From NCBI RefSeq assembly GCF_036203305.1, contig NZ_CP108131.1, positions 3,906,001 to 3,970,000 on the forward strand: a DNA stretch of 64,000 nucleotides. The letters are read 5' to 3'. Origin of the DNA: Streptomyces sp. NBC_00190 (GTDB taxonomy: Bacteria; Actinomycetota; Actinomycetes; Streptomycetales; Streptomycetaceae). Each line of letters starts with the position of its first letter. The stretch's first letter is position 1. Positions 1 to 64,000 of the stretch are shown piece by piece. A program made the translations under genes and the position numbers. The notes under the pieces are model-generated. The model saw only the letters and a program-made list of their open reading frames with translations, made no database searches and was not told the origin of the DNA.

Positions 1-72
1 CCGTTCGGCCGATACGCGGGGGTCCGTACGGGTGCCGCGAGGCCTGCCGGAGCCAGTTTCGGCCCTCGGGGG

Positions 73-927
73 CTAATTCGCGAACAGTCTTTCCCGGACC
101 GCCCGCCACCGGTCCGCCAGCTCCCCGTACGCCTCGGCCGCCCCCTCCGCGTCCCCCGCCCGCAAGGCCGCGATCCCCGCCGCCAGCTCCCCCGCCGACC
201 GGTCCGCCGCGAGCCGGTCCGCCGGCAGCGCGTGCAGCAGCCCGCCGTAGTCCAGTTCGACCATCGACCGGGGGTGGAACTCCTCCAGCCAGCTCCCGAC
301 CTCCACCAGGCCGTCGGCGAGCATCCCGTACCCCTCCGCCTCGCGCAGGGTCCGCAAGGCCCGCGCGAGCCGCCGCCGCGCCTGCACCATCGGCGTCCGG
401 TAGCGCAGCCGCTCGCCCGCCACGTACTCCCGCTCCTCGTCGGCCACCAGCACGAACCAGCGCAGGGGCACCTGCCACACCCCCGTACGGATCCAGGGGC
501 GCGCGTCCGGGTTCCGCTCGCGCCAGCGCTCGTACTCCTCGGCCGCCCGCCTGCGCATCACCGGCGGGAGCGCCGCGTCCAGCACCGGGCGCGGGAACCA
601 CTCGACCAGCTCCTGGAGCGCCAGCCAGCCGCGGAGCCGGGTGCGCCACGGGCAGACGAGCAGCACCCCGTCGACCTCCGCCGTGAACGCGTCCGCGCTC
701 TCCTGCGCCGGCACCCCCACCAGGGGCACCCGCACCAAGTCCGTGAGCGATCTGCGCAATTCGTCCTGGGCGGTCGGGGCCGTCCCGCGCCGGGCGTAAT
801 CGGCCCAGTGCGTGCGCTCCTCCTCGGGAAAGGCCGCCAAGGGTTCGTAGACTCGCAGGTAGGAGGCATACGGGACGGTCGGCGCCGAGCGCGCGGAGGG
901 CAGCAGGGGATCCGGGGTTTCGCTCAC
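73..927 (-). CDS. Conserved streptomycete protein of unknown function
   Basis: A soluble 284-residue protein, rich in Arg, Trp and Glu, with no signal peptide, membrane segment or motif that I can name. It has a Pro-rich N-terminus and a C-terminal Ala/Glu-rich helical region. It is divergent from vdh with about 180 bp between the starts, so the two promoters share that gap. From memory, a protein of this kind sits between bldC and vdh in S. coelicolor. Coding bias makes the gene real; the function is unknown. Confidence 0.75.
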
Positions 928-1110
928 GCCCTCCTCCTCCCCCGCGCCGCCCGGGCGTACTCCGAGGGGCCGCCGTACCTCGGGAAGGTTCCGATCCTCG
1001 GACAGGTCGACTACACGCGCCCCGGAGGTCTTACTCTGCTCCCAGCACGCCCTCCCCCACCCGCAGGGCGGGCGTCATTCCGCCGCATCTCTTCCATGGG
1101 AGTCACCACC

Positions 1111-2205
1111 GTGACCGAAATGACCGACGGCGTCCTGCACACCCTGTTCCGTACGGAACAGGGCGGCCACGAGCAAGTCGTGCTGTGCCAGGACCGAGCC
1201 ACAGGCCTGAAGGCCGTCATCGCGATCCACTCCACCGCTCTGGGCCCGGCCCTCGGCGGTACGCGGTTCCACGCGTACGCCTCCGACGAGGAGGCCGTCC
1301 TCGACGCGCTGAACCTCTCGCGCGGCATGTCGTACAAGAACGCCCTCGCCGGTCTCGACCTCGGCGGCGGCAAGGCCGTGATCATCGGCGACCCGGACGT
1401 CCTCAAGACCGAGGAACTGCTGCTGGCCTACGGCCGGTTCGTGGAATCCCTCGGCGGCCGCTACGTGACCGCCTGCGACGTCGGCACCTACGTGGCCGAC
1501 ATGGACGTCGTGGCCCGCGAGACCCGCTGGGCGACCGGCCGCTCCCCCGAGAACGGCGGCGCGGGCGACTCCTCGGTGCTCACCGCCTTCGGTGTCTTCC
1601 AGGGCATGCGCGCCAGCGCCCAGCACCTGTGGGGCGACCCGACCCTGCGCGGCCGCAAGGTCGCCGTCGCGGGCGTCGGCAAGGTCGGCCACTACCTGGT
1701 CGAGCACCTCCTGGAGGACGGTGCCGAGGTCGTGATCACGGATGTGCGGGAAGAGTCCGTGCGCCGGATCCTCGACAAGCACCCGGGCAAGGTCACCGCG
1801 GTCGCCGACACGGACGCGCTGATCCGCGTCGAGGGCCTCGACATCTACGCCCCCTGCGCGCTGGGCGGCGCCCTGAACGACGACTCGGTTCCGGTCCTGA
1901 CCGCCAAGATCGTCTGCGGTGCGGCGAACAACCAGCTCGCCCACCCCGGCATCGAGAAGGACCTCTCGGACCGCGGGATCCTCTACGCCCCGGACTACGT
2001 GGTCAACGCGGGCGGCGTGATCCAGGTCGCCGACGAGCTGGTCGGTTTCGACTTCGACCGCTGCAAGGCCAAGGCCACGAAGATCTTCGACACCACCCTG
2101 GAGATCTTTGCTCGCGCGAAGACGGATGGCATTCCGCCGGCCGCCGCGGCCGACCGGATCGCCGAGCAGCGCATGGCGGACGCCCGCGCCGCGCGCGCCG
2201 TCTAG
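1111..2205 (+). CDS. vdh: Valine (branched-chain amino acid) dehydrogenase
   Basis: NAD-dependent oxidative deamination of valine, leucine and isoleucine to 2-oxo acids, which supplies acyl-CoA precursors in streptomycetes. The 364-residue product belongs to the Glu/Leu/Phe/Val dehydrogenase family. The catalytic lysines are in the MSYK (about K76) and LGGGK (about K88) motifs, followed by a Rossmann GVGKVG loop. The GTG start at 1111 is chosen because GGGAG at 1098-1102 lies 8 nt upstream and the length then equals known Streptomyces Vdh. An in-frame ATG at 1096 would add five residues but has no clear ribosome site. Confidence 0.93.
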
Positions 2206-2494
2206 GCACCTGGCGGGACTCCCGGATGCGCCCGCCGGGGTGCGGCGAGACGGAACTCACTGCACTTCGGCGGGTCGCGGGCCAGGAAAGCGTTAAAATC
2301 GCGGTGACCAGCGAGGACGGGGCGCCTTGTTGGTTCTGCACCGGGGCGCGTCATGCGGGCGGCGTACCGTATGGCCGCGGAAGCAGGTACCGTTAAACCC
2401 CTACGGACGGTCTCTCCACGGAGAGCCCGCTCCGAACCATGAACGCGTGTCAGACTCTGGGGCCGTCGAGCCCCGTCACCGAGGGGGTCGAGCC

Positions 2495-2755
2495 ATGGGG
2501 CGCGGCCGGGCCAAGGCCAAGCAGACAAAGGTCGCCCGCCAGCTGAAGTACAACAGCGGCGGGACTGACCTCTCGCGTCTGGCCAATGAGCTGGGCGCAT
2601 CGCCGACGGATCCGCTGCCTGTCAGCGAGCCGGTCGAAGTCGATGACGATCTGGACGACGACGACCCGTACGCCAAGTACGCGGATCTGTACAACAGCGA
2701 TGACGACGACGAGGACGAAGAGTCCGGTCCGTCGGCACAGCGTCGCGGCGCTTGA
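2495..2755 (+). CDS. DUF3073 small acidic-tailed protein
   Basis: An 86-residue protein with a basic N-terminus (MGRGRAKAKQTKVARQLKY) and a strongly acidic C-terminal half with runs of Asp and Glu. This is the signature of the actinobacterial DUF3073 family, which has no assigned function. The charge split suggests a nucleic-acid or ribosome-associated role, but that is inference. The ATG is preceded by GAGGGGG at 2481-2487. It is convergent with purM and shares a bidirectional terminator with it. Confidence 0.88.
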   Translation: MGRGRAKAKQTKVARQLKYNSGGTDLSRLANELGASPTDPLPVSEPVEVDDDLDDDDPYAKYADLYNSDDDDEDEESGPSAQRRGA

Positions 2756-2786
2756 CGCCCTGAGGCGTCTGCACGACAGGTAAAAG

Positions 2787-2829
2787 ACTGAAACCCGGTC
2801 CAGGGCATCGCCCCGGGCCGGGTTTCAGT
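2787..2829. terminator. Bidirectional intrinsic terminator between DUF3073 and purM
   Basis: A perfect 12-bp stem (2787-2798 with 2818-2829) around a 19-nt loop that has further internal pairing. It lies 32 bp after the DUF3073 stop and 5 bp beyond the purM stop on the other strand, so it can end both transcripts. Confidence 0.85.
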
Positions 2830-2834
2830 GCTGC

Positions 2835-3905
2835 TCAGCTCGCGTAGGAACCGGTGAGGGTCGCACCCTCGGTACGGTCGCCGCGGTCGAGGATCTCTCC
2901 CGCGACCCACGCGTCCACACCCCGGTCGGCGAGCGCGGTCAGGGCCACGTCCACCGACTCCTGCGGGACCACGGCCATCATGCCGACGCCCATGTTCAGG
3001 GTCTTCTCCAGCTCCAGCTGCTCCACCTGCCCGGCCTTGCCGACCAGATCGAAGATCGCGCCCGGCGTCCAGGTGGCCCGGTCGACCGTGGCGTGCAGGT
3101 GGTCCGGGATGACCCGGGCCAGGTTCGCCGCCAGGCCGCCGCCGGTGATGTGCGAGTACGCGTGCACCTCGGCCGTACGGGTGAGCGCCATGCAGTCCAG
3201 CGAGTAGATCTTGGTCGGCTCCAGGAGCTCCTCGCCGAGGGTCCGGCCGAGCTCCTCCACGTGCTGGTCGAGCGACATGCCGGCGCGGTCGAAGAGCACG
3301 TGCCGGACCAGCGAGTACCCGTTCGAGTGAAGGCCGGACGACGCCATCGCGATGACGGCGTCACCCGTACGGATGCGATCCGCGCCGAGCAGCCGGTCGT
3401 ACTCGACGACGCCCGTTCCTGCGCCCGCCACGTCGAAGTCGTCCGGGCCCAGCAGGCCCGGGTGCTCGGCGGTCTCGCCGCCCACCAGGGCGCAGCCGGC
3501 GAGGACACAGCCCTCGGCGATGCCCTTGACGATCGCCGCGACACGCTCGGGGTGGACCTTGCCGACGCAGATGTAGTCGGTCATGAAGAGCGGCTCGGCA
3601 CCGCAGACGACGATGTCGTCCATGACCATCGCGACCAGGTCGTGGCCGATGGTGTCGTACACGCCCAGCTGGCGGGCGATGTCCACCTTGGTGCCGACTC
3701 CGTCGGTGGCGGAGGCGAGCAGCGGGCGCTCGTAGCGCTTGAGGGCGGAGGCGTCGAAGAGGCCGGCGAAGCCGCCGAGGCCGCCGAGGACCTCGGGGCG
3801 CTGCGTCTTCTTCACCCACTCCTTCATCAGCTCGACGGCGCGGTCTCCCGCTTCGATGTCCACGCCTGCGGCTGCGTAGCTGGCACCGGTGGTCTTCTCT
3901 GTCAT
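2835..3905 (-). CDS. purM: Phosphoribosylformylglycinamidine cyclo-ligase (AIR synthetase)
   Basis: Catalyses ATP-dependent ring closure of FGAM to aminoimidazole ribonucleotide, the fifth step of purine synthesis. The 356 residues are of usual length. Visible PurM motifs are DGVGTK, GGETAEHPG, HSNGYSLVR and HITGGGL. It lies 103 bp downstream of purF on the same strand. The ATG at 3905 matches the family N-terminus (ASYAAAGVDIEAG), but the bases before it are pyrimidine-rich (CTCTCTCCTGTC) with no Shine-Dalgarno, which is unusual beside the strong sites elsewhere in this window. Confidence 0.95.
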   Translation of the reverse strand: MTEKTTGASYAAAGVDIEAGDRAVELMKEWVKKTQRPEVLGGLGGFAGLFDASALKRYERPLLASATDGVGTKVDIARQLGVYDTIGHDLVAMVMDDIVVCGAEPLFMTDYICVGKVHPERVAAIVKGIAEGCVLAGCALVGGETAEHPGLLGPDDFDVAGAGTGVVEYDRLLGADRIRTGDAVIAMASSGLHSNGYSLVRHVLFDRAGMSLDQHVEELGRTLGEELLEPTKIYSLDCMALTRTAEVHAYSHITGGGLAANLARVIPDHLHATVDRATWTPGAIFDLVGKAGQVEQLELEKTLNMGVGMMAVVPQESVDVALTALADRGVDAWVAGEILDRGDRTEGATLTGSYAS

Positions 3906-3942
3906 GACAGGAGAGAGCTTTCGTGTCGTTACTGCGATTGGT

Positions 3943-3980
3943 GCCGGGCCCTGGGAGAAGCCTCAAAGACAGGGCCCGGC
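3943..3980 (-). terminator. Intercistronic hairpin between purF and purM
   Basis: An 11-bp perfect inverted repeat (GCCGGGCCCTG at 3943-3953 with its complement at 3970-3980) lies in the purF-purM gap. It could be a partial terminator or an mRNA-stabilising structure that sets the purF:purM ratio. It has no T-run. Confidence 0.55.
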
Positions 3981-4008
3981 GCAGGTTGAGCCAGGGTGAA
4001 GCCGCGGA

Positions 4009-5526
4009 CTACGGGCGGCGGAGCGCGTCGGCCGCGTCCGTGCCGCCGGCCAGCTCGGTCTCCAGCAGCTGCTTGCCCAGGAGCTGCGGGTCGGGCAGCT
4101 CCATGGGGTACTCGCCGTCGAAGCAGGCACGGCAGAGGTTGGGCTTCTGGATGGTGGTCGCCTCGATCATCGCGTCGAGCGAGATGTACGAGAGCGAGTC
4201 CGCGCCGAGCGACGTGGCGATCTCGTCGACCGTCATGCCGTTGGCGATGAGCTCGGCCCGGGTCGCGAAGTCGATGCCGAAGAAGCACGGCCACTTCACC
4301 GGCGGCGAGGAGATCCGGATGTGGACCTCGGCCGCGCCGGCCTCGCGGAGCATCTTGACCAGGGCGCGCTGGGTGTTGCCGCGGACGATCGAGTCGTCCA
4401 CGACCACCAGGCGCTTGCCCCGGATGACTTCCTTGAGGGGATTGAGCTTCAGGCGGATGCCGAGCTGGCGGATCGTCTGCGAGGGCTGGATGAAGGTCCG
4501 GCCGACGTAGGCGTTCTTGACCAGGCCGGAGCCGTACGGAATCCCGCTGGCCTCGGCGTATCCGACGGCGGCGGGCGTGCCGGACTCCGGCGTCGCTATC
4601 ACCAGATCGGCGTCGACCGGGGCTTCCTTGGCCAGGCGCCGACCCATCTCGACACGCGAGAGGTAGACGTTCCGGCCGGCGATGTCGGTGTCCGGGCGCG
4701 CCAGGTAGACGTACTCGAAGACACAGCCCTTGGGCTTCGCTTCCGCGAATCGGGAGGTCCGCAGGCCGTTCTCGTCGATCGCGATGAGCTCGCCCGGCTC
4801 GACCTCGCGGACGAAGCTGGCGCCGCAGATGTCGAGGGCGGCGGTCTCACTCGCGACCACCCAGCCGCGCTCCAGGCGGCCGAGGACCAGCGGGCGGATG
4901 CCCTGCGGGTCACGGGCGGTGTAGAGGGTCCCCTCGTCCATGAAGACGAGCGAGAAGGCGCCCTTGACCTTCGGGAGGACCTTGGTGGCCGACTCCTCGA
5001 TGGTCAGGGGCTTGCCGTCGTCGTCGGTCTGGCCGGCCAGGAGGGCGGTGACCAGGTCCGTGTCGTTGGTGGCCGCCACCTGGGTGGCACGGCCGTCCTG
5101 ACGGGGGAGGTCGGCGACCATCTCGGCAAGCTCGGCGGTGTTCACCAGGTTGCCGTTGTGACCCAGGGCAATGGAGCCGTGGGCGGTCGCACGGAAGGTC
5201 GGCTGAGCGTTCTCCCAGACGGAGGCTCCGGTGGTCGAGTAGCGGGCGTGACCGACCGCGATATGACCCTGGAGCGAGCCGAGAGAGGTTTCGTCGAAGA
5301 CTTGGGAAACGAGGCCCATGTCCTTGAAGACGAGGATCTGGGAACCGTTGCTCACAGCGATTCCCGCGGACTCTTGTCCACGGTGCTGTAGCGCATACAG
5401 TCCGAAGTAGGTGAGCTTGGCGACCTCTTCACCCGGAGCCCAGACACCGAAGACGCCGCAAGCGTCCTGGGGGCCCTTTTCGCCGGGGAGCAGGTCGTGG
5501 TTGAGTCGTCCATCACCACGAGGCAC
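4009..5526 (-). CDS. purF: Amidophosphoribosyltransferase
   Basis: First committed enzyme of purine synthesis: glutamine plus PRPP gives phosphoribosylamine. The 505-residue protein has an N-terminal Ntn glutaminase and a C-terminal PRTase with the VVVDDSIVRGNT loop. The catalytic Cys is residue 23 (QDACGVFG), so a 22-residue propeptide must be removed to expose it, as in Bacillus-type PurF. Late Cys residues (LCRACFDG) fit the family's [4Fe-4S] cluster. The start is GTG with only a weak GGAAG close by. It is followed by purM, and purine feedback on this step is known for the family. Confidence 0.95.
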   Translation of the reverse strand: MPRGDGRLNHDLLPGEKGPQDACGVFGVWAPGEEVAKLTYFGLYALQHRGQESAGIAVSNGSQILVFKDMGLVSQVFDETSLGSLQGHIAVGHARYSTTGASVWENAQPTFRATAHGSIALGHNGNLVNTAELAEMVADLPRQDGRATQVAATNDTDLVTALLAGQTDDDGKPLTIEESATKVLPKVKGAFSLVFMDEGTLYTARDPQGIRPLVLGRLERGWVVASETAALDICGASFVREVEPGELIAIDENGLRTSRFAEAKPKGCVFEYVYLARPDTDIAGRNVYLSRVEMGRRLAKEAPVDADLVIATPESGTPAAVGYAEASGIPYGSGLVKNAYVGRTFIQPSQTIRQLGIRLKLNPLKEVIRGKRLVVVDDSIVRGNTQRALVKMLREAGAAEVHIRISSPPVKWPCFFGIDFATRAELIANGMTVDEIATSLGADSLSYISLDAMIEATTIQKPNLCRACFDGEYPMELPDPQLLGKQLLETELAGGTDAADALRRP

Positions 5527-5636
5527 GCTTCCGAGTGTAGGCGAGATCGACCACTGGTCCGAATTGGGGACGGCCGGGAAATGTCACAGCACAGAGGGTG
5601 ACCGGACGCCTCCGTCTCGGTATTCGGATCACCTTG

Positions 5637-5664
5637 TTGACATGCACGAACGCATTCGTACAAG
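5637..5664 (+). promoter_or_regulatory. Candidate promoter of the leader peptide/sulfatase unit
   Basis: TTGACA at 5637-5642, a 16-nt spacer, then TACAAG at 5659-5664. If used, transcription would begin within a few bases of the leader-peptide ATG at 5675, giving a leaderless or nearly leaderless start. That would explain why no ribosome site precedes that ATG. Confidence 0.45.
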
Positions 5665-5674
5665 CTCTCGGCCC

Positions 5675-5770
5675 ATGCAGCCTCTCGGTGACCGCACGGT
5701 CACCCTCGTCGAGCGCCGCCACGTAGACCTGGTCCGTGTCGCGAGCGCCATCTGTCGCTGTTCCGCGTAG
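5675..5770 (+). CDS. Cysteine-containing putative leader peptide upstream of sulfatase
   Basis: A 31-codon open frame whose product contains VERRHVDLVRVAS and ends in ICRCSA. This RRHVDL...RVAS...C pattern is that of short actinobacterial putative leader peptides found before sulfur-metabolism genes, thought to act as cysteine-responsive attenuators. Both Cys codons are TGT, the minor codon at this GC content. It ends 116 bp before the sulfatase start, and a GC-rich inverted repeat around 5845-5870 lies just before the sulfatase ribosome site. No Shine-Dalgarno precedes it. The role is inferred from similarity and position. Confidence 0.65.
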   Translation: MQPLGDRTVTLVERRHVDLVRVASAICRCSA

Positions 5771-5886
5771 CCACAACTCTTTCTCCCCTTTTCACATTTC
5801 AGCTCCGCCCAGCCCTGCCCTGCCGCGCCGCGCGCCGTCCCGCGCCCCGCCGGGAGCGGGCGGGCGGGCCATGGCCTGGAGTACCT

Positions 5887-7320
5887 GTGTCTTCGTACGA
5901 GAACAAGCTGTCCCGGCGTGCCTTCGGCGGCGCCGTCGGAGTGACCGCCGCCGCCGCGGCGGTGGGGCTGGGAGCGGGCCCGGCCGCGGCCGCCGAGACC
6001 GCCGGCGAGCGGCGCGCGGAGGCCGGGGAGCGCGCCTTCCGGGCGGCTCGCGGCCGACGCTCGCGCCGCCCGAACATCCTGTTCGTCCTGGGCGACGACC
6101 TCGGCTGGGCGGACCTGTCCTCATACGGCTCCCCGCACATCGAGACCCCGAACCTGGACCGGCTGGCCCGCCAGGGCGTCCGGTTCACCGACGCCTACTC
6201 GGGGTCCGCGACCTGCTCGCCGACCCGGTTCAGCCTCTACACCGGCCGCTACCCGGCCCGCACCGAGGGCGGGCTGGCCGAGCCGATCGCCGACAGGTCG
6301 GCCGGTCTGGACCCGACCCACCCGACGCTGGCCTCGCTGCTGAAGGAGGCCGGCTACTCCACCGCGCTGATCGGCAAGTGGCACGCGGGCTACCTGCCCG
6401 ACCACAGCCCGACGAAGTCCGGCTGGGACGAGTTCTTCGGCAACTTCGGCGGGGCCCTGGAGTACTACTCCAAGCTGGGCCTGGGCGGCGAGTACGACCT
6501 CTACGAGGGCGACGCCGAGTACAAGGACCTGCGCTACTACACGCGGATCATCACCGAGCGGGCATCGGAGTACGTCTCCCGCGACCACCACGGCAAGCCG
6601 TGGCTGCTGAACCTGAACTTCACCACCCCGCACTGGCCCTGGATCGCCGACGGGGACACGGAGCAGGGCGCCGAGATCGTCCGCCGGATCAAGGCGGGCG
6701 ACGGGCGCGCCCTGTGGCACCAGGACGCCGGCTCGGTCGAGAAGTACAAGCAGATGGTCGAGGACCTCGACCGGTCGGTCGGCGAGGTGCTGAAGGCGCT
6801 GAGGCGCTCCGGCCAGGAGGACGACACCCTGGTCGTCTTCTCCAGCGACAACGGCGGCGAGCGCTTCTCGTACAACTGGCCGCTGTCGGGCAACAAGGCC
6901 TCCCTCCAGGAGGGCGGCATCCGGGTGCCGAACATCGTGCGCTGGCCCGCGCGGCTGGACGGCGGCCAGGTCAGCCACGTCCCGGTCTTCAGCCCTGACT
7001 GGACGGCGACGCTGCTGGAGGTGGCCGGGACCCGGCCTCACCGGGCGTACCCGCTGGACGGGGTGAGCCTGGCCGGGTACCTGCTGCGCGGCGAGGAGCC
7101 GGCCGAGCGCGATCTGTTCTGGCGGGTGCGCGGGGAGCGGGCGCTGCGCCGCGGCGACTGGAAGTACTACCGCGGCAAGGCGGGCCGGGACCAGCTGTTC
7201 GACCTGGCCGGGGACATCCGGGAGCAGGCCGACAAGGCCGCGGTGGAACCGGCCCGGCTGGCCGAGCTGCGGGCTGCCTGGGAGTCCGTGAACGCGGGAC
7301 TGCTCCCCTACCCGGCCTGA
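5887..7320 (+). CDS. Secreted arylsulfatase-type sulfatase (Tat substrate)
   Basis: Hydrolyses sulfate esters outside the cytoplasm; the substrate is unknown. The 477-residue protein starts with a twin-arginine signal (LSRRAFGG at residues 8-15, then an Ala-rich core ending near AAAAE). The sulfatase core has the metal-binding DD at 70-71 and CSPTR, with Cys110 as the residue converted to formylglycine. GKWH and the later SSDNGG metal site are present, so it looks active. The GTG start has GGAG 5 nt upstream. The leader peptide upstream suggests expression under sulfur limitation. Confidence 0.9.
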   Translation: MSSYENKLSRRAFGGAVGVTAAAAAVGLGAGPAAAAETAGERRAEAGERAFRAARGRRSRRPNILFVLGDDLGWADLSSYGSPHIETPNLDRLARQGVRFTDAYSGSATCSPTRFSLYTGRYPARTEGGLAEPIADRSAGLDPTHPTLASLLKEAGYSTALIGKWHAGYLPDHSPTKSGWDEFFGNFGGALEYYSKLGLGGEYDLYEGDAEYKDLRYYTRIITERASEYVSRDHHGKPWLLNLNFTTPHWPWIADGDTEQGAEIVRRIKAGDGRALWHQDAGSVEKYKQMVEDLDRSVGEVLKALRRSGQEDDTLVVFSSDNGGERFSYNWPLSGNKASLQEGGIRVPNIVRWPARLDGGQVSHVPVFSPDWTATLLEVAGTRPHRAYPLDGVSLAGYLLRGEEPAERDLFWRVRGERALRRGDWKYYRGKAGRDQLFDLAGDIREQADKAAVEPARLAELRAAWESVNAGLLPYPA

Positions 7321-7346
7321 CCTTTGTCATGACCGCCGCGTGTGGG

Positions 7347-8171
7347 TCACTCGGCGGCCGAGGCCGCCCTCGCGGTCAGGCCCTTGCCGTCGGGGGCGGT
7401 GAGGGTCAGTGCCTGGCCCTGGATCTTCCAGGTGAGCGGGCCGCTGCCGAACAGCCCGGTCAGCGCCCGCTCGACCTCGCCCGCCGGGCCCTCGCAGGCC
7501 ATGCGGGTGGAGGTGACCGGCCCGAAGGTGAGCGTGGACCCCTCGACGGTGACCTTGGCGCTGAACCGGTTGCAGCCGAGGCTGCCGCTCGCGGTGCCGT
7601 CGGCGGCGAGGGTGAAGTGCGCCTTGCCGGCCACCTCGGCGGGGACGGAGGAGACAGTCTCTCCGCTGACCAGCGCGTCGACCGTCCACAGCGTCGCGGT
7701 CAGGGGGGCGTTCGCCTGCGGGGGCTCCGGGGTCATGGCGATGGTGCTCCCGTCGGCGGTCTTCAGGGTGAGCCGGTCGGGCGCCCGGTGGATGGTCAGC
7801 CGGCCCGTGAAGAGCTTGGCGAACTCCGTCTCGAACTCCATGTTCTCTGTGCAGAGCTTGAGCGTCGAGCCACCGGGCGTGACGGTCACGGCGGAGGTCC
7901 CGGCGAAAGCGAGCTCCGCCGAGAAGCCGTTGCAGCCGTAGTTGCCGCCGGCCCTGTTCTGGCCGATCTCGACGCGCGCGGTCGCGGGCGCGTGCAGGGT
8001 GCGGCCGCCGGTGGTCAGCGACTCGACCGCCCAGTGGCCCTGGGGATCGGGGAGCGCGGCGATGCTCCCGCTCTCCTCGGAGCGCCCGCAGCCGGTGAGG
8101 GCGAGGCCGAGACCGAGGGCGAGGGCGAGGGCGAGGGCCGTCCCGGTCGTGAGGTGCCTGAGGGTACGCAT
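7347..8171 (-). CDS. META-domain lipoprotein
   Basis: A 274-residue lipoprotein. The signal peptide ends in a lipobox LTGC (Cys28). Two tandem META/HslJ-like domains follow, recognisable by the paired motifs GNYGCNGFSAE (about residue 77) and GSLGCNRFSAK. Such domains occur in heat-shock and envelope proteins of unclear role. The signal region is coded by a low-complexity run (8104-8140) encoding alternating Ala-Leu and Gly-Leu. It lies 38 bp downstream of the next gene and is probably co-transcribed with it. Confidence 0.82.
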   Translation of the reverse strand: MRTLRHLTTGTALALALALGLGLALTGCGRSEESGSIAALPDPQGHWAVESLTTGGRTLHAPATARVEIGQNRAGGNYGCNGFSAELAFAGTSAVTVTPGGSTLKLCTENMEFETEFAKLFTGRLTIHRAPDRLTLKTADGSTIAMTPEPPQANAPLTATLWTVDALVSGETVSSVPAEVAGKAHFTLAADGTASGSLGCNRFSAKVTVEGSTLTFGPVTSTRMACEGPAGEVERALTGLFGSGPLTWKIQGQALTLTAPDGKGLTARAASAAE

Positions 8172-8209
8172 GGACCTGGGACGGGCCGGGCCGGCGTACG
8201 GTTCCACCC

Positions 8210-9001
8210 TCAGGTCATCAGCGGCAGCAGCGCCGACAGGTCGGCCCGCTCCCCACTGGCCCTGACCTGCGCGTCCTCCAGGGCCGCGGCCCAGTCGGTA
8301 CGCCCGGTGGCCAGCCGCATCCAGGTCAGCGGGTCCGTCTCCACCACGTTGGGCGGGGTGCCGCGGGTGTGGCGGGGCCCCTCGATGCACTGGACCACCG
8401 CGAACGGCGGGATCCGCACCTCCACCGAGCCGCCCGGGGCCTTGAGCGCGAGGGCGTCGGCGAGCAGCCGGGTGCAGGCGGCCAGGGCCTGCCGCTCGAT
8501 CGGGATGTCCACCCCGGCGGCCCGGCCCAGGTCGTCGGCGTGCACCACCAGCTCGACGGTCCGCGTGACCAGGAAGTCGGCCAGGGTCATGTCCCCGATC
8601 CACAGGTCCAGCACCCGGCTGCCGGGGTTCGCGGCCAGCGCCCCGGCCATGCGGGCGCCGACGTGCTCGTACAGCTCGGGCAGCGGGCCGCCCTCGAGGG
8701 TCTCCTTGGCCGCCTCGGCGATCTTCCCGGCGAGGGAGGCGGTGGCGGAGGGCCATTCGACGGCCGTCAGCTCCGGCACGGCCGCCGGCGGTCGGGCCAG
8801 GCCGGCGGCCAGCGAGTCGGCGATCCACGCGATGTGCGCGGCCAGATCGGCGACGCTCCAGTCGCCGAGCCCGCTGGGGCGCGCCAGCTGCTCAGGCGTC
8901 AACTCGCGCACGGCGTCGGCGACATGTGCGAACTGCGCGATGACAGCCGCACGGATCTTCGCGGGGTCGTACGTACGCTGCTTCTTCTTCCCGGGCGGCA
9001 T
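8210..9001 (-). CDS. Maleylpyruvate isomerase-family (DinB-like) mycothiol-dependent enzyme
   Basis: A 263-residue protein of the actinobacterial family with an N-terminal DinB/MDMPI four-helix domain (HVADAVRELTPEQLARPSGLGDWSV region) and a C-terminal SCP2-like domain (from about residue 170, with DPLTWMRLATGR). The metal-binding His are expected at DLAAHIAW and ELVVHADD, and both are visible. Family members use mycothiol as thiol cofactor; the substrate here is unknown. It ends just before the META lipoprotein and follows the next gene by only 9 bp, so the three form a likely operon. Confidence 0.82.
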   Translation of the reverse strand: MPPGKKKQRTYDPAKIRAAVIAQFAHVADAVRELTPEQLARPSGLGDWSVADLAAHIAWIADSLAAGLARPPAAVPELTAVEWPSATASLAGKIAEAAKETLEGGPLPELYEHVGARMAGALAANPGSRVLDLWIGDMTLADFLVTRTVELVVHADDLGRAAGVDIPIERQALAACTRLLADALALKAPGGSVEVRIPPFAVVQCIEGPRHTRGTPPNVVETDPLTWMRLATGRTDWAAALEDAQVRASGERADLSALLPLMT

Positions 9002-9010
9002 GCGGCGACC

Positions 9011-10252
9011 CTATCCGGGCAGCGTCAGCCCCGTGCAGCCGCGGCGCGCGGCGGCATCGGTGGCGTAGGCCTTGAACAGCTCGGTCAGGCTCGGCTCCAG
9101 CAGGTGCTGGTACTCGGCGTCCACGTTCAGGGTGAAGGCGGCCGGGCGGCCCTGGCAGTCCGCGGATCCGTACAGGACGCCGCCCTGCCGGCCGGCCTTG
9201 CGCTCGGTGACCGAGAACCTGTCGGCGAGCGAGCCGACGTACGTGCCCTGCGCCTCGTCGCCGAAGTAGGTCTGCGTGCGGATCCACCAGGGGGACCGGT
9301 CCAGGACACGGCTCAGCTCGGGGGCGCCCGCGCGCTCCTGCTCGGTCAGCCCCTCGAAGATCCGCTTCGTCTCCGCCGGGCTCACGGCCAGCGTGCACGA
9401 CTCGCCCCGGGTGTGCGCGGCCACGGGCGCTCCCACGGAGCGGTCCGGCAGCCTCCCCCGGTCCGCGCCGCGCAGGAACTCGGCGTACCAGGCGCAGGTG
9501 CCCTGCCCCGCTCCGGCCGGTCCGAGGTCGGCCGTGGCCTCGGGCATCCGCTCCGGCAGGCCGGGGAGCGCCGGCTCACAGCCGCGGCGGGCCGCCGCGC
9601 GGAGCGCCCCCTGCCGGGCGATCCGTGCGAGCAGCTGGCGGTCGGCGCCGCTCACCTCCTCGAAGCCGGCGGCTGCGGAGACCAGCACGGAGGAGTTCTC
9701 GCAGCGGGCCGTGACGGTGACGGTCTGCCGCCCGTAGTCGCCCAGGGTCCCGTCACCCAGCGGGTGCCGACTGGGGAGGTCGGTCCGGGCGGTGACGTCC
9801 TCGCCCTCCTCGCGGCCGCGGTGGGGGAAGGGCCGGTCGCCGTCCCCGATGAGGTGGAAGGGGTACCGGTGGGGGAGTTCGCGGACCGTGAGGGAGAAGT
9901 ACTCCTCGTCGCGCTCCTCGCCGTCCCGTTCCCGCGGGGTGTCGAGCACGCAGATGTGCGCGATGCCCACGGCCTGCGCACTGCGCCCGGGCCGGCCCCC
10001 GTCGAGTCCCACGGCGTCGACCCCGCCGTCCAGCCGCATGACCGTACGCGGATCCGCCAGGCCGGCGCAGGCCTTGTCGATGAGCCCCCGGTCCCGCCAG
10101 GCGTCGTACTCACCCTTGAGGACCCAGCCGCCGAGGGCGATGCCCGCCAGCGCGGCGGTCAGCACCAGAGCGTTGATCCGGTTGCGCCGACGCCCCCGGT
10201 CCGGCAGGAGCCGGGTGGCCGCCGCTCCCGGCTCGGGCGGTTCGAAGACCAT
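9011..10252 (-). CDS. Single-pass membrane protein of unknown function
   Basis: 413 residues: a short cytoplasmic N-terminus with an RRRNR stop-transfer, one transmembrane helix at about 28-45, and a large external domain with about a dozen cysteines. The ATG at 10252 follows AGGGGGAAG. The external half contains two similar Cys-containing repeats (around RCENSSVLVSAAAGF and AARRGCEPALPG, then DCQGRPAAFTLNVDAEY and AARRGCTGLTLPG), which suggests an internal duplication. I cannot assign a function. Confidence 0.75.
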   Translation of the reverse strand: MVFEPPEPGAAATRLLPDRGRRRNRINALVLTAALAGIALGGWVLKGEYDAWRDRGLIDKACAGLADPRTVMRLDGGVDAVGLDGGRPGRSAQAVGIAHICVLDTPRERDGEERDEEYFSLTVRELPHRYPFHLIGDGDRPFPHRGREEGEDVTARTDLPSRHPLGDGTLGDYGRQTVTVTARCENSSVLVSAAAGFEEVSGADRQLLARIARQGALRAAARRGCEPALPGLPERMPEATADLGPAGAGQGTCAWYAEFLRGADRGRLPDRSVGAPVAAHTRGESCTLAVSPAETKRIFEGLTEQERAGAPELSRVLDRSPWWIRTQTYFGDEAQGTYVGSLADRFSVTERKAGRQGGVLYGSADCQGRPAAFTLNVDAEYQHLLEPSLTELFKAYATDAAARRGCTGLTLPG

Positions 10253-10310
10253 GCCGCTTCCCCCTCGCGCATACGACGGCTCGACCGTACCAACCGGGCG
10301 CGAGCGACGC

Positions 10311-10344
10311 CGAGGCCCCGCCCACACCCGTGGACGGGGCCTCG
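10311..10344 (-). terminator. Terminator downstream of purL
   Basis: A 10-bp perfect stem (CGAGGCCCCG at 10311-10320 with 10335-10344) and a 14-nt loop, 16 bp beyond the purL stop, separating the purSQL operon from the next gene. Confidence 0.75.
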
Positions 10345-10360
10345 TACGCAAAAGGCGGGA

Positions 10361-12610
10361 TCAGGCGAGCAGCGCCGGGATCGTCGCCTCGTGAGCGGTG
10401 CGCAGCTCTGCGAGCGGAATCGTGAACTCGCCCTGGATCTCGATCTCCTCGCCGTCCACCACACCGATGCGGGTGGCGGGCAGGCCCCGCGCGCCGCACA
10501 TGTCGGTGAAGCGGAGCTCCTCGCTGCGCGGGACGGACACGATGGCGCGGCCCGCGGACTCGGAGAACAGGAAGGTGAAGGCGTCCAGGTTCTCGGGGAC
10601 CACGATCCGCGCGCCGTTGCCGCCCTTGAGGCAGGACTCGGTGAGCGCCTGGATGACGCCGCCGTCGGACAGGTCGTGCGCCGCGTCGACCATGCCGTCG
10701 CGGGACGCCGAGATCAGGATCTCGCCCAGCAGCTTCTCGCGGCCCAGGTCCACCTTGGGCGGCATGCCGCCGAGGTGGTCGTGGACGACCTGGGACCAGG
10801 CCGAGCCGCCGAACTCCTCGGCCGTGTCGCCCAGCAGGTACAGCAGCTGGCCGGCCTCGGCGAACGCCATCGGCGTACGGCGGTTGACGTCGTCGATCAC
10901 ACCGAGGACCGCCACGACCGGGGTCGGGTGGATGGCGGTGTCGCCCGTCTGGTTGTAGAGCGAGACGTTGCCGCCGGTCACCGGGGTGCCCAGCTCCAGG
11001 CAGCCGTCCGCGAGGCCCCGGGTGGCCTCGGCGAACTGCCACATGACGTCCGGGTCCTCGGGGGAGCCGAAGTTCAGGCAGTCGGAGATGGCCAGCGGCT
11101 TGGCGCCGGTCGCGGCGACGTTGCGGTAGGCCTCGGCCAGCGCCAGCTGCGCGCCCGTGTACGGGTCGAGCTTGGCGAAGCGGCCGTTGCCGTCCGTGGC
11201 CATGGCGACGCCGAGGTTGGACTCCTCGTCGATGCGGACCATGCCCGCGTCCTCGGGCTGCGACAGGACGGTGTTGCCCTGCACGAAGCGGTCGTACTGG
11301 TCGGTGACCCAGGACTTCGACGCCTGGTTCGGGGAGGAGACCAGGGCGAGGACCTGCGCGCGCAGCTCGGCGGAGGTCGCCGGGCGCGGAAGGCTGCCGG
11401 CGTCGTCCGCCTGGAGCGCGTCCTGCCAGGACGGGCGGGCGTACGGGCGGTTGTAGACCGGGCCCTCGTGGGCGACGGTGCCCGGGGGCACGTCCACGAT
11501 CTGCTCGCCGTGCCAGAAGATCTCCAGGCGCTCGCCGTCGGTCACCTCACCGATGACGGTGGCGATGACGTCCCACTTCTCGCAGATCTCCATGAAGCGG
11601 TCGACGTACTGCGGCTCGACGATCGCGCACATGCGCTCCTGCGACTCGCTCATGAGGATTTCCTCGGGCGAGAGCGTCGCGTCGCGCAGCGGGACGGTGT
11701 CGAGCTCGACGCGCATGCCGCCGGAACCGGCGGAGGCCAGCTCGGACGTGGCGCAGGAGAGCCCGGCGCCGCCGAGGTCCTGGATGCCCGCGACCAGCTT
11801 CTCCTTGAAGATCTCCAGGGTGCACTCGATGAGGAGCTTCTCCTGGAAGGGGTCGCCGACCTGGACGGCGGGGCGCTTGGTGGGCTTGGTGTCGTCGAAG
11901 GTCTCGGACGCGAGGACCGAGACGCCGCCGATGCCGTCGCCGCCCGTGCGGGCGCCGTAGAGGATGACCTTGTTGCCGGGGCCGGAGGCCTTGGCGAGGT
12001 GGATGTCCTCGTGCTTCATCACGCCGATGCAGCCGGCGTTGACGAGCGGGTTGCCCTGGTAGCAGGCGTCGAAGACGACCTCGCCGCCGATGTTCGGCAG
12101 GCCGAGGCAGTTGCCGTAGCCGCCGATGCCCGCGACGACGCCCGGCAGGACGCGCTTGGTGTCGGGGTGGTCGGCCGCGCCGAAGCGCAGCGGGTCCACG
12201 ACGGCGACCGGGCGGGCGCCCATGGCCAGGATGTCGCGGACGATGCCGCCGATTCCGGTGGCCGCGCCCTGGTAGGGCTCGATGTACGAGGGGTGGTTGT
12301 GCGACTCGACCTTGAAGGTGACCGCGTAACCCTGGCCGACGTCGACGACGCCGGCGTTCTCGCCGATGCCGACGAGCATGGCGTCGTTCTGCGGGACCTT
12401 CTCGCCGAACTGCTTCAGGTGGACCTTGCTGCTCTTGTACGAGCAGTGCTCGGACCACATGACCGAGTACATGGCGAGCTCGGCGCCCGTGGGGCGGCGG
12501 CCGAGGATCTCCCGGATGCGCGCGTACTCGTCCTCCTTGAGGCCGAGCTCCTTCCAGGGCTGCGCGGCGTCCGGGGTGTCCGTGGCGTGCTTGACGGTGT
12601 CCAGGCTCAT
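10361..12610 (-). CDS. purL: Phosphoribosylformylglycinamidine synthase subunit PurL
   Basis: Synthetase subunit of the three-protein FGAM synthase: ATP-dependent amidation of FGAR with ammonia delivered by PurQ through PurS. At 749 residues it is the small PurL type without a fused glutaminase. Motifs include the catalytic-His [12 protein letters not shown] near the N-terminus, [17 protein letters not shown] and DLSDGG. The ATG overlaps the purQ stop as ATGA (12607-12610), so translation is coupled. Confidence 0.96.
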
Positions 12611-13287
12611 GCGTTGACCAGCTTCTTCAGGACCGACGTGAAGAACGGGAGGCCGTCGGTGCGGCCCGTCCCGATCAGCGGCTCGACCGCGTGCTCGGGG
12701 TGGGGCATGAGGCCGACGACGTTGCCTGCGGCGTTGGTGATGCCGGCGATGTCGCGCAGCGAACCGTTCGGGTTCACGTCGAGGTAACGGAAGGCCACGC
12801 GGCCTTCGGCCTCCAGTTCGTCGAGCGTGTGCTCGTCGGCGACGTAGCGGCCGTCCATGTTCTTGAGCGGGACGGAGATCTCCTGGCCGGCGGTGTAGTC
12901 GCCGGTCCACGCGGTCTCCGCGTTCTCCACCCGCAGCTTCTGGTCGCGGCAGATGAAGTGCAGGTGGTTGTTGCGGAGCATCGCCCCCGGCAGCAGGTGG
13001 GCCTCGGTGAGGACCTGGAAGCCGTTGCAGATGCCGAGGACGGGCATGCCCGCCTTGGCCTGCTCGATGATGGTCTCCATCACCGGCGAGAAGCGGGAGA
13101 TGGCCCCGGCGCGCAGGTAGTCCCCGTAGGAGAAGCCGCCCGCGAGGACGACCGCGTCGACCTGGTGCAGGTCCTTGTCGCGGTGCCAGAGCGAAACCGG
13201 CTCGGCCCCCGCGAGGCGCATGGCGCGCAGCGAGTCACGGTCGTCGAGCGTTCCGGGGAACGTGACGACTCCGATGCGAGTGGTCAC
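12607..13287 (-). CDS. purQ: Phosphoribosylformylglycinamidine synthase subunit PurQ
   Basis: Class-I glutamine amidotransferase subunit of FGAM synthase, 226 residues. The nucleophile Cys sits in [10 protein letters not shown] and the catalytic His in [11 protein letters not shown]. The GTG start at 13287 lies 2 nt after the purS stop, and its own stop overlaps the purL start. This gives strict purS-purQ-purL coupling, as expected for subunits needed in fixed ratio. Confidence 0.96.
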
Positions 13288-13289
13288 GG

Positions 13290-13535
13290 TCAGGCCTCGA
13301 CCTTCACGGTGAAGTCTTCGATGACGGTGTTGGCGAGGAACGTTTCGGCCATCTTGTGGATGCGGTCGAGGGCGGCCTGGTCGACCGGTCCCTCCACTTC
13401 CAGTTCGAAGCGCTTCCCCTGGCGGACGTCGGCGATTCCATCGAAGCCCAGGCGCGGCAGTGCACGCTGCACCGCCTGGCCCTGGGGGTCGAGGATCTCC
13501 GGCTTGAGCATGACGTCGACTACGACGCGTGCCAT
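13290..13535 (-). CDS. purS: Phosphoribosylformylglycinamidine synthase subunit PurS
   Basis: An 81-residue small subunit that bridges PurQ and PurL in ammonia transfer. The product [19 protein letters not shown]... is canonical, with the conserved LDPQG near the start. GGGAG precedes the ATG. It is the first gene of the operon; the 349-bp gap before it holds the purS promoter and the divergent promoter of the Lsr2-like gene. Confidence 0.95.
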
Positions 13536-13884
13536 CGGGCACTCCCGTGTGTGGTTGGTGCGAAGGCGGTTCCATCAGCGTACCCGGCCCAAATTTCTAC
13601 GCGGGTAGATATCTCCAGGGTGTGATCACCGACCGGTTTGGCTTCACCAACGCTTCGCAAAATCACCAGGAAAAACACGCGTCCGGGATTGCGGCGGGAC
13701 ACGCGGAGAGAATTAACTGGGCTTCGCAATGCAATGAGAATCGGGGTACAAAGGAATCACCCCGAGAGACAGCATTTCGCCGCTTCACAACGGGGGCGGA
13801 AAGATACATTGCTCCGAAACATCCACACAGGCGACAACGCCGCACGTCAGCAGGTGGCGGCGTCGCACGAAGGGACCGATATCC
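13536..13884. promoter_or_regulatory. AT-richer divergent promoter region, purS / Lsr2-like gene
   Basis: A 349-bp gap with markedly lower GC than its surroundings. It contains a 14-bp dyad TCTACGCGGGTAGA at 13596-13609, about 60 bp before purS. Further toward the Lsr2-like gene are A-rich stretches (13665-13760) and a GAAGGGA ribosome site near 13868. AT-rich DNA is what Lsr2 proteins bind, so autoregulation is plausible. No riboswitch fold was recognised. Confidence 0.5.
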
Positions 13885-14202
13885 GTGGCGCAGCGCGTAG
13901 TAGTCACGCTCTCCGACGACATCGATGGCGGAGAAGCGGCGGAAACGGTCGTGTTCGCTCTGGACGGTAAGTCGTACGAGATCGACCTCAATGCGGCCAA
14001 CGCAAAGAAACTGCGGAAGGGCCTGGAGCCGTTCGTGGCCGCCGGCCGCCGCCAGTCGCGTTCGGGGAAGGCCTTCAAGCACACGTCCATCGCACCGGAC
14101 CCGGCGGTCGTGCGGGCCTGGGCCCGGTCCAACCAGTACGAGGTCCCGCCCCGCGGCCGCATCCCCAAGAAGATCTACGAGGCCTACAACGCTGCTCACT
14201 GA
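13885..14202 (+). CDS. lsrL: Lsr2-family nucleoid-associated protein (LsrL-like)
   Basis: A 105-residue xenogeneic-silencer type protein. The N-terminal dimerisation domain starts VVVTLSDDIDGGEAAETVVFALDG and the C-terminal DNA-binding domain carries the AT-hook-like PPRGRIPKKI. Such proteins coat AT-rich DNA and silence horizontally acquired and secondary-metabolism genes. Streptomyces usually has two; its position beside purS matches the second paralogue (LsrL) of S. coelicolor as I recall it. The start is GTG with AAGGGA upstream. Confidence 0.88.
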   Translation: MAQRVVVTLSDDIDGGEAAETVVFALDGKSYEIDLNAANAKKLRKGLEPFVAAGRRQSRSGKAFKHTSIAPDPAVVRAWARSNQYEVPPRGRIPKKIYEAYNAAH

Positions 14203-14290
14203 GGGCCGATTTGCCATCCACCCCCCTGCGTCAGCTAGTGTGTGGATCACGCCGAGGGGCCAGGCCGCAGGTCAGAGCCCCGAAGGTCGT

Positions 14291-14362
14291 GCGGGTGTAG
14301 TTCAGTAGTAGAACGTCCCCCTTCCAGGGGGAAGGCGCAGTGTGCGATTCCTGTCACCCGCT
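14291..14362 (+). tRNA. tRNA-Gly(UCC) with non-canonical D-loop and T-arm
   Basis: A 7-bp acceptor GCGGGTG/CACCCGC, D-stem GTTC/GAAC and anticodon stem TCCCC/GGGGA with loop CTTCCAG (anticodon TCC at 14323-14325) are all sound. Two conserved features are missing. The D-loop is AGTAGTA, with AG where GG (18-19) is expected. The T-loop reads TGCGATT instead of TTCGANT, and the T-stem (14337-14354) needs a bulged T to pair. CCA is not encoded. It may be a specialised tRNA (see findings) rather than a pseudogene, because all other stems are intact. Confidence 0.8.
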
Positions 14363-14439
14363 CTGCATCGGTTTACCGACCACCACCGTGGATCAGGTAG
14401 AGTGATGCACGCATTGCCAAGGCAGTGCACGTAGTACAT

Positions 14440-14512
<73 letters not shown>

Positions 14513-14522
14513 CCATAAGGAG

Positions 14523-14551
14523 AAGGCCCCGGTCATTACGACCGGGGCCTT
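14523..14551 (+). terminator. Terminator of the tRNA-Gly pair
   Basis: A perfect 12-bp stem (14523-14534 with 14540-14551), a 5-nt ATTAC loop and a following TCTTCG, immediately after the tRNA 3' end. Confidence 0.88.
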
Positions 14552-14600
14552 CTTCGTGTTCCCCCGGTTCTCCCCGGCTTTTGCGGGTTCGGCCCTTCCC

Positions 14601-14612
14601 TGACAAATGTCA
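14601..14612. promoter_or_regulatory. Candidate response-regulator operator TGACA-AA-TGTCA
   Basis: A short dyad, TGACAAATGTCA, 58 bp before the ABC-ATPase-like fragment. TGAC...GTCA dyads of this kind are typical of NarL/LuxR-type regulators controlling neighbouring ABC exporters. The regulator encoded at 16303-16914 is the obvious candidate binder; this is inference. Confidence 0.45.
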
Positions 14613-14670
14613 TCGGGGATCGTGACGGCGCGCACTGCCGGGCCCGTCCGGGCGCCGCGAGGCTGGGGTC

Positions 14671-14988
14671 ATGACCGACACCGCGGCCGACCGGCCCGCC
14701 CGGATCCGCTTCACGCTGCCCGCCGGGGTGCCGGCCGGCAGCCTGCCGCTGACGCTGCGCGCGGCGGCGTACGGGCAGCGCGTGGAGATCCGTACCGGAC
14801 ACCTCCAGGCGGCCCTGACCGAGCTGCTGCGCTGGGCGCACGACTCCGGTGTGGAACTGGAGGGGATCGACGCCCGGTCCGGCTCCCTGGAGGAGGCCTT
14901 CCTCGACTGGCTCGCGCGCTCGGACGAGCCGGGCCCGCCCTGCCGGTGCGCCGCCGGACCGCGCTCACCGCACTGGCCCGAATCATGA
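14671..14988 (+). pseudogene. C-terminal remnant of an ABC exporter ATPase
   Basis: A 105-codon frame resembling only the C-terminal tail of DrrA-type ABC ATPases: RIRFTLPAGVP, then a LEGIDARSGSLEEAFLDWLA segment, the usual end of such proteins. Walker A, signature and Walker B motifs are all absent, and the end (CRCAAGPRSPHWPES) looks like read-through. The expected upstream ATPase body and a permease gene are missing. It may still be translated (ATG with CGAGG about 8 nt upstream). The neighbouring DesK/DesR-type system normally accompanies such a transporter. Confidence 0.6.
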
Positions 14989-15067
14989 TCACCGTGTTTG
15001 CTGATCCGCGGTGGTTCCGCCGGGAACCGCGCGGCGGGCAGGAAAAAGATCCGGGGGGACGGGCGAC

Positions 15068-16306
15068 ATGCCGAAGCTGAAGGGGTGGTGGAAGAACCGC
15101 ACCACCGCCGGGAAGGTCGAGCTGTACACGCGCTGGTCGTTCCACTTCTTCGTGGTCATGGAGCTCCTGGGGATCGGGCTGGCCCCGCTGGCCGGCGTCG
15201 CCGAGGTCACCTCGCCGCTGCTGCCGGTGTCGCTCTCCCTGATGGCGTGCACCCACGCGGTGCTGTGCGGAGTGCACTCCTCCAGGGCCCTGCACTGGGT
15301 GGTGGGCCGACGCGAACGCCCCACCCGGCTCGCGGCGGCCCTGGCCCTCGCGTCGGGCACGGCCACGCTCGGCGTCCTCGCGCTGCGCGCGACCGGCAGA
15401 CTCGACCCGGCCGTGGCGCCGTCGCTCGTCTCGGGGCTCACCTGCTTCGCCACCGGCTCGCTGGTCCTGTCCCTGCGGTCGGTGAAGCTCATCTGGTGCG
15501 TCGCCCCGGCCGTGGCCGCCGGTACGGCCGTGGCCGTGCTCGCGCTGGGCCTGGCGCCGGGGGAGGCTCTGGGCTACGCGGTCGCCGTACTGCTCGGCAA
15601 TCTGCTCTTCAGCACCACCTGCGGATTCAGCGCATGGCTGCTGAAGACGGTCTACGAACTGGACCGGTCCCGCGAGATCCAGGCGCGCCTCGCGGTCGCC
15701 GAGGAGCGGCTGCGCTTCGGCCGGGACCTGCACGACGTGATGGGCCGGAACCTGGCGGTGATCGCGCTCAAGAGCGAGCTGGCGGTCCAGCTGGCGCGGC
15801 GCGAACGGCCGGAGGCGGTGGACCAGATGATCGAGGTGCAGCGGATCGCCCAGGAGTCCCAGCGGGAGGTGCGCGACGTCGTGCGCGGCTACCGGGAGGC
15901 GGACCTCGCCGTGGAGCTGGAGGGCGCGCGCGGGGTGCTGCGGGCGGCCGGAATGGACTGCAGGGTCGACTTCGAGGCGGCCGGACACGAGCTGCCGCCC
16001 GAGGTCCAGTCGGCGCTCGGCTGGGTGGTGCGCGAGGCGACCACGAACGTCCTGCGGCACGGGGACGCGCACAGTTGCGTGATCCGGCTGACGGCGCCGC
16101 AGGCGGGTCCGGTGACCCTGGTGGTGGAGAACGACGGAGCCCCCGAGACGCCCGCCGGGCCGCCCGGCTCGGGGCTGGCCGGGCTGCGGGAGCGGCTCGC
16201 GGTGGTGGACGGAACCCTGCAGGCGGGACCGGCGGCCGGCGGCCGCTTCCGGCTGTGCGCCGAGATACCCGGCGGACACGTGCAACGACTGGAGGTGCGG
16301 GCGTGA
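15068..16306 (+). CDS. Sensor histidine kinase, HisKA_3/DesK type
   Basis: A 412-residue membrane kinase with about five to six transmembrane segments (roughly 28-190), a coiled linker, then DLHDVMGRNLAVIALK with phospho-acceptor His222 and a degenerate but recognisable HATPase (EATTNVLRHG, GSGLAGLRERL). It partners the regulator that follows, with stop and start overlapping as GTGA. The ATG at 15068 is preferred over an upstream in-frame ATG because GGGGGG precedes it by 9 nt and the product starts MPKLKGWW. The signal sensed is unknown. Confidence 0.88.
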   Translation: MPKLKGWWKNRTTAGKVELYTRWSFHFFVVMELLGIGLAPLAGVAEVTSPLLPVSLSLMACTHAVLCGVHSSRALHWVVGRRERPTRLAAALALASGTATLGVLALRATGRLDPAVAPSLVSGLTCFATGSLVLSLRSVKLIWCVAPAVAAGTAVAVLALGLAPGEALGYAVAVLLGNLLFSTTCGFSAWLLKTVYELDRSREIQARLAVAEERLRFGRDLHDVMGRNLAVIALKSELAVQLARRERPEAVDQMIEVQRIAQESQREVRDVVRGYREADLAVELEGARGVLRAAGMDCRVDFEAAGHELPPEVQSALGWVVREATTNVLRHGDAHSCVIRLTAPQAGPVTLVVENDGAPETPAGPPGSGLAGLRERLAVVDGTLQAGPAAGGRFRLCAEIPGGHVQRLEVRA

Positions 16307-16914
16307 GCCCCGTACGCGTACTGCTCGCCGACGACGAGCACCTGATCCGCGGGGCGCTGGCCGCCCTGCTGGCCCTGGAGGACGACCTGCTGGTCGTCGC
16401 CCAGGCGGCCTCCGGGCCCGAGGCTCTCGCCATGGCACGGGCGCACCGGCCGGACGTGGCGGTGCTGGACCTGCAGATGCCCGGCGCCGATGGTGTGAGT
16501 GTGGCCACATCGCTGCGGGCCGAACTCCCCGGCTGCAAGACCATGATCGTGACGAGTCACGGCCGTCCCGGCCACCTGAAGCGGGCCCTGGCGGCGGGGG
16601 TGCGGGCCTTCGCTCCGAAGACCGTCTCGGCGCAGCGGCTGGCCGAGCTGATCCGGACCGTGCACGCCGGAGGGCGTTACGTGGACCCGGAGTTGGCGGC
16701 CGACGCGATCAGCGCGGGGGACTCGCCGCTGACCGCGCGGGAGGCGGAGGTGCTGGAACTCGCGGCGGACGGGGCGCCCGTCGCGGAGATCGCCGAGCGG
16801 GCCTCGCTGTCGCAGGGGACCGTACGGAACTACCTGTCCTCGGCGGCGTCGAAGCTGGGCGCTGAGAACCGGCACACGGCAGTGCGTCTCGCACGGGAGC
16901 GAGGTTGGGTATAG
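16303..16914 (+). CDS. NarL/LuxR-family response regulator
   Basis: 203 residues. The receiver domain has the acidic pair ADDE, phospho-acceptor Asp56 (VAVLDLQMPG) and the conserved Thr/Lys positions (IVTSH, APKTV). The C-terminal LuxR helix-turn-helix spans about 136-200 (LTAREAEVLELAADG...VRNYLSSAASKLG). It starts with GTG inside the kinase stop. It likely binds the dyad at 14601 and controls the operon that once encoded the ABC transporter. Confidence 0.92.
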   Translation: MSPVRVLLADDEHLIRGALAALLALEDDLLVVAQAASGPEALAMARAHRPDVAVLDLQMPGADGVSVATSLRAELPGCKTMIVTSHGRPGHLKRALAAGVRAFAPKTVSAQRLAELIRTVHAGGRYVDPELAADAISAGDSPLTAREAEVLELAADGAPVAEIAERASLSQGTVRNYLSSAASKLGAENRHTAVRLARERGWV

Positions 16915-16936
16915 TAGGTCTCGCCTTACGGCGCCT

Positions 16937-17009
<73 letters not shown>

Positions 17010-17017
17010 CTGTAAGG

Positions 17018-17050
17018 AAGAAGCCCCCGGTCCTCGACCGGGGGCTTCTT
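17018..17050. terminator. Strong terminator between tRNA-Gly and purC
   Basis: A 15-bp perfect stem (17018-17032 with 17036-17050) with a CTC loop. It serves the tRNA on one strand and purC, ending at 17057, on the other. Confidence 0.88.
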
Positions 17051-17056
17051 CGTGTC

Positions 17057-17959
17057 TCAGGCCCAGGTGAGGCCGGTGAGCCGCTCGTACGCCTCGATGT
17101 ACTTGGCGCTGGTCTGCTCGGCGACCTCCCGCGGGAGGGCCGGCGGCGGAAGTTCGCCCTTGCGGTCCCAGCCGGACGCCGGGGAGGTCAGCCAGTTGCG
17201 GACGAACTGCTTGTCGAAGGAGGGCTGCGCGCGGCCCGGCTTCCACTGGTCGGCCGGCCAGAAGCGGGAGGAGTCCGGGGTCAGCACCTCGTCGCCGGCG
17301 ACGAGGGTGCCGTCCTTGTCGAAGCCGAACTCGAACTTGGTGTCGGCCAGGATGATCCCGCGCTCGCGGGCGATGTCCCGGGCCCGGCTGTACACGGCGA
17401 GGGTGGTCTGGCGCAGCAGGGCCGCCGTCTCGACGCCGGTGGTGCGCGCGACCTCCTCGTACGAGATGTTCTCGTCGTGCTCGCCGACCTCGGCCTTGGC
17501 GGCCGGGGTGAAGATCGGGGCGGGCAGCTCGGAGCCGTCCACGAGGCCCTCGGGGAGGGCGAGACCGCAGACCGTGCGGGTCTGGTCGTACTCGACGAGG
17601 CCGGAACCGGTCAGGTAGCCGCGGGCCACGCACTCGACCGGGACCATGTCGAGGTTCTGGCAGATCAGGGTGCGGCCGGCCCAGTCGGCGGGGGCGCCTT
17701 CGGGCAGGTCGGTGCCGATGACGTGGTTCGGCACGATGTCCCTCAGCTGGTCGAACCACCAGAGGGAGAGCTGGGTCAGGACGCGGCCCTTGTCCGGGAT
17801 CTCGGTGGGAAGCACCCAGTCGTAGGCGGACATGCGGTCGCTGGCGACCATGACGAGGTTGCCGTCGCCGTCGCGGTAGAGATCGCGCACCTTGCCGGTG
17901 TGGAGGTGGACGAGGCCGGGCACCTGAACCGGCTCGGGCTTTTCGACGAATCCGGACAC
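17057..17959 (-). CDS. purC: SAICAR synthase
   Basis: Phosphoribosylaminoimidazole-succinocarboxamide synthase: ATP-dependent condensation of CAIR with aspartate. 300 residues with GKVRDLY, SDRMSAYDW, GYLTGSG and LADTKFEFG. The GTG start at 17959 is preferred because AGGGAGA lies just upstream; the open frame extends further but without family similarity. It is monocistronic, flanked by terminators, although it belongs to the same pathway as the clusters to its left and right. Confidence 0.95.
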   Translation of the reverse strand: MSGFVEKPEPVQVPGLVHLHTGKVRDLYRDGDGNLVMVASDRMSAYDWVLPTEIPDKGRVLTQLSLWWFDQLRDIVPNHVIGTDLPEGAPADWAGRTLICQNLDMVPVECVARGYLTGSGLVEYDQTRTVCGLALPEGLVDGSELPAPIFTPAAKAEVGEHDENISYEEVARTTGVETAALLRQTTLAVYSRARDIARERGIILADTKFEFGFDKDGTLVAGDEVLTPDSSRFWPADQWKPGRAQPSFDKQFVRNWLTSPASGWDRKGELPPPALPREVAEQTSAKYIEAYERLTGLTWA

Positions 17960-18050
17960 GGGGTCTCCCTGTAGGTCTGTACGAGCGCAAACCCATTCTC
18001 CCGTACCGCGTCGTCTGCCCCGTCCAGGGGGTGTCCATCCCCGGCGGCGG

Positions 18051-19538
18051 TTAGTCCCTCTTGCAGATCCGGTCGAGGAGGTTGGCGGTGGCCCGCTGGA
18101 CGCGCTCGTCGACGTGGCCGGGGCGGTCGAGCGCCGGGGACCAGGCGAAGGTGCCGGACGCGAAGACCAGCGCGCCGCTGGGCGCCCGGTAGAGCGAGGT
18201 CTCCTGGTGGCGGCGGTGGTTCTCGCTGTCGAGGTACGGGGAGTGCGCGAGCAGGATCCGGTCCTGGTGCTCGGGGAGCTGGGTGCGCGGGAAGTACCGG
18301 TCGGCCTCGCCCGCGACCAGGCCGGGCAGCTCGTCGTTCTCGCCGGCGCCGGTGGAGTCCCAGAGCCAGTGCGTGGCATTGCGGACGATCAGGGGCGCGG
18401 GCTCGGGGACCCGCCCGGCGTACTGGATGCCGAGCAGCTGCTGTTCCGGGCGGTCGACCTCGCGCCACAGGCTGGGGCGGCCGGGACCGCGGCGTTTTCG
18501 GCACGTGAGGAGCCGGTCGTCGACCCCTGAGGCCGAGGGGCCGAGCTCGACCTGCCAGTACATGGTGTTGGCGGAAAGGAAGACGAGCGAGGTGCCGTGG
18601 TCGCGGGCGCGCTCGACGGTGCGGCGCATGGGGGCGGACCAGTACTCGTCGTGGCCGGGGAAGACCAGGCCGCGGTAGCGGGTCGGGTCGACGCGGCCGG
18701 CGTGCAGGTCGCGGGTGTCGGCGTAGGCGAGGTCGTAGCCGTAGCGCTCGGCCCAGCGGATGAAGTCGTAGGCGTGGCCGACGTGCAGGGGCAGGCCCGC
18801 GCCCGCGTAGGGGCGGTCGAAGGAGACGGTGATGGCCGCGTCCTGCTCTCCGAGCAGCCGGCCCTCCTCGTCCCACGCGTGGTAGAGGCTGGCCCCGGTG
18901 CGGCCGTCCTCCGGGTAGAGGTTGTACGCCTGCCAGGTGATGTCGGGGAGCAGCAGCAGGAGGTCGGCGGGCTGGTCGTCGCGGACCGTGAAGGGGATGT
19001 GGGAGCGGTAGCCGTCGGCGGTGGTGAGGACGGCCACGTACGCGCCGACGCTCCAGTACGACGGGACCTGCAGGCGCCAGGACAGCCACCAGTGGTGGCA
19101 GGAGACGGTGCGGTCGGCGGCGAGGGGGGTCGGCTGCACGATGCCGGAGAGACGGGGACTCGTGGTGATCTTTGAGGCGCCGTCGCCGCCGTAGTGGCCG
19201 ATGCGGTAGACGTCGACCGAGAACTGCTGGGGCGGGTCGACGGTGACGTGGAAGTCGATGGCCTCACCGGGGGCCACGGCGCCGGTGGAGGAGAAGCCCT
19301 TGATCTGGCGGTGCACGTCGTCGGCCGTACGGGGGCCGCCGGTGCCACGTGCGCGGGGGATCTGGCCGGTACCGGCGGCCGCGGCGGCCGGGTCCACGTA
19401 CCAGGGCACGACCTGGCCGGTGTCGTCGAAGTAGAGCTCGCTGCCGCGGAACCAGGGCAGGGGGCCCTGCCCGAAGGGGTCATTCACCGCGTGCGCGAGC
19501 GCACCTGACTCCCAACGCCGGATCTGGTCCGCTCCCAT
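18051..19538 (-). CDS. N,N-dimethylformamidase large-subunit-like protein
   Basis: A 495-residue cytosolic protein with the DMFase beta-subunit-like fold: an N-terminal Ig-like sandwich (GAVAPGEAIDFHVTVDPPQQF) and a C-terminal domain containing PDITWQAYNLYPEDG and VFPGHDEYWSAPMR. Authentic DMFase binds iron through Tyr and Glu side chains; I cannot confirm those ligands here. The physiological substrate is not known for streptomycete members. ATG 19538 follows GGGAGGGG. Confidence 0.75.
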   Translation of the reverse strand: MGADQIRRWESGALAHAVNDPFGQGPLPWFRGSELYFDDTGQVVPWYVDPAAAAAGTGQIPRARGTGGPRTADDVHRQIKGFSSTGAVAPGEAIDFHVTVDPPQQFSVDVYRIGHYGGDGASKITTSPRLSGIVQPTPLAADRTVSCHHWWLSWRLQVPSYWSVGAYVAVLTTADGYRSHIPFTVRDDQPADLLLLLPDITWQAYNLYPEDGRTGASLYHAWDEEGRLLGEQDAAITVSFDRPYAGAGLPLHVGHAYDFIRWAERYGYDLAYADTRDLHAGRVDPTRYRGLVFPGHDEYWSAPMRRTVERARDHGTSLVFLSANTMYWQVELGPSASGVDDRLLTCRKRRGPGRPSLWREVDRPEQQLLGIQYAGRVPEPAPLIVRNATHWLWDSTGAGENDELPGLVAGEADRYFPRTQLPEHQDRILLAHSPYLDSENHRRHQETSLYRAPSGALVFASGTFAWSPALDRPGHVDERVQRATANLLDRICKRD

Positions 19539-19691
19539 GACGTTCCCCTCCCTCGCTCCCCCGAACGGGCGTGCATCGGGCCAGCACATCACATAACGCA
19601 TGCAGTCCGTTACCGTTCGTCGCGAATTGACGGGATCGGAACACTGAGATCCGGTTACCTGTGCGATCCGTAACGCTCCGGGGCGGGGCCC

Positions 19692-21353
19692 TCAGACCAG
19701 GCGGACGGGCTTCTCCGGGCGGACGCCGAGGTCGGCGAGCCAGTCGCGCAGGGGATCCGGGTCCCCGTCCTCGACCAGGCACAGCACGCGCGGCGCGAGG
19801 TCGGACCGGCGGTCACCGCCGATCAGCAGGATCGGGCCGTCGAGCCAGTCCAGGCCGGGCGAGGCCCCGGCGGAGTCGACGGCGGCGCAGCACACCATCG
19901 CCGTGACGTGGTCGGCCAGCAGGTCCCGGCCGCTGCGCGGCGGCTGGAGCGGGAACAGCGGTACGGCGTCCGCTCCGCGGGCCTTCCCGGCCCCGGCGGA
20001 CGGACCGGCGGCCCGCTCCTCGCGGGCCAGGTCGCCGCTGAGCCGTCCGGCCAGTGCCTCCCCGGCGGCGCCCTCGCCGGCCCGGTCGGTGAGATAGCCC
20101 AGCACCCGCTCCAGCGTGGGTCCGGCCGCGGCGCCCGAACCGGCGGCGCCGACCGGCAGTCCCGCCGGGGCGGCGAGGGAGTCCAGCGCCGCGTGCAGCC
20201 GGGCCGCCTCCGTACGCCACTTGCGGTCCACGACCTCTTCCGGATACGCCGTCCAGTCCACCGGGGACCAGTCCGGTCCGGCCTCGGCCGGACCGCCGTG
20301 GAAGAGCCGCGCGGCCAGCAGCGAGGCCGCCTCGTCGACCACGCCGGGCTGTTCCAGCAGGTCACAGGCGGGGCGCTCACCGAGCCGCGAGGTGAACCCC
20401 TCGGCCAGCCGGTCCCGCCGCGACAGCTCGGTCAGCGCGGAGACCACCCCGGCGTCGAGATGCGCCGGCCAGCGGCCCATCCGCCAGGCGGGCAGCGCGA
20501 CCCGGGTCAGCAGCCGGTCCCAGCCCGCGTAGGCCAGACCGACCTGCTCCTGGGCGACGATGCGCAGCCCGTAATCCACACCCTGTGCGCGCTCCGAGGC
20601 GGCCACGGCCACCCCGCGCTCCATCTCGGCGGCATCCACCCGGCACAGCCGCAGCAGCAGCCGTGCGGGCCCGGCGATCCAGCCGAGGCCGGGCCTGCCG
20701 CCCACGTCCACGGCGGCGTCCAGGCCGCGCACGAAGCCGCGCGCGTCGGCTATGTCCGGATGCGCGGAAGGTCCCGTACCCGCGACGACCGGCGCGAGGA
20801 CCGCCCGCAGTTCCGCGACCCGCATCCACCACAGGAAGGGCGAGCCGATCACCAGCACGGGAGCCGCGCCGGGCTCGGACTCCGGACCGGCAGGTCCGGC
20901 TATGCCGGCGGACGTGCGCGCGGCGCCGCGGCGGTGGGCCGCGTGGGTGCGGTCCTCCAGCCAGCTGTCGCAGTCCGGCGTCAGGGCTATCGCGGAGGGC
21001 GGCGGTACGTCCATCCGGTCGGCCAGCTCCCGCACCAGCCGGTAGAGATCGGGGGCGGCGGCCTCGGGAACGGGCACCGTCGGCGTCACGGCGGGGCCGG
21101 CCCGCAGCACCACGGCGGCGAAGATCCCGCCGACCAGCAGCACCAGCGCGGCGACCGCGCACACGGCGAGGGTCACCGCGGGCCAGGGGTCACCGGCCAG
21201 CCGGCCCGTCATCCGGGCGGCCACCAGCACCACCGCGAGGGCGGCGGGCAGCAGCCCGACGGCCAGGGCTCTGCTGCGCACGCGCAGCACGGCCAGGGCG
21301 CGGGACCGCGCGGACGGCACGCCCGCTTCCATGATCGAACCGGTTCCGGACAC
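19692..21353 (-). CDS. Large membrane-anchored protein of unknown function
   Basis: 553 residues with two transmembrane helices near the N-terminus (about 33-50 and 60-85), followed by a soluble region containing YRLVRELADRMDVPPPSAIALTPDCDSW, reminiscent of M48-like membrane peptidases. However, no HExxH zinc motif is present, so activity is unlikely. GTG 21353 follows GGTGAGG. It sits between the DMFase-like gene and purD, as in related streptomycetes from memory. Confidence 0.7.
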   Translation of the reverse strand: MSGTGSIMEAGVPSARSRALAVLRVRSRALAVGLLPAALAVVLVAARMTGRLAGDPWPAVTLAVCAVAALVLLVGGIFAAVVLRAGPAVTPTVPVPEAAAPDLYRLVRELADRMDVPPPSAIALTPDCDSWLEDRTHAAHRRGAARTSAGIAGPAGPESEPGAAPVLVIGSPFLWWMRVAELRAVLAPVVAGTGPSAHPDIADARGFVRGLDAAVDVGGRPGLGWIAGPARLLLRLCRVDAAEMERGVAVAASERAQGVDYGLRIVAQEQVGLAYAGWDRLLTRVALPAWRMGRWPAHLDAGVVSALTELSRRDRLAEGFTSRLGERPACDLLEQPGVVDEAASLLAARLFHGGPAEAGPDWSPVDWTAYPEEVVDRKWRTEAARLHAALDSLAAPAGLPVGAAGSGAAAGPTLERVLGYLTDRAGEGAAGEALAGRLSGDLAREERAAGPSAGAGKARGADAVPLFPLQPPRSGRDLLADHVTAMVCCAAVDSAGASPGLDWLDGPILLIGGDRRSDLAPRVLCLVEDGDPDPLRDWLADLGVRPEKPVRLV

Positions 21354-21583
21354 GGCCGGACCTCACCCCCTCTGCCCTGCGGCGGCTTTGCTCACTCCCC
21401 CACTGTGACACCCGCCACTGACATCGCAATGCCGGTGGGCCAAGTGCCGGAATGCTTGCGCCGCACCCTAGTTGGGGTACGCCCGGCCGTCAGGCGGACC
21501 GGGTGACGATCACCCGATGGAATGGCTTTGGGTAAAGCTGGGTGCGTTCGAACAGGGATCGAGGCACTCACGCACGGACACGC

Positions 21584-21624
21584 CCGCGGGCCCGGGCAGC
21601 ACCTCGTGCGCACCGGGCCCGCGG
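21584..21624 (-). terminator. Terminator downstream of purD
   Basis: A 12-bp perfect stem (CCGCGGGCCCGG at 21584-21595 with 21613-21624) and a 17-nt loop, starting 18 bp past the purD stop. The rest of the 288-bp gap holds one other dyad, GGGTGA-CGA-TCACCC at 21501-21515, of unknown role. Confidence 0.78.
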
Positions 21625-21641
21625 ATCTGCGGAGTCGCTGG

Positions 21642-22895
21642 TCAGCGTCCTTCGGCCGCCTTGGCGGCGATGTCCGTGCGGTGCTGCGAGCCGTCCAGCC
21701 GGATCCGCGCCACCGCCTTGTACGCCTTCTCGCGGGCCTGCGCCAGATCGGAACCGGTCGCCGTCACCGACAGCACGCGGCCGCCCGCGCTGACGACCGC
21801 GTCGCCCTCGCGCCGGGTCCCGGCGTGCAGCACGTACGCGTCGGGTCCGTCCTCGGCGGCCACGTCGGCCAGGCCCTCGATCACGTCGCCGGTGCGCGGG
21901 GTCTCGGGGTAGTTGTACGAGGCGATGACCACCGTGACGGCCGCGTCCTCGCGCCAGCTCAGCGGCGGCTCGGCGTCCAGGGTGCCGTTGGCGGCGTTCA
22001 GCAGCACGCTCGCGAGCGGGGTGCGCAGCCGGGCCAGGACCACCTGGGTCTCCGGGTCGCCGAAGCGGGCGTTGAACTCGATCACCCGGGTCCCGCGGCT
22101 GGTGATGGCGAGGCCCGCGTAGAGCAGCCCGGAGAAGGGGGTGCCGCGGCGGCGCAGCTCGTCCACGGTCGGCTGGAGGACCAGCTCCATGACCTCGTCG
22201 ACCAGCTTGGGGTCGGCCCAGGGCAGCGGGGAGTACGCGCCCATGCCGCCGGTGTTGGGGCCCTCGTCGCCGTCCAGGGCCCGCTTGAAGTCCTGCGCGG
22301 GCTGGAGCGGGACGACGGTGACGCCGTCGGTGATGGCGAAGAGCGAGACCTCGGGACCGTCGAGGTACTCCTCGATGACCACCCGGTCGCAGGCGAGGGC
22401 GTGGGCGCGGGCCGCGGCGCGGTCCTCGGTGACCACGACGCCCTTGCCGGCCGCGAGGCCGTCGTCCTTGACGACGTACGGGGCGCCGAAGGCGTCGAGG
22501 GCGGCGTCCACCTCTTCCGGGGTGGTGCACACGTAGCTGCGCGCGGTCGGGACCCCGGCCGCGGCCATCACGTCCTTGGCGAAGGCCTTGGAGCCCTCCA
22601 GCTGGGCCGCCTCGCCGGACGGGCCGAAGACGGGGATGCCGGCGGCGCGCACGGCGTCGCCGACCCCGGCGACCAGCGGGGCCTCCGGGCCGACGACGAC
22701 CAGGTCGGCGCCGAGTTCGGTGGCGAGAGCGGTGACGGCGTCGCCGTCGAGGGCGTCGACCGGGCGGAGCTCGGCCACCTCGGCGATGCCGGCGTTGCCG
22801 GGAGCGCAGTACAGCGCGGAGACGTCGGGGTCGAGGGACAGAGAGCGGCACAGGGCGTGTTCGCGGGCGCCGCCGCCGATGACGAGGACCTTCAC
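21642..22895 (-). CDS. purD: Phosphoribosylamine-glycine ligase (GAR synthetase)
   Basis: Second step of purine synthesis: phosphoribosylamine plus glycine plus ATP gives GAR. 417 residues, an ATP-grasp enzyme with N-terminal [21 protein letters not shown], the [14 protein letters not shown] lysine loop, [14 protein letters not shown] and [12 protein letters not shown] metal ligands. The start is GTG at 22895. It lies 60 bp downstream of dnaX on the same strand. Confidence 0.95.
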
Positions 22896-22955
22896 GCTGC
22901 TCAGACTAGCCCGGACGGCGCGGCCGGTTTCGTGCGGCCACCCAACTGGGCGGGA

Positions 22956-25148
22956 CTACTCATTCGTGTATTCCTCCACAACGGTGGCTCCGAGCTCGCG
23001 CACGATGAGGTCGTGTCCGGTCAGGGCGCTCTCGACGAGGTCGGGATCGTCCTCCTCCGCGAAGTCGTCCTCGGGGGCGACCGGGGGCGCCTGCTGTACG
23101 GGGGGCTGCGGGGCGGAGGCCGCCTGCTGGGGCGGCTGCTGCTGGTACTGCGGCTGCTGCGGGGCGGGGGCGGACGGCGCCTGGGGCGGCGGGCTGTAGG
23201 CCGGGGCGGGCGCGGCCGGTGCGGCGTACGAGGACGTCTGGAGCGGGGCGGGCGAGCCGCCGCCGACGACGGCGTCGATCTTCCAGTTGACCTGGAACTG
23301 CTCGGCCAGGACCGCCTTGAGCACGTCCTCGCTGCCACTGCTCGCGAAGTTGTCGCGGGCGCCGACGTTGGGGAAGCCGAGCTGGAGGGTGGTTCCGTCG
23401 AAGCCGGTGACCTGGGCGTTCTGGCTGAGCAGGATCCAGGTGAAGCGGCGGCGGTTCTTGACGGCCTCCAGGACGCCGGGCCACATCGCCTGGACCTGTC
23501 CGGCTCCGGCGGCCATGCCGGGGGAGGGCGCGGCGGCGGGAGCCGCGGCGGCCGGGGCCTGCTGGGCGGGGGCGGGCGCCGCCGGGACTCCCTGGCCGGG
23601 GGCGGCCGCGCTCGGCCAGGCACCGGCGGCGGGGGTGGCGGGGGCCTGGGCGGCCGGGGCCGGGGCGGCGGCTCCCGGCCAGGCCCCGGGGGCGCCGCTG
23701 CCGGGCTGTGCGGCTCCGGGCCAGGCCCCGGGAGCGGAGGCGGCGGGGGCGGGGGCGGGGGCCTCGGGGGCGGGGGCCTCGGCGGGAGCGGCCTGAACCG
23801 GCGCCTCCGGCCGCGCGGGAGCCCGTACCGGTTCGGGGGCTGCGACCGGCGCGGCGGCCGGAACCGGCGCGGGGGCCTGTACGGCGGCACGCGCGGCGGC
23901 GACGCCCCCGCCGGGACCGGCGGGCGCCATGGCGTGCGCCTCGGGCCCCGGGACGTAGCCCATGGCGGGCGGCGCGGCGAAGGCGGCGGCCCCGCCGCGC
24001 TCCAGCCGGTCGAGCCGGGCTTGGAAGGACCGCTCGTCGTCGAAGGCGGCGGGCAGCAGCACGCGGGCGCAGATGAGCTCCAGCTGCAGCCGCGGCGAGG
24101 TCGCGCCGCGCATCTCGGTGAGGCCGGTGTTGACGAGATCGGCGGCCCGCGACAGCTCGGCGGCCCCGAACACGGACGCCTGGGCCTGCATCCGCTCCAC
24201 GACGTCGGTGGGGGCGTCGATCAGCCCCTTCTCCGCGGCGTCGGGCACGGCGGCCAGGATCACCAGGTCGCGCAGCCGCTCCAGCAGGTCTGCGACGAAC
24301 CGGCGCGGGTCGTTCCCGCCCTCGACGACCCGGTCGACGACCTCGAAGGCGGCGGCCCCGTCACCGGCGGCGAAGGCGTCGATCACGGAGTCGAGCAGCG
24401 ACCCCTCGGTGTACCCGAGCAACGAGGTGGCCATGGCGTATGTCACACCGTCGTCGGCGGCGCCGGCGAGCAGCTGGTCCATCACGGACATCGAGTCACG
24501 CACGGACCCGGCACCGGCGCGCACGACGAGCGGCAGCACGCCGTCCTCGACCTTGGCGCCCTCGCGCCCGCAGACCTCGCCCAGGTAGTCCCGCAGGGTG
24601 CCGGGCGGAACCAGCCGGAAGGGGTAGTGGTGCGTCCTGGACCGGATGGTCCCGATCACCTTCTCCGGCTCCGTGGTGGCGAAGATGAACTTGAGGTGCT
24701 CCGGCGGCTCCTCGACCACCTTCAGCAGGGCGTTGAAGCCCGCCGAGGTGACCATGTGGGCCTCGTCGATGATGTAGATCTTGTAGCGGCTGGAGGCGGG
24801 CCCGAAGAAGGCCTTCTCCCGCAGGTCACGGGCGTCGTCCACACCACCGTGGGAGGCGGCGTCGATCTCGATGACGTCGATGGACCCCGGCCCGTTCCTG
24901 GCCAGGTCACGGCAGGACTGGCACTCCCCGCACGGGGTCGGGGTGGGACCCTGCTCACAGTTCAGGCAGCGGGCGAGGATGCGCGCGCTGGTCGTCTTTC
25001 CACACCCGCGCGGCCCGCTGAACAGGTACGCGTGATTGACCCGGTTGTTCCGCAGGGCCTGCATCAGCGGGGCAGTGACATGCTCCTGCCCGATGACCTC
25101 GGCGAACGACTCGGGGCGATAGCGGCGGTACAGCGCAAGGGACGACAC
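22956..25148 (-). CDS. dnaX: DNA polymerase III subunit gamma/tau
   Basis: ATPase of the clamp-loader complex. The 730-residue protein has the AAA+ module at about 1-240: Walker A GPRGCGKTT (45-53), four-Cys zinc site between residues 61 and 79 (CLNC...CGECQSC), DEAH (IIDEAHMV) and an arginine-finger region. The clamp-loader collar follows, then a long Ala/Pro/Gln-rich linker (about 430-580), a further folded tau segment (RFTWILLSQNAQV) and an acidic tail. GTG 25148 gives the family N-terminus SSLALYRRYRPESF. I saw no obvious slippery heptamer for a gamma product. Confidence 0.93.
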   Translation of the reverse strand: MSSLALYRRYRPESFAEVIGQEHVTAPLMQALRNNRVNHAYLFSGPRGCGKTTSARILARCLNCEQGPTPTPCGECQSCRDLARNGPGSIDVIEIDAASHGGVDDARDLREKAFFGPASSRYKIYIIDEAHMVTSAGFNALLKVVEEPPEHLKFIFATTEPEKVIGTIRSRTHHYPFRLVPPGTLRDYLGEVCGREGAKVEDGVLPLVVRAGAGSVRDSMSVMDQLLAGAADDGVTYAMATSLLGYTEGSLLDSVIDAFAAGDGAAAFEVVDRVVEGGNDPRRFVADLLERLRDLVILAAVPDAAEKGLIDAPTDVVERMQAQASVFGAAELSRAADLVNTGLTEMRGATSPRLQLELICARVLLPAAFDDERSFQARLDRLERGGAAAFAAPPAMGYVPGPEAHAMAPAGPGGGVAAARAAVQAPAPVPAAAPVAAPEPVRAPARPEAPVQAAPAEAPAPEAPAPAPAASAPGAWPGAAQPGSGAPGAWPGAAAPAPAAQAPATPAAGAWPSAAAPGQGVPAAPAPAQQAPAAAAPAAAPSPGMAAGAGQVQAMWPGVLEAVKNRRRFTWILLSQNAQVTGFDGTTLQLGFPNVGARDNFASSGSEDVLKAVLAEQFQVNWKIDAVVGGGSPAPLQTSSYAAPAAPAPAYSPPPQAPSAPAPQQPQYQQQPPQQAASAPQPPVQQAPPVAPEDDFAEEDDPDLVESALTGHDLIVRELGATVVEEYTNE

Positions 25149-25202
25149 GTCTACGAGGTTATCCGGGCCCGCCGACAACGGCGGCCCGCCGGCGCCACCA
25201 CG

Positions 25203-25308
25203 GCCCCTCAGAACGCAAAGCGCCCCCCACGCACCCGCCAGAGCCCACTTACCCTTGCTGCCTTCCGGCCCTGGGGGAGTTGGGTGAGATAGCGCCACGT
25301 GAGGGGCT
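25203..25308 (-). ncRNA. ffs: Small signal recognition particle RNA (4.5S)
   Basis: Read on the minus strand, the terminal complementary arms (CAGCCCCTCA near 25308 and TGAGGGGC near 25203) enclose a long imperfect hairpin. Its apical part contains GGCCGGAAGGCAGCAAGGG, with the GGAA tetraloop and AGCA internal loop that bind Ffh. The length of about 106 nt is typical of the bacterial small SRP RNA. It lies just upstream of dnaX in the same direction, a conserved arrangement. Confidence 0.9.
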
Positions 25309-25418
25309 GAGCCCACCCTAGCGGATGGACACCCCTGGAATCGAGCCCGGCCCCGGCCCGGCCTCCCGCGGACGATCACGTTCGCGAGCACCCCTCAACG
25401 TCTTGTATTGTTTGCGGC

Positions 25419-25503
25419 GGAGGATTCGCCTAGTGGCCTAGGGCGCACGCTTGGAAAGCGTGTTGGGGGCAACCCCTCACGAGTTCGAATCTCGTATCCT
25501 CCG
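25419..25503 (+). tRNA. tRNA-Ser(GGA)
   Basis: Acceptor GGAGGAT/ATCCTCC with discriminator G, anticodon stem CACGC/GCGTG with loop TTGGAAA (anticodon GGA), long variable arm TTGGGGGCAACCCCTC and T-loop TTCGAAT. CCA is encoded at 25504-25506. Its 3' part is duplicated at 26603. Confidence 0.97.
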
Positions 25504-25566
25504 CCAGTGCCTCACCGGGCACTTGAAGGCCCCGACCGGGAAACCGGCCGGGGCCTTCTGCGTTCC
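25456..25566 (+). repeat. Left copy of 111-bp direct repeat (tRNA-Ser tail plus terminator)
   Basis: This starts in the anticodon arm of tRNA-Ser(GGA) and runs through the terminator. It matches 26603-26713 at 110 of 111 positions; the one mismatch is G25517 versus C26664. It fits an integration-type target duplication, with this copy keeping the tRNA intact. Confidence 0.9.
25526..25557 (+). terminator. Terminator of tRNA-Ser(GGA)
   Basis: A 14-bp stem (25526-25539 with 25544-25557, one mismatch) and a GAAA loop. It is copied along with the tRNA tail at 26673-26704. Confidence 0.88.
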
Positions 25567-25635
25567 GTGGTCTCAGTTCGAGTCTCATCTATGCGCCTCG
25601 CAGCCCGACATTCCGTGCGTTCCGGCCTCGATGGC

Positions 25636-26062
25636 CTATCCCTCGTACTCCCAAGGGTTCAGCAGGAGTGCGCCTGATCGCGCCAGATGCTTGATGTTGC
25701 GACTCACCAGCGTCCAGCCGTTTGCCAGGGCGGTGGCGGCGATCAGCGCATCGGGAGGATCGATGCTGGTTCCGGCACTCTTGAGCCTCCGGTAGAGCGA
25801 GGTAGGCGAATGCCTCCCGCTCGCCGACGGCGGCGATCCGGTCACGGTACTGATCGCGGATGTCCGTGAGCGCCCGCTCGAAAGCCGTACGCCGCACCGG
25901 ATCAGGTGTTCCCTCAATGCCTGCTTCGATCTCCGCGACCGTGATGACGCTCAGGTAGAGGGCAGGAGACGGAACCGAGCGAGCCCAGGCGACGACGGCC
26001 GGGGCAGGCTTCGGCCGGGTGGTGATCTCGGCGACCACATTGGTGTCGAGCAGATAGATCAC
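25636..26062 (-). pseudogene. VapC-type PIN-domain toxin, frameshifted
   Basis: The PIN ribonuclease domain is split between two frames. The first (from GTG 26062) encodes MIYLLDTNVVAEITTRP with the first catalytic Asp, through ALYLSVITVAEIEAG, to EREAFAYLA. The rest (RRLKSAGTSIDPPDALIAATALANGWTLVSRN, with the third acidic site) continues one frame over, ending at 25636. The switch lies near 25790-25805. Unshifted, the first frame runs on to 25589 with unrelated sequence. A single-base indel explains it. Its start overlaps the antitoxin stop as GTGA. Confidence 0.78.
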
Positions 26063-26346
26063 TCGCCGTCCGCCGCATCGTCATAGGACCGCTGCCCGAA
26101 CTCCAGACCCTCGAACGGGGCCGCCGTAAGTCGCTCAAGGAACCCGTCGCTGCCCAGGGTCGCCCAGCGGTGAAGCATGTTGGGCAAGGCATCGATGTCG
26201 GTGTCGGCGAGTTCGGCATCGAAGTGCCCGAGCTGATGCTCGGGCAGGGACTCCCGGATCTCCCGGATCGTCCGTAGCGGATGGGACTGAGGATGGGACT
26301 CCTCGGGTCTGCGCGGCGGGAGCGGCAGATTCGGGGCAGTGCTCAT
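26059..26346 (-). CDS. Antitoxin-like partner of the PIN-domain toxin
   Basis: A 95-residue acidic protein directly upstream of and overlapping the VapC-like gene, in the place of an antitoxin. It has a Pro-rich N-terminus and an acidic helical middle (ESLPEHQLGHFDAELADTDIDALPNMLHRWA). I do not recognise a ribbon-helix-helix or AbrB DNA-binding domain, so the antitoxin call rests on position. ATG 26346 is preceded by GGAGGAG. If the toxin is dead, this gene may be under no selection. Confidence 0.6.
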   Translation of the reverse strand: MSTAPNLPLPPRRPEESHPQSHPLRTIREIRESLPEHQLGHFDAELADTDIDALPNMLHRWATLGSDGFLERLTAAPFEGLEFGQRSYDDAADGE

Positions 26347-26602
26347 GATCGGCTCCTCCACGCTGTGGTCACGGGCTCATGCCTGAAGACCACCCTAGGC
26401 CGGGCGGTCCTGGAGAGGGTCGGAAACGACCCGAATCCGAGCTTTGACGGGACCCGTCCGCCGAGTCGCCGCCAGCTGTGCCTGGCAGCCGCCGTCTGCC
26501 AGCGACGGCAATCCGAGACTGCTCGGACGGGTCTGGACCGAACGCGCCGCCGCAGGTCAGGACGCCCCTGACCTCCTCCGGACCCCCGTACGAACATGTG
26601 GG

Positions 26603-26713
26603 AAGCGTGTTGGGGGCAACCCCTCACGAGTTCGAATCTCGTATCCTCCGCCAGTGCCTCACCCGGCACTTGAAGGCCCCGACCGGGAAACCGGCCGGGG
26701 CCTTCTGCGTTCC
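26603..26713 (+). repeat. Right copy of 111-bp direct repeat (tRNA-Ser 3' fragment)
   Basis: The 3' half of tRNA-Ser(GGA), including variable arm, T-arm, acceptor strand and CCA, plus its terminator. There is no 5' half, so it is not a functional tRNA. The offset from the left copy is 1147 bp. Confidence 0.9.
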
Positions 26714-26724
26714 TTGATCGCGTC

Positions 26725-27810
<1,086 letters not shown>

Positions 27811-27870
27811 TCAGCCCACACTCACCCCACCAACGGGCCTCGGGAGTTGCGGGAACGGTCCGGGCATGGA

Positions 27871-28212
27871 TCAGAAGCCGAGGGCGAGGGCGGCGACGGC
27901 CGGGGCGGCGTAGATGAGGGGGAAGGGGATGTGTGCGTACGAGCGGGCCCGGACGACGGTGATGACGGCCCCGGTGTAGTAGAGGGCGAGGCCGATGGCG
28001 GCGGCGATGCCGAGGGCGGGGACGAAGAGGCCCGCGACCAGACCTGCGGCTCCGGCGGCCTTGGCCGCGCCGAGCCAGGTCCACCAGGTGCGCGGGACGC
28101 CGTACGCGGCGAGGGGCTCGACGACCCACTTGGCGCCGGTGAAGACCGAGACCGCCGAGAAGCCGGTCATGAAGGCGGCGACGAGGGTGACGACAACAGC
28201 GGTGGTGGACAT
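27871..28212 (-). CDS. DoxX-family small membrane protein
   Basis: 113 residues with four predicted membrane helices (about 3-22, 45-65, 68-88, 95-112) and the DoxX-type pattern TWLGAAKAAGAAGLVAGLFVP. The family is linked to redox and thiol homeostasis, but the role of this member is unknown. ATG 28212 follows GAGGAG. Confidence 0.82.
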   Translation of the reverse strand: MSTTAVVVTLVAAFMTGFSAVSVFTGAKWVVEPLAAYGVPRTWWTWLGAAKAAGAAGLVAGLFVPALGIAAAIGLALYYTGAVITVVRARSYAHIPFPLIYAAPAVAALALGF

Positions 28213-28630
28213 GGGATCTGCTCCTCTGGTGGATTCCCTTGCGTGCGTCTCACTCCAATGACCCGCCGCGCCACGGGAGTGTGACCGGCTCGCGAAAAAA
28301 GATTTCAGCGCCGCGTACAGACCGATTGGAGCCCGGCCGCCACCGTCCAGCCCCGCGCCCGCCAGGGTCCGGCAGGTACGGCCGCCAGGCGTCGTACGGG
28401 GAGCTCTCGGCCTCGATGCCCAGCGAGACCCCCTCGCGCCCGGGTACGGCCACCGCCCGCCCGGCGGGGAGAGCGGGCGCGGACGGCGTACGGGCGACCG
28501 TACGGCCGCTTGCGGTGAGCAGGGAGCCACTGGACCCGACAGGTGCGCGCGGGCCCGGTCCAGAGCACGGAGGGTCCGGGTCGGCCGGCGGCTCAGGTCG
28601 CCCCAGTGCCGCGGGTATACGCATCGGCCG
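28213..28630. other. 418-bp gap, no supported gene
   Basis: Open frames exist on both strands (the longest, 28250-28624 minus, 124 codons) but show no family resemblance and have Pro/Arg/Gly-heavy composition typical of chance frames in this GC range. This may be decayed coding DNA beside the frameshifted Mop gene. Confidence 0.5.
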
Positions 28631-28851
28631 CTATGCGGTCACGAGCGAGATCTCGGTGGCCTTGATCAGCGCGACCACGGAGGAGCCGACGGACAGGCCG
28701 AGCGCCTCGACGGCGTCCTCCGTGATGGCGGCGATGATGTCCTGGCCGCCGTCCAGCCGGACCGTGGCCATGGCCTCGCCGGTGGTGACGGCGGTGACGG
28801 TACCGGCGATCTGAGCGGCTCGCCGCTGCGGCTGCCGCTGCGGGGTGTCAT
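28631..28851 (-). pseudogene. Molybdate-binding Mop/TOBE-domain protein, frameshifted at the N-terminus
   Basis: The frame ending in TAG at 28631 encodes a near-complete Mop domain: AGTVTAVTTGEAMATVRLDG, then DIIAAITEDAVEALGLSVG and VVALIKATEISLVTA. Such 65-70-residue proteins bind molybdate. That frame has no start codon. The ATG at 28851, correctly placed 3 nt after the DUF1059 stop, enters another frame. The switch most likely lies in the GCAGCGGCAGCCGCAGCGGC run at about 28818-28842, where a one-base slip would restore a normal protein. It could be a real mutation or an assembly error. Confidence 0.62.
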
Positions 28852-28854
28852 GTG

Positions 28855-29046
28855 TCAGGTGTGCTGGGGCACCTCGGGCTTCAGCAGGCCGCGGAGCGTG
28901 TCGCGGAACTCCGGCGTGTCCGCTTCACCGTGCACGGCGACGGCGTGCTGGACGGCCGCGCCCATGACTTCGTCTTCCTCACCAGCGATGGTCAGGGTGC
29001 ACCCCACCTCACTGGGGTACTCCCTGCAGTCCATGACCTTGCGCAT
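28855..29046 (-). CDS. DUF1059 small protein
   Basis: 63 residues beginning MRKVMDCREYPSEVGCTLTI, the hallmark of DUF1059, with two conserved Cys, followed by a helical MGAAVQHAVAVHGEADTPE. Function unknown. The ATG has GGGAGG at good spacing. The Mop-like frame starts 3 nt after its stop, so the two were probably co-translated. Confidence 0.85.
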   Translation of the reverse strand: MRKVMDCREYPSEVGCTLTIAGEEDEVMGAAVQHAVAVHGEADTPEFRDTLRGLLKPEVPQHT

Positions 29047-29254
29047 GGTGTGCCTCCCGTCGTGGCTATGGCTACAGGCCACTCCCCACGATCCTCCGCA
29101 TGCCCCCGGGGCGAAACCCGGGCCGGTCGCGCCCCCACGTGTTGTGGTGCCACTCGTCAGAACCAGCCGACGGAGTCGGTCACGTAGAAAGCCGCCTTCT
29201 CGCGTCATGCCCCTGGATCTCGTGGCCTGACAGCGTCCGCCAGGCGCCAGTCTC

Positions 29255-29446
29255 CTAGGCCTCGCGTGCGTACGAGACGAAGCCCGCCCAGGCCTGGGGG
29301 GTGAGGGCGAGCTGGGGCCCGTCGAGGACCTTGGAGTCCCGCACGCGCACGGCCTCGGGACAGGCCGCCACCTCGATGCAGTCGTTGATGTCGCTGCTGC
29401 TGCTGTAACTGCTCTTGAACCAGTCCAGCTCGACCTTGTGGATCAT
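29255..29446 (-). CDS. DUF397 protein
   Basis: 63 residues of the streptomycete DUF397 family (LDWFKSSYSSS...DCIEVA...VRDSKVLDGPQL). These small proteins pair with XRE/DUF5753 regulators such as WhiJ and probably modulate or are antagonised by them; some pairs act as toxin-antitoxin-like units. The start overlaps the stop of the upstream XRE gene as ATGA. Confidence 0.9.
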   Translation of the reverse strand: MIHKVELDWFKSSYSSSSDINDCIEVAACPEAVRVRDSKVLDGPQLALTPQAWAGFVSYAREA

Positions 29447-30300
29447 GTGTCTCCCAGCAGTTGCTCGATAAAGGCGCGCGACTCCCAGGGCGTCAGAGCC
29501 TGGGCCCGGAGCATGCCATACCGCAGGTCAAGGGTCCGGAGCCGCTTCAAGTCGGATACAGGGCGTCCGTTGAATGCTCCTTCGGAGCGTCCCACCGCCG
29601 TACTGTCAGCGAACTTCAGCAGCTCGATCCGACCTTCCATCCCCGCGTGGGCCTCACGGTCCATTGGCAGAACCTGAAGAGTCACGTTCCGCAACTCCAT
29701 CAGTTCCAATAGTCGTTCGAGCTGTCCACGCATGACCATTGTGCCCCCGATCGGACGGCGAAGGCTGGCCTCTTCTTGGACGAACCCGAGCGTCGGCGCA
29801 GGCACCCGCCCGAAGATCGACCTGCGGGCCAGGCGCCCGGCGACTCCGCGCTCCACTTCGTCGCGCGAGTAGGCGGGCTGCCTCATCTCGAACAGCGCAC
29901 GCGCATAGTCCTCGGTCTGCAGGAGACCATGCAGGCCCTGGATGGTGAAGGCGCCGACCTCGACGGCCAGGGCCTCCATCTTCGCGAGCTCCCGGACCTT
30001 CTTCGGGTACCGGACCCGCCCCAGGTCCTCCGCCATCGCCCGGATCAGGCCTCCGGCCTTCAGCGCGTCGTCCACCTTGTCCAAGTACTCCGGCTTGGCG
30101 ATCCGCTTGCCGCCCTCGACCTTGTAGATCAGGGCCTCGCCGTACTGGATCGCCGCCGCCAGGTCGCCGACCCGCATCCCCAGCGCCTCGCGCCGCGCCC
30201 GCATCTGGCGGCCGAGCGCCGCGACCACCGCCGCGCCCTGCTCGTCCTCGGGGTCCACGGACCAGCTGTGTCCTTCCGTACCGTCACCGTCCACGCCCAT
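29443..30300 (-). CDS. XRE-family regulator with DUF5753 domain
   Basis: 285 residues: helix-turn-helix at about 28-80 (LGRQMRARREALGMRVGDLAAAIQYGEALIYKVEGGKR) and a DUF5753 ligand/partner domain at about 105-280 (FTIQGLHGLLQTEDYARAL). It pairs with the DUF397 protein downstream, the arrangement of the whiJ and abaA loci that influence development. ATG 30300 follows GAGGAGG; an upstream in-frame ATG adds only RRWAR and has no ribosome site. Confidence 0.88.
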   Translation of the reverse strand: MGVDGDGTEGHSWSVDPEDEQGAAVVAALGRQMRARREALGMRVGDLAAAIQYGEALIYKVEGGKRIAKPEYLDKVDDALKAGGLIRAMAEDLGRVRYPKKVRELAKMEALAVEVGAFTIQGLHGLLQTEDYARALFEMRQPAYSRDEVERGVAGRLARRSIFGRVPAPTLGFVQEEASLRRPIGGTMVMRGQLERLLELMELRNVTLQVLPMDREAHAGMEGRIELLKFADSTAVGRSEGAFNGRPVSDLKRLRTLDLRYGMLRAQALTPWESRAFIEQLLGDT

Positions 30301-30659
30301 GCGCGCCCACCTCCTCAACGCGCCCTACCCGTCACTCGCGTTGGGGCAGTCTCGACAGCCTTGGACAAAGCCGTGGACATGCGTGCGGGCCGGTCGCGTC
30401 AGCGGGTCGCGATGGAACGGGACCCGGTGCGTCACGACCTTTCTTTCTTTGCAAGAACTTCAGGAGAAAGAACTCCGACCCCACCCCTCCAGCCTCCCCG
30501 GAGCGCCGCTCACTCACACGGGTGAACCGGGCCAACTCAGCTGGATTTCATGCCGGTTGCCTGGCATATGCTCGCCCCGACAACTCCAGACACAGGACGG
30601 CCCCCGCCGGGATTGCACTCCCGACGAGGGCCTGACCACGAGAAGGATCCAACTTCCCG
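30301..30659. promoter_or_regulatory. Divergent regulatory gap with a dyad
   Basis: A 359-bp gap between the XRE regulator and the winged-helix gene. It is AT-richer around 30440-30480. An ATGCC-N8-GGCAT dyad lies at 30550-30567, about 95 bp before the winged-helix start, and could be an operator for either neighbour. The bases before ATG 30660 contain GAAGGA but at a long distance (12 nt). Confidence 0.4.
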
Positions 30660-31535
30660 ATGGCTTTCCAGCACTTTAACGCGCCCTCGCGCGCCACGTA
30701 CGGCGTTCAACACGCCAACGTCCGGCAGACCCGCAATTTCACCGTGGTCAGCAACGGCCTGATCCGGCACCCGCACCTGTCGATGAACGCGCGGGCCCTC
30801 GCCTCGTACATCCAGTCCGTGCCCCCCGGCACCCCGGTCGGCATCAAAGCCCTGGCCAGGCAGCTGCCGCTCGGGGAGACCGCAATCGGCAAGGCGCTGC
30901 GCGAGCTGGAGGCGTACGGGTACCTGCGGCGGCTCCAGGAGCAGCTCCCGGACGGGCGGATCGTCACCCGTACGGTGTTCTACAACGAGCCGAGGGCAGC
31001 CACCCACGAGTCCGCAGCGGCCCCCGCGGACCCGGAGCCCGAACCGGACCCAGACCCGGAGCCGGAACCCGAACCGGAGCCGGAACCGGACCCCGAACCG
31101 GCGCCCTCTGCGTCCCCGAAGCACCGGGCGGCGGCCGTCCCTGCGCCCCGCAACCCGGACAACCCGGCCCGTCGGCAGCTGGCAGAGGAGCTCCTGGCCG
31201 AACTCCGCCGGGTCGATCCGCGCCTGCTCCTCGGCGAGCGGGACATCCAACGCCTCGCCGGCGGCGTCGAGGCCTGGCTGGAGCGCGGCGCCACCCATCA
31301 GGCGGTGACCAGCGCCCTTGCGGCGAACCTCCCGGACCACCCCCGCAGCCCGGCCGGCCTGATCGCCCACCGCCTGACGACCCAGCTCCCCCCGCTCCTG
31401 GCACCCCTGGCCCGCAGAGAGCCCTTCGTCCCGCCGGACCCCTTCCAGACCTGCGAGACGTGCGACCTCGCCTTCCGCAGCCCGGCCCCCGGCACGTGCA
31501 ACGGCTGCCGGACATACGCGGGAGAAGCGGTCTGA
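30660..31535 (+). CDS. Winged-helix DNA-binding protein with acidic Pro-Glu linker and zinc-ribbon tail
   Basis: 291 residues. The N-terminal winged helix at about 25-110 (LSMNARALASYIQS, then GETAIGKALRELEAYGYLRR) resembles replication/partition-type helix-turn-helix proteins of actinobacterial elements. A linker of about 14 Pro-Glu/Pro-Asp dipeptides (about 122-150) follows, then a helical domain (150-250) and a C-terminal CxxC...CxxC motif (CETC, CNGC) likely to bind zinc. Homologues are common in streptomycete accessory DNA. Function unknown; DNA binding is likely. Confidence 0.78.
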   Translation: MAFQHFNAPSRATYGVQHANVRQTRNFTVVSNGLIRHPHLSMNARALASYIQSVPPGTPVGIKALARQLPLGETAIGKALRELEAYGYLRRLQEQLPDGRIVTRTVFYNEPRAATHESAAAPADPEPEPDPDPEPEPEPEPEPDPEPAPSASPKHRAAAVPAPRNPDNPARRQLAEELLAELRRVDPRLLLGERDIQRLAGGVEAWLERGATHQAVTSALAANLPDHPRSPAGLIAHRLTTQLPPLLAPLARREPFVPPDPFQTCETCDLAFRSPAPGTCNGCRTYAGEAV

Positions 31536-31543
31536 GCGTACGG

Positions 31544-32359
31544 CTACGCGTCGGACATCTTCGGCATGTCACCCGTCGTCGTCGACATGTCGATCACCGC
31601 GAACGCCGCACCCTGCTGGTCCGTCAGCGCGGCGAAGCGGCCGAAGGGGCTGTCCATCGGGCCGAAGTGGAGGTGGCCGCCGTGCTTCTTCGCCTTGGCC
31701 ACCGCCTCGTCGCAGTCCGGGACCGCGAAGTAGACCTGGATGTACGGGGGGATCTGGGGCGGGAACTCGTCGCCCATGCTCATCCGGCCGAGGACCGGGT
31801 TCTCCGTGCCGCCGACGCTGAAGATCTTGTAGTCCATCCCGGCCATCTCCGGGTCATCGGACTCCATCTTCTGGGCGCCGTACGGGAAGACCTTCGGGAG
31901 GAACGCATCCACCTTGCCCAGATCACGGGTGAAGAGCTCCGCCCAGGCGTACGCGCCCGCCTCCCCGGTCTTCTCGAAGCCCTTGTGCTCGCCCGGCTGC
32001 CAGACGCCGAAGACCGCGCCGCTCGGCTCCTTCGCGATCAGCATCGTGCCGAAGCTGCCGACCTGCATCGGCTCCATCACCACCTCGCCGCCGGCCGACT
32101 TGATCTTCTCGGCGGTGGCCGCCGCGTCGGGTGAGGCGAAGTACAGGCACCACTGCGAGGGGGCGTCCGCGCCGGGCATCGGCGGCACCACGGCAGCCAC
32201 CGCCTTGCCGTCGGAATACGCCTGGGTGTAGTTGCCGTACTCGCTGCTCGCCTCGCCGAAGGTCCAGCCCAGCACATCGCCGTAGAAGCTCTTCGCGGCC
32301 TCCACGTCGGCGAACATCGCGTCCGCCCAGCACGGCGCGCCCTCGGTGAACTCAACCAT
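31544..32359 (-). CDS. VOC-family protein with two glyoxalase-like domains
   Basis: 271 residues in two tandem VOC domains (about 5-125 and 135-260), each starting with a PCWADAMFADVEAAKSFYG- or AYAWAELFTRDLGKVDAFL-type strand. This resembles mycobacterial CFP-30/CFP32-like proteins. VOC enzymes usually bind a divalent metal through His and Glu; the substrate is unknown. ATG 32359 has GAGGAG 10 nt upstream. It is convergent with the winged-helix gene, with 8 bp between the stops. Confidence 0.85.
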   Translation of the reverse strand: MVEFTEGAPCWADAMFADVEAAKSFYGDVLGWTFGEASSEYGNYTQAYSDGKAVAAVVPPMPGADAPSQWCLYFASPDAAATAEKIKSAGGEVVMEPMQVGSFGTMLIAKEPSGAVFGVWQPGEHKGFEKTGEAGAYAWAELFTRDLGKVDAFLPKVFPYGAQKMESDDPEMAGMDYKIFSVGGTENPVLGRMSMGDEFPPQIPPYIQVYFAVPDCDEAVAKAKKHGGHLHFGPMDSPFGRFAALTDQQGAAFAVIDMSTTTGDMPKMSDA

Positions 32360-32470
32360 GATCGATCGACTCCTCGACTCGTACCCGTCCTCGTACCTGC
32401 CGTCGTACACACGCTAGGCGCGCGGTGCGGCGGCCGCGCGGGGAACGCGTCCGCGCGGCAGGCTGGATCC

Positions 32471-33073
32471 ATGGACAAGGACATCACCATCCGGCTGGCC
32501 CAGCAGCCGGAGGCCGACGCGCTGCTCGGCCGGAGCCCGCTCGCCGCGCTCGTCGGAATGCTGCTGGACCAGCAGGTGCCGATGGAGTGGGCGTTCTCGG
32601 GGCCCTGGACGGTCGCCCAACGGCTCGGCTCCGACGACCTGGACGCGCACGCCATCGCCGCGTACGACCCGGAGGCCTTCGCCGCGCTGCTGTCGCAGAA
32701 GCCCGCCGTCCACCGGTATCCGGGGTCGATGGCGAAGCGGATCCAGCAGCTGTGCGCGTACCTGGTGGAGCACTACGACGGGGACGCCGCCGCCGTCTGG
32801 GCCGACGCCACGACCGGGGAGGAGCTGCTGCGGCGCCTCAAGGAGCTGCCGGGATTCGGCGAGCAGAAGGCGCAGATCTTCCTCGCCCTGCTGGGCAAGC
32901 GGTTCGGCGTGCGCCCGAAGGGCTGGCGGGAGGCCGCGGGCGGCTACGGACAGGCGAACGTGTACCGCTCGGCGGCCGACATCACGGGGCCCGAGTCCCT
33001 GGCCAAGGTCCGGGCGCACAAACAGGAGATGAAGGCCGCGGCCAAGGCGGCGAAGGCCTCCGGCGGCTCGTGA
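32471..33073 (+). CDS. HhH-GPD superfamily base-excision DNA repair-like protein
   Basis: 200 residues with the helix-hairpin-helix LKELPGFGEQKAQIFLALLG, typical of endonuclease III/AlkA-fold glycosylases. The iron-sulfur Cys motif is absent and the catalytic Asp after the HhH is not obvious, so activity is uncertain. The N-terminus (LAALVGMLLDQQVPMEWAFSG) matches an actinobacterial subfamily of unassigned specificity. Confidence 0.82.
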   Translation: MDKDITIRLAQQPEADALLGRSPLAALVGMLLDQQVPMEWAFSGPWTVAQRLGSDDLDAHAIAAYDPEAFAALLSQKPAVHRYPGSMAKRIQQLCAYLVEHYDGDAAAVWADATTGEELLRRLKELPGFGEQKAQIFLALLGKRFGVRPKGWREAAGGYGQANVYRSAADITGPESLAKVRAHKQEMKAAAKAAKASGGS

Positions 33074-33161
33074 GCCGGCCGGGGCACGGCGGTCCGGCCG
33101 ACCTGACGGACTCCCCCGAATCTGCGGCACCGGGCCGTCCGTGCCATGAAAAGCTGGGGAC

Positions 33162-33635
33162 ATGACAGAGATCGCGACTCGCGCCGCCACCGCCGAAGCC
33201 ATCTACGACGCCCCCGGCAGCCTCATCACGCTGCTGACGGACACCGCCGAACTCACCTGCAACACGGCCACGTTCGACGAGGGCGCGGCCGGGGCCCCGG
33301 TGCACTTCCACACCAAGGCCACCGAGTTCTTCCACGTCACCGCCGGCCGGCTCGACATCCTGGTCGACGAAGAGGTCCAGACCCTCGAAGCCGGCGACTT
33401 CATCGCGATCCCGCCGGGCGTCAAGCACGCCTTCGCCCCCGCCGCCGGCCACACGGCCAGCGTCTTCGTCGGCTTCACCCCCGGCATGGGCCGCTTCGAC
33501 TACTACCGCCTCCTCGGCCGGGTGAACGCGGGCGAGGCCACCGTGCAGGACATCAAGGACAGCTCCTCGACGTACGACAACCACTACGCGGAGAGCGCCG
33601 CCTGGAGCGGCCGCCGCCGCAGCGCGGAGCCGTAG
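33162..33635 (+). CDS. Cupin-domain protein
   Basis: 157 residues, a single cupin barrel at about 30-110. Motif 1 reads PVHFHTKATEFFHVTAGRLDI (two His plus Glu as metal ligands) and motif 2 PPGVKHAFAP. Substrate unknown. Its last 52 bp overlap, tail to tail, the end of opcA on the other strand. Confidence 0.85.
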   Translation: MTEIATRAATAEAIYDAPGSLITLLTDTAELTCNTATFDEGAAGAPVHFHTKATEFFHVTAGRLDILVDEEVQTLEAGDFIAIPPGVKHAFAPAAGHTASVFVGFTPGMGRFDYYRLLGRVNAGEATVQDIKDSSSTYDNHYAESAAWSGRRRSAEP

Positions 33636-34516
33636 GTCACGTCCGCGTCGAGGCGCCGCAGCTCCTCCGAGATCAGCTCGGCGCCGCTGCGGATCTTCAG
33701 GGCCACCCTGCGATCGGGGCTCCCCGGCAGCATCAGCGTGGCCAGCGCGCCGGCCGGCCGGTCGATCCGGATCTCGCCGCCCGTGGTCTGCAGCACCACG
33801 CGGGTGATCACCGGGCCGTCGCTCGCCACCCGGTCCACCGGCGTGCCGAGCCGGTCCTCCAGCCAGCGGGCCAGCAGCTCGGCGCTCGCGTTGTCGGGCT
33901 CGCTCTCCACCCTCGCGCCGGTCACCGGCAGCGGCTTCTGGTCCAGGGCGGCGGCGAGCAGGGCCCGCCACGGCGTCAGCCGGGTCCAGGCCAGGTCGGT
34001 GTCGCCGGGCCGGTAGGCGGCCGCCCGCTCGTCGAGCGCGCCGACCGGGTCGGCCGCCTCGGCCGCGTCCGTGATCCTGCGCTGCGCCAGCGCGCCCAGG
34101 GAGTCCCCGGCCAGGTCGGCGGGGGCGTCGGCCGGCCACCACGCCACCACGGGCGCGTCCGGCACCAGCAGCGGCAGCACGACCGAGCCGGCCTGCCCGG
34201 TCAGGTCCCCGTGCAGGCGCAGCAGCAGGGTCTCCCCGGTGCCGGCGTCCGAGCCGACGCGCAGTTCGGCGTCGAGCCGGGTCGCGCGGAGCTTGTGCGA
34301 GCCCCGGGAGGTCCGCTTGATCACCGCGATGATGCGGCACGGGTGTTCGTGCGAGGCCTCGGAGGCCGCCCGTACGGCGTCGTAGGCGTTCTCCTCGTCG
34401 GTGACGACCACCAGGGTCAGCACCAGTCCCGTGGTGGGGCTGCCGATGGCCCGGCGGGCCTCGAGCAGGGCCCGGTTGATCTTGCTGGACGTGGTGTCGG
34501 TCAGTTCGGTCCGCAT
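33584..34516 (-). CDS. opcA: OpcA-family glucose-6-phosphate dehydrogenase assembly protein, orphan copy
   Basis: 310 residues clearly of the OpcA family: LTDTTSSKINRALLEARRAIG, VVTDEENAYDAVRAA, DAELRVGSDAGTGET, VLPLLVPDAPVVAWWP, GALAQRRITDA. OpcA activates or assembles glucose-6-phosphate dehydrogenase and is normally encoded directly after zwf. Here no zwf, tal, tkt or pgl gene is near, so this is probably a second, displaced copy. It overlaps the cupin gene by 52 bp at its 3' end. Confidence 0.85.
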   Translation of the reverse strand: MRTELTDTTSSKINRALLEARRAIGSPTTGLVLTLVVVTDEENAYDAVRAASEASHEHPCRIIAVIKRTSRGSHKLRATRLDAELRVGSDAGTGETLLLRLHGDLTGQAGSVVLPLLVPDAPVVAWWPADAPADLAGDSLGALAQRRITDAAEAADPVGALDERAAAYRPGDTDLAWTRLTPWRALLAAALDQKPLPVTGARVESEPDNASAELLARWLEDRLGTPVDRVASDGPVITRVVLQTTGGEIRIDRPAGALATLMLPGSPDRRVALKIRSGAELISEELRRLDADVTYGSALRRRPLQAALSA

Positions 34517-34641
34517 GGAACGAGTCTGTCAGCGCGCGCCCCGGTCCGGGCACCCGGTGCGCTCGATTCCGCCTCGAACGACGTTCCTTGGCCGCTCCTT
34601 TGCTCTGCCGGCCGCTCCCGCGCCCGGGCGGGCGGGCGGCG

Positions 34642-36273
34642 TCATCTGCGCCGGCGGGCCGTACCGAACACCGAGCGCGAGATCTCGCGGCCCAGCTGTG
34701 TCCCGATCGACCGGGCCAGCGAGCGGAACAGCCCGCTCCCGACCACCTGCTCGGCCAGTGAGGGTTCCGGCTCCGGGGCGCCGCGCGCCGCCCTCGCGGC
34801 CTCCTTCTCGGCCTCCTTGGCCTGCTTCTCCGTCGCCTTGGCCTGCTTCTCGTCCGCCGCGGCCGCCGCGGCCGCCTCCGCCCGCGCCTCGGCGGCGGCC
34901 TGCTCGGCGCTGATCTTCTCGTACGCCGACTCGCGGTCGACCGGCTCCGCGTAGCGCGGCCAGAGCGGCGAGGACTTCACGGCCCGGTCCAGCGCGGCCG
35001 CCTCGATCGGCCCCATCAGCGACTGCGGGGCGCGCAGCCGGGTCGCCGCGACCGGGGTCGGGGCGCCGTTCTCGCTCAGCACGGTGACGACCGCCTCGCC
35101 GGTGCCCAGCTGGGTGAGCAGCTCCTCCAGGTCGTACGCGGAGCGGGGGAAGGTCCTCACGGTCGCCTTCAGCGCCTTCGCGTCGTCGGGCGTGAAGGCG
35201 CGCAGCGCGTGCTGCACCCGGTTGCCGAGCTGGCCGAGCACGTCCGACGGCACGTCCTTGGGGGTCTGCGTCACGAAGAAGACGCCCACGCCCTTGGAGC
35301 GGATGAGGCGCACCGTCTGGGTGACGGAGTCGAGGAAGGCCTTCGACGCGCCGTTGAAGAGCAGGTGCGCCTCGTCGAAGAAGAAGACGAGCCTCGGCTT
35401 CTCCACGTCGCCGACCTCGGGCAGGTCGTTGAAGAGGTCGGCCAGCAGCCACATCAGGAAGGTGGAGAAGAGCTGCGGCTTGTGCGAGGCCGCCGGGAGT
35501 TCCAGTACGGAGACCAGTCCGCGCCCGTCCGCGGCCGTCCGCAGGAACTCGGCGGTGTCGAACTCCGGCTCGCCGAAGAACTCCGCGGCCCCCTGCTGCT
35601 CGAAGGCGGTCAGCGCCCGGAGGATCACCCCGGCCGTCACCGTGGACAGCCCGCCGATGTCCCTCAGTTCCGGCTTTCCCTTGTCGGTGACGAGGAAGGC
35701 GACGACGGCGCGCAGGTCCTTGAGGTCGATCAGCTCCAGGCCCTTGGTGTCGGCGTAGTGGAAGATCAGGCCGAGCGACTGCTCCTGCGTCTGGTTGAGC
35801 TGGAGCACCTTCGACAGCAGCACCGGACCGAAGCTCGTCACCGTGGAGCGGATCGGGATGCCGGGGCCGATGCCGCCGAGCGAGTAGAACTCGCTGGGGT
35901 ATCCCGTGGCCTCCCACCGCTGGGCCACGACCGCGGCCCGCTCCTCGGTCCTCGGGTTCGACGCGCCCGGGACGGAGATTCCCGAGACGTCTCCTTTGAC
36001 GTCCGCGAGGAAGACCGGGACGCCGTTCGCCGACAGCTGTTCGGCGATGAGCTGGAGGGTCTTGGTCTTGCCCGTGCCGGTGGCGCCCGCGACCAGCCCG
36101 TGCCGGCCCAGCATCGTCAGGGGGATGCGGATCTGCCGGTCCGGCAGGCAGGCGCCGTCCCAGAGCAGGGCTCCCAGATCGAGCGCGGGTCCGGTGAAGG
36201 CGTACCCGGCGGCGATCTTGTCGGCCGGGTCCGTCTGATTCGCCGAGGCGGCGGCTTCGGTGCTCTCGCTCAT
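34642..36273 (-). CDS. HerA-like ATPase (DUF853 family)
   Basis: 543 residues. Walker A GATGTGKTKT (about 63-72), Walker B LVFFFDEAHLLF, a downstream arginine-finger region and RSKGVGVFFVTQTPKD place it in the HerA/FtsK-like bipolar helicase group. The C-terminal third has an Ala/Lys/Glu coiled coil (about 445-500) and a basic tail. The biological role in actinobacteria is unknown; DNA or protein translocation is inferred from the fold. It is divergent from the gene at 36362. Confidence 0.85.
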   Translation of the reverse strand: MSESTEAAASANQTDPADKIAAGYAFTGPALDLGALLWDGACLPDRQIRIPLTMLGRHGLVAGATGTGKTKTLQLIAEQLSANGVPVFLADVKGDVSGISVPGASNPRTEERAAVVAQRWEATGYPSEFYSLGGIGPGIPIRSTVTSFGPVLLSKVLQLNQTQEQSLGLIFHYADTKGLELIDLKDLRAVVAFLVTDKGKPELRDIGGLSTVTAGVILRALTAFEQQGAAEFFGEPEFDTAEFLRTAADGRGLVSVLELPAASHKPQLFSTFLMWLLADLFNDLPEVGDVEKPRLVFFFDEAHLLFNGASKAFLDSVTQTVRLIRSKGVGVFFVTQTPKDVPSDVLGQLGNRVQHALRAFTPDDAKALKATVRTFPRSAYDLEELLTQLGTGEAVVTVLSENGAPTPVAATRLRAPQSLMGPIEAAALDRAVKSSPLWPRYAEPVDRESAYEKISAEQAAAEARAEAAAAAAADEKQAKATEKQAKEAEKEAARAARGAPEPEPSLAEQVVGSGLFRSLARSIGTQLGREISRSVFGTARRRR

Positions 36274-36361
36274 GCATCACTCCCGAATTGGCCCCGTACG
36301 CCACTTTTGCACCCGCGCTGCGAGGCTGCGCCCGCAGGGCCGGGCCCGGTAGGCTTTCCGT

Positions 36362-36658
36362 GTGATCTTCAAGCGCATCGGTAACGGAAAGCCGTACCCC
36401 GACCACGGCCGGGAAAGCACCCGGCAGTGGGCGGACGTCGCGCCGCGCCCGGTCCGGCTCGACCAGTTGGTGACGACCAAGGGGCAGCTCGACCTCGAAA
36501 CGCTGCTCGCCGAGGACTCCACGTTCTACGGCGACCTCTTCGCCCACGTCGTCAAGTGGCGGGGCGACCTCTACCTGGAGGACGGACTGCACCGCGCCGT
36601 GCGCGCGGCCCTGCAGCAGCGCCAGGTCCTGCACGCCCGCGTCCTCGAAATGGACTGA
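36362..36658 (+). CDS. Conserved 98-residue protein, VapB-antitoxin-like annotation in relatives
   Basis: 98 residues, starting at GTG (MIFKRIGNGKPYPDHG), highly conserved in Streptomyces. Similar proteins are, from memory, labelled VapB-family antitoxins, but no PIN-domain toxin lies beside it, and FAHVVKWRGDLYLEDGLHRA resembles a ParB-like nuclease-fold helix. I treat the function as unknown. Confidence 0.72.
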   Translation: MIFKRIGNGKPYPDHGRESTRQWADVAPRPVRLDQLVTTKGQLDLETLLAEDSTFYGDLFAHVVKWRGDLYLEDGLHRAVRAALQQRQVLHARVLEMD

Positions 36659-36831
36659 CGCCCCGCCCCCGGAACGGGCGTCGGGGCGGACTCGGGGCAG
36701 GCTCGGGACCGACCTCGGAACACCCCCGGGACAGGCCGCCGTTTCGCGTAGATTGCGCCTTTCGGGTCAGTATTGACCTATCAGCAGATCATTTAGTAGG
36801 CATCGTCGGCGGGCGGCACTACGCTGCGCCC

Positions 36832-37506
36832 ATGAGCATGCTCACTCCCCCCGGCATGGGCGGAAAGTACCGCGTCACGGGAGCCGCCTACCCCCGCATG
36901 AGCCGTAAGCGGAGCCGTCGTCGGATCGTCCTCGCCGTGTGCGGCTCGGTCCTCGCACTGGCCCTGCTCGGCTATGGGGCCCTGCAGCTCATCGACGTGT
37001 TCCAGGGCAACAGCCCGAAACGGAATACCGCCGCTGGAGCCAAGGACTGTCCGACTGCGACCGCTGATCCCGCCACCAAGGCCGGCCCCGAAGCCGTCTC
37101 CGCCGCCTCCGCGGCGGCCCAACCGGCAGTCGTGCTGCCCAAGCCCGGCGACATCACCGTCAACGTCTACAACGCGACCCCGCGCGCCGGGCTCGCCAAG
37201 GCCGTCGGCGACGAGCTGGCCAAACGCGGCTTCGTCATCGGCAACGTCGGCAACGCCCCGCCCACCTTCGACAAGAAGGTCCCCGGCGCCGCGATACTGC
37301 TGGGCTCCCCCGCCACCGACAAGGGCGCCTTCTCCGTACTGGGCACCCAGCTCGTCGGCGCCACCCAGCAGACCGACACCCGCGAGACCGCGGACATCGA
37401 CCTGATCCTGGGCGACGCCTTCAAGGAGCTGAGTACGAAGGAGGACGCGGACAAGGCGCTGGCCCTCCTGGCCAACCCCGTGCCCGCGCCCGCCAAGAAG
37501 TGCTGA
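36832..37506 (+). CDS. LytR C-terminal-domain membrane protein
   Basis: 224 residues: a basic cytoplasmic start (SRKRSRRR), one transmembrane helix (about 32-54), an Ala/Pro-rich spacer and a C-terminal LytR_C domain (about 105-215, beginning DITVNVYNATPRAGLAKAVGDELAKRGF). Such domains are found in cell-wall-associated proteins and bind an unknown ligand. It shares a terminator region with upp. Confidence 0.85.
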   Translation: MSMLTPPGMGGKYRVTGAAYPRMSRKRSRRRIVLAVCGSVLALALLGYGALQLIDVFQGNSPKRNTAAGAKDCPTATADPATKAGPEAVSAASAAAQPAVVLPKPGDITVNVYNATPRAGLAKAVGDELAKRGFVIGNVGNAPPTFDKKVPGAAILLGSPATDKGAFSVLGTQLVGATQQTDTRETADIDLILGDAFKELSTKEDADKALALLANPVPAPAKKC

Positions 37507-37522
37507 TCGAGCCGGAAGACCG

Positions 37523-37547
37523 CTCCGCGGAGAACTACTCCGCGGAG
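37523..37547. terminator. Twin-palindrome bidirectional terminator
   Basis: Two perfect copies of the 10-bp palindrome CTCCGCGGAG (37523-37532 and 37538-37547), 5 nt apart. Because each is self-complementary they can also pair with each other, giving a 10-bp stem for either transcript. The second copy overlaps the last codons of upp. Confidence 0.65.
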
Positions 37548-38170
37548 CCGTACATGCGGTCGCCCGCGTCCCCCAGGCCCGGGACGATGTAACCGTGCTC
37601 GTTGAGCCGCTCGTCCACCGCGGCGGTCACCACCGTCACCGGTGTGCCCGCCAGCTCGCGCTCCATGATCTCGACGCCCTCGGGCGCGGCCAGCAGCACC
37701 ACGGCCGTGACGTCGTCGGCGCCGCGCTTGATCAGCTCCCGGATCGCCGCGACGAGCGTGCCGCCGGTGGCCAGCATCGGGTCGACGACGTAGACCTGCC
37801 GCCCGGAGAGGTCCTCCGGCATGCGCGTCGCGTACGTGGAGGCCTCCAGGGTCTCCTCGTTGCGGACCATGCCCAGGAAGCCCACCTCGGCGGTCGGCAG
37901 GAGCCGCACCATGCCGTCGAGCATGCCGAGGCCGGCACGCAGGATCGGCACGACCAGCGGGCGCGGGTGCGAGAGCTTCACACCGGTGGTCGGGGCGACC
38001 GGGGTCTCGATGTCGGCCTGCTCGGTGCGCACGTCCCGGGTGGCCTCGTACGCGAGCAGGGTCACCAGCTCGTCGGCGAGCCGCCGGAAGGTGGCGGAGT
38101 CGGTGCGCTTGTCGCGCAGGGTGGTGAGTTTGTGCGCCACCAAGGGGTGATCGACGACCTGCAAACGCAC
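37535..38170 (-). CDS. upp: Uracil phosphoribosyltransferase
   Basis: Pyrimidine salvage: uracil plus PRPP gives UMP. 211 residues with the PRTase loop [26 protein letters not shown], and the C-terminal GDAGDRMYG uracil-binding signature. GTG 38170 gives [20 protein letters not shown] and has GGAGGATGTT immediately upstream; the longer open frame has no family similarity. Confidence 0.95.
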
Positions 38171-38333
38171 AACATCCTCCAAAACTCGGCCTGCGACCTG
38201 CAAAAACGGCCGCACGACGCGACCTGCACCCAAAAGGCTACGCGCTGACGCGGCCCCTTCGTGTCCGAAGCCGCAGCCACGCCCGCGACTGCCTGCGGAT
38301 GCGACCCGCCCGGACGCCCAGCACGCTGGACTG

Positions 38334-39281
38334 ATGAGCAACGCACCGGTGATCGCGGCCGTCGACGGATCCGACCACAGCCTGAGGGCCCTGGAGTGGG
38401 CCAGGACCGCGGCGCTGCTGCACGGTTGCGGGCTGCTGATCGCCCACGTACTGCCCGACCACGCCCAGCTGTACGCGGGGCGCCGGACCTCGCTGCACGA
38501 CGCCTCACAGCCGGAGGAGTTCGCCGACCCGGTGAGCGACCAGATCGTGGCCCTGCTCGGCGGCCGCTCCGGGCTGCCCGAGGGGGTCGAGTACGTGTCG
38601 CTGGAGGGCTCCGTCCCCGAGGCGCTGCGGGTCATCGGGGCGGAGGCCCTGATGCTGGTGATGGGCTCCCGGGGGCGCGGCGGCTTCGCCAGCCTGCTGC
38701 TCGGCTCCAACAGCCGCGCCGTGGCCGCCACGGCGCCGTGCCCGGTCGTGGTGGTCCCGCACGCGGAGCGGAGCGCGGGGGCGCGGGACGCCGCCGCCGG
38801 GCAGTCCGCCGGGCAGGTGGTGCTCGGCCTGCACGCCGCCGAGACGCCCGACGACGTACTGGCCTTCGCGTTCTCGGAAGCGGCCGTGCGGGGGACCACC
38901 GTCCAGGTGGTGTCCGCGTACGCCATCCCGCCCGCGCCGACCATGGTGATCGACAGCCCCTTCGTGGTGATCCCGCCGGAAGGGCTGGCCGACGACGGGG
39001 ACGCCGTGCCCGCCGAGCGGGAGATGCTGCGGTCCCAGACGGAGCGGCTCGCGCCCTTCCGCACCCGGTACCCGGACGTCCGGGTGGAGCAGGCCGCCGT
39101 GCCCGGGGACGCGGCCGGCCGGCTGGTCATCGCCTCCGAGTCGGCGGCGCTGGTCGTCGTGGGACGCCACCACCCGCGGCGCTCCGCCATGTCCCTGCAG
39201 ATCGGCTCGGTGGCGCACGCGGTGCTGCACCACGCGCACGGCCCGGTGGCCGTGGTCCCGACGCTGTCGGACGACGTCTGA
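38334..39281 (+). CDS. Universal stress protein, two UspA domains
   Basis: 315 residues with two UspA domains (about 5-143 and 158-312). The first carries an ATP-binding motif of the form [20 protein letters not shown]; the second has [14 protein letters not shown]...[19 protein letters not shown], a diverged version. It is one of the many Usp proteins in streptomycetes; specific role unknown. Confidence 0.88.
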
Positions 39282-39365
39282 CCTGCACAGGGGTGGCATC
39301 AAACCGCCCGTCCGGGGGAAGCTGGGTGCAGGGGGGAACGACCGACCAGCCCGGGGTGGTGGCCG

Positions 39366-39545
39366 ATGCCCGACACGCAGCCGAGCGACGACGCGCCGGA
39401 GACCGCCGCGCAGCGCCGAGCGCGCCGCGCCCAGTTCCTGCGCGATCTGATGGAGGCGCGCGCGCTGCGCGACCGCGTCCAGCCCCGCCGCGCCCGCGCG
39501 GCCCGCATGCGCCAGCAGATGCGCATGCGCACCTTCCGCTGGTAA
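39366..39545 (+). CDS. Small basic conserved protein ending RMRTFRW
   Basis: A 59-residue protein that is easily missed because it is short. It starts MPDTQPSDDAPETAAQRRAR, continues with a helical QFLRDLMEARALRDRVQPRR and ends MRQQMRMRTFRW. Arg makes up about a quarter of it. I recall homologues with the same C-terminus across Streptomyces, so it is probably real. A GGGG-rich site (39351-39356) precedes the ATG. RNA or membrane binding would fit the charge, but function is unknown. Confidence 0.62.
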   Translation: MPDTQPSDDAPETAAQRRARRAQFLRDLMEARALRDRVQPRRARAARMRQQMRMRTFRW

Positions 39546-39848
39546 CCGCGGCCGGCGCCGCACCCGGGCCCGCGACACGACCGGGCGCGGCGGCCTCCGC
39601 GAGGGAGCCGCCCCGGCCCCCGGCGGCGCCCGGCAGCCGTACGGCACCACCGCCGCGCACCCCCCGTCCGGGCCGCGCGGCGCACGGCGCGGGACGACGC
39701 AAGCGCGGAAGACCTCTCGCAAAGCCGCTGTTTCTGCCACGATGCCGATTGGGCGGGGTACGGACGGCGAGCACGACAGCCGTTCGACCCCAACCTCCGG
39801 CCGGGGGGACCTCCAACCGGCACGCCTAAGACCAGTGGGAGAGTCACG
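39546..39848. other. 303-bp gap, no gene seen
   Basis: Very GC-rich first half with no conserved frame; the second half (39700-39848) should contain the promoter for the deaminase-associated gene. No repeat or structured RNA recognised. Confidence 0.5.
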
Positions 39849-40397
39849 GTGTATTTCGCCGCACTGCTCGCGCGCACCGAAGACGGGTGGGAAGCGAGCG
39901 ACATGGAACTCGACAACGTCGAGTCCCTCAGTGATCTGATCGATCTCGCCCGTTCCGCCGCTGTCGACGACGACACGGTGGTCGCCCTCATCGAGCAGGA
40001 GGACGCCTGGTTCGGCGTCGTCCGCGTGGACGGCGAGGAGGACCCGCGGTACTTCGTATCGAACGCCTCCGCGGCCGCCCGCAGCTCCTACGGCTCGATG
40101 CTGACCAAAGAGCTGCTGGGCAGCGACAAGGAGGACGACGAACTCGACGAACTGGACCTGGACGGAACCGAGGACGGCGAGGAGGAAGCACTCGCCTCCT
40201 TCACCGACGAGGACGACGACGAGGACGCGGCGGGCGGGAGCGGCTCGGAGCCGGTACCTGCCGGTCCGCTCGGCGACCCCCGGCTGCTGGACGACCTCGG
40301 GGTGACCCACAAACAACTGATGACCCTCGACGGGGACGCCCTCTCGGAGATCGCCGACGCGCTCGGCGCCACCGAGGTCCTGGAGGCCGTCCGCTAG
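39849..40397 (+). CDS. tRNA adenosine deaminase-associated protein
   Basis: 182 residues, found next to tadA throughout actinobacteria. N-terminal domain YFAALLARTEDGWEASDMELDNV, a strongly acidic low-complexity middle (about 100-130, Asp/Glu runs) and a C-terminal LLDDLGVTHKQLMTLDG segment. A role in TadA function is assumed from conserved linkage only. The GTG start follows GGGAGAG. Its TAG stop overlaps the GTG start of tadA by one base. Confidence 0.85.
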   Translation: MYFAALLARTEDGWEASDMELDNVESLSDLIDLARSAAVDDDTVVALIEQEDAWFGVVRVDGEEDPRYFVSNASAAARSSYGSMLTKELLGSDKEDDELDELDLDGTEDGEEEALASFTDEDDDEDAAGGSGSEPVPAGPLGDPRLLDDLGVTHKQLMTLDGDALSEIADALGATEVLEAVR

Positions 40398-40885
40398 TGA
40401 TCCACACGTACGACGCGCACACCCCCGATCCCGTACGGGATCCCTGGCGGGACTCCATGCGCCTGGCGCTCCAGGAGGCCGCCCGGGCGGTGCCGGCCGG
40501 CGATGTGCCGGTCGGCGCCGTCGTGCTCGGCCCGGACGGCGGGATCCTCGCCACCGGGTACAACGAGCGCGAGGCGACCGGCGACCCGACGGCGCACGCC
40601 GAGGTGGTGGCGCTGCGCCGGGCCGCCGCCGCAGTCGGGGAATGGCGGCTTCCGGGGTGCACCCTCGTGGTGACCCTGGAGCCGTGCGTGATGTGCGCGG
40701 GCGCGCTCGTGCAGTCGCGCGTCGCCCGGGTCGTCTACGGCGCGGACGACGAGAAGGCGGGCGCGGCGGGCTCGCTGTGGGACCTCGTACGGGACCGCAG
40801 GCTCAACCACCGGCCCGAAGTGGTCCGCGGCGTCCTGGCGGCGGAGTGCGCGCAGCAGCTGACGGACTTCTTCCGCGACCTGTGA
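40397..40885 (+). CDS. tadA: tRNA-specific adenosine deaminase
   Basis: Deaminates A34 to inosine in tRNA-Arg(ACG), the tRNA encoded at 60483-60555 in this window. 162 residues with the zinc/catalytic motif HAE (His67-Glu69) and PCVMC (Cys97, Cys100). Translationally coupled to the gene before it. Confidence 0.93.
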   Translation: MIHTYDAHTPDPVRDPWRDSMRLALQEAARAVPAGDVPVGAVVLGPDGGILATGYNEREATGDPTAHAEVVALRRAAAAVGEWRLPGCTLVVTLEPCVMCAGALVQSRVARVVYGADDEKAGAAGSLWDLVRDRRLNHRPEVVRGVLAAECAQQLTDFFRDL

Positions 40886-40966
40886 CGACGGCCGTCCGAC
40901 GGGGCCGGCAGCCGACGCGGGATGCCGATTTCGGCGAATGCACCTCCTTAGGCTAGGATCCATCTC

Positions 40967-41051
40967 GGTAGTGTGTCCGAGTGGCCGAAGGAGCTCGCCT
41001 CGAAAGCGAGTATGGGGCAACCCATCGGGGGTTCAAATCCCTCCACTACCG
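40967..41051 (+). tRNA. tRNA-Ser(CGA)
   Basis: Acceptor GGTAGTG/CACTACC, discriminator G, anticodon stem CTCGC/GCGAG with loop CTCGAAA (CGA), variable arm TATGGGGCAACCCATC, T-loop TTCAAAT. CCA is not encoded. Confidence 0.97.
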
Positions 41052-41058
41052 CTCCGAT

Positions 41059-41092
41059 CGAAAGCCCCGCCCCGCAAGGGTCGGGGCTTTCG
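41059..41092 (+). terminator. Terminator of tRNA-Ser(CGA)
   Basis: An 11-bp perfect stem CGAAAGCCCCG (41059-41069) with 41082-41092, 8 bp after the tRNA. Confidence 0.85.
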
Positions 41093-41196
41093 GCGTTCGT
41101 ACGGCTCACAGCATGTGGTTCGGCTCCCGACGTTCCCCGCTCCGCTCTCCGGAGTACGGCCGCGTGACCGCCCGCCCCCTCGGCCGTTGTCACGGC

Positions 41197-41487
41197 ATGA
41201 CCAAGACCCAGCGCATGCTCGCCGCCTTCGCCCTCGCGGGGGCCGCCGCGGGCCTCGCCGCACCCGCCGCCTCCGCCGCACCCATCGCGCCCCTCACCCT
41301 CCCGGACCTCCCGACGGCCGCCCCCGGCATGCCCGCCGGGGCCACGCCGTCCTCCATCCAGGAGATCGGCGGGAAGCTCAGCGAAGGAGCCAACCAGCTC
41401 AACCAGCTGATGGAGCTGCCGAACCAGCTCTCGCCCGTGATCGCCCCCGTACAGCCCCTCACGGACCTCGCCGGCGGCCTGCAGTAG
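41197..41487 (+). CDS. Small secreted protein
   Basis: 96 residues: Sec signal peptide (MTKTQRMLAAFALAGAAAGL...ASA, cleavage near 28), then a Pro-rich stretch and a Gln/Leu/Asn-rich amphipathic region (NQLNQLMELPNQLSPVIAP). It resembles small exported streptomycete proteins of unknown function. There is no strong ribosome site before ATG 41197. Confidence 0.7.
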   Translation: MTKTQRMLAAFALAGAAAGLAAPAASAAPIAPLTLPDLPTAAPGMPAGATPSSIQEIGGKLSEGANQLNQLMELPNQLSPVIAPVQPLTDLAGGLQ

Positions 41488-41520
41488 CCGCAGCGGGCGC
41501 CACGGAGCGGGAACCGCGAA

Positions 41521-41548
41521 GAAGGCCCCGAGCGGAGCCGGGACCTTC
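41521..41548 (+). terminator. Terminator of the small secreted protein gene
   Basis: A 10-bp stem with one C-A mismatch (41521-41530 with 41539-41548), 33 bp after the stop codon. Confidence 0.65.
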
Positions 41549-41560
41549 CACGTGTGGGAC

Positions 41561-41597
41561 GGGGGAAGTGGCGTCGCGGGGACAAGCCACTTCCCCC
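41561..41597. terminator. Second, perfect 12-bp hairpin
   Basis: GGGGGAAGTGGC at 41561-41572 pairs perfectly with 41586-41597 across a 13-nt loop. It lies 12 bp after the first terminator, so it may back it up or act in the 376-bp gap (41488-41863) before the next small gene. A GACCGGTT direct repeat (41807-41814 and 41838-41845) flanks the probable promoter further on. Confidence 0.5.
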
Positions 41598-41863
41598 GAC
41601 GAGGACGGAACCTGCCAGTCCGGGCCGCGGTCAGGGGAAAGCGCGCGGCTCGGACCCCGCAGTGAGGTCCTGTCCCTCACCCGCCGGTCTCCTGCCAGAA
41701 CCGGTGGGCGCACACCAATCGCGCGCCCCCCGCAACCGCCGGCATCCCGGCAAAGGACCCGGAGTACCGGGTCATTGGTCCTTAAAGGGCGGGTGAGTGT
41801 CCAAACCTGACCGGTTAGACTCACCCGACTTTGCAGGACCGGTTGGGGAGGCCGTCACCGCTC

Positions 41864-42025
41864 ATGGACACCAAGAAGCTCATCACGGGTGCCCTCACCG
41901 TCTTCGTCCTGTTCGTGATCATCACCCAGCCCAAGCGGGCCGCCGAGATGGTGGGAATAGGCTTCCAGGGCATATCCGATGCCGCCTCCGGCATCGGCGA
42001 GTTCATGACCGAACTGGTGCGCTGA
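41864..42025 (+). CDS. Small membrane protein upstream of sigF
   Basis: 53 residues with one N-terminal transmembrane helix (LITGALTVFVLFVIITQP) and an amphipathic C-terminal part (VGIGFQGISDAASGIGEFM). GGGGAGG lies upstream at a slightly long distance. It is followed at once by a strong terminator, so it is a separate transcript. Function unknown. Confidence 0.72.
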   Translation: MDTKKLITGALTVFVLFVIITQPKRAAEMVGIGFQGISDAASGIGEFMTELVR

Positions 42026-42058
42026 ACCCGTACGCTGAAGCGGCTTCCGGACTTCCCG

Positions 42059-42084
42059 GCCCCCCACTCCGACGGGTGGGGGGC
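42059..42084 (+). terminator. Intrinsic terminator with T-run
   Basis: A 9-bp stem GCCCCCCAC (42059-42067) with GTGGGGGGC (42076-42084) followed by TTTTTG, the clearest textbook terminator in this window. Confidence 0.9.
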
Positions 42085-42226
42085 TTTTTGCATACCCATC
42101 ACTAGGCACAATGCCCCAATATGCCCAACTTGCCCTCAACACGGTGATATACGGTGCTTGCACACAGTGCACATGTCTTGTGATGCTATGACCGCTTTTG
42201 ACGGATGAGTTGACTGAAGGGGTGGC

Positions 42227-43243
42227 GTGACCGTGCCGGCCAGTACAGCGCCTCAGGTGCCACCCCAGCAGGACCCCCAGGTGCCGCCCCAGCACGAACC
42301 CCAGTACGAACCCCGACGGGAGTCCCGGCAGGAGACCCGGCAGGAGACCCGGCAGGTAGCGGTCCAGGGGCCCCGGCAGGAAGCGCAGCAGGAGGCCCGG
42401 CAGGAGGCGGCCCCGGAGACGGCCCAGGAGGAGCCCCAGGAGGAGCCCCCGCCCGCCCTGGCGCCCCAGAGACCGCCGAGCCGGGGCGCGGACACCCGGG
42501 CCCTCACCCAGGTCCTCTTCGGGCAGCTGAAGAACCTGGAACCGGGCACCAGCGAGCACAACCGGGTGCGCGGAGCCCTCATCGAGGCCAACCTCCCGCT
42601 CGTGCGGTACGCGGCCGCCCGCTTCCGCAGCCGCAACGAGCCGATGGAGGACGTGGTCCAGGTCGGCACCATCGGCCTGATCAACGCCATCGACCGGTTC
42701 GACCCGGACCGCGGTGTGCAGTTCCCGACCTTCGCGATGCCGACCGTCGTGGGCGAGATCAAGCGCTACTTCCGCGACAACGTCCGCACCGTCCACGTGC
42801 CGCGCCGCCTCCACGAGCTGTGGGTGCAGGTCAACGCCGCCACCGAGGACCTCACCACCCTCCACGGCCGCACCCCGACGACCCCCGAGATCGCCGAGCG
42901 GCTGCGCATCGGCGAGGACGAGGTCCTCTCCTGCATCGAGGCCGGACGGAGCTACCACGCGACCTCGCTGGAAGCCGCCCAGGAGGGCGACGGGATGCCC
43001 GGCCTCCTCGACCGCCTCGGCTACGAGGACCCGGAGCTGGCCGGGGTCGAGCACCGCGACCTCGTCCGCCACCTCCTCGTACAACTGCCCGAACGTGAAC
43101 AAAGGATCCTGCTGCTGCGGTACTACAACAACCTGACGCAGTCGCAGATCAGCGCCGAGCTGGGCGTGTCCCAGATGCACGTCTCCCGGCTCCTCGCCCG
43201 GAGCTTCGCCCGATTGAGATCCGCAAACAGGATCGAGGCGTAA
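42227..43243 (+). CDS. sigF: SigB/SigF/SigG-family RNA polymerase sigma factor SigF
   Basis: 338 residues. Regions 2 to 4 are complete: [36 protein letters not shown] (region 2), [15 protein letters not shown] (region 3) and [32 protein letters not shown] (region 4). In Streptomyces SigF governs late sporulation and spore pigment. An 85-residue N-terminal extension is almost only Pro, Gln, Glu and Arg in imperfect repeats (QEP, RQET, RQEA). The GTG start has AAGGGG. It is followed by its paralogue sigN. Confidence 0.92.
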
Positions 43244-43386
43244 CCGTAACGAGTGGAGATCATCCACGCGTTTCCTGACAGAACGGGGCTGATCCCCTTC
43301 TGACCTCTTCTGTCGCTGGAGATATATGTCGACTTGGCGCTACAGCGTGTTGCCGACATGTGACATTCTGCTTGAACCGCGTTTGC

Positions 43387-43422
43387 CGCAGCCCCGCCTC
43401 CGGTATTCAGGTGGAGGCTGCG
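43387..43422 (+). terminator. Hairpin between sigF and sigN
   Basis: GCCTCC (43396-43401) pairs with GGAGGC (43413-43418), extended by CGCAG/CTGCG with a CCCC bulge. It lies 53 bp before sigN and may end the sigF transcript. Confidence 0.5.
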
Positions 43423-43474
43423 TTCCTCTGACGGGCGCGCCGCACGCGACCGTCCGCGACCTCAAGGGGGTGGC

Positions 43475-44314
43475 ATGTCCGTAGACCAGGGCAGCTCCAA
43501 GGTGCTCACGCTCGTCAAGAGCGCGACTCCGGCAGTAGCCGACCGCTCGGAAGCCATCGACACCCGCACCCTCTCCCGCTCCCTCTTCCAGCGCCTTGCC
43601 GCCCTGGACGCGGACAGCCCCGACCGGGCGTACGTACGCGACACCCTGATCGAGCTGAACCTGCCCCTGGTCCGGTACGCCGCCGCCCGCTTCCGCAGCC
43701 GCAACGAGCCGATGGAGGACATCGTCCAGGTCGGCACCATCGGCCTGATCAAGGCGATCGACCGGTTCGACTGCGAACGCGGCGTGGAGTTCCCGACGTT
43801 CGCGATGCCGACCGTCGTGGGCGAGATCAAACGGTTCTTTAGGGACACCTCCTGGTCCGTCCGCGTCCCGCGCAGGCTCCAGGAGCTGCGCCTCGCGCTG
43901 ACCAAGGCCAGCGACGAGCTCGCCCAGAAACTGGACCGCTCGCCGACCGTGCCGGAGCTCGCCGCCGTGCTGGGCGTCTCGGAGGAGGACGTGGTCGACG
44001 GTCTCGCCGTCGGCAACGCCTACACCGCCTCCTCGCTCGACTCGCCCTCGCCCGAGGACGAGGGCGGCGAGGGCTCGCTCGCGGACCGCCTCGGTTACGA
44101 GGACACCGCGCTCGAAGGCGTCGAATACCGCGAGTCACTGAAGCCCTTGCTCGCCAAACTCCCGCCCCGGGAGCGGCAGATCATCATGCTGCGGTTCTTC
44201 GCGAACATGACGCAGTCGCAGATCGGCGAGGAGGTCGGCATCTCCCAGATGCACGTCTCCCGGCTGCTCACCCGTACCCTCGCGCAACTGCGCGTAGGCC
44301 TCATCGGCGAGTGA
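43475..44314 (+). CDS. sigN: SigB/SigF/SigG-family sigma factor SigN
   Basis: 279 residues, paralogous to the upstream SigF over the whole core (region 2 [21 protein letters not shown], region 4 [34 protein letters not shown]) but without the long Pro/Gln-rich extension. In S. coelicolor the gene after sigF is sigN, linked to aerial development. No anti-sigma or anti-anti-sigma gene is adjacent to either. Confidence 0.88.
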   Translation: MSVDQGSSKVLTLVKSATPAVADRSEAIDTRTLSRSLFQRLAALDADSPDRAYVRDTLIELNLPLVRYAAARFRSRNEPMEDIVQVGTIGLIKAIDRFDCERGVEFPTFAMPTVVGEIKRFFRDTSWSVRVPRRLQELRLALTKASDELAQKLDRSPTVPELAAVLGVSEEDVVDGLAVGNAYTASSLDSPSPEDEGGEGSLADRLGYEDTALEGVEYRESLKPLLAKLPPRERQIIMLRFFANMTQSQIGEEVGISQMHVSRLLTRTLAQLRVGLIGE

Positions 44315-44375
44315 CGGGGCGTTGAACCGTCCGCAAGGGCTTTCCAATTGACGGAGCGTCAGTAAAACTGGCGCG

Positions 44376-45161
44376 ATGCGAACGGGATCCCGCAGGGCCG
44401 CCCCGGCTGCCCTCCTCGCCCTGTGCTGCACGGCCGTCGCCGGCCTCACCGGCTGCGGCGGCCCGGCACGGGACGGCTATGTCGCCGTGGGCGCCGCGGC
44501 CCCGGGTCCCGAACGGGGCGCGGGGGAGAACGTGGCGCCGCAGGGCCAGGTGGAGTTCCAGCAGCTCGGCGGCCCGTCCGCGGCGGGCGGCTCCTCCGTG
44601 TCGTCCGGTACGTCGGCCAGTACTCCCGAGTCCCGGACACCCGGCGGCTCCGCCCCGGGCGGAGCGACGACCACCGCCCCCGGCGGCTCCGGAGCCACAC
44701 CCGGGATCCCGCCCGGTGCGGGCCCGTCCACCACCCCACCCGGCACCCCGGACTCCCCGGGCACGCCGGGCGCGCCGTCCGGCCCATCGAGCCCGTCCAG
44801 CCCGTCCACCAAGCCCGGCACGACCCCGCCGGCGCCCCCGGCGACCCCGGCGACCCCGGCGAGGCTGACGCTGTCCACCCCGGCCAGGGCGGCCGCGGCC
44901 GACCGCTGGTGCGAGCGGGTCACCGTCACGTTCACCAACACCGGCACCACCGCGGCCCGTTCGGGCACGGTCAGCTTCGCGACGCACATCATCGGCGCCC
45001 TCGGCGTCGATTGGGCCACGATCACCACCACCCAGCCGCTTCCCGCGCCGATCACGGGCGGAGCCGCCAAGACGCAGACCTACACGGTGTGCGTGGAGGC
45101 CTGGCGGGTGCCGCTGGGCATGCACGTGGACACCCAGAAGGTCACCGCCACCTGGAGCTGA
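44376..45161 (+). CDS. Lipoprotein with Pro/Ser/Thr-rich linker
   Basis: 261 residues: lipobox LTGC near residue 27, a low-complexity Pro/Ser/Thr/Gly linker (about 65-165) and a C-terminal beta-sandwich-like domain (RVTVTFTNTGTTAARSGTVSFATHIIG) with two Cys that could form a disulfide. This layout suggests a wall-spanning surface protein with an Ig- or CBM-like head. No specific family identified. Confidence 0.78.
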   Translation: MRTGSRRAAPAALLALCCTAVAGLTGCGGPARDGYVAVGAAAPGPERGAGENVAPQGQVEFQQLGGPSAAGGSSVSSGTSASTPESRTPGGSAPGGATTTAPGGSGATPGIPPGAGPSTTPPGTPDSPGTPGAPSGPSSPSSPSTKPGTTPPAPPATPATPARLTLSTPARAAAADRWCERVTVTFTNTGTTAARSGTVSFATHIIGALGVDWATITTTQPLPAPITGGAAKTQTYTVCVEAWRVPLGMHVDTQKVTATWS

Positions 45162-45180
45162 ACCCGCGCGGGCGCGGCGG

Positions 45181-45420
45181 TCAGTGCAGGACGACCCACA
45201 GGGCGGCGCCGAAGGCGAGCACGAGCGCGATGCCCACCCCGAGCCACGCGCCCTTCTTGGAGCCGACGGCCTGCTGCCCCTCCTCGCGGCGCTGGCGACG
45301 CGAGCCGGTGGGCGTCTGCCGGGCCGGTGCGGCCTCCTCGACGAAGGCGCGGAACATCTGGGTGCTGCCCGCGGGGTCGTAGTTGCCCTCGGGGACCTGT
45401 GAGTTGCGGTTGTCAGCCAT
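45181..45420 (-). CDS. Small C-tail-anchored membrane protein
   Basis: 79 residues: soluble N-terminus (MADNRNSQVPEGNYDPAGST), a basic stretch (GSRRQRREEG) and a single C-terminal transmembrane helix (WLGVGIALVLAFGAALWVVL). Function unknown. It is divergent from the marR gene and convergent with the lipoprotein gene. Confidence 0.75.
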   Translation of the reverse strand: MADNRNSQVPEGNYDPAGSTQMFRAFVEEAAPARQTPTGSRRQRREEGQQAVGSKKGAWLGVGIALVLAFGAALWVVLH

Positions 45421-45485
45421 GGAGCAGGACCCTAGCCGGTTTTCCGATTCCTTTACCGCCCCATCCCCAGATTCATTTGCCTGTA

Positions 45486-45509
45486 GCAACCATCCTCTTC
45501 TATGGTTGC
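45486..45509. promoter_or_regulatory. MarR-type operator upstream of marR-MFS operon
   Basis: A perfect inverted repeat GCAACCAT (45486-45493) and ATGGTTGC (45502-45509) with an 8-nt spacer. It sits 29 bp before the MarR start, where a self-regulating repressor would bind. An extra GCAAC half-site follows at 45515. Confidence 0.75.
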
Positions 45510-45537
45510 CCTAAGCAACAAGATGGGGGGTCGGCCG

Positions 45538-45951
45538 ATGACCACGCGGTACGAGGAGCTGGCCCGCCGGCTCACCGGGATCGGCGCGGTCAAGCGCGAG
45601 CTGGCCCGCGCCCTGCCTTCGGACTGCCCGCCCGGCGCGGCCGCCGTCCTCACCGTGCTCGAACGGCACGGAGAGATGCGGCTGAGCCGACTGGCGGAGC
45701 TCATGGCCGTCGACATCTCGGTGACCAGCCGGCACGTCACCCACGTCGCCGAGCGCGGCTGGATCGAGCGCGAGACCGACCCGGGGGACGGCCGCTGCCG
45801 CATCCTGCGGCTCACCCCGGCCGGACACGCGCTCCTCGCCGAGCTCGGCGCCCGGTACACGGCGGCACTGGAGAAGGCGCTGGCCGACTGGTCCGCCCAG
45901 GACATCGACGTACTCAACACCCTGCTGGCCCGACTCCGATCGAGCTTCTAG
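45538..45951 (+). CDS. MarR-family transcriptional regulator
   Basis: 137 residues: winged helix with EMRLSRLAELMAVDISVTSRHVTHVAERGWIERE and the wing DPGDGRCRILRLTPAG. ATG 45538 is preferred over the ATG at 45502, which would lie inside the operator; GGGGGG lies 7 nt upstream. It precedes the MFS exporter by 14 bp and probably represses both genes through the palindrome at 45486, released by an unknown ligand. Confidence 0.9.
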   Translation: MTTRYEELARRLTGIGAVKRELARALPSDCPPGAAAVLTVLERHGEMRLSRLAELMAVDISVTSRHVTHVAERGWIERETDPGDGRCRILRLTPAGHALLAELGARYTAALEKALADWSAQDIDVLNTLLARLRSSF

Positions 45952-45965
45952 ACAGAAGGAAACAC

Positions 45966-47636
45966 ATGGCCACGTCGGAGACGCCGACAGACGGCACGTC
46001 CATCACCCCGTCCGTGACCCCGGCCACGGCTCCGTCCATGGCCCCGGCCATGACCCATCCGCAGATCATGAAAGCGCTGTCCGGGCTGATGCTCGGCATG
46101 TTCGTGGCGATCCTGTCCTCCACGATCGTCTCCAACGCCCTGCCCCAGATCATCAGCGACCTCGGCGGCACCCAGTCCTCCTACACGTGGGTGGTGACCG
46201 CGGCCCTGCTGTCGATGACGGCGGCGACCCCGCTCTGGGGCAAGCTGTCCGACCTCTTCAGCAAGAAGCTGCTGGTCCAGATATCCCTCGTGATCTACGT
46301 GCTGGGCTCCGTGGTCGCGGGCATGTCCCAGAACACCGGCATGCTGATCGCCTGCCGCGTGGTCCAGGGCATCGGGGTCGGCGGCCTGTCCGCCCTCGCG
46401 CAGATCGTGATGGCCGCGATGATCTCCCCGCGCGAGCGAGGCCGGTACAGCGGCTACCTCGGCGCGGTCTTCGCCGTCGCCACCGTCGGCGGGCCGCTGC
46501 TGGGCGGTGTCATCACCGACACCGAGTGGCTGGGCTGGCGCTGGTGCTTCTACGTCGGCGTGCCCTTCGCGGTCATCGCCCTGATCGTGCTCCAGCGCAC
46601 CCTGCACCTGCCGGTCGTGCGCCGCGACGTCAAGGTCGACTGGCTGGGCGCCTTCCTGATCAGCGGCGCCGTCTCGCTGCTGCTGATCTGGGTCACGCAG
46701 GCCGGCGACTCCTATGCGTGGATCTCCTGGCAGACCTGGGCGATGACCGGCGGCGCGGTGGCGCTCGGACTGCTCTTCGTCCTCGTCGAGTCCCGTGCGA
46801 GCGACCCGATCATCCCGCTGCGGCTGTTCCGCAACAAGACCATCACCCTGGCCTCGGCGGCCTCGCTGTTCGTGGGCATCGCGATGTTCTCGGGCACGGT
46901 ATTTTTCAGCCAGTTCTTCCAGCTGGCCCGGGGCGAGTCCCCCACGATGTCCGGAGTCCTCACGATTCCGATGATCGGCGGGCTCTTCGTCTCCTCCACG
47001 GTTTCCGGTCTGGTGATCACCAAGACCGGCAGGTGGAAGGCCTGGCTCGTCTCCGGCGGTGTGCTGCTGACGGCCGGCCTGGGGCTGCTGGGCACCCTGC
47101 GGTACGACACCCCGTACTGGCACATCGCGCTCTACATGGCGCTGACCGGCCTCGGCCTCGGCATGATGATGCAGAACCTGGTCCTCGCCACCCAGAACCA
47201 GGTGGCCCCCGAGGACCTGGGCGCGGCCAGCTCGGTCGTCACCTTCTTCCGCTCGCTCGGCGGCGCCATGGGCGTCTCGGCGCTCGGCGCGGTGATGGCG
47301 CACCAGGTCACCGGATACGTGAAGGACGGCCTGGCCGCTCTCGGCCCGAAGGCCGCGGCGCTCGGCCACGGCGGCACGGGCGGCGGCGCCATCCCGGACC
47401 TCGACAAGCTGCCGGCCCCGTTCCGTACGGTCGTCGAGTCGGCGTACGGGCACGGCGTCGGCGACGTCTTCCTCTACGCGGCCCCCACCGCCCTGCTGGC
47501 GCTGCTGCTCTGCCTGTTCATCAAGGAGGTCGCGCTGAAGTCGAAGCCCGCGGCCCACTCCCCGGCGGCGGCGTCCGCCGACGCCTCCGCCCCCGCATCC
47601 GCCGGGACCCCTGCCGAGGCCTCCGCCAAGGCCTAG
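45966..47636 (+). CDS. EmrB/QacA-type MFS drug exporter (DHA2 family)
   Basis: 556 residues with about 14 transmembrane helices. DHA2 motifs include GKLSDLFSKK (motif A), ACRVVQGIGVGGLSALAQIV and GAVFAVATVGGPLLGG (motif C, antiporter). Proton-driven export of hydrophobic compounds or an antibiotic is expected. The C-terminal tail is Ala/Ser/Pro-rich. AAGGA lies before the ATG. It is in an operon with marR and ends 7 bp from the convergent tetR gene, so two regulators flank it. Confidence 0.92.
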   Translation: MATSETPTDGTSITPSVTPATAPSMAPAMTHPQIMKALSGLMLGMFVAILSSTIVSNALPQIISDLGGTQSSYTWVVTAALLSMTAATPLWGKLSDLFSKKLLVQISLVIYVLGSVVAGMSQNTGMLIACRVVQGIGVGGLSALAQIVMAAMISPRERGRYSGYLGAVFAVATVGGPLLGGVITDTEWLGWRWCFYVGVPFAVIALIVLQRTLHLPVVRRDVKVDWLGAFLISGAVSLLLIWVTQAGDSYAWISWQTWAMTGGAVALGLLFVLVESRASDPIIPLRLFRNKTITLASAASLFVGIAMFSGTVFFSQFFQLARGESPTMSGVLTIPMIGGLFVSSTVSGLVITKTGRWKAWLVSGGVLLTAGLGLLGTLRYDTPYWHIALYMALTGLGLGMMMQNLVLATQNQVAPEDLGAASSVVTFFRSLGGAMGVSALGAVMAHQVTGYVKDGLAALGPKAAALGHGGTGGGAIPDLDKLPAPFRTVVESAYGHGVGDVFLYAAPTALLALLLCLFIKEVALKSKPAAHSPAAASADASAPASAGTPAEASAKA

Positions 47637-47643
47637 GCGACGC

Positions 47644-48264
47644 TTAGGCGGCGGCCTTCGCCTCGATGCCCGCGATCAGGACGTCGAGCGCGAGACAGAA
47701 GTCGCCCTCGGGCGCCCGCCGGGCCGCGCCCCCGCAGCCGTGCAGGAACTGCGAGACGGCCAGGTGGGCGCCGGTCCGGGCGGAGCCGGCGAGGCCCGTG
47801 GCGTCCAACAGCCGCTGGAGGGCGGCGTCGAAGGCCCGGGCGTGCGGGCCGATGTTCGGATAGGCGGCGGCGAGCGGGGCCGCCCAGGGGTGGTCCGCCA
47901 GCACCCGCCGGTAGCCCCGGGCCAGCGCACGCAGCCGGCCGGGCCAGCCTTCCGGCACCGGCCCGGCCGACAGGGCCAGCTCGCCCAGGGCGCTGTCCAG
48001 GGCGAGTTCGAGCAGATCGTGCTTGGTGTCCACGTACCAGTACAGGGACATCGCGGTGACCCCGAGCCGGGCGGCGAGCCGGCGCATCGAGAACCGGGCC
48101 AGCCCCTCGGCGTCGAGCAGCCGCACGGTGGCGGCGGTGATCCGTTCCCGGTCGAGCCCGGAGGGCGCCTCGCTGCGGCGTCTGGCGGGTGCGGCGGGTC
48201 TGGCGGCCAGCCACACACTGGACTCGGCCGGGAGCGGATCGCCGGAATCGGCCGCGGTCGCCAT
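47644..48264 (-). CDS. TetR-family transcriptional regulator
   Basis: 206 residues: N-terminal helix-turn-helix (ITAATVRLLDAEGLARFSMRRLAARLGVTAMSLYWYVDTKHDL) and a TetR_C-type ligand domain (LRALARGYRRVLADHPWAAPL). It is convergent with the exporter gene, so its target may be elsewhere or its own promoter. Confidence 0.88.
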   Translation of the reverse strand: MATAADSGDPLPAESSVWLAARPAAPARRRSEAPSGLDRERITAATVRLLDAEGLARFSMRRLAARLGVTAMSLYWYVDTKHDLLELALDSALGELALSAGPVPEGWPGRLRALARGYRRVLADHPWAAPLAAAYPNIGPHARAFDAALQRLLDATGLAGSARTGAHLAVSQFLHGCGGAARRAPEGDFCLALDVLIAGIEAKAAA

Positions 48265-48403
48265 GGAGGCACCCTCCTCACACCAGGTGGATCAGCCCGG
48301 AATGCCCGGTCCGCCCTCTCGATGCTAGGTCCTGTCGTCGAAGCAGGGCCTTACCGGCGCTCCTTTGACGACCGGGCCTGAGGTTCCGCGTGGTCGGGCC
48401 GGA

Positions 48404-50605
48404 TCAGGACGTGGGAGCCGTGAGGTCGTAGACGGTGGCTCCGCCCAGGGTCGACTCCTCGAACGTGGCCTTCACCCAGCTTTCGATCGCGCTGCTGGTG
48501 CCGCCGCCCGGACCGCCCTGCCGCATCCCGCCGGCGGCCTCGGCGGACCCGCCTGCCTGGCCACCTGCCTGACCGCCGCCCTGGCCGCCTCCCTGGCTGA
48601 TGAACCAGTGGATCCGGCCGTCCTTCACGTACTGCTTGAACTGCTCCAGCGTGGGCGAGGGGTCACTGCCGTTGAAGCCGCCGACGGGCATCACGGGGAC
48701 ACCCGAGGCCAGTTGGTAGCTCGCCGCGTTCTGGGAGCCGACGGCGGCCGCCGCCCAGGTGTACTTTCCGGCGTCGGCCCGCAGCGCCGCCTTGGCCTCG
48801 GCGCCGACCTGGGTGCCGCCCAGCAGGCCGCCGGGCCCGCCCTGGCCGCCGCCGGCGCGCTCCATGCCGCGCCCGCCCTGACCGCCCGGAGCCCCCGCAC
48901 CGCCCGGTGCTCCCGTACCGCCCGGGGCTCCCTGACCGCCCCCGCCCGGCGGCATGCCGCCCTGCGGCAGGGTGTTCCCGCCCCGCGGGCCGCCCTGCTG
49001 CATGCCACCGGGGCCGCCCCGCGGCATCTCACCTGCCGGGAAGGCGCCCCGCATCATGCCGCCGGGTCCGCCCCGGCCGCCCGCCACCGCCGGTCCGGCG
49101 GTCACGATCGAGCCCGCGTGCCCGGTCTGCACGGTGGTCAGGCAGTACGCGAGCGGGCCCGCCAGCGCAGCACCCACCCCCAGCGCCGCGGTGGCCAGCA
49201 GCACCCGGCGCCCGGCCGCCGCGACGAACGGCAGCGCGGCCGCGGCGAGCAGGCCCCCCACCAGGACCGCCCAGCGCAGCCACGGAAGGTAGCCGGTGGC
49301 CCGGCCGAGCAGGACGTACGACCAGACGGCGGTCAGTGCCAGCGTCCCGGACAGGGCGAACAGCGCGGCCCGGGAGCCCCGCTCCTCCCACAGCACGGCG
49401 ACGCCCATGCCGATCAGCGCGGCGACGAACGGCGCCAGCGCCACGGTGTAGTACTCGTGGAAGATGCCCTGCATGTAGCTGAAGACGACCGCGGTGATCA
49501 GCAGCGAACCGCCCCAGGCCAGGAAGGCCGCGCGGGCCATGCCCTCCAGCGAGTCGGTGGCCCGGCGGGCGCGCCAGGTGACCACCAGTCCGGCCACGAG
49601 CAGGACCAGGGCGGCGGGCAGCAGCCAGGAGATCTGACCGCCGATGTTGGCCGAGAAGAGCCGGTCGATGCCCGTCTCACCCCAGCCGCCGCCGGGGCCG
49701 CCGCCGCCGGGGCCGCCGCCACCGGCGCGTCCGCCGCCGCCGACGCTGCCCGTCTCGTTGCCGTTGATCCGCCCCAGGCCGTTGTAGCCGAGCGTCAGTT
49801 CCAGGAAGGAGTTGTTCTGCGAGCCGCCGATGTAGGGGCGGGAGGAGGCGGGCCACAGTTCCACGACGGCCACCCACCAGCCGCCGGCCACCACCATCGC
49901 GAGCCCGGCGAGCAGCAGCTGGCCCAGACGCCTGCGCAGCGGGGTGGGCGCGCAGACGGCGTACAGCACGGCGAGCGGCGGCAGGATCACGAAGGCCTGG
50001 AGGGTCTTGGTGAGGAAGGCGAAGCCGACCGCGACACCGGCCCACAGCAGCCAGTCGGTGCGTGCCCCGTCGAGGGCGCGCAGGACGCAGTACACGGTGA
50101 CCGTGAGCAGCAGGGTCAGCAGCGCGTCGGGGTTGTTGAAGCGGAACATCAGCGCGGCGACGGGCGTGAGCGCGAAGGCGGCGCCGCTCAGCAGCGCGGC
50201 CCCCGGACCGAACTGGCGCCGTACGGCGGCGTACAGCACAGCGGTCGTCGCGACGCCCATCAGGGCCTGCGGGACGAGGATCTGCCAGGAGCCGAGCCCG
50301 AACAGGCGGACCGACAGCATCATCGGCCACAGGGCGGCCGGGGGCTTGTCGACGGTGATGGAGTTCCCGGCGTCGGAGGAGCCGAAGAAGAAGGCCTTCC
50401 AGCTCTCGCTGCCCGCCTGCACGGCGGCGGAGTAGAAGGAGTTGGCGTAGCCGGAGGACCCCAGGTCCCAGAGCAGCAGGACGGCCGTGGCGATCAGCAG
50501 CCCGGCGAAGGCGGGCCGTTCCCAGCGGGGCCGGTCGGTGGCGTGCCGGCCGGTACGGGTCCGGGCTTCGGGGACCGGGAAGAGCGGGGTTGCTGCGGTG
50601 GTCAT
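48404..50605 (-). CDS. Family 39 glycosyltransferase, polytopic, with Gly-rich insertions
   Basis: 733 residues. A polyprenyl-phosphate-sugar-dependent transferase (PMT/ArnT type): the first loop after TM1 has the acidic GNSITVDKPPAALWP and about 12 transmembrane helices follow to about residue 480. Two low-complexity Gly/Pro insertions stand out: one in the external loop at about 287-306 and a long one at about 495-600 (GGPGGM, GGQGAPGG repeats). The C-terminal external domain ends GGATVYDLTAPTS. It is coupled to the GT2 gene by an ATGA overlap, which would supply the lipid-linked sugar. Confidence 0.85.
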   Translation of the reverse strand: MTTAATPLFPVPEARTRTGRHATDRPRWERPAFAGLLIATAVLLLWDLGSSGYANSFYSAAVQAGSESWKAFFFGSSDAGNSITVDKPPAALWPMMLSVRLFGLGSWQILVPQALMGVATTAVLYAAVRRQFGPGAALLSGAAFALTPVAALMFRFNNPDALLTLLLTVTVYCVLRALDGARTDWLLWAGVAVGFAFLTKTLQAFVILPPLAVLYAVCAPTPLRRRLGQLLLAGLAMVVAGGWWVAVVELWPASSRPYIGGSQNNSFLELTLGYNGLGRINGNETGSVGGGGRAGGGGPGGGGPGGGWGETGIDRLFSANIGGQISWLLPAALVLLVAGLVVTWRARRATDSLEGMARAAFLAWGGSLLITAVVFSYMQGIFHEYYTVALAPFVAALIGMGVAVLWEERGSRAALFALSGTLALTAVWSYVLLGRATGYLPWLRWAVLVGGLLAAAALPFVAAAGRRVLLATAALGVGAALAGPLAYCLTTVQTGHAGSIVTAGPAVAGGRGGPGGMMRGAFPAGEMPRGGPGGMQQGGPRGGNTLPQGGMPPGGGGQGAPGGTGAPGGAGAPGGQGGRGMERAGGGQGGPGGLLGGTQVGAEAKAALRADAGKYTWAAAAVGSQNAASYQLASGVPVMPVGGFNGSDPSPTLEQFKQYVKDGRIHWFISQGGGQGGGQAGGQAGGSAEAAGGMRQGGPGGGTSSAIESWVKATFEESTLGGATVYDLTAPTS

Positions 50606-51870
50606 CGGATGACGTCCTTCACGGGAGTGTCGCGCCGCTCGGGGAAGACCCAGGCGCGGAAGAGCAGGAACCGCAGCACGGTGGCGGCGAGGTTGGCGGT
50701 GATCAGGACGGCCAGCTCGGTGCTGTGCGCGGGGGCGGCCGCGGCCGCTCCGAGGGCGGCGAGGGAGCCGCTGGTCAGGGCGAGGCCGATGGCGAACACC
50801 ACCAGCCCCTGGGCCTGGTGGCGTACGGCCCGGTCCCGGCCGCGCACCCCGAAGGTGAGCCGGCGGTTGGCGGCCGTGTTGGCGACGGCCGAGAGCAGCA
50901 GGGCGGCGCCGTTGGCGACCTGCGGGCCCGCTCCGGTGCGGAAGGCGGAGTACAGCAGCAGGTAGAGCAGGGTGGACAGGGCCCCGACGGCGCAGAAGCC
51001 GAGGAGCTGGCGGGCCAGTCCGCGGTCCACGCCGGGCAGCGCGGTGCGGTCGCGCGGGTCGTCGCCGAAGGGGCGGGCGAGCCGGTCGAGCGGGAGCGCG
51101 CCGACCGCCAGGGCCCGGCCCACCCGCCAGACGCCCTTGAGGTCCTCGGTGGCGGTCTTCACGATGTGGACGGTGGAATCGGGGTCGTCGACCCAGTCCA
51201 CCGGCACCTCGTGGATCCGCAGCCCGGCCCGCTCGGCGAGCACGAGCATTTCGGTGTCGAAGAACCAGCCGGTGTCCTCCACCAGGGGCAGCAGACGCTC
51301 GGCGACCTCCCGCCGGATGGCTTTGAACCCGCACTGGGCGTCGCTGAAGCGGGCGGCGAGCGAGGAGCGCAGGAGGAGGTTGTAGGCGCGGGAGACGAAC
51401 TCCCGCTTCGCTCCCCGCACCACCCGGGAGGACCGGGCGAGGCGGGTGCCGATGGCGAGGTCGGAGTGGCCGGAGATCAGCGGGGCGACCAGGGGCAGCA
51501 GGGCGTTGAGGTCGGTGGAGAGGTCCACGTCCATGTACGCCAGTACCGGTGCGTCGGAGCCGGACCAGACGGTGCGCAGGGCCCTGCCCCGGCCCTTCTC
51601 CTCCAGCCGCGTGCTGCGTACCCCGTCCAGGGCCGCGGCGAGCTCGCCCGCGACCTCGGGGGTGCGGTCGGTGCTCGCGTTGTCGGCGACGGTGATCCGG
51701 AAGGGATAGGGGAAGGTGCGGGTGAGGTGCTCGTGCAGCCTGCGCACGCACGGTCCGAGGTCTTTCTCCTCGTTGAAGACCGGGATCACCACGTCGAGGA
51801 CGGGCTCGCCGGGCAGGGGCGCGAGTGGAGCCCGTGCCGGAAGGGCCCCGGGAGAGGCGTCGATTGGCAT
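50602..51870 (-). CDS. GT2 polyprenol-phosphate glycosyltransferase fused to GtrA domain
   Basis: 422 residues: GT2 domain at about 22-260 (LDVVIPVFNEEKDLGPCV, metal DxD AYMDVDLST) like dolichol-phosphate mannose/glucose synthases, then a four-helix GtrA membrane domain (about 285-415) thought to flip the lipid-linked sugar. The fusion couples synthesis and flipping. The next gene, the family 39 transferase, would use the product. It starts 26 bp after the kinase stop, in one operon with the two-component system. Confidence 0.9.
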   Translation of the reverse strand: MPIDASPGALPARAPLAPLPGEPVLDVVIPVFNEEKDLGPCVRRLHEHLTRTFPYPFRITVADNASTDRTPEVAGELAAALDGVRSTRLEEKGRGRALRTVWSGSDAPVLAYMDVDLSTDLNALLPLVAPLISGHSDLAIGTRLARSSRVVRGAKREFVSRAYNLLLRSSLAARFSDAQCGFKAIRREVAERLLPLVEDTGWFFDTEMLVLAERAGLRIHEVPVDWVDDPDSTVHIVKTATEDLKGVWRVGRALAVGALPLDRLARPFGDDPRDRTALPGVDRGLARQLLGFCAVGALSTLLYLLLYSAFRTGAGPQVANGAALLLSAVANTAANRRLTFGVRGRDRAVRHQAQGLVVFAIGLALTSGSLAALGAAAAAPAHSTELAVLITANLAATVLRFLLFRAWVFPERRDTPVKDVIR

Positions 51871-51895
51871 GTGACGACACTCGCCGGGCGGCCTG

Positions 51896-53521
51896 TCACC
51901 GCTGTGTGATGAGCCTGTGCCCCGTCTGTGAGTCCGTGTGCGAGTCCGTCCGTGAGTCCGTCCGTGAGTCCGGATCCGTGTGCGCGTGCGCGTGCGCGTG
52001 CGGCAGCAGGACCTCGAAGCAGGTCCGCCCGGGCTCGCTGCGCACGCCGACCCGGCCACCGTGCGCGGTGACCACGGCCTGGACGATGGCGAGCCCCAGT
52101 CCGGTGGAACCCGCCGCACGGGATCGGGACGCGTCGCCGCGGGCGAAGCGCTCGAAGACGTGGGGGAGCAGGTCGGGCGGGATACCGGGCCCGTCGTCCT
52201 CGATCAGCAGCCGGACGGCGGACGTCTCTCCCCCGGCTGCCGCAGCGCGTGCCGCAGCGGGCGCCACAGCGGGCGCCGCGAGCGAAACGTGCGCGGTGAC
52301 GGTGGTGCCGGGCGGGGTGTGCGTACGGGCGTTGGCGAGGAGGTTGACCAGGACCTGCTGGATACGGGCCGGGTCGACGCGGACGGGCACGGGTTCGTCG
52401 GGCAGGCGCAGCCGCCAGTGGTGCTCGGGGCCGGCGGCCCTGGCATCGCTGACGGCGTCGACGACGAGCGGGGCCAGGTCGGTGTCGGTGTCGCCGGTGG
52501 ACAGGGGCCGGCCCGCGTCGAGCCGGGCCAGCAGCAGCAGGTCCTCGACCAGGCCGGTCATGCGGGTGGCCTCGGACTCGATCCGGCCCAGGGCGTGCCG
52601 GGTGTCGGGGCCCGGCTCCTCCCGCCCCCGGCGGGTCAGCTCGGCGTATCCGCGGATGGAGGCCAGCGGGGTGCGCAGTTCGTGGCTGGCGTCGGCGACG
52701 AACTGCCGGACCCGCATCTCGCTCTGCTGGCGGGCCGTGAGCGCGGAGGAGACGTGGCCGAGCATCCGGTTGAGGGCCGCGCCGACCTGGCCCACCTCGG
52801 TGCGGGGGTCGGCCTCGGCAGCCCGGACCCGTTCGTGCAGCGCGGGCTCGCCGCTGTGCAGGGGCAGTTCGGAGACCCGGGTGGCGGTGGCGGCCACCCG
52901 GCGCAGCGGGCGCAGGGCGACCCCGACCAGTGCCTGGCCGGCGAGGGAGGCCGCGATCAGCCCGGCGAGGGTGACGCAGACCTCCACAGCGACCAGGGTG
53001 TTCACGGTGGAGTCGACCTCGTGGAGCGGGAAGCCGAGAACGAGGCTTCCGTCGGGCGCGGGCAGCACCCGGTACGACCCGAGCCCGGGCAGGCTCAGGT
53101 TCACGGGTGCGCTGCGGCCCTGCTCGGCCGTGCGGGCAGCCTTGGCGAGGACCGCGGTCTGGGCCTCGGTGAGGGGCTGGCTACGGCGTTCGGGGTCTTC
53201 GTCGCGCACGCTGCGGTAGGCCCCGAGCACCTTGCCGTCGGAGTCGATGCGGAATCCGACGGCGCCGAGCGGTGTGCCCGGGCCGAGGACGGACCGCCCC
53301 TCCCTGATCGCCTTCTGCACGCCGGGGGGCGAGGAGGCCATGCCGACCGAGATCCGCAGCTGGTCGTCGAGGTTGTTGACCAGGTACAAGCGCAGGGCGA
53401 GGGTGGTGACGGTCCCGATGGCCGCGCCCACGACGGCGATCAGCGCCACCGCCGAGACGACGAGCCGGGTCCGCAGGGACCAGGGGCGGCCCGGCCGCTT
53501 CGGGCGGAGGCGGACGGCCAC
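51896..53521 (-). CDS. HAMP-containing sensor histidine kinase
   Basis: 541 residues: two transmembrane helices (about 20-45 and 178-200) around an external sensor domain, HAMP, HisKA (FVADASHELRTPLASIRGY, acceptor His) and HATPase (NLLANA, EDDGPGIPP, STGLGLAIVQ). The C-terminal 30 residues are low-complexity (HAHAHAHT, then SRTDSRTDSHTDSQT), encoded by tandem DNA repeats at 51920-52010. GTG 53521 overlaps the regulator's TAG stop by one base. It probably controls the glycosyltransferase genes downstream. Confidence 0.9.
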   Translation of the reverse strand: MAVRLRPKRPGRPWSLRTRLVVSAVALIAVVGAAIGTVTTLALRLYLVNNLDDQLRISVGMASSPPGVQKAIREGRSVLGPGTPLGAVGFRIDSDGKVLGAYRSVRDEDPERRSQPLTEAQTAVLAKAARTAEQGRSAPVNLSLPGLGSYRVLPAPDGSLVLGFPLHEVDSTVNTLVAVEVCVTLAGLIAASLAGQALVGVALRPLRRVAATATRVSELPLHSGEPALHERVRAAEADPRTEVGQVGAALNRMLGHVSSALTARQQSEMRVRQFVADASHELRTPLASIRGYAELTRRGREEPGPDTRHALGRIESEATRMTGLVEDLLLLARLDAGRPLSTGDTDTDLAPLVVDAVSDARAAGPEHHWRLRLPDEPVPVRVDPARIQQVLVNLLANARTHTPPGTTVTAHVSLAAPAVAPAAARAAAAGGETSAVRLLIEDDGPGIPPDLLPHVFERFARGDASRSRAAGSTGLGLAIVQAVVTAHGGRVGVRSEPGRTCFEVLLPHAHAHAHTDPDSRTDSRTDSHTDSQTGHRLITQR

Positions 53522-54288
53522 TAGTCGGCCGGCTTGATCAGGTAGCCGGCGCCCCGCCGGGTGTGGATCATCGGCGCCATTCCCGGCCCGCTCTCCAGCT
53601 TCCGCCGCAGGTAGGAGATGTACAGCTCGACCACATTGGCCTGGCCGCCGAAGTCGTAGGACCACACCCTGTCCAGGATCTGGGCCTTGCTCAGCACGCG
53701 GCGCGGGTTGCGCATCAGGTAGCGCAGCAGCTCGAACTCGGTGGCGGTCAGGTGGATCTCCCGGCCGCCGCGGACCACCTCGTGGCTGTCCTCGTCGAGG
53801 TGCAGGTCACCGACGGCGAGCACCGAGCCGCCGCGCGCGGCCTGCGCCGCGCCCGAGCGCCGGACCAGGCCGCGCAGCCGGGCCACGACCTCCTCCAGGC
53901 TGAACGGCTTGGTGACGTAGTCGTCGCCCCCCGCCGTCAGGCCCGCGATGCGGTCCTCGACGGAGTCCTTGGCGGTCAGGAAGAGCACGGGGACCTGGGG
54001 GATCTCCCGGCGCAGCTGCCCCAGGACGGCGAGCCCGTCCATGTCGGGGAGCATGATGTCGAGGACCACGACGTCCGGCCGGAACTCGCGGGCCGCCCGC
54101 ACCGCGCCCGCCCCGTCACCGGCGCTGCGGACCTCGCAGCCCTCGTAGCGCAGGGCCATGGACAGCAGCTCGGAGAGTGAGGCCTCGTCGTCGACGACGA
54201 GGACCCGGCAGGCTCCGCCGTCGGGCCGTGTCAGGGCCGTCGGGCTGTTCGTGGACGTGGACGCGTGGGATGTGGTCGTCGCAGTCAT
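53521..54288 (-). CDS. OmpR-family response regulator
   Basis: 255 residues: an N-terminal Ser/Thr-rich extension of about 25 residues, receiver with VVDDE and phospho-acceptor Asp77 (VVVLDIMLPD), FLTAKD, TKPF, and a C-terminal winged helix (ATEFELLRYLMRNPRRVLSKAQILDRVW). First gene of the regulator-kinase-GT2-GT39 operon on the minus strand. Confidence 0.93.
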   Translation of the reverse strand: MTATTTSHASTSTNSPTALTRPDGGACRVLVVDDEASLSELLSMALRYEGCEVRSAGDGAGAVRAAREFRPDVVVLDIMLPDMDGLAVLGQLRREIPQVPVLFLTAKDSVEDRIAGLTAGGDDYVTKPFSLEEVVARLRGLVRRSGAAQAARGGSVLAVGDLHLDEDSHEVVRGGREIHLTATEFELLRYLMRNPRRVLSKAQILDRVWSYDFGGQANVVELYISYLRRKLESGPGMAPMIHTRRGAGYLIKPAD

Positions 54289-54357
54289 ACGACCACGCTG
54301 TCCGGCGCCCCTGAGAGCGTTCTTGTCCCTATCTGTGAATTTCCTGAGAAACGCCGC

Positions 54358-55239
54358 TCAGCCGTCGAGCCGGAACAGGCGGGCGGCGTTGTCGTGGCAG
54401 ACGGCACGCAGCCAGTCGTCGCCGAGGCCGAGACGTTCGAGGGCAGCGAGCTGGTGTTCGTAGGGGTAGGGGATGTTCGGGAAGTCGGTGCCGAGCAGGA
54501 TCCGGTCGCCGAGGTCGGCGAGCCGCCCGAGGTCCCCGGGCGGGAAGGCGCTGAGCTGCTCGGAGAAGTCGGTGAACGCCATGGTGGTGTCGAGGCGCAC
54601 CTCGGTGTACCGGTCGGCGAGGTCGAGGAAGTCGGCGTACTCGGGCATGCCCATGTGGGCGACGATCAACGGCAGCCGCGGGTGGCGGGCCAGCAGCCGG
54701 GCGATCGGCTCGGGGCCGGTGTGCTTGCCCGGCGCGGGCCCGGACCCGCAGTGGATCACGGTCGGGACGCCGGCCTCGGCGAGCAGTCCCCAGACGGGGT
54801 CGAGCCGGTCGTCGTTCGGGTCGTAGCCACCGACCTGGAGGTGCGACTTGAAGACCCGGGCCCCGGTGTCGAGGGCCCGGCGGACGTACTCCGCCACGCC
54901 CTCCTCCGGAAAGAAGGTCGCGGTGTGCAGGCAGTCCGGGGTCCGGGCGGCGAAGTCGGCGGACCAGGCGTTGAGCCATGCGGCCATCGCCGGCTTGTGC
55001 GGGTACAGCATGGCGGTGAAGGCCCGGACCCCGAACTCCCTCAGGAGCGCGACCCGCTGCTCCTCCTCGTGCCGGTAGGTGATGGGCCACTCGACACCGG
55101 TCAGCGGGCCGATCGCGTCGAAGTACTCCCAGACCTTGTCCAGGACCCGCTCGGGCATGAAGTGCGTGTGGACGTCCACCAGTCCGGGCAGCCCGAGCCG
55201 CTCCCGGAAGGCACGGACCGCCTCAGCCGTTGCGGGCAA
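54358..55239 (-). CDS. Amidohydrolase-2 family protein
   Basis: 293 residues, TIM-barrel metal-dependent hydrolase: metal ligands in VDVHTHF (HxH), TVIHCGSG, IVAHMGMPEY and the catalytic Asp in LLGTDFPNIPY. Related members are decarboxylases (ACMSD-like), so it may decarboxylate rather than hydrolyse. The open frame begins at TTG 55239 inside the upstream monooxygenase gene (17-bp overlap); a downstream start at about 55200 is possible. Confidence 0.82.
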   Translation of the reverse strand: MPATAEAVRAFRERLGLPGLVDVHTHFMPERVLDKVWEYFDAIGPLTGVEWPITYRHEEEQRVALLREFGVRAFTAMLYPHKPAMAAWLNAWSADFAARTPDCLHTATFFPEEGVAEYVRRALDTGARVFKSHLQVGGYDPNDDRLDPVWGLLAEAGVPTVIHCGSGPAPGKHTGPEPIARLLARHPRLPLIVAHMGMPEYADFLDLADRYTEVRLDTTMAFTDFSEQLSAFPPGDLGRLADLGDRILLGTDFPNIPYPYEHQLAALERLGLGDDWLRAVCHDNAARLFRLDG

Positions 55240-55561
55240 AGCCGTGGCTCCGCTCGACGGTCGCGACGTGCAGGGTGTAGCTCTCGTACCAGTCCTCGCG
55301 GCCCTGCTTCATGGCCGCCTGGTGCTCCAGGTCCCCCCGCCACGCGGCGAGGGACTCGTGGTCGCGGAAGTAGGCGACCGTGATGCCGAGGCCTCCCGGG
55401 GTACGGGCGGACTCGTAGCCGAGGAACCCGGGATTCTCCGCGACGATCTCGTTCATCCGGGCGAGGGTCTCGGGGTATCCGCTGTCGTCGGCGGAGCGGA
55501 CATTGCTGAAAACGGCCATGAGATACGGCGGTTCGAAGGCCTGTACGGGCTGGATGCTCAT
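55223..55561 (-). CDS. Antibiotic biosynthesis monooxygenase-like (ABM) protein
   Basis: 112 residues, a ferredoxin-like ABM domain (YLMAVFSNVRS, PGFLGYESART, TVAYFRDHESLAAWRGD, EDWYESYTLHVATVER). Cofactor-free monooxygenases, IsdG-type heme oxygenases and non-enzymatic relatives share this fold. ATG 55561 follows GGAGGG. It is translationally linked to the amidohydrolase gene, so both may act on one aromatic or polyketide-like substrate (inference). Confidence 0.8.
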   Translation of the reverse strand: MSIQPVQAFEPPYLMAVFSNVRSADDSGYPETLARMNEIVAENPGFLGYESARTPGGLGITVAYFRDHESLAAWRGDLEHQAAMKQGREDWYESYTLHVATVERSHGFARNG

Positions 55562-55674
55562 GCCCACCACCCTCCGCGGCGCGCCGCCGGCATGTCCACC
55601 GGAATCTGCCCCGGAAGGCCAAAGGGATCCAAGTTTTGACCATCCCCGGCCAGGGCGTCCGCAGGAGGCGCTCC

Positions 55675-56562
55675 TCAGAACAGTCCGTCCTGCTCGGCGG
55701 GCGGCCGCGCGGCCGCGGGCGGGATCACCGCCACCGGCACGGTCGTCACGGCCTCGCCCTCCGGGGGGGCGAGTTCCCACCCGGCCAGCAGCCGGGTGTC
55801 CACCACCAGCCCGTCCGCGAGGTGCAGATCGGGGCCGACCGCGCCCACCAGCCGGCCCGCGACGGCCCCGCCGGGCACCATCTCGGTGATCACCCCCACG
55901 GGTGCGGGCAGTCCGTCCAGCCCGAACGGCTCCGCGTGGTCGGCGACTTCGCACTTCACCCGCTCCAGCGACTCCGGCCACCCGGGCAGCGCGGCGGCCC
56001 GGGCATGCAGCTCGGCGACCTCCCGGGCCCGGTCGGACGCGGCCGGCAGATGCGCCCGTACGGCCCGCTTGCGGGCGTACGCGATCCGGTCCGGCACCCC
56101 GAGGGCGGCCCGCAGCAGCTCCTCCGTGCGCCGGGTGGCCATGAGCGGCCCCCGGCCGAGCCAGGCCCAGGCCACGGCGCCCTGCTCCAGCAGCCGGGCC
56201 GAGCCGCGCTCCTCGGCGGTGATGCCGACCTTGACCATCCCGGGCCCGAACCACGCCAGATAGACGCGGTAGGTGCGCGGATCGGCGGCATTGGTGTCGG
56301 CGGCCACCGAGAACGACCGGTCGAGGCGCGCGCATTCGGGGCACTGCGCGTTCCCGGCGCGGCCGGGCACGGTCGCGCCGGTGGGGCAGGGCGTCCGTTT
56401 CCCGGCCCGCCGGACGCCGAGGCAGCGCCGCTCCGTCCGGGCGACGAAGGCCAGCCGCTGCCCGTACGCGAGCACGCTCGCCCGCTCGCCGCGCCCCTCC
56501 CCGTACCAGCCGATAGCGGGGCGGCCGTCGTTCCACCGGATCCCGGTGCACCACCAGCTCAC
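55675..56562 (-). CDS. DUF2797 protein with Cys-rich N-terminal segment
   Basis: 295 residues of the DUF2797 family. A Cys cluster (CLGVRRAGKRTPCPTG and AQCPECARLD) suggests zinc binding. RVYLAWFGPGMVKVGIT and SARLLEQGA resemble the GIY-YIG nuclease-like core, so a nucleic-acid role is possible but unproven. The GTG start overlaps the stop of the lrp gene (GTGA), so the two are co-translated. Confidence 0.8.
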   Translation of the reverse strand: MSWWCTGIRWNDGRPAIGWYGEGRGERASVLAYGQRLAFVARTERRCLGVRRAGKRTPCPTGATVPGRAGNAQCPECARLDRSFSVAADTNAADPRTYRVYLAWFGPGMVKVGITAEERGSARLLEQGAVAWAWLGRGPLMATRRTEELLRAALGVPDRIAYARKRAVRAHLPAASDRAREVAELHARAAALPGWPESLERVKCEVADHAEPFGLDGLPAPVGVITEMVPGGAVAGRLVGAVGPDLHLADGLVVDTRLLAGWELAPPEGEAVTTVPVAVIPPAAARPPAEQDGLF

Positions 56563-56993
56563 AGCGGGAGCGGCCGCTCGAAGAAGGTGTCCAGGACGAC
56601 GGTGGCGTGCGTACCGCTGACCCCGTCGATCGCGTAGAGCCGCCGCAGGACGTCCTGCAACTGCCCGGTCGAGGCCGTGCGCACCTTGACCATGACGGAC
56701 GCGCTGCCCGCGATGATGTGCGCCTCCTGGATCTCGGGGATCGCGGCGAAGGCGGCGGCGGACTCACCCATCCAGGCGTTGGAGTCGACCATCACATAGG
56801 CGAGTACCCCACTGCCGACGGCCGCCGGGTCGACCTCGACGGTGGTCCGCCGGATCACCCCGCGCTCGCGCAGCTTGCGGACCCGTTCGTGGGTGGCCCC
56901 GGCAGAGAGCCCCACGGCCGCGCCGAGAGCGGCGTACGACTGGCCAGCGTCCTCCTGCAGGCGCAGAACGAGCGCCCGGTCTATGTCGTCCAC
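56559..56993 (-). CDS. Lrp/AsnC-family regulator
   Basis: 144 residues: N-terminal helix-turn-helix (DIDRALVLRLQEDAGQSYAALGAAVGLSAGATHERVRKL) and C-terminal RAM ligand-binding domain (AYVMVDS...AHIIAGSASVMVKVR). GTG 56993 has GGAGG 8 nt upstream and gives the usual length; an in-frame extension upstream has no support. It is divergent from the SMP-30 gene, which it probably regulates through the dyad at 57064. Confidence 0.9.
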   Translation of the reverse strand: MDDIDRALVLRLQEDAGQSYAALGAAVGLSAGATHERVRKLRERGVIRRTTVEVDPAAVGSGVLAYVMVDSNAWMGESAAAFAAIPEIQEAHIIAGSASVMVKVRTASTGQLQDVLRRLYAIDGVSGTHATVVLDTFFERPLPL

Positions 56994-57063
56994 TCGATCT
57001 TCCTCCCATGGGCCCGTCGGCCCTTGCGAAGACGGTACCTGATCCTGCAATCTCACCATCGAA

Positions 57064-57078
57064 CCGAACAACATTCGG
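57064..57078. promoter_or_regulatory. Dyad in the lrp / SMP-30 divergent promoter
   Basis: CCGAA-CAACA-TTCGG, 22 bp before the SMP-30 start, flanked by GCAAT elements (57049 and 57079). Candidate Lrp-family operator. Confidence 0.5.
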
Positions 57079-57100
57079 CAATGCTTGCTCAGGGGGAATC

Positions 57101-58012
57101 ATGTCTGCCATAGCCGACCTCACCTTGTACGAGATCCTGGACGAACGCTTCAAGACCGGCCGCTGCGCCAACGGCGACGCGCGCCTGGACCGGCTCTACG
57201 ACGACTGCCGCTGGGCGGAAGGCCCGCTGTACCTGCCGGCCTGGCGGCAACTGGTGTGGAGCGACATCCCCAACGACCGGATGCTTCGCTGGGACGAGAC
57301 GACCGGCGCGGTCTCCGTCTTCCGCTCCCCGGCCGGACACCCCAACGGCAACACCCTGGACCGCGAAGGCCGCCTGATCACCTGTGAGCAGGGCGGCCGG
57401 CGCGTCACCCGCACCGAACCCGACGGCAGCATCACCGTCATCGCCGACCGCTTCGAGGGAAAGCGGCTCAACAGCCCCAATGACGCCGTGGTCCGCTCGG
57501 ACGGCTCGATCTGGTTCTCCGACCCGGACTTCGGCATCACCAGCGACTACGAAGGCCACCGCGCGCCCAGCGAGATCGGCGCCTGCAACCTCTACCGGGC
57601 CGACCCCGCGACCGGTGAGGTCCGCATGGTCGCCGACGGCTTCCTCGGCCCCAACGGGCTGGTGTTCTCCCCCGACGAGAACGAACTGTTCGCGGCGGAC
57701 ACCCGCGCGGGCCACATCAGGGCCTTCAAGGTCACCGACGACGGCACCCTCACCGGCGACCGGGTCTTCACCGCCTGCCCCGGGGTCGACAACATCCGCT
57801 TCGACGACGAGGGCAGGCTGTGGGCGGCCGCGATGGAGAACGGCGTCCGGTGCTACGCCGCGGACGGCACCCTGATCGGCCGCCTACGCGTCCCCGAACC
57901 CGTCTCGAACATCGCCTTCGGCGGCCCCAAGAACAACCGCCTCTTCATCACCGCCACCACCTCCCTCTACTCCCTGGTGATGTCCGTGACCGGTCTCCCC
58001 CGGGTCCGCTGA
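57101..58012 (+). CDS. SMP-30/gluconolactonase-like sugar lactone hydrolase
   Basis: 303 residues, six-bladed beta-propeller. Divalent-metal ligands are visible: Glu in WAEGPLYL, Asn in NSPNDAVV, Asn in GPNGLVFS and Asp in GVDNIRFD. It is expected to hydrolyse a lactone in the cytoplasm. AGGGGGAATC precedes the ATG. It is divergently arranged with an Lrp-type regulator. Confidence 0.88.
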   Translation: MSAIADLTLYEILDERFKTGRCANGDARLDRLYDDCRWAEGPLYLPAWRQLVWSDIPNDRMLRWDETTGAVSVFRSPAGHPNGNTLDREGRLITCEQGGRRVTRTEPDGSITVIADRFEGKRLNSPNDAVVRSDGSIWFSDPDFGITSDYEGHRAPSEIGACNLYRADPATGEVRMVADGFLGPNGLVFSPDENELFAADTRAGHIRAFKVTDDGTLTGDRVFTACPGVDNIRFDDEGRLWAAAMENGVRCYAADGTLIGRLRVPEPVSNIAFGGPKNNRLFITATTSLYSLVMSVTGLPRVR

Positions 58013-58030
58013 GGACCCGGGGGAGCCCCG

Positions 58031-58396
58031 CTAGCGGGCGACGAACTGCGTCAGGATCGCCTGCACCTCGTAGATGTCGACACCCTTGGTGAAGGTCTTC
58101 TCGATCGGCGCCGAGCTCCCGGATATCCAGATCTTGAGCTCGGCGTCGAGATCGAAGTGGCCGGCGGTCTCCACGGAGAAGTGCGTGATGCTCCGGTACG
58201 GGACGGAGTGGTACTCCACCTTCTTGCCCGTGAGCCCCTGCTTGTCGACGAGCACCAGCCTGCGATCGGTGAACAGGATCGTGTCCCGGATCAGCTGATA
58301 GGCGGCGTGCACCTGCTCGCCATGCCCCAGCAGTCGCGCGTAGTCCCGCTGCGCCGATGCCGGGTCGACGCTGTGCGCGTTTCCGAACAGTCCCAT
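58031..58396 (-). CDS. Bacterial PH-domain protein
   Basis: 121 residues. The core (YQLIRDTILFTDRRLVLVDKQGLTGKKVEYHSVPYRSITHFSVETAG) is the bacterial PH-like domain, found in stress-related cytosolic proteins of unknown ligand. It is convergent with the SMP-30 gene, 18 bp apart. Confidence 0.88.
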   Translation of the reverse strand: MGLFGNAHSVDPASAQRDYARLLGHGEQVHAAYQLIRDTILFTDRRLVLVDKQGLTGKKVEYHSVPYRSITHFSVETAGHFDLDAELKIWISGSSAPIEKTFTKGVDIYEVQAILTQFVAR

Positions 58397-58572
58397 GAGA
58401 GCCCCCGATTTCTAGTTCGAACGATCTTCAGAACCGTACCGAGGGCCGGACGTAACCCGCGTCCCCCGCCAGAGCCATCTCACCCCCGACTACTCCCGGG
58501 GTACCCCCTCCCCACGAAGGAGGAGACCGGGCGTGTCAGGGCATACGACGAAGGCCCCCAAGATTTCTCCTG

Positions 58573-58631
58573 GGGCCTTCGCCCTGCTGTGCACTCGGCA
58601 GGATTCGAGCCTGCGACCTTCCGATCCGTAG
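58573..58631 (-). repeat. Degenerate copy of tRNA-Arg(ACG) 3' half (att-like)
   Basis: Matches 60466-60524, offset 1893 bp. Over 58578-58627 it has four mismatches to the intact tRNA-Arg (three in the tRNA part), and the match stops within the anticodon arm. There is no 5' half or acceptor partner. It is the expected distal att site of an element integrated at tRNA-Arg, now drifting. Confidence 0.75.
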
Positions 58632-59078
58632 CTCGGAGTAGATCGGCCACCCAATGCCATTACGGCTACTGTCGGGCATACCAGCAGCGCGGGCATTGCG
58701 AGCTCCATGATCACATCACGGGCACATGCGTGCGAGCCTCTGACCAATACGGCCGCCACGTTTCCCGGGCTGCCGAAAGTCCCCGCGTGGGGAGCTCGGC
58801 AAAGGCGCTGCGATCACAGGCATGACCCTCGCCATCATCACGCTGACTCACATGACAGCGCCCTTCACCCGTCTCGGCTGGTGGCCATAAGCAGCGAAGG
58901 CTTATGGACGGCACACGTCCTTGGCTTGGGAAACGCCGGCGATCGGGCACCGGCCAGCTGCTGAACGCCAACCGCACCGGCCGGACCGTGACAGCCGTGC
59001 ACACCCTCCTGACCTGCCAATATTTAGGATGAAAGAGGCTCATTCGGTATGCGCTCACAGCCTTTCAGTTGCACGCGG

Positions 59079-59108
59079 TTGACTCGGTCCAGGGCGTGAT
59101 CCTATTGT
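59079..59108 (+). promoter_or_regulatory. Promoter of the small membrane protein gene
   Basis: TTGACT (59079-59084), 18-nt spacer, TATTGT (59103-59108), about 87 bp before GTG 59195. Confidence 0.5.
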
Positions 59109-59194
59109 CCGCCTTGCGTGCGGTTGCAGCCGAAGGCGACAAAAGCTGACCGATTCCTGATTGATACTGCGATCTGAGCAAGTGAGGGACAGTC

Positions 59195-59470
59195 GTGGGG
59201 TTGCTGCTTTCGTACCTGCTCATCTTCCTCGTCGAATGCGGCTTGATGGCGCTGCAGATAGTTGGTGCATTCTTCTTTCTGCTGAGTGTGGCTTTGTTTA
59301 TCCGGCGCTTCACCACTGCGCGTAAGCGTCGGACCGACGGCTACTTGCGGAAAGTGGTGGCGGTTGCACCATACGTGTTTGGCGGCGTCGGCTTTTTCTT
59401 GCTGGTTTCTGCTTCAGCAGCGCTCTCCATCGGGAAGGAATGGGGCATTTTCGAAACCTGGGTGATATAG
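59195..59470 (+). CDS. Small two-to-three-helix membrane protein in element remnant
   Basis: 91 residues: two transmembrane helices (LLLSYLLIFLVECGLMALQIVG and an adjacent hydrophobic FFFLLSVALF), a basic loop (RRFTTARKRRTDGYLRK), then a third helix (PYVFGGVGFFLLVSASAAL). GTG start with GAGGGA upstream. GC content and codon use (many T-ending codons) differ from the core, which marks it as acquired. Function unknown; it may be element cargo. Confidence 0.6.
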   Translation: MGLLLSYLLIFLVECGLMALQIVGAFFFLLSVALFIRRFTTARKRRTDGYLRKVVAVAPYVFGGVGFFLLVSASAALSIGKEWGIFETWVI

Positions 59471-59526
59471 GCCCAAACCCTTTACCCGTGTGAGCCCACC
59501 TGCTGACCGCCGGCAACGATGTACGG

Positions 59527-59565
59527 CGCGAGTCACCGTGGGTTCAAATCCCACACCCACCGCAG
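59527..59565 (+). repeat. Stray tRNA 3' fragment, tRNA-Ser-like
   Basis: A T-arm GTGGG-TTCAAAT-CCCAC (59539-59555) followed by acceptor strand ACCCACC, discriminator G and CA, preceded by what looks like a variable arm. The discriminator G and the variable-arm remnant suggest a tRNA-Ser. No 5' half is near. It may mark a second integration scar within the remnant. Confidence 0.6.
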
Positions 59566-59760
59566 GTGAGCAGCCTCTGACAGCCAACTCGGTCAGAGGC
59601 TATTCGCGTTCGGTGACCGCCTCAGCCCGCGATTAAGCCCTACGCCCCGGCCTTACGGGCATGGAAGGGCACGGGGCGCTGTTCCTGATCATCCTCAACA
59701 GCACCACGCTCGATGTGCTGAGACCACCGGAGCAACCGACAATCCCGTGCACTGCCGCAC

Positions 59761-60120
59761 GTGTCAGGGAAGCGGCCGCTCCGACGGCTACCACCGCCCC
59801 GCTCCGCACTGAGCCTCTGCTCCCGCTGCCACGGAACCGGCCTCGGCGAAGACCTCGCCCGGTTACCCGTCTCCGAGCACGCCCGCCGCCTCGTGGAAGC
59901 CTGCGCCGCCCTGCAATCCCTCTACCCGGATCGCGCGCTCACCCGCTGGACTCACACGCTCCGCTTCCGAGGCCACTTCTCCACCAAGTCCCGCCGGTAC
60001 TCGACCACGCCCGGCGAATCCGTCCTCGCCGCCACCATCGCCCGCGACATCCAGCTCAACCGCCAGACCGCCCGCGAGGCCTTGCACGACCAACTCGCCC
60101 TCCAAGGAGCGGTGTCTTGA
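59761..60120 (+). pseudogene. Replication initiator (RepSA-like) C-terminal remnant
   Basis: The frame encodes CSRCHGTGLGEDL, HARRLVEACAALQSLYPDRALTRW and LRFRGHFSTKSRRYSTT, typical of the C-terminal part of the Rep proteins of pSAM2-like elements, then jumps to PGESVLAATIARDIQLNRQTAREAL. In intact relatives several dozen residues separate these, so there is an internal deletion near residue 85. The N-terminal two-thirds are missing. A zinc-finger-like VHCRTCQGSGRSDGYH in another frame (59745-59808) is probably the end of a preceding element gene. Confidence 0.72.
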
Positions 60121-60317
60121 CGACCAGCGTCATCCAACCGAAGTGGCACACCACCGCCGAGGTCGCCGTCATGCTCGGCTTCGGCCCGTCCAAGACGAAG
60201 ATGCTCGTGCTCACCGGTGAGATCCGGTCCGTGAAGGTCGGACGCAACCGGAAGATCCTGCCCTCGTCCATCCGAAGGTGGCACAGCGGATCCTGCGGCA
60301 CTCGCAGATCGCCATGA
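60117..60317 (+). pseudogene. Excisionase (Xis) truncated by deletion
   Basis: Starts TTG overlapping the rep stop (TTGA). The first ~50 residues (VIQPKWHTTAEVAVMLGFG, SKTKMLVLTGEIRSVKVG) are a standard MerR-like excisionase helix-turn-helix. From about 60265 the frame runs into integrase DNA out of phase (SIRRWHSGSCGTRRSP), so the normal end is lost. Confidence 0.75.
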
Positions 60318-60433
60318 CGATGGAGGTGTACGCCGAGGCGAGCGAAGAGGCACGGGCCGCGATCGGCTTAGCTGTCCGAAGCGATGGGCGGCGTCGGCGG
60401 CTGAGGTGGTTGCCGTACTTCGCTGCCGTATGA
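60266..60433 (+). pseudogene. Tyrosine integrase C-terminal fragment
   Basis: The last ~55 codons of a phage-type integrase: VHPKVAQRILRHSQIAMTM, then EVYAEASEEARAAIG, including the catalytic His/Lys-region and the nucleophilic Tyr. It has no start and is joined out of frame to the excisionase remnant, showing that the junction deletion removed most of int. It ends 50 bp from the tRNA-Arg 3' end, as in intact elements. Confidence 0.8.
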
Positions 60434-60445
60434 CCGAAACGACAG

Positions 60446-60471
60446 AGGCCCCGGATTTTCATCCGGGGCCT
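60446..60471 (-). terminator. Terminator of tRNA-Arg(ACG)
   Basis: An 11-bp perfect stem (60446-60456 with 60461-60471) and 4-nt loop, just beyond the tRNA 3' end on the minus strand. Confidence 0.85.
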
Positions 60472-60482
60472 TCGTCCTGCTG

Positions 60483-60555
60483 TGCACTCGGCAGGATTCG
60501 AACCTGCAACCTTCTGATCCGTAGTCAGATGCTCTATCCGTTAAGCTACGAGTGC
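60483..60555 (-). tRNA. tRNA-Arg(ACG)
   Basis: Acceptor GCACTCG/CGAGTGC, anticodon stem TCTGA/TCAGA with loop CTACGGA (ACG), T-loop TTCGAAT, discriminator A; CCA is not encoded. A34 is the substrate of TadA, encoded at 40397. Integration site of the element remnant to its left. Confidence 0.97.
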
Positions 60556-60731
60556 TTGGGCTTCCCGGGGTTTTGCGCCCCGTTGGCCTTGCGAGAACAA
60601 CAATACATGGACCTCGGCGGGACGCGAAATCCATTACCCAAACCGCCGCTGACCTGCGGAAACGAGCCGGATGGAGATCGTCCGGATGGGTTCGCACAGA
60701 GGTCGGGGCGGACCGGATTGCCCCGGAACGC

Positions 60732-60767
60732 ATCGAAGCCCCGGTCCGTCAGGACCGGGGCTTCGAT
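60732..60767 (-). terminator. Terminator of tRNA-Ser(GCT)
   Basis: A 16-bp perfect stem (60732-60747 with 60752-60767) with a 4-nt loop, 7 bp past the tRNA 3' end. Confidence 0.9.
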
Positions 60768-60773
60768 GAGGTG

Positions 60774-60864
60774 CGGAGGCGGAGGGATTTGAACCCTCGA
60801 TGGACCGTAAAGCCCAAACCGCATTAGCAGTGCGGCGCCATAGACCGGACTAGGCGACGCCTCC
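60774..60864 (-). tRNA. tRNA-Ser(GCT)
   Basis: Acceptor GGAGGCG/CGCCTCC, discriminator G, anticodon stem CCGCA/TGCGG with loop CTGCTAA (GCT), long variable arm and T-loop TTCAAAT. CCA is not encoded. Confidence 0.97.
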
Positions 60865-61050
60865 AGCACACCCCCGCGTACGAAGGTGCGTGCAGATGAT
60901 GACACAGGCGCAGGGCCCCTCACCAATCCGCTCCCACGGTACTAGGAGGGACGGTCGGAGGGCAAAGCCTTAAAGCCCCCTCGGTACGCAACGTCGGCGG
61001 GCCCGCGTCGTTGGTCAGGCGTACGACGTACGGACGACCTGGAGTGCCCC

Positions 61051-61476
61051 ATGCTGCGTCTCGCGGCCTTCGCCGTCACCTCCGCCCTGACCGCCGCCGC
61101 CGCGGGGCCGCTGCCCCCGCTGCCCCTGGGCCGGCTGCTGGCGACACCCGACCGCCTCACCATCGCCATGACCGACACCGGCACGCGCCAGCTGGACCGC
61201 GAGTTCCGGCTCGAATGCGACCCCGTGGGCGGCGACCACCCCTGGAAGGAGCAGTCCTGCGCCCGTCTGGACCAGCTCTCCAAGGAGGGGAAGGACCCGT
61301 TCGCGCCCGTCTCCCAGCGGCAGATCTGCTCGCTGCAGTACGGGGGCCCCGCGACCGCCCGGATCACCGGTACCTGGCACGGGCAGCGGGTGGACGCGAC
61401 CTTCCGCCGGACGAACGGGTGCGAAATCAGCCGTTGGGACGAGATGGAACCTCTGCTTCCACCCGGGCGTTCCTGA
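61051..61476 (+). CDS. Secreted subtilisin inhibitor-like (SSI, I16) protein
   Basis: 141 residues: a short signal peptide (LRLAAFAVTSALTAAAAGP), then an SSI-type domain with LECDPVGGDHP...CARLDQL, QRQICSLQYGG, ARITGTWHGQRVDATF and NGCEIS. The four Cys match the two SSI disulfides. In SSI the P1 residue is the second after the third Cys, which here is Leu, suggesting inhibition of subtilisin/chymotrypsin-like proteases. The usual C-terminal tail is replaced by RWDEMEPLLPPGRS. Confidence 0.82.
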   Translation: MLRLAAFAVTSALTAAAAGPLPPLPLGRLLATPDRLTIAMTDTGTRQLDREFRLECDPVGGDHPWKEQSCARLDQLSKEGKDPFAPVSQRQICSLQYGGPATARITGTWHGQRVDATFRRTNGCEISRWDEMEPLLPPGRS

Positions 61477-61595
61477 CCTGGGAGGATGCGCGGGATGAGT
61501 GGTATCCACCTCACATCGGCCACCCCGGCGGGGGACTGTGGCCTTAGACTCCTCCCGTGACATGCCGGTAGTTGTGGTCAGGGAGGAAGCTCGTC

Positions 61596-64000
61596 GTGAG
61601 CAGCAGGCCATCCCGAGGCGCTGCTCGCCTCGCAGCAATACTCGACGCTCTTCCCGACGCGCTGTTGCTCGTCAACGCCAACGGCACTGTCGTCAACGCC
61701 AATTCGATCGCTCTTGAGGTCATGGAGAGCCCCGGCACCGGGCTCGTCGGCCGCGGCGTGCTCGATCTCCTGCCCGAATTCGACTCCAAACTGATCCCCG
61801 GCTCCATGCGCCGGCCCGGCGAGGACGACGGCGGCCGAACCAAGCCCACGCGGATGATCGCGCGCCGCACCGACGGCAGCGAGTTCCCCGTCGAGGTCAC
61901 CAGCGCCCATCTCGACGGCCGCGACGCCTACCGCGAGCCTCAGCCCTACACCGGTGACGAGCTGCTGATGCTCGTCGTACGGGACCTCTCGCAGACGGTG
62001 GACACCGAGGCCGAGCTGGCCCGCTCCCAGCGGCAGACCGAGATGATCCTGCGGGCCGCCGCCGAGGGCGTCGTGGGGACGGACACCGAGGGACGGGTGG
62101 TGCTGGTCAATCCGGCCGCCGCCCAGATCCTCGGGTACCGCGCCACCGACCTCGGCAACCGCGAACTGCACGGCCTGGTCCTGCACTCGCGCGCCGACGG
62201 CTCGCCGTTCCCCTTCGAGGAGTCCCCGCTCGCCGACACCCTGCGCAGCGGGCGCAAGCACCGCGTCCGCGGGCAGGTGCTGTGGAACAAGGCCGGCCAG
62301 CCGGTCGCCGTCGACCTGACGACCTCGCCCGTACGGGATGGGGAGCAGCTCGTCGGCGCCGTCATGACCTTCACCGACCGGCGGCCCTACGACGCCCTCG
62401 CCGCGCGCCACGCGCAGTTGCTGGCCGTCCTCGGCGACTCGCTGCGCGGCCCGCTGGACGAGCTGCGCGGGGAGCTGGCCACGCTGGCCGCCGACGACGC
62501 GGGCCAGCTGTGGCCCGAGGCCAACCAGCTGCTGCACCATCTGGCCGCCGGCTACTCCCGGATGACCACGCTCGTGGACAACGTGCTCGGCTTCCAGCGC
62601 CTGGACGCCGGCACCGACCGGCTCACGAAGAAGAAGGCTCTGATCAACGGCGTGGTCACGGCCGGCGTCGACGGCGCGATCGAGCTGATCGGCCCGGGCC
62701 GCGCGCAGTTCGCCGTCCACGCGCCGACGATCGAGGCCGAGGTGGACGCGGGCCGGATCGCGACCGCGCTCGCGCACCTGATCGCGGATGTGGCCGGGGT
62801 GGACGCCACGGGCAAGACCCGCCAGGGCAGCGGGTACAGCGACTCGACGATCGTGGTGGCTGCCGCCCAGCGCGGCGATGTCGTACGGATCGAGGTGCGC
62901 GGGCCGTACGAGGGCGGCGACCCGGTCCACGAGCCGATCGTCCGGGGGATCGTGGCCGCGCACGGAGGCGTGCTGCAGACGGTGGAGGTCCCGGGCGCGC
63001 CCGGCGGCGCGTACGTCCTGGAGCTGCCGCTCGGCGCGGGCGCGGGGACGGTCACCCTGCCCGAGCCGGCGGAGGAGCCCCCGGCCGACACGGGCGCCGC
63101 GGGCCGGGTATCCGGTGGACGGCGGGCCCGGCGCGGGGTGGACGCCTTCCTGGAGGACGAGGTCGGTTCCCCTGCGCCCGGGGCCGAGAAGGCAGCCGAG
63201 GGCGGCGGTGCGCTGGCCCTGCCGTCGGGGCGACGGCGCGCGGGCGAGGCCGGTGGCGAAGGTGAGACGGGGCCGGAGCTCGCGCAGTCCCCGGTGAACC
63301 CCGCGGGGCTCGGGACCGGGCGACGCCGTGGCCGCGACGGTGACGGCAGCGGCGAAGGCGGTGCGGGCGGCGCCGGGCAGCCCGTGCCCCCGCAGGGCAC
63401 CGCCATGCCCGCGCTCGCGCCCGTAGCCGCGGTGCCCCCTGTTCCGGTGACGGAGCATCCCGCAGGGCGGCGGCGGGCACTGGCTCCGGCCGGGCCCGCG
63501 CAGACCGGCGGTCCCGTACCGGCGACCGGGCTCGGGCCTGCGCCCGCCCAGGCTCCCGCACGGCCCATCGCTCCCGAGGGCGGCTTCGCGCTGCCCGCCG
63601 GCCCGACCCCGGCGCCCTCGGCCCCTTCCGCTCCGCAGGCCCCCGCGATGGCCGGTTCGGCCTCCGCTCCCGCCGAGTCCGAAGCCGACGCCCCCGGCGG
63701 GCGGCGTGGCCGCCGGGTGCTGAGCGCGCCCGTCGCCGAGGCCGAAGCCCCCGCCGAGCAGTCGGCCGCGGCCGAAGGTGACCCCGTACATCCCACCGGG
63801 CGGCGTCGTGCGCTGCCCGCCACCCCGGCATGGCCGGTTCCGGCGGCCCGGACCGCTCCCGAGGCCGACGAGGCCTCCGGCCCGGTCCCGGTGCCCGGGG
63901 CCAGGCAGCCGCAGGACACCCCGGCGGAGGGCCAGGCCGCGCAGCCGATCAGCGTGCGCGCCCTCGGCACCCTCGGCCAGGGCATCTCCGTGGACCCCAC
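61596..64000 (+). CDS. PAS-domain sensor protein with degenerate kinase core and Arg-motif-studded linker (3' end outside window)
   Basis: At least 801 residues. PAS 1 (about 12-120, AILDALPDALLLVNANG), PAS 2 (about 145-255, ILRAAAEGVVGTDTEGRV), a DHp-like helix pair at about 265-340 that lacks the H-E/D-x-x-T/N acceptor (GDSLRGPLDELRGEL), and an HATPase-like region without a clear N-box. After residue 490 comes a long Ala/Pro/Gly-rich linker containing spaced GRRR(A/G) motifs. Relatives, from memory, end in receiver-like domains. GTG 61596 has GGGAGGAAG upstream. Probably a developmental or stress regulator, but the function is not established. Confidence 0.8.
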   Translation, partial: MSSRPSRGAARLAAILDALPDALLLVNANGTVVNANSIALEVMESPGTGLVGRGVLDLLPEFDSKLIPGSMRRPGEDDGGRTKPTRMIARRTDGSEFPVEVTSAHLDGRDAYREPQPYTGDELLMLVVRDLSQTVDTEAELARSQRQTEMILRAAAEGVVGTDTEGRVVLVNPAAAQILGYRATDLGNRELHGLVLHSRADGSPFPFEESPLADTLRSGRKHRVRGQVLWNKAGQPVAVDLTTSPVRDGEQLVGAVMTFTDRRPYDALAARHAQLLAVLGDSLRGPLDELRGELATLAADDAGQLWPEANQLLHHLAAGYSRMTTLVDNVLGFQRLDAGTDRLTKKKALINGVVTAGVDGAIELIGPGRAQFAVHAPTIEAEVDAGRIATALAHLIADVAGVDATGKTRQGSGYSDSTIVVAAAQRGDVVRIEVRGPYEGGDPVHEPIVRGIVAAHGGVLQTVEVPGAPGGAYVLELPLGAGAGTVTLPEPAEEPPADTGAAGRVSGGRRARRGVDAFLEDEVGSPAPGAEKAAEGGGALALPSGRRRAGEAGGEGETGPELAQSPVNPAGLGTGRRRGRDGDGSGEGGAGGAGQPVPPQGTAMPALAPVAAVPPVPVTEHPAGRRRALAPAGPAQTGGPVPATGLGPAPAQAPARPIAPEGGFALPAGPTPAPSAPSAPQAPAMAGSASAPAESEADAPGGRRGRRVLSAPVAEAEAPAEQSAAAEGDPVHPTGRRRALPATPAWPVPAARTAPEADEASGPVPVPGARQPQDTPAEGQAAQPISVRALGTLGQGISVDP

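Follow-up and report, generated by a model that had tools for sequence, protein, structure and literature searches.

Does a glycine tRNA whose loops and T-stem depart from the usual fold still serve the ribosome, or does it supply glycine elsewhere in the cell? The question is raised by a tRNA-Gly(UCC) gene at 14291..14362 (+ strand) of the window, i.e. the whole 64,000-nt stretch of the Streptomyces sp. NBC_00190 genome that was analysed. An earlier note on this stretch had described the tRNA as having lost the D-loop GG and the T-loop TTC, as staphylococcal non-ribosomal tRNA-Gly have, and as possibly specialised for cross-bridge synthesis in peptidoglycan.

The gene runs over 72 nt to U73, with CCA not encoded. 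Rfam model RF00005 covers 14291-14362 along its entire length (53.2 bits, E 4e-10) and a covariance model, R1, gave 102.8 bits; ARAGORN, run over the window, made no call at 14291..14362. Written by structural element, the body is GCGGGTG TA GTTC AGTAGTA GAAC G TCCCC CTTCCAG GGGGA AGGC GCAG-T-G TGCGATT CCTGT CACCCGC T. Pairing is complete in the acceptor stem (7 bp), the D stem (4 bp) and the anticodon stem (5 bp), which bears out the perfect stems described before. The reported loss of GG from the D-loop (AGTAGTA, 14304..14310, + strand) holds for position 18, where A replaces G, but not for position 19, where G is retained. In the T-arm (GCAG-T-G TGCGATT CCTGT, 14337..14354, + strand), T14341 has to be bulged for the T-stem to pair, as had been seen; the T-loop TGCGATT carries G55 and has indeed lost the TTC signature, although C56, with which G19 usually pairs, is kept, and an A51-U63 pair in the stem had been overlooked. 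Together with A18, these features make up the departures of the window gene from a usual glycine tRNA. Among the 76 RF00005 hits of the genome, TTC stands at 54-56 in 73, GGG in one truncated hit and TGC in two, the window gene and another supernumerary UCC gene. The cloverleaf of the window gene was computed at -24.8 vs. a minimum of -32.2 kcal/mol, and that of the canonical UCC gene at -28.6 vs. -31.4 kcal/mol. The anticodon loop CTTCCAG (14321..14327, + strand) presents UCC. G1-C72, C2-G71, U73, C35 and C36 are the glycine identity elements; all are kept in 40/40 distinct relatives, and the tRNA can be expected to be chargeable with glycine.

We compared the gene by blastn with 150 genomes of the genus, its own included, and found a match in 150/150, the worst best E-value being 1.3e-16. 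Every match spans positions 1-72 among the blastn rows listed, which concern 141 of the 150 genomes, the other 9 being the weakest matches. The 90 blastn hits in the fetched loci correspond to 40 distinct sequences, on which the position counts are based. A51-U63 and the T-stem bulge are present in 40/40 of these, with the bulge shifted by one position in one sequence (L121), and the T-loop TGC and A18 in 38/40 each. The D-loop is AGTAGTA or AGTAGCA in 38/40; G19 is present in 40/40, two of which retain GG at 18-19. The anticodon, U33 and A37 are intact in 40/40, and the first anticodon-stem pair is open in two sequences of this odd tRNA-Gly(UCC) family. Positions 32-38 form C-G in 20 and U-A in 20 of the distinct relatives (9 and 9 in an alignment of 18 sequences). 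We discarded this closed pair as a mark against decoding, since U32-A38 is also found in canonical GCC and CCC genes.

The lost tertiary contact, the bulged T-stem and the ARAGORN miss could all be read as signs of a decaying tRNA pseudogene. Against this stand the deep conservation, the fixed odd positions and the compensatory changes in the stems. In the 18-sequence alignment (21 pairs), both-sided changes occur at 8/21 pairs, and pairing holds in 99.7% of cells. Of five covariation measures, four were reached by 0/500 shuffles, which ignore relatedness; the fifth, on further pair types, was reached by 500/500 and so lies below them. Since the stems vary with compensation while the odd positions stay fixed, the gene is, on the reading of these alignments, conserved under selection and not decaying. 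The structural drift between close relatives that the earlier note had named as the sign of decay does not occur in the 40 distinct sequences. We therefore rule out a pseudogene, which is extremely improbable, and consider the gene almost certainly functional.

The odd tRNA is not the only glycine tRNA able to read GGA. Its own genome holds a canonical tRNA-Gly(UCC) gene at C1:2963930-2964000, in addition to one CCC gene, three GCC genes and a third, UCC-like gene at C1:8283457-8283526. A canonical UCC gene was also found in 18/18 other genomes of the genus that were fetched (out of 44, from the second-best model matches), making 19/19 with its own genome. Thus, the second, canonical isoacceptor that the earlier note had asked about exists, and the odd tRNA is supernumerary rather than the sole reader of GGA. 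Canonical glycine tRNAs also differ from it at 51-63, which is G-C or C-G in 55/55 distinct strings (some of which differ in the ARAGORN-reported tail alone) and in none A51-U63. The latter pair is distinctive among glycine tRNAs only. As a rarity in general it was ruled out, being found in 17/76 tRNA hits of the genome. These were read automatically; the count takes in the third UCC gene, and the bulged window gene was misread.

The gene also has a constant setting. Upstream lies a gene for an Lsr2-like protein of 105 aa (13885..14202, + strand), which we take to be lsrL. A tblastn match to this protein was found at most 700 bases upstream of the odd tRNA in 102/103 rows, to which some genomes contribute two; the sole exception is a second, oppositely oriented copy in L101. 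Tandem copies (two or three) of the odd tRNA occur in 9/103 rows. A promoter-like sequence, TTGCCA-N19-TAGTGT, precedes the tRNA at 14211..14241 (+ strand), and from it the tRNA is probably expressed. Among 34 upstream regions, a loose -10-like pattern is present in 34/34, and 24/34 also have TTG at the distance of a -35 element, the regions without TTG being mainly from outside Streptomyces. The downstream neighbour is a canonical tRNA-Gly(GCC) gene with encoded CCA (14440..14515, + strand, by ARAGORN), followed by a hairpin and T residues that look like a terminator by eye (14523..14554, + strand). This gene and a second GCC gene at 16937 are both normal, as had been noted. A GCC gene lies at most 400 bases downstream in 44/103 rows by a simple pattern, and downstream by ARAGORN in 79/80 named loci, which are the best 80 of at least 471 confirmed stretches. 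In the named loci, ARAGORN calls most relatives with C60 and none seen with T60. Annotation of this tRNA family is therefore likely to be uneven across species, and our description names a gene that the program detects in certain species but misses in others.

Within a sample of 61 genomes of the family, the odd tRNA was found in 10/10 genomes of the genus and in 39/51 others, 35 by blastn and four more by R1. Where R1 scores were seen, members of the tRNA family reached at least 93 bits and canonical glycine tRNAs at most 77. With stricter filters and some incomplete drafts among the genomes, R1 gave a hit above 77 bits in 0/15 genomes of the order outside Streptomycetaceae and in 0/268 genomes of the class outside the genus. 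Among the sampled genomes, the odd tRNA is thus confined to Streptomycetaceae. The 12 genomes of the family without it are those of groups g11 (3/3) and g14 (8/8), with 0/11 having it anywhere in the genome, and G175, which is a draft; G164, from the same genus, does have the tRNA. Compared with Peterkaempfera griseoplana, the Lsr2-like protein of g11 shows 96% identity; that of g14 shows 99% identity to Kitasatospora.

The same limit appears in the 80 named loci, found by using a g14 genome's Lsr2-like protein as query and ranked by similarity to g14, which makes them an uneven sample. Behind lsrL, the odd tRNA occurs in 0/29 loci of the Kitasatospora/Peterkaempfera clade (labelled Kitasatospora in 18 cases, Peterkaempfera in 1 and Streptomyces, with a Kitasatospora-like protein, in 10). 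In these 29 a GCC gene comes directly, and a pair of GCC genes in 27. Of the remaining 51, which include 4 Streptacidiphilus, 2 Actinacidiphila, Wenjunlia and one labelled Streptosporangium, 50 fit the search pattern of the odd tRNA; in the other, L346, a run of N is flanked by two copies. We discarded the idea that mobile elements carry the window gene, as a phage search gave no match and the single plasmid match was an ordinary Paenibacillus tRNA-Gly.

Two genera, g2 and g5, which we take to be Yinghuangia and Embleya and presumably basal, show an intermediate form that has the bulge and A51-U63 with normal G18 and U55. The T-stem change is thus common to all, and the 18-55 change was gained or lost as a pair. 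Of 55 distinct sequences, picked with a pattern in which many other positions are set, 50 combine A18 with G55 and 5 combine G18 with U55. This paired change could reflect a single event in the phylogeny and does not amount to a statistical test.

Glycine is a weak ligand of EF-Tu, so glycine tRNAs need a strong T-stem. The T-stem is the surface gripped by EF-Tu, and the bulge and A51-U63 sit on this contact. Given the weak affinity of glycine and the altered T-stem, the odd tRNA should therefore leave EF-Tu easily, with the 18-55 pair also replaced in most members. Weak binding to EF-Tu and exclusion from translation would then be expected. The gene would provide a glycine-chargeable tRNA additional to the normal tRNA-Gly(UCC), which, kept from the ribosome once charged, would be available to a glycine transferase acting outside translation, with FemX the likeliest. 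This enzyme would add the single Gly to the diaminopimelate (DAP) of the peptidoglycan precursor, as is thought for the dedicated staphylococcal tRNA-Gly.

Staphylococcal non-proteinogenic tRNA-Gly read UCC and have G55. As set out in two reviews (PMC4052509 and PMC9976931), those of S. aureus are marked by A49-U65, A51-U63 and UU or CU at 18-19, and the pairs that bind EF-Tu strongly are G49-U65 and G51-C63. Like the staphylococcal tRNAs described there (PMC4052509), the window tRNA is supernumerary, has lost G18 and has A51-U63 for G51-C63, and it belongs to an organism with tRNA-added glycine in its wall. Unlike them, it keeps G19, has G49-U65 instead of A49-U65, bears an extra T-stem bulge and comes from another phylum. 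Of the two D-loop replacements seen in S. aureus, the window tRNA has that at position 18 and not that at position 19. G49-U65 is found in 35/40 distinct sequences, the window gene among them, and A49-U65 in 5/40; 4/4 named Streptacidiphilus loci have A49-U65 too. Because this one listed feature is absent from the window gene, and weak EF-Tu binding, exclusion from ribosomes and donation to a Fem transferase are predictions for it, membership of the staphylococcal group is not established, although the window tRNA likely works in the way that the staphylococcal ones do. Fem transferases draw their glycine from tRNA that would otherwise go with EF-Tu to the ribosome, and how this diversion comes about is called somewhat unclear in most instances (PMC4052509). 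The question becomes directly testable with a tRNA-Gly that is fixed and distinct in sequence in a genus amenable to genetics; if our reading is true, it would represent convergent EF-Tu-evading tRNAs in a second phylum.

Other unusual tRNAs resemble the window tRNA in part. The Bacillus cereus tRNA-Other is likewise encoded by a tRNA gene outside translation and has a cell-wall phenotype but, as that paper describes it, has a Trp anticodon, is not a glycine tRNA, is poorly charged (Lys) in vitro and is expressed within a larger RNA (PMC3399842). The selC* tRNA-Cys and a minor bacterial tRNA-Sec likewise have a bulged unpaired T-stem nucleotide, whereas their acceptor/T-stem layout is 8/4, and selC* tRNA-Cys is reported to be charged by its own CysRS* (PMC7609411). 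Among the open-licence papers listed in literature searches, none has a title or abstract start that describes this Streptomyces tRNA.

Among the Streptomyces enzymes that use Gly-tRNA for purposes other than translation, FemX is to our knowledge the only near-universal one. The single Gly of S. coelicolor is attached by FemX, and on D-Lac precursors VanK carries out this step (PMC4790382). Co-occurrence does not support FemX as a required partner: FemAB is present in 31/31 Streptomycetales genomes examined, 12 of which are without the odd tRNA, and FemX therefore does not need it. Specialisation for the cross-bridge, as first proposed, is partly supported: the gene is supernumerary, its odd positions do not drift, and it shares A51-U63 and the loss of G18 with S. 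aureus, but these 12 genomes speak against a link with FemX. None of the FemAB genes of its own genome adjoins the odd tRNA. As a separate observation, two g5 genomes (G153:C1 and G178:C15) each have an additional FemAB gene at a distance of about 20 kb from the odd tRNA.

A link with LL-DAP was also considered. Kitasatospora is reported to have meso-DAP as well as LL-DAP (PMC8236941, PMC7601586), which at first sight fits the loss of the odd tRNA. This simple link is weakened by three sets of reports. In Kitasatospora viridifaciens mycelium, muropeptides are described as mostly Gly-bearing, with Gly on DAP (PMC8092295); the absence of the odd tRNA was recorded in other Kitasatospora genomes and loci, this species not being among them. 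Two species now placed in Peterkaempfera (PMC12689991) are reported with LL-DAP (PMC7601586), yet their clade is without the odd tRNA. For Streptacidiphilus, which retains it (4 named loci), one report gives meso- and LL-DAP as in Kitasatospora (PMC6113628) and the other LL-DAP (PMC7601586). In view of these results and of FemAB in genomes without the tRNA, the odd tRNA would be at most an insulating supply of wall glycine rather than a requirement for it.

We weighed this role against two others. The tRNA could take a real but minor part in translation, as a UCC isoacceptor of unusual build whose reading of GGA is slow or limited to particular conditions; its intact anticodon, U33, A37 and identity elements, and the retention of G18 and U55 in g2 and g5, would suit such a function. 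However, a canonical UCC gene accompanies it in every one of the 19 genus genomes, the Kitasatospora/Peterkaempfera clade manages without it, and its bulge and A51-U63 fall on the EF-Tu contact. We find this reading unlikely and consider it probable that the window tRNA is mainly non-ribosomal.

The tRNA could also have another client, either as glycine donor for a different transferase or as an uncharged or processed regulatory RNA. Its phyletic profile, which departs from that of FemX and, strictly, from that of LL-DAP, points in this direction. The known alternative clients of Gly-tRNA belong to scattered pathways, whereas the odd tRNA is near universal in the genus, and no transferase stands out by eye among the window genes around it. 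Precedents are described: Orf11 and DhpK are Streptomyces users of Gly-tRNA besides FemX (PMC12945691), and the Bacillus cereus non-translational tRNA has cell-wall effects (PMC3399842). Such a client seems rather doubtful, if slightly less so than translation. By analogy with staphylococci, donation of glycine to FemX is our leading candidate role, on which our judgement is evenly divided.

Two further supernumerary tRNA-Gly(UCC) types came to light, and A51-U63 is common to both and to the window gene. In the UCC-like gene of 70 nt at C1:8283457-8283526, the T-stem is paired and contains A51-U63, position 55 is G, position 37 is a pyrimidine, and the glycine identity elements are present. 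This type was found in 76/150 genomes of the genus at E-values of at most 1e-3, each genome having between one and six matches at mostly unrelated places, in 1/51 family genomes outside the genus, and on 66 plasmid records from Streptomyces, of which many come from S. clavuligerus strains; none was found on phages. In 20 loci compared with the copy of the window's genome (examples are L051, L245 and L265), similarity is confined to the tRNA plus at most about 60 bases in front of it. Behind the gene, a different terminator-like hairpin was seen by eye in each locus, bar one that ends at a contig edge. No partner gene recurs in the 20 loci except in sets that look orthologous, and none was seen by eye in 3 plasmid regions with gene tables. 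The second type is an identical 73-nt tRNA-Gly(UCC) with C33 and A51-U63 in 3/3 genomes of g11 (L230, L370 and L371), which are Peterkaempfera-like and without the window gene. Its flanks look promoter-like and terminator-like by eye, and the other 58 genomes of that search held nothing above 82% identity.

These types hint that glycine tRNAs unsuited to the ribosome may have evolved repeatedly. It is a tentative possibility that Streptomycetaceae evolved ribosome-avoiding tRNA-Gly(UCC) at least three times, as the lsrL-linked gene, the nomadic 70-nt stand-alone unit of chromosomes and plasmids and the C33 version of g11, and that these form an EF-Tu-insulated pool of glycine for the wall and perhaps secondary metabolism.

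Other RF00005 hits of the genome are also atypical. A 119-nt hit at C1:3458238-3458356 has a long insertion and no ARAGORN type. Moreover, four low-scoring tRNA-like genes at C1:3792786, 7715528, 7469805 and 366417, typed by ARAGORN as Trp, Cys, Asp and Met, have a common D-arm type, GTAGCGCAGaGGTcGTCGCg.
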